From NCBI GenBank assembly GCA_902787595.1, contig CADAHD010000153.1, forward strand, positions 1 through 5,902: a stretch of 5,902 nt of DNA, written 5' to 3'. The stretch is from an uncultured Lachnospiraceae bacterium (GTDB taxonomy: Bacteria > Bacillota_A > Clostridia > Lachnospirales > Lachnospiraceae). Position numbers and translations under genes: made by a program. The notes beneath the pieces are model-generated. The model saw only the letters and a program-made list of their open reading frames with translations, did not search any database and had not been told where the DNA came from. Below are positions 1 through 5,902 of this stretch, piece after piece; positions within the stretch are counted from its first letter, which is position 1; every line of letters starts with the position of its first letter.

Positions 1-1937
1 TAAAAATTCCTGTTCTGATGCTTAACCTCCTCCGTCCATTTATCCACGTAATACTTCTTTGCATAAAGCTCACCGTATTTTTCTTTAACGATCCTGTAAG
101 TAGTATATACATCCAGTCCCTCAGCCGACCACAGCCCGTCATCCGAAACCTCGCAGCCCATGTCTCCCCAGTACAGGTGTATTATCTCATGCATGAAAGT
201 CTCGTTCTTATTACCGCCTTTATTATCATCTGACAGGGCCTGCGGAGAAAGGAAATTCTCGTCCATATACACATAACCATCCCCCGCGCCGCCTCCGCCG
301 TAGTCGTTACTGATCTGCTGTATCCGTATCCCTTCCGCGCCTTCGGCAAACTTAAGCTCCCCGTAATGCTCATTGCAGTATCCCATCACATCCTTTATGG
401 ACTCATCCAGCTTATTATCCCTGACAGTCTTCTCATATTTTTTTGCATACAGGAATTCCGTAACGCCATCCACCCCGTCTGTATTGTTAACACCCGACTC
501 TATAATGGGTACATATTCCCTGCATTCCCAGCATATACTGCCGTCTTCGTTTTCTACGGTCTTTTTGAGCGCTTTGCCCCATGACGTCGGGCAATGATCA
601 GCCGGAACATTTATGCGCACTACCGGCTCTTTTTCTGATGCAAGCCCCGGTGCCTGAGGCGCTACACATACATCGTCAAGTTTGATATAAGCACGACCTA
701 CGGAATCGCAGAATGTATAGCCCGATGTTCTGTACAGGGAATTTGATATCGCCGGATACCCTCCGTAAACGATAGTAAGCCTGCCCGTCTTTCTGTCCGG
801 ATTTTTTACGATCAGCTTTTTTACGCCCAGATTAAGCTTATTATTATCTTCGCTGTAATATTCGATGGAATGATCAAGCTTTTCTCCGTCAAGCGTTACG
901 CTCTTTACCTTGATCCCGCTTCTTATCTCAAACAGGATCTCACGTCTTACAACATCCGTAAGGTCCATATTCAGTTCGCCTTTAAGCGTCCCCAGCAAAG
1001 TATTGAATCTCACATCAGCCACACAGTTTTTACATTCGCCCTGATACGGAGCATCATACCAGTTATCATCATATGGCACGACCGCAGAATGATCCACAAA
1101 AGGCTCAAAAACAAACAGAAGAACTGCAGCACACAGACTCATCAGCGCAGGGATAAATGCAAGCGGTTTCTTAAGATTATATATAAATGACTTAAACGCT
1201 CCCAGGCGGTACTTTCTTATAAACTTAACAGACAAAAGATAAAACGCCAGACTAAGAAAAAACAGCGCTATCCTTGAATAATACAGAAACCTTAGCACCG
1301 ATACCGAACCATAGCAGTCGGACAGCTCAAAGATACACGGTATATTCCAACGCAGGAAAAGATCTTTTTCGCTAAGCGGTGAAAACTGTGATATCGTTAG
1401 GAGCAGGACCACGAGCAGTGACACGCTGACATTACGGGAGATATTGTACAGCCCGCAGCATACGGCTATTGTTATCCATACCCCCGGCAGGATATATACA
1501 AAGGAATAAAGGAAATACCATTTAAGCGTAAAAAGATAATCCATCCTTTTAATGCAAAGAGGCAGAAAAAAGAGCATGCATATAAGCGCCGCGAACGATG
1601 AAACTGTCATAAATGCGCAGATTCGGGCATGAGACACCGCCTTCTCATCCGTATACGCCCCCGTCATCTCTTCTGCGCCTTTTTTTATCGCTCTGTCAGC
1701 ATCGCTTATCACATACAGTCCCCATATAAGCGCTGCAGCGAAGCCTCCGAAGCCAAAGGGTATTATGACATTATTCGTCAATGAAGAGGTATACTCAAAG
1801 CCTTCTGCCATAAACATGCCCTTTACAAAAGCTGTGAATCCCAGACCAGTCATCAGGATATTCAGTATCATCGCAAGATATGTTTTTCTGTTCATAAGGA
1901 GTCTCTTTAACTCGACTCCCATAAGTTTAGCCCTCAT
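1..1937 (-). CDS. ABC-2-like permease fused to an extracytoplasmic M1-type zinc peptidase domain (3' end outside window)
   Basis: This frame stays open for 645 codons from the ATG at 1937 to the window edge, where the next codon begins TA, so the end is unseen. The N-terminal half is a membrane domain with about seven hydrophobic segments (roughly residues 20-42, 57-78, 105-129, 140-163, 170-185, 219-240, 258-281), beginning MRAKLMGVELKRLL as ABC-2-type permeases often do. Residues about 282-645 are hydrophilic and presumably outside the membrane. They carry HEIIH at 583-587 and WSAEG with Glu606, an exact HEXXH-X18-E spacing. This is the zinc site of M1 (gluzincin) peptidases: H583, H587 and E606 as ligands, E584 as general base. 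The catalytic Tyr region of M1 lies beyond the window. The start at 1937 is preferred because AGGGAGG sits 6 nt upstream; an in-frame ATG at 1943 directly abuts that site. The gene overlaps the ATPase gene by 11 nt, so the two are probably translationally coupled partners. The ectodomain is cysteine-rich. Family placement is firm for the zinc site and moderate for transport function. Confidence 0.88.
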   Translation of the reverse strand, partial: MRAKLMGVELKRLLMNRKTYLAMILNILMTGLGFTAFVKGMFMAEGFEYTSSLTNNVIIPFGFGGFAAALIWGLYVISDADRAIKKGAEEMTGAYTDEKAVSHARICAFMTVSSFAALICMLFFLPLCIKRMDYLFTLKWYFLYSFVYILPGVWITIAVCCGLYNISRNVSVSLLVVLLLTISQFSPLSEKDLFLRWNIPCIFELSDCYGSVSVLRFLYYSRIALFFLSLAFYLLSVKFIRKYRLGAFKSFIYNLKKPLAFIPALMSLCAAVLLFVFEPFVDHSAVVPYDDNWYDAPYQGECKNCVADVRFNTLLGTLKGELNMDLTDVVRREILFEIRSGIKVKSVTLDGEKLDHSIEYYSEDNNKLNLGVKKLIVKNPDRKTGRLTIVYGGYPAISNSLYRTSGYTFCDSVGRAYIKLDDVCVAPQAPGLASEKEPVVRINVPADHCPTSWGKALKKTVENEDGSICWECREYVPIIESGVNNTDGVDGVTEFLYAKKYEKTVRDNKLDESIKDVMGYCNEHYGELKFAEGAEGIRIQQISNDYGGGGAGDGYVYMDENFLSPQALSDDNKGGNKNETFMHEIIHLYWGDMGCEVSDDGLWSAEGLDVYTTYRIVKEKYGELYAKKYYVDKWTEEVKHQNRNF

Positions 1938-2805
1938 GCTCATCCTCCCTCTTTGCGCTGTTATGTATGCAGTAAAGATAAGCATCTTCCAGACTGGGTT
2001 CACACCTGTCCACATAGTCAGGAAGCTCTTTTGCCACGATGCGTGTCAGCACGCCGTTTCTGGTATTTATCTTTGATACTATCTCGCAGTCCTTCGGAAG
2101 GATATCATCCACCTTCCTGATGTATGAGCCCACATGATCCACGGTCTGTTCTATCAGCCCCGCAGGGCTTCCGTCAAAGAGTATGCTTCCGCCGTATATC
2201 ACCAGTACCCTGTTGCAAACGGCCTGCACATCATCCACGATATGGGTGGAAAGAAACACGATGCGCTCGGACGACATTTCCGAAAAGATATTCCTGAACC
2301 TGACACGTTCCTCGGGATCAAGCCCCACCGTTGGCTCATCCAGTATCATCAGTTCGGGATGTCCCATGATCGCCTGTGCGATGCCCACGCGTTGCTTCTG
2401 CCCACCGGAAAGATTTCCCACTCTGATCTTTCTTCTGTCGACAAGGCCGGTCTGTTCCATGGCCCATTCGATCTCTGCCTTATCCTTGATGCCCTTTAGC
2501 GCCGCCATATAATCCAGAAACTGCCATACCGTGAGTTCATCAAAAAGTCCAAAGGTCTGCGGCAGATATCCCAGCCTGCTCTTAAGCTTCTGTTCCTGAT
2601 CCAGCAGTTTCTTATCATCCAGAAGGATCTCGCCCTTCGTTTCCTTAAGTCCTGCTGTCATTAGCTTCATCAGTGTGGATTTGCCGGCGCCGTTAGGCCC
2701 CAGTATACCCACAAACTCCGGACTTTTTAAGCTGAAGCTGACGTCTGATAAAGCCTTCCTGCCTGACGAATATATCATGGTCACATTCTTAACATCGATC
2801 TTCAT
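1927..2805 (-). CDS. ABC transporter ATP-binding protein (ABC-2 / CcmA-like exporter type)
   Basis: This 292-residue protein is the cytoplasmic nucleotide-binding subunit of an ABC transporter and should power the permease-peptidase encoded just downstream. All hallmark motifs are intact: Walker A GPNGAGKST at 36-44, Q-loop Gln83 in LPQTFG, signature LSGGQ at 132-136, Walker B LMILDE at 152-157 with catalytic Glu157, D-loop through GLDP at 161-164, and H-loop His188 in STH. About 75 residues follow the core, a length usual for exporter ATPases of the CcmA/BcrA style. The acidic tail (KREDEHEG) overlaps the start of the next gene by 11 nt. An AGGAGG site with an 11-nt spacer supports the ATG at 2805. 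The gene is separated from the kinase gene by a candidate operator and terminator, which suggests its own control. The substrate cannot be told from this subunit. Confidence 0.95.
   Translation of the reverse strand: MKIDVKNVTMIYSSGRKALSDVSFSLKSPEFVGILGPNGAGKSTLMKLMTAGLKETKGEILLDDKKLLDQEQKLKSRLGYLPQTFGLFDELTVWQFLDYMAALKGIKDKAEIEWAMEQTGLVDRRKIRVGNLSGGQKQRVGIAQAIMGHPELMILDEPTVGLDPEERVRFRNIFSEMSSERIVFLSTHIVDDVQAVCNRVLVIYGGSILFDGSPAGLIEQTVDHVGSYIRKVDDILPKDCEIVSKINTRNGVLTRIVAKELPDYVDRCEPSLEDAYLYCIHNSAKREDEHEG
1944..1950 (-). promoter_or_regulatory. Ribosome binding site deciding the permease-peptidase start
   Basis: AGGGAGG on the minus strand lies inside the end of the ATPase gene. It immediately precedes one ATG (1943-1941) with no spacer and a second in-frame ATG (1937-1935) with a 6-nt spacer. 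Normal spacing favours the second. A third in-frame ATG at 1922 has no comparable site. Confidence 0.7.
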
Positions 2806-2816
2806 TTACTGAAATT

Positions 2817-2822
2817 CCTCCT
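2817..2822 (-). promoter_or_regulatory. Ribosome binding site of the ABC ATPase gene
   Basis: A full AGGAGG on the minus strand lies 11 nt before the ATG at 2805. It begins only 16 nt after the T-run of the hairpin at 2839-2864, leaving too little room for a promoter between terminator and gene. Confidence 0.85.
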
Positions 2823-2838
2823 GTTTATGAATACATCC

Positions 2839-2864
2839 AAAAAAGCAGAGCCCCGGGGCTCTGC
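2839..2864 (-). terminator. Intrinsic terminator (or 5' leader hairpin/attenuator) between kinase and ABC genes
   Basis: A perfect 20-nt palindrome (2845-2864, arms GCAGAGCC/GGCTCTGC around CCGG) is followed on the minus strand by six Ts (2844-2839). This is a textbook Rho-independent terminator in the direction of transcription. It would end the two-component transcript about 60 nt after the kinase stop codon. Because the only plausible promoter space for the ABC genes lies upstream of it, ABC transcription must pass through it, so it may act as an attenuator or as a 5'-terminal stabilising stem-loop. Confidence 0.85.
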
Positions 2865-2871
2865 CTGTATT

Positions 2872-2880
2872 TTTATCACA
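2872..2880 (-). promoter_or_regulatory. Candidate extended -10 promoter for the ABC genes
   Basis: On the minus strand TG-T-GATAAA (2880-2872) matches an extended -10, with four of six bases matching TATAAT. No good -35 is found about 17 nt upstream; that place (around 2895-2900) is occupied by the 11-bp repeats, as expected for a promoter activated by an OmpR-family regulator. The predicted start near 2865-2866 falls right before the hairpin. CATTAT at 2885-2880 or TACATT at 2887-2882 are alternatives. This is inferred from sequence only. Confidence 0.4.
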
Positions 2881-2885
2881 TAATG

Positions 2886-2929
2886 TATGTAGTGTGAATG
2901 GAGCTAATGTGGAGTTTATGTGAAGTTTA
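2886..2929 (-). promoter_or_regulatory. Four tandem 11-bp direct repeats, candidate response-regulator operator
   Basis: Read on the minus strand from the kinase stop codon, the sequence falls into consecutive 11-mers: TAAACTTCACA (2929-2919), TAAACTCCACA (2918-2908), TTAGCTCCATT (2907-2897) and CACACTACATA (2896-2886). The first two differ at one base; the third and fourth each match the second at 7 of 11. OmpR/PhoB-family regulators commonly bind direct repeats spaced about one helical turn, and such a regulator is encoded immediately upstream. The array lies just upstream of a candidate -10 and before the ABC genes. Binding by this particular regulator is an inference. Confidence 0.6.
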
Positions 2930-4252
2930 CTGCCGTAATATGAATTCAACACCATCCCCGGTATTGCCTATTGAGTATTCAGCGCCGCACATTTCGAAAA
3001 CCATGGCACTGATGTAGAGTCCCAGGCCGCTTCCTTCCTCCTTACCGGGATCCGCCCTGTAAAAGGCTTCAAAAAGATGCGGGATATGTTGTTCATCTAT
3101 ATGCGCGGGTGAGTTGATCAGCTTAAGCTCTGTTTTCCCGGACCCGCTGTCCTGCGGCTTATCAAGCTTGATCCTTACGCTGCCGCCTGAAGGCGTATAC
3201 TTGATGGCATTCCCCACCACATTACCGAGCGCTTTTTTTAAGAGCTTCTCGTCTCCCGTAAATTCCACATTATCCGGCACATCGTATGTAAGCTCTATAT
3301 TTTTTTCGCTGATCAGCGTATCATAAAAAGCGATCTCCTCATCAAGTATACCATCGATCTTTACCTTTTCTGCTTTACTGCCATCACCCATGTCTATATG
3401 TGATACGAGCAGTATCTCATTTATAAATGCGAGCAGTTCATTGAGAGTATCACTGCATTTTGCCAGATATTTATCCCTGTCCTTATACACGCCTATGGAG
3501 TCACGCATTCCGTCCAGCTGACCTATGACCACGGATATAGGCGTCTTAAGCTCATGGGATACTCCCGCAAAAAAGAGCATCCTTCTTCTTTCGCGCTCTT
3601 TCTCCAGATCTATCTCATTTTTCAGATACAGGTTTTTGTCATTCAGTTTGGACAGAGCAGCGCTCAGCTCATCAGAAAGCTTGTTTAAGCTCTTTGCCAG
3701 CACGCCTATCTCATCGTCCCTCTCATCCGGACAGTACCAGCCAAAGTCCTGCTCTGCCATCCTCTCGGCGATCTTACTCATCCTGACTATGGGCTTTTTC
3801 ATATAATACGAAAAAATCTTTGCGCCGATAAGTGAGATAAAAACAGCAAGCATTACCACTATGGGCAGGCATAAGCTCAGGCTGTTTTGAAAGGCCTGTG
3901 TCCTGTAACTTACAGGAGTTATACATAATACATATTCCCCGCTTCTGTCGGAAAAGCGCAGCGGAAAGAAGAGTTCCCCTTTATCGTTCTCCCTGAGGAA
4001 AGAATCCGCATCCGTAAGCTTAGTGTTTACTCCTTCACTTGCGGCGAATCCGTTTATCATTTCATCAGCCAGCGCATAGGTGGAATTCATGCAGCGCTGC
4101 GCCAGCTCCTCCGACCTGCTTTTTATGTACCCGGAATAGTTTTTTTCTCCCGCATATGGTGTCATAAAAAAGATGCACAGATAAAGAGCTGCTATTATGA
4201 GCAGTGATACGAGTAAAAAAGAAAAGAACATTTTTACAGACAGCTTCTTCAT
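2927..4252 (-). CDS. Membrane sensor histidine kinase (HAMP-HisKA-HATPase_c)
   Basis: This 441-residue protein is the sensor of the two-component pair and should autophosphorylate and pass phosphate to the regulator encoded just upstream. Order of parts: membrane segment about 10-30; a short extracytoplasmic region about 31-125 with no sensor domain I recognise; second membrane segment about 126-148; HAMP linker about 149-200; a charged coiled-coil-like stretch to 225; HisKA with phosphoacceptor His233 in FAGVSHELKTP; N-box around N344-N348 (NVVGNAIKYTP); F-box FEAFYR at 394-399; and G2 box GSGLGLYI at 407-414. The usual G1 DxGxG is replaced by NSPAH (380-384), with Asn where the nucleotide-contacting Asp normally sits; similar substitutions are known in VanS-like Firmicute kinases. 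The start codon overlaps the regulator stop (ATGA), so translation is coupled; the upstream AAGGCGG is a mediocre ribosome site. A role in envelope or peptide sensing is inferred from the neighbouring ABC genes. Confidence 0.95.
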   Translation of the reverse strand: MKKLSVKMFFSFLLVSLLIIAALYLCIFFMTPYAGEKNYSGYIKSRSEELAQRCMNSTYALADEMINGFAASEGVNTKLTDADSFLRENDKGELFFPLRFSDRSGEYVLCITPVSYRTQAFQNSLSLCLPIVVMLAVFISLIGAKIFSYYMKKPIVRMSKIAERMAEQDFGWYCPDERDDEIGVLAKSLNKLSDELSAALSKLNDKNLYLKNEIDLEKERERRRMLFFAGVSHELKTPISVVIGQLDGMRDSIGVYKDRDKYLAKCSDTLNELLAFINEILLVSHIDMGDGSKAEKVKIDGILDEEIAFYDTLISEKNIELTYDVPDNVEFTGDEKLLKKALGNVVGNAIKYTPSGGSVRIKLDKPQDSGSGKTELKLINSPAHIDEQHIPHLFEAFYRADPGKEEGSGLGLYISAMVFEMCGAEYSIGNTGDGVEFILRQ

Positions 4253-4914
4253 GAAAGCGCCGCCTTATAACCTATACCGCGGACAGTAATGATAAAATCC
4301 TTATCACCAAGTTTCTTTCTGATATTCTTGATATGGGTATCCACTATCCTGCTGTCATCATAATACTCATAATCCCATAATTCAGACAGGAGCGACTTCC
4401 TGGTGACCACCGCGCCTTTTGCCTTCATGATCCGGCTTAATATCTCGAATTCCTTAAGTGTAAAGTCCACCATCGTACCGTCTATGGTCACAATATGTGT
4501 ATTGGGATCAAGGACCACTCCGTTAAGCACAAGGCTTTCTTCCTCCGCAGTACCGCTGCTCCTGCGCAGTATCGCTTCTATCTTGCTGACGATTATAGGC
4601 ATTGATACGGTCTTTGAGATATACTCATCAACCTTAAGTTCATAACCGCGCATCTGATCCTCATCCGCAAAACGCGCAGTCAGCATTACAACGGGAACAT
4701 TGCTCTTTTTTCGTATCAGTTCACATAGAGTGAATCCGTCGATCTTGGGCAGCATGATATCCAGAATGATAAGGTCAAACTCCTTATCCTCCATGATATC
4801 GATCGCTTCAAGCCCGTTATCTGCTGTGGTAACATTAAAGCCGGCGTTTGAAAGATAGTTCTCCAGCAGTTCCTGATAATCCTTATTATCTTCAACAACA
4901 AGTATCTGTTTCAT
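4249..4914 (-). CDS. OmpR/PhoB-family response regulator
   Basis: This 221-residue cytoplasmic DNA-binding regulator pairs with the kinase encoded next. The receiver domain (about 1-118) has the acidic pocket E8/D9, phosphoacceptor Asp52 in LIILDIMLP, switch Thr79 in MLTA, and Lys101. The C-terminal winged helix (about 128-219) contains DFTLKEFEIL, a recognition-helix region DSRIVDTHIKNIRKKL (187-202) and the wing VRGIGYK. Length and order are normal for the family. One oddity is that Lys101 is followed by Thr instead of the usual cis-Pro of the KP motif. AGGTGA lies 6 nt before the ATG at 4914, which fixes the start. Its likely targets are the 11-bp repeats ahead of the ABC genes; no matching repeats are obvious before its own promoter. 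It resembles VanR-type regulators in style, but I assign no symbol. Confidence 0.95.
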   Translation of the reverse strand: MKQILVVEDNKDYQELLENYLSNAGFNVTTADNGLEAIDIMEDKEFDLIILDIMLPKIDGFTLCELIRKKSNVPVVMLTARFADEDQMRGYELKVDEYISKTVSMPIIVSKIEAILRRSSGTAEEESLVLNGVVLDPNTHIVTIDGTMVDFTLKEFEILSRIMKAKGAVVTRKSLLSELWDYEYYDDSRIVDTHIKNIRKKLGDKDFIITVRGIGYKAALS

Positions 4915-4920
4915 TTATGC

Positions 4921-4926
4921 TCACCT
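4921..4926 (-). promoter_or_regulatory. Ribosome binding site of the response regulator gene
   Basis: AGGTGA on the minus strand is followed by the 6-nt spacer GCATAA and then the ATG at 4914. Given the -10 just upstream, the untranslated leader would be very short, perhaps 10-14 nt. Confidence 0.75.
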
Positions 4927-4929
4927 GTA

Positions 4930-4938
4930 TTTATAGCA
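4930..4938 (-). promoter_or_regulatory. Extended -10 promoter of the two-component operon
   Basis: TG-C-TATAAA on the minus strand (4938-4930) is a strong extended -10, five of six to TATAAT plus the TGn element. No clear -35 is found at 16-18 nt, which is tolerated by extended -10 promoters. It lies between the terminator of the preceding gene and the regulator's ribosome site, so it most likely starts the regulator-kinase transcript. Confidence 0.6.
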
Positions 4939-4972
4939 TTTCCCGATCATTACAGCAGAATAGATTTTACTA

Positions 4973-5010
4973 TGTCCGTCTGCAAAGTGCAAATAAAAAC
5001 AGTACGGACA
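4973..5010. repeat. 10-bp inverted repeat with one bulge upstream of the two-component promoter
   Basis: The plus-strand arms TGTCCGT-CTG (4973-4982) and CAG-t-ACGGACA (5000-5010) are complementary except for one extra T at 5003, and are separated by 17 nt. The right arm overlaps the 3' arm of the terminator of the preceding gene. It could be an operator, an alternative RNA fold, or chance. Confidence 0.4.
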
Positions 5011-5032
5011 CGCAAACGTCCCGGCTGTTTTT
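4995..5032 (-). terminator. Intrinsic terminator after the unrecognised gene
   Basis: Starting two bases after the stop codon, AAAAACAG (5032-5025) pairs with CTGTTTTT (5002-4995). A second short stem, GGAC/GTCC, sits inside after a 3x3 internal mismatch. The descending arm ends in five Ts followed by ATTT. The A-rich/T-rich outer stem and position fit a Rho-independent terminator, separating this gene from the two-component operon. Confidence 0.7.
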
Positions 5033-5033
5033 A

Positions 5034-5902
5034 TCACAGGACCTTCGCCGAAGCCGCGATCTTCTCAGCCTGTTCCTGTGTGAACATATTTTTAGCCAGA
5101 CTTACCATGTAGTAAGTATCAGCCCCCTCCTTAACATACCAGAACACCCAGTAGCAGCTGTGTTTCTCATCTTCACCGATCTTTACGCCCTGCTGCCCAA
5201 GTTCATAGATCTGCGCATGCGTATAAAGATCATGCTCCTCGGAAAACTCCAGGGCATACCAGCCGTCGGTGCGGCGTTCCATGGCGATAGTCTTTATATA
5301 CTCCTGAACGGTATGGTTATCCATATAGAAATGGGAATCCGTATCAAAATACGGCACATGCTGATCGGTAAATACAAGCTGCACATTTGATGCAGGCAGC
5401 CTGGTGATCACTCCGGAATAAAGCCAGGACGCCGGAACATCATTTTTATTTACCACGGTATATGCCTGCGGCATTATATATGTTCCCCCGTAATATCCGT
5501 TATAATCCGAATACATACTAAGGTTGTATCCCTCCGGCAGATCGACAGCTATAAAGTCGCCCGCCTGCGTTCCTGTCGGTAATATCGCAAAGTAATATGA
5601 GGAAGTGCCGTTTTCCCATTCACCGTACAGTTCGAATACCAGCGGCGTATCCGCGGGGATCTTCATGTAATTATCAATAACACCCCCGCCGCCTTCAGGT
5701 AAAGACAGGATCTCCTTAAAATTCTTATCATATGCATCGCTTTTGCCTGCAGCCTCTGAATCCCAGTACCTGCAGCTCATCTTTTTGGGTGCGTGATCCA
5801 GATGTATTCCCAGTGTGTCCGTATCTTTCTGCAGATCTATATGAGACATGATATCCACTGTGTCAAGGGGATGACCGCATTCGGCAGAGCCCCCGTAACC
5901 TA
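5034..5902 (-). CDS. Unrecognised protein, C-terminal part (5' end outside window)
   Basis: The frame is open from the window edge for 288 codons to a TGA at 5034. A GTG at 5858 could serve as a start giving 274 residues, but nothing like a ribosome site precedes it. The 14 codons upstream of it (GYGGSAECGHPLDT) read like protein, so the true start is probably beyond the window. I do not recognise a family with confidence. The visible part is hydrophilic, rich in Tyr, Asp and Gly, with no membrane segment. It has patches such as YSDYNGYYGGTY, aromatic clusters (CYWVFWYVKEG) suggestive of beta strands, and an end FTQEQAEKIAASAKVL. That tail loosely recalls the strand-then-helix ending of DUF4367-type extracytoplasmic domains, but this is only a resemblance. 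A signal peptide or anchor, if any, would be in the missing N-terminus. It is followed by its own terminator, so it is probably not co-transcribed with the two-component genes; any functional link is untested. Confidence 0.75.
   Translation of the reverse strand, partial: GYGGSAECGHPLDTVDIMSHIDLQKDTDTLGIHLDHAPKKMSCRYWDSEAAGKSDAYDKNFKEILSLPEGGGGVIDNYMKIPADTPLVFELYGEWENGTSSYYFAILPTGTQAGDFIAVDLPEGYNLSMYSDYNGYYGGTYIMPQAYTVVNKNDVPASWLYSGVITRLPASNVQLVFTDQHVPYFDTDSHFYMDNHTVQEYIKTIAMERRTDGWYALEFSEEHDLYTHAQIYELGQQGVKIGEDEKHSCYWVFWYVKEGADTYYMVSLAKNMFTQEQAEKIAASAKVL

Follow-up and report, generated by a model that had tools for sequence, protein, structure and literature searches.

BceAB-RS systems pair a ten-TM FtsX-like ABC permease, which carries an extracellular domain between TM7 and TM8, with an intramembrane-sensing kinase, and ABC permease/M1 aminopeptidase fusions, annotated mostly in Bacteroidota, reach ~1200 aa and have a larger number of TM helices than the protein described here. 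Lantibiotic resistance operons of the Cpr type encode a single ATPase with two six-TM permeases, together with a two-component pair, and in the nsr operon a separate membrane serine protease stands alongside the transporter (both from the available portions of PMC5786555). The fold classes, the regulators and the general idea of a transporter combined with a protease are already known; a literature search whose coverage mostly excluded subscription journals returned, among the papers it listed, no description of the fused, regulated module that we report here.

The module lies in the window, by which we mean the whole 5,902-nucleotide stretch of DNA that was analysed. Among its relatives, those with names belong to the Lachnospiraceae (MAGs from rumen and goat omasum, and strain NK4A179), as expected for the Clostridial host proposed in the initial annotation, and its nearest genome (G001) is 96% identical over window positions 1156–4947. 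All window features below lie on the minus strand. A kinase/regulator pair does precede the transporter genes on the same strand, as that annotation had stated: an OmpR-family response regulator (4249–4914; PF00072 and PF00486) overlaps by 4 nt a sensor histidine kinase (2927–4252), for which Pfam and sequence features define two TM helices, an extracellular segment of ~95 residues, and HAMP, HisKA and HATPase domains (HAMP at 24.1 bits, slightly below the cut-off of 25). An intrinsic-terminator-like hairpin (2843–2866) separates the end of the kinase gene from the ATPase gene, and a comparable hairpin occurs at the aligned position in L010, L011, L012, L013 and L035. The ABC ATPase (1927–2805; 292 aa; PF00005, E 4e-37) has intact Walker A, LSGGQ, Walker B and H-loop motifs, and its stop overlaps by 11 nt the start of a permease/M1-like peptidase fusion (3–1937), whose ORF begins at the ATG at 1937 and is cut at its C-terminal end by the window edge after 645 of ~738 residues.

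At the opposite end of the window lies the C-terminal part, 288 residues long, of a membrane protein resembling BlaR1 (M56; 5034–5900), assigned through a full-length relative (L010:642–2906, PF05569); the window stretch itself matched no Pfam family. In L010 a BlaI gene (273–638) precedes the BlaR1/M56 gene, both upstream of the regulator gene, and the M56-type protein carries a long additional domain beyond its M56 part. Since G001 has another gene at this position and its match to the window ends near 4947, the segment has been gained or lost. The BlaR1-like gene is a lineage-specific neighbour outside the core, and in the window lineage the BlaI/BlaR1 pair stands beside the kinase pair rather than replacing it.

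We determined how widely the fusion occurs by searching genomes at successive taxonomic ranks, with G001 included in every count. At E 1e-3, matches were found in 7/35 genomes of the genus, 17/397 of the family (including the non-member G359 and a fragment in G350), 12/295 of the order (three of them weak) and 31/398 of the phylum (strong only in G001, G1004 and G1019); at E 1e-20, 9/391 genomes of the class matched. These low counts at each rank indicate that the fusion family is scattered and uncommon. At least nine homologous proteins appeared among the candidates listed (7994), which is no measure of total abundance, and a plasmid search with the L038 fusion gave no match. G359 was not counted as a member (E 7e-4; the fetched locus has no fusion), nor were the weak order-level matches in G434, G471 and G485 and 28 of the 31 phylum matches, in which only part of the profile aligned. 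The G350 fragment, at a contig end with the ATPase and kinase adjoining, was kept outside the locus count.

Forty Bacillota loci were examined, the window itself excluded (one, in G1342, is split over two contigs). In all 37 loci whose upstream flank reaches 500 nt, the ATPase gene is directly upstream of the fusion, and a gene for a second, NosY-like half-permease is directly downstream in all 36 loci with enough flank. The coupling to an ABC ATPase noted earlier is supported. This fifth gene was missed by the initial annotation because it lies outside the window; it is known from the relatives. ATPase, fusion and second permease thus form a conserved core trio. Genome G402 carries the whole module twice, as divergent copies on separate contigs (L036 and L046), the first with a chloramphenicol-acetyltransferase family gene (PF00302; L036:4444–5136) between its kinase and ATPase genes. 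At L044 the kinase, regulator and second permease each appear split across two frames (L044:9050–11154 and 5257–6031), from sequencing error or decay, and the fusion frame is open.

Relatives extend the fusion to its full length of ~738 aa, supplying ~93 residues past the window end, among them the catalytic tyrosine, and so the remainder of the peptidase domain. For the L010 relative, which is 96% identical, AF2 (mean pLDDT 81.6) predicts seven long helices within residues 17–277, matching the seven or so membrane segments first counted; simple hydropathy on the same protein recovered six of the seven and missed the first. Residues 1–243 (1209–1937) are an ABC-2 (type V, NosY-like) permease half with six TM helices. 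TM7 follows at residues 258–277 (1107–1166; AF2 helix 258–277, hydropathy 259–277), and by the predicted topology it would place the ectodomain outside the cell. From residue 292 onward (3–1064), PDB folds and a profile match identify an N-terminal beta domain of M1-like type followed by part of a gluzincin catalytic domain. Over residues ~292–738 the ectodomain aligns by fold to LTA4H, IRAP, ERAP1 and the two-domain M1 enzyme of D. radiodurans, with a beta domain and a thermolysin-like catalytic domain both predicted, and the alignment profile matches LTA4H at a best E of 8.9e-10. An alignment profile was required for this: the window fusion searched as a single sequence had no PDB match at E 1.

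In the regulator tally, which covers the 36 of the 40 loci with enough flank (the other four are cut too close to the fusion), searching with the kinase/regulator pairs of the window, L015 and L047 located such pairs at 27/36 loci. Among these, L009 has the kinase alone at a contig edge, the L037 pair is downstream, the L044 genes are frameshifted, and the pairs of L097, L102 and L120 are distant matches (regulator 186–190 bits, kinase 156–166 bits). SapS-like kinase pairs occur at 2/36 loci (235.3 and 241.6 bits; cut-off 550) and BlaI (PF03965) at 4/36: in L096, L098 and L099 an M56 gene (PF05569; identified in L098 by phmmer only) lies between BlaI and the ATPase, and in L118 BlaI is alone. 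No regulator was found at the remaining 3/36 (L042, whose downstream side is cut, L101 and L115). Because BlaI/BlaR1-type and SapS-like regulators replace it in other lineages, the kinase pair falls outside the invariant core.

The three genomes with M56 before the ATPase contain 3, 5 and 7 M56 genes in total, few enough that chance adjacency to the ATPase is unlikely. On a quick, midpoint-rooted tree of 34 fusions, in which several forks are weak, the starred branches force three changes of the BlaI label, explicable either as gains or as a gain combined with losses; an equally low number came from 50 of 500 shuffles. Near the start of BlaI, L096 and L099 have TACA-NN-TGTA palindromes; none was found there in L098, L118 or L010. 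Inspection by eye also revealed a PIN-domain-like/antitoxin-like pair of small genes upstream of a BlaI-BlaR1 pair at L122:2151–2935. Regulators of these kinds typically belong to responses against cell-wall and membrane antibiotics, and the BlaI and SapS types suggest envelope stress generally, not peptides in particular.

Between the kinase and ATPase genes we found an operator-like element (2886–2925) of four half-sites near CTCCACA with an exact 11-bp period: CTTCACA, CTCCACA, CTCCATT and CTACATA start at 2925, 2914, 2903 and 2892, and are followed by an A+T-rich stretch and then by the terminator-like hairpin (2866–2843). OmpR-family regulators bind direct repeats of roughly this period. 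The two-copy pattern occurs once in the window and in none of 200 shuffles. An initial test, restricted to exact intergenic stretches and using three half-sites, gave p <0.05 in 15/16 loci (the exception being L015), with period 11 tied or beaten in L038, L040, L045, L121 and L015; over 220 nt, three half-sites gave p <0.05 in 14/22 loci (22 of the 27 pair-type loci). The four-half-site test used a 350-nt stretch, with settings chosen after some sites had fallen outside 220 nt, and a null of 400 first-order Markov resamples per locus. By this score the repeats are significant in 23/27 loci with the HAMP-type pair, 0/4 with BlaI, 0/2 with SapS-like kinases and 1/3 without a regulator; L009–L013 do not count as independent because the half-site consensus came from the window. 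Significant repeats are absent from the pair-type loci L015, L037, L048 and L097 and present at L102 and L120, whose pairs are distant. Period 11 is the best in 22 of the 23 significant loci (L100 is best at period 9), and the site lies 85–120 nt ahead of the estimated ATPase start in 20/23 (276 in L012, 252 in L038 and 146 in L100). The stretch before the regulator gene had such repeats in 0/6 loci tested. Genome-wide, the two-copy pattern was at the locus in five of six genomes, and its nine matches elsewhere equalled the nine of a reversed control pattern. The kinase-ATPase gap varies in length, and no recurrent small peptide gene was noticed in it by eye. In L012 (4853–5132) it exceeds the gap of near relatives by ~160 nt and by eye contains long palindromes, perhaps an inserted small inverted-repeat element beside the operator.

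Three loci bear on which regulator the repeats accompany. L101, in G1019, has the repeats and lacks an adjacent pair; another contig of the same genome encodes a regulator 62% identical to that of L039 (E 1.5e-84; next best 2.9e-50), adjoining a kinase that matches the L047 kinase at 405.6 bits, and the 13 kb fetched around this unlinked pair contained no relative of the transporter genes. The adjacent regulator in G394 has the same gap in score (64%, E 3.8e-93; next 5.3e-53). In G1004 (L102) the adjacent regulator scores ~E 1e-49 against the L039 regulator and the genome's best match is another (1.1e-56), so the repeats there go with a more distant pair. Together, the conserved operator-like repeats and the unlinked G1019 pair strengthen the case that the adjacent pair probably regulates the operon. 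Of the dedicated two-component system proposed at the outset, the adjacency and the likely regulatory link survive; the pair as an invariant part of the module does not.

We give an even chance to the reading that the operon encodes an ABC transporter that is induced by a signal and has an extracellular metalloprotease built into it, serving antimicrobial-peptide detoxification in the manner of a Cpr/LanFEG system with a fused protease. In this proposal the signal detected by the kinase would come from the envelope and would most likely be a peptide with antimicrobial or membrane activity, and the regulator would bind the four 11-bp repeats ahead of the ATPase gene and switch the operon on. 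Judging by positions, the ATPase-fusion-permease transcript would start close to the terminator of the regulator-kinase transcript. One subunit, comprising permease, TM7 and ectodomain, would pair with the second NosY-like half-permease and two copies of the ATPase; at the membrane surface the zinc protease of the ectodomain would cleave the peptide, which the ABC core would clear, whole or as fragments, out of the membrane.

The transporter core bears on this proposal, for and against, and on two alternatives. Both permease halves have the six-TM NosY/ABCG-like fold and are accompanied in the operon by an ABC ATPase, as in ABC-2/type V exporters, with identities to the matched NosFY/PmtCD chains of 9 to 15%. 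The second permease had only chance-level matches in a sequence search of the PDB; by Foldseek its top row was PmtCD (E 0.017), and no row reached E 0.001. Models of LanE and LanG had no match among 15 second permeases at E <=0.5, in a search where HMMER filters drop weak matches. Counting against the proposal, the ATPase scores 136.2 bits with the lantibiotic-protection model TIGR03740 (cut-off 309.75) and is also short of its best model, GldA (200.7 against 402.6). All 15 aligned second permeases share an invariant TAPFS.WSFG.Y motif following their first helix, from which the L101 copy, outside the alignment, departs.

The NosY transporter works with an extracytoplasmic partner, and NosY is the best fold match of the fusion's permease half. 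The ABC cycle might open or close the active site of the ectodomain instead of moving a substrate, so that ATP controls the processing of an envelope protein or of a cell-wall-linked peptide by an FtsEX- or NosDFY-like logic; the joining of the two parts through TM7, the 11-nt overlap with the ATPase gene and the precedent of ABC systems that activate extracellular enzymes (PMC11466899, as far as its available text goes) would all suit such mechanotransmission. We nevertheless think it unlikely: true exporters (PmtCD, ABCG and a mycobacterial efflux pump) also have the NosY-like fold, which hence expresses no preference for mechanotransmission, and no recurrent gene for a target protein was noticed at the loci by eye. 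Two half-permeases with one ATPase also resemble PmtCD-like exporters of small peptides (at a Foldseek E of only 0.017), from which it might be argued that the transporter secretes a pheromone or bacteriocin that the ectodomain trims outside. This we regard as quite unlikely; no small precursor gene that recurs was noticed when the locus listings were read by eye, a point that counts lightly against it.

The exact HEXXH-X18-E site of the initial annotation is present in the window as HEIIH (residues 583–587; 177–191) and the third zinc ligand Glu606 (120–122), both supported by motif and by a 34-row alignment, within the gluzincin fold predicted around residues 583–606; among 5000 composition-shuffled versions of the fusion protein, two contain the pattern. 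The X18 spacing is not family-wide: across 34 relatives it is 17 (1), 18 (7), 19 (6), 20 (16), 21 (3) or 23 (1). Both histidine ligands, Glu606 and Tyr674, the catalytic tyrosine beyond the window end, are kept in 33/34 aligned full-length members. Neither of the outcomes named at the outset as refuting the observation occurred: the gluzincin fold is predicted at the site, and homologues retain the zinc ligands and the neighbouring genes. PF01433 matches 19/19 members at E <=0.01 (best 1.3e-7) and scores 17.1 bits in the window, below its gathering score of 27.7; these weak but consistent matches make the fusion a distant relative of peptidase family M1.

The segment at the M1 GAMEN position (residues 548–560; 258–296), located by the 34-row alignment and by profile-profile alignment to 24 other M1-type ORFs, departs from this family. 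It is of the Gly-Gly-x-Ala type (Ala in 32, Val in 1 and Ser in 1 of 34), and the GAMEN glutamate is absent in 34/34. As controls, 27 of the 28 weak phylum matches gave loci, of which 24 held an ORF of >=380 aa with HEXXH-X18-E (468–700 aa; L066, L075 and L077 did not); all 24 have GME, and the profile-profile alignment sets their glutamate opposite the alanine of the fusion. This glutamate binds the free amino end of the substrate in M1 enzymes. Its loss therefore predicts a different substrate register, and the ectodomain is probably no classical aminopeptidase; judged from the alignment, the label M1-type would fit the fold and zinc site, as first proposed, and not aminopeptidase action. 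The loss suggests endoproteolysis, or recognition that does not depend on a free N-terminus, either of which would fit peptides that contain rings or are N-blocked. Glu560, nine residues beyond the GAMEN position and invariant in 34/34, could in principle assume the GAMEN role.

The sole exception at all four catalytic positions, L097 (L097:6409–8628, in G563), has lost both histidines, the zinc glutamate and the tyrosine, and retains the ATPase, second permease and kinase pair. Catalysis is thus not always needed, as would be expected if the ectodomain mainly bound or sensed a ligand and presented it to the permease or kinase, with proteolysis secondary or lost; a peptide-recognising role has been proposed for the extracellular domain of BceAB-type permeases (PMC11466899, in its available sections). 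Retention of every catalytic residue in 33/34 members across long divergence makes this very unlikely for the family. Nutritional scavenging by a tethered peptidase and transporter, which the M1-like fold might recall, is highly improbable given the ABC-2 exporter-like permeases, the envelope-antibiotic type of the regulators and the GAMEN loss. Nor was a gene for a substrate-binding protein noticed incidentally.

The anatomy, the conserved catalytic residues, the motif loss, the conserved operon and the repeats linked to regulator type are read directly from sequences or models, and from them we tentatively put forward a wider account, holding it somewhat short of an even chance: a defence machine of scattered Clostridia and their relatives may have arisen when an exporter half absorbed an M1-derived protease, which gave up its aminopeptidase anchor and became an endopeptidase for ring-bearing or N-blocked antimicrobial peptides, and its conserved core of three genes may have been plugged, apparently repeatedly, into three types of envelope-antibiotic sensing (the operator-bearing kinase pair, BlaI/BlaR1 and the SapS-like pair). 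If so, a single ABC transporter subunit would unite transport with proteolysis of an extracellular peptide, an M1-fold enzyme would have gained a new specificity, and the module would help to explain how gut Clostridia handle bacteriocins and host peptides. The 40-bp promoter element offers a direct handle, which should report the inducing signal without prior knowledge of what that signal is, and the differences in regulators among lineages make an envelope-stress role testable by comparison.

How, then, does the module relate to the described systems? It differs from BceAB-RS in having a NosY-like six-TM half with TM7 as its permease and a kinase with an extracellular segment of ~95 residues. 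The permease-half fold is shared with the type V transporters NosFY and PmtCD, whose matched chains have no fused peptidase, and the beta and gluzincin domains, the zinc site and the catalytic tyrosine are shared with the two-domain M1 of Deinococcus radiodurans (6a8z) and with LTA4H and IRAP. The Bacteroidota fusions likewise join a permease to an M1-like peptidase. With the Cpr-type operons (cprABC-RK, lctFEG-lcrRS) and nisFEG-RK, the module has in common one ATPase, two different six-TM permeases and a kinase with its regulator (PMC5786555, in the part available). In contrast to these, it bears TM7 and an M1-like peptidase on one permease, its ATPase is far under the TIGR03740 cut-off and its second permease has no LanE/LanG match at E <=0.5; because the ATPase fails this model, we do not claim membership of the Cpr/LanFEG family. 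The S. agalactiae nsr operon (SaNSR, NsrFP and NsrRK) likewise combines a membrane-associated protease on the outer side, an ABC transporter and a two-component pair (PMC5786555, same part), yet there NSR is a separate serine protease and NsrFP a BceAB-type transporter of 10 TM, whereas here a zinc protease is built into an ABC-2 permease.
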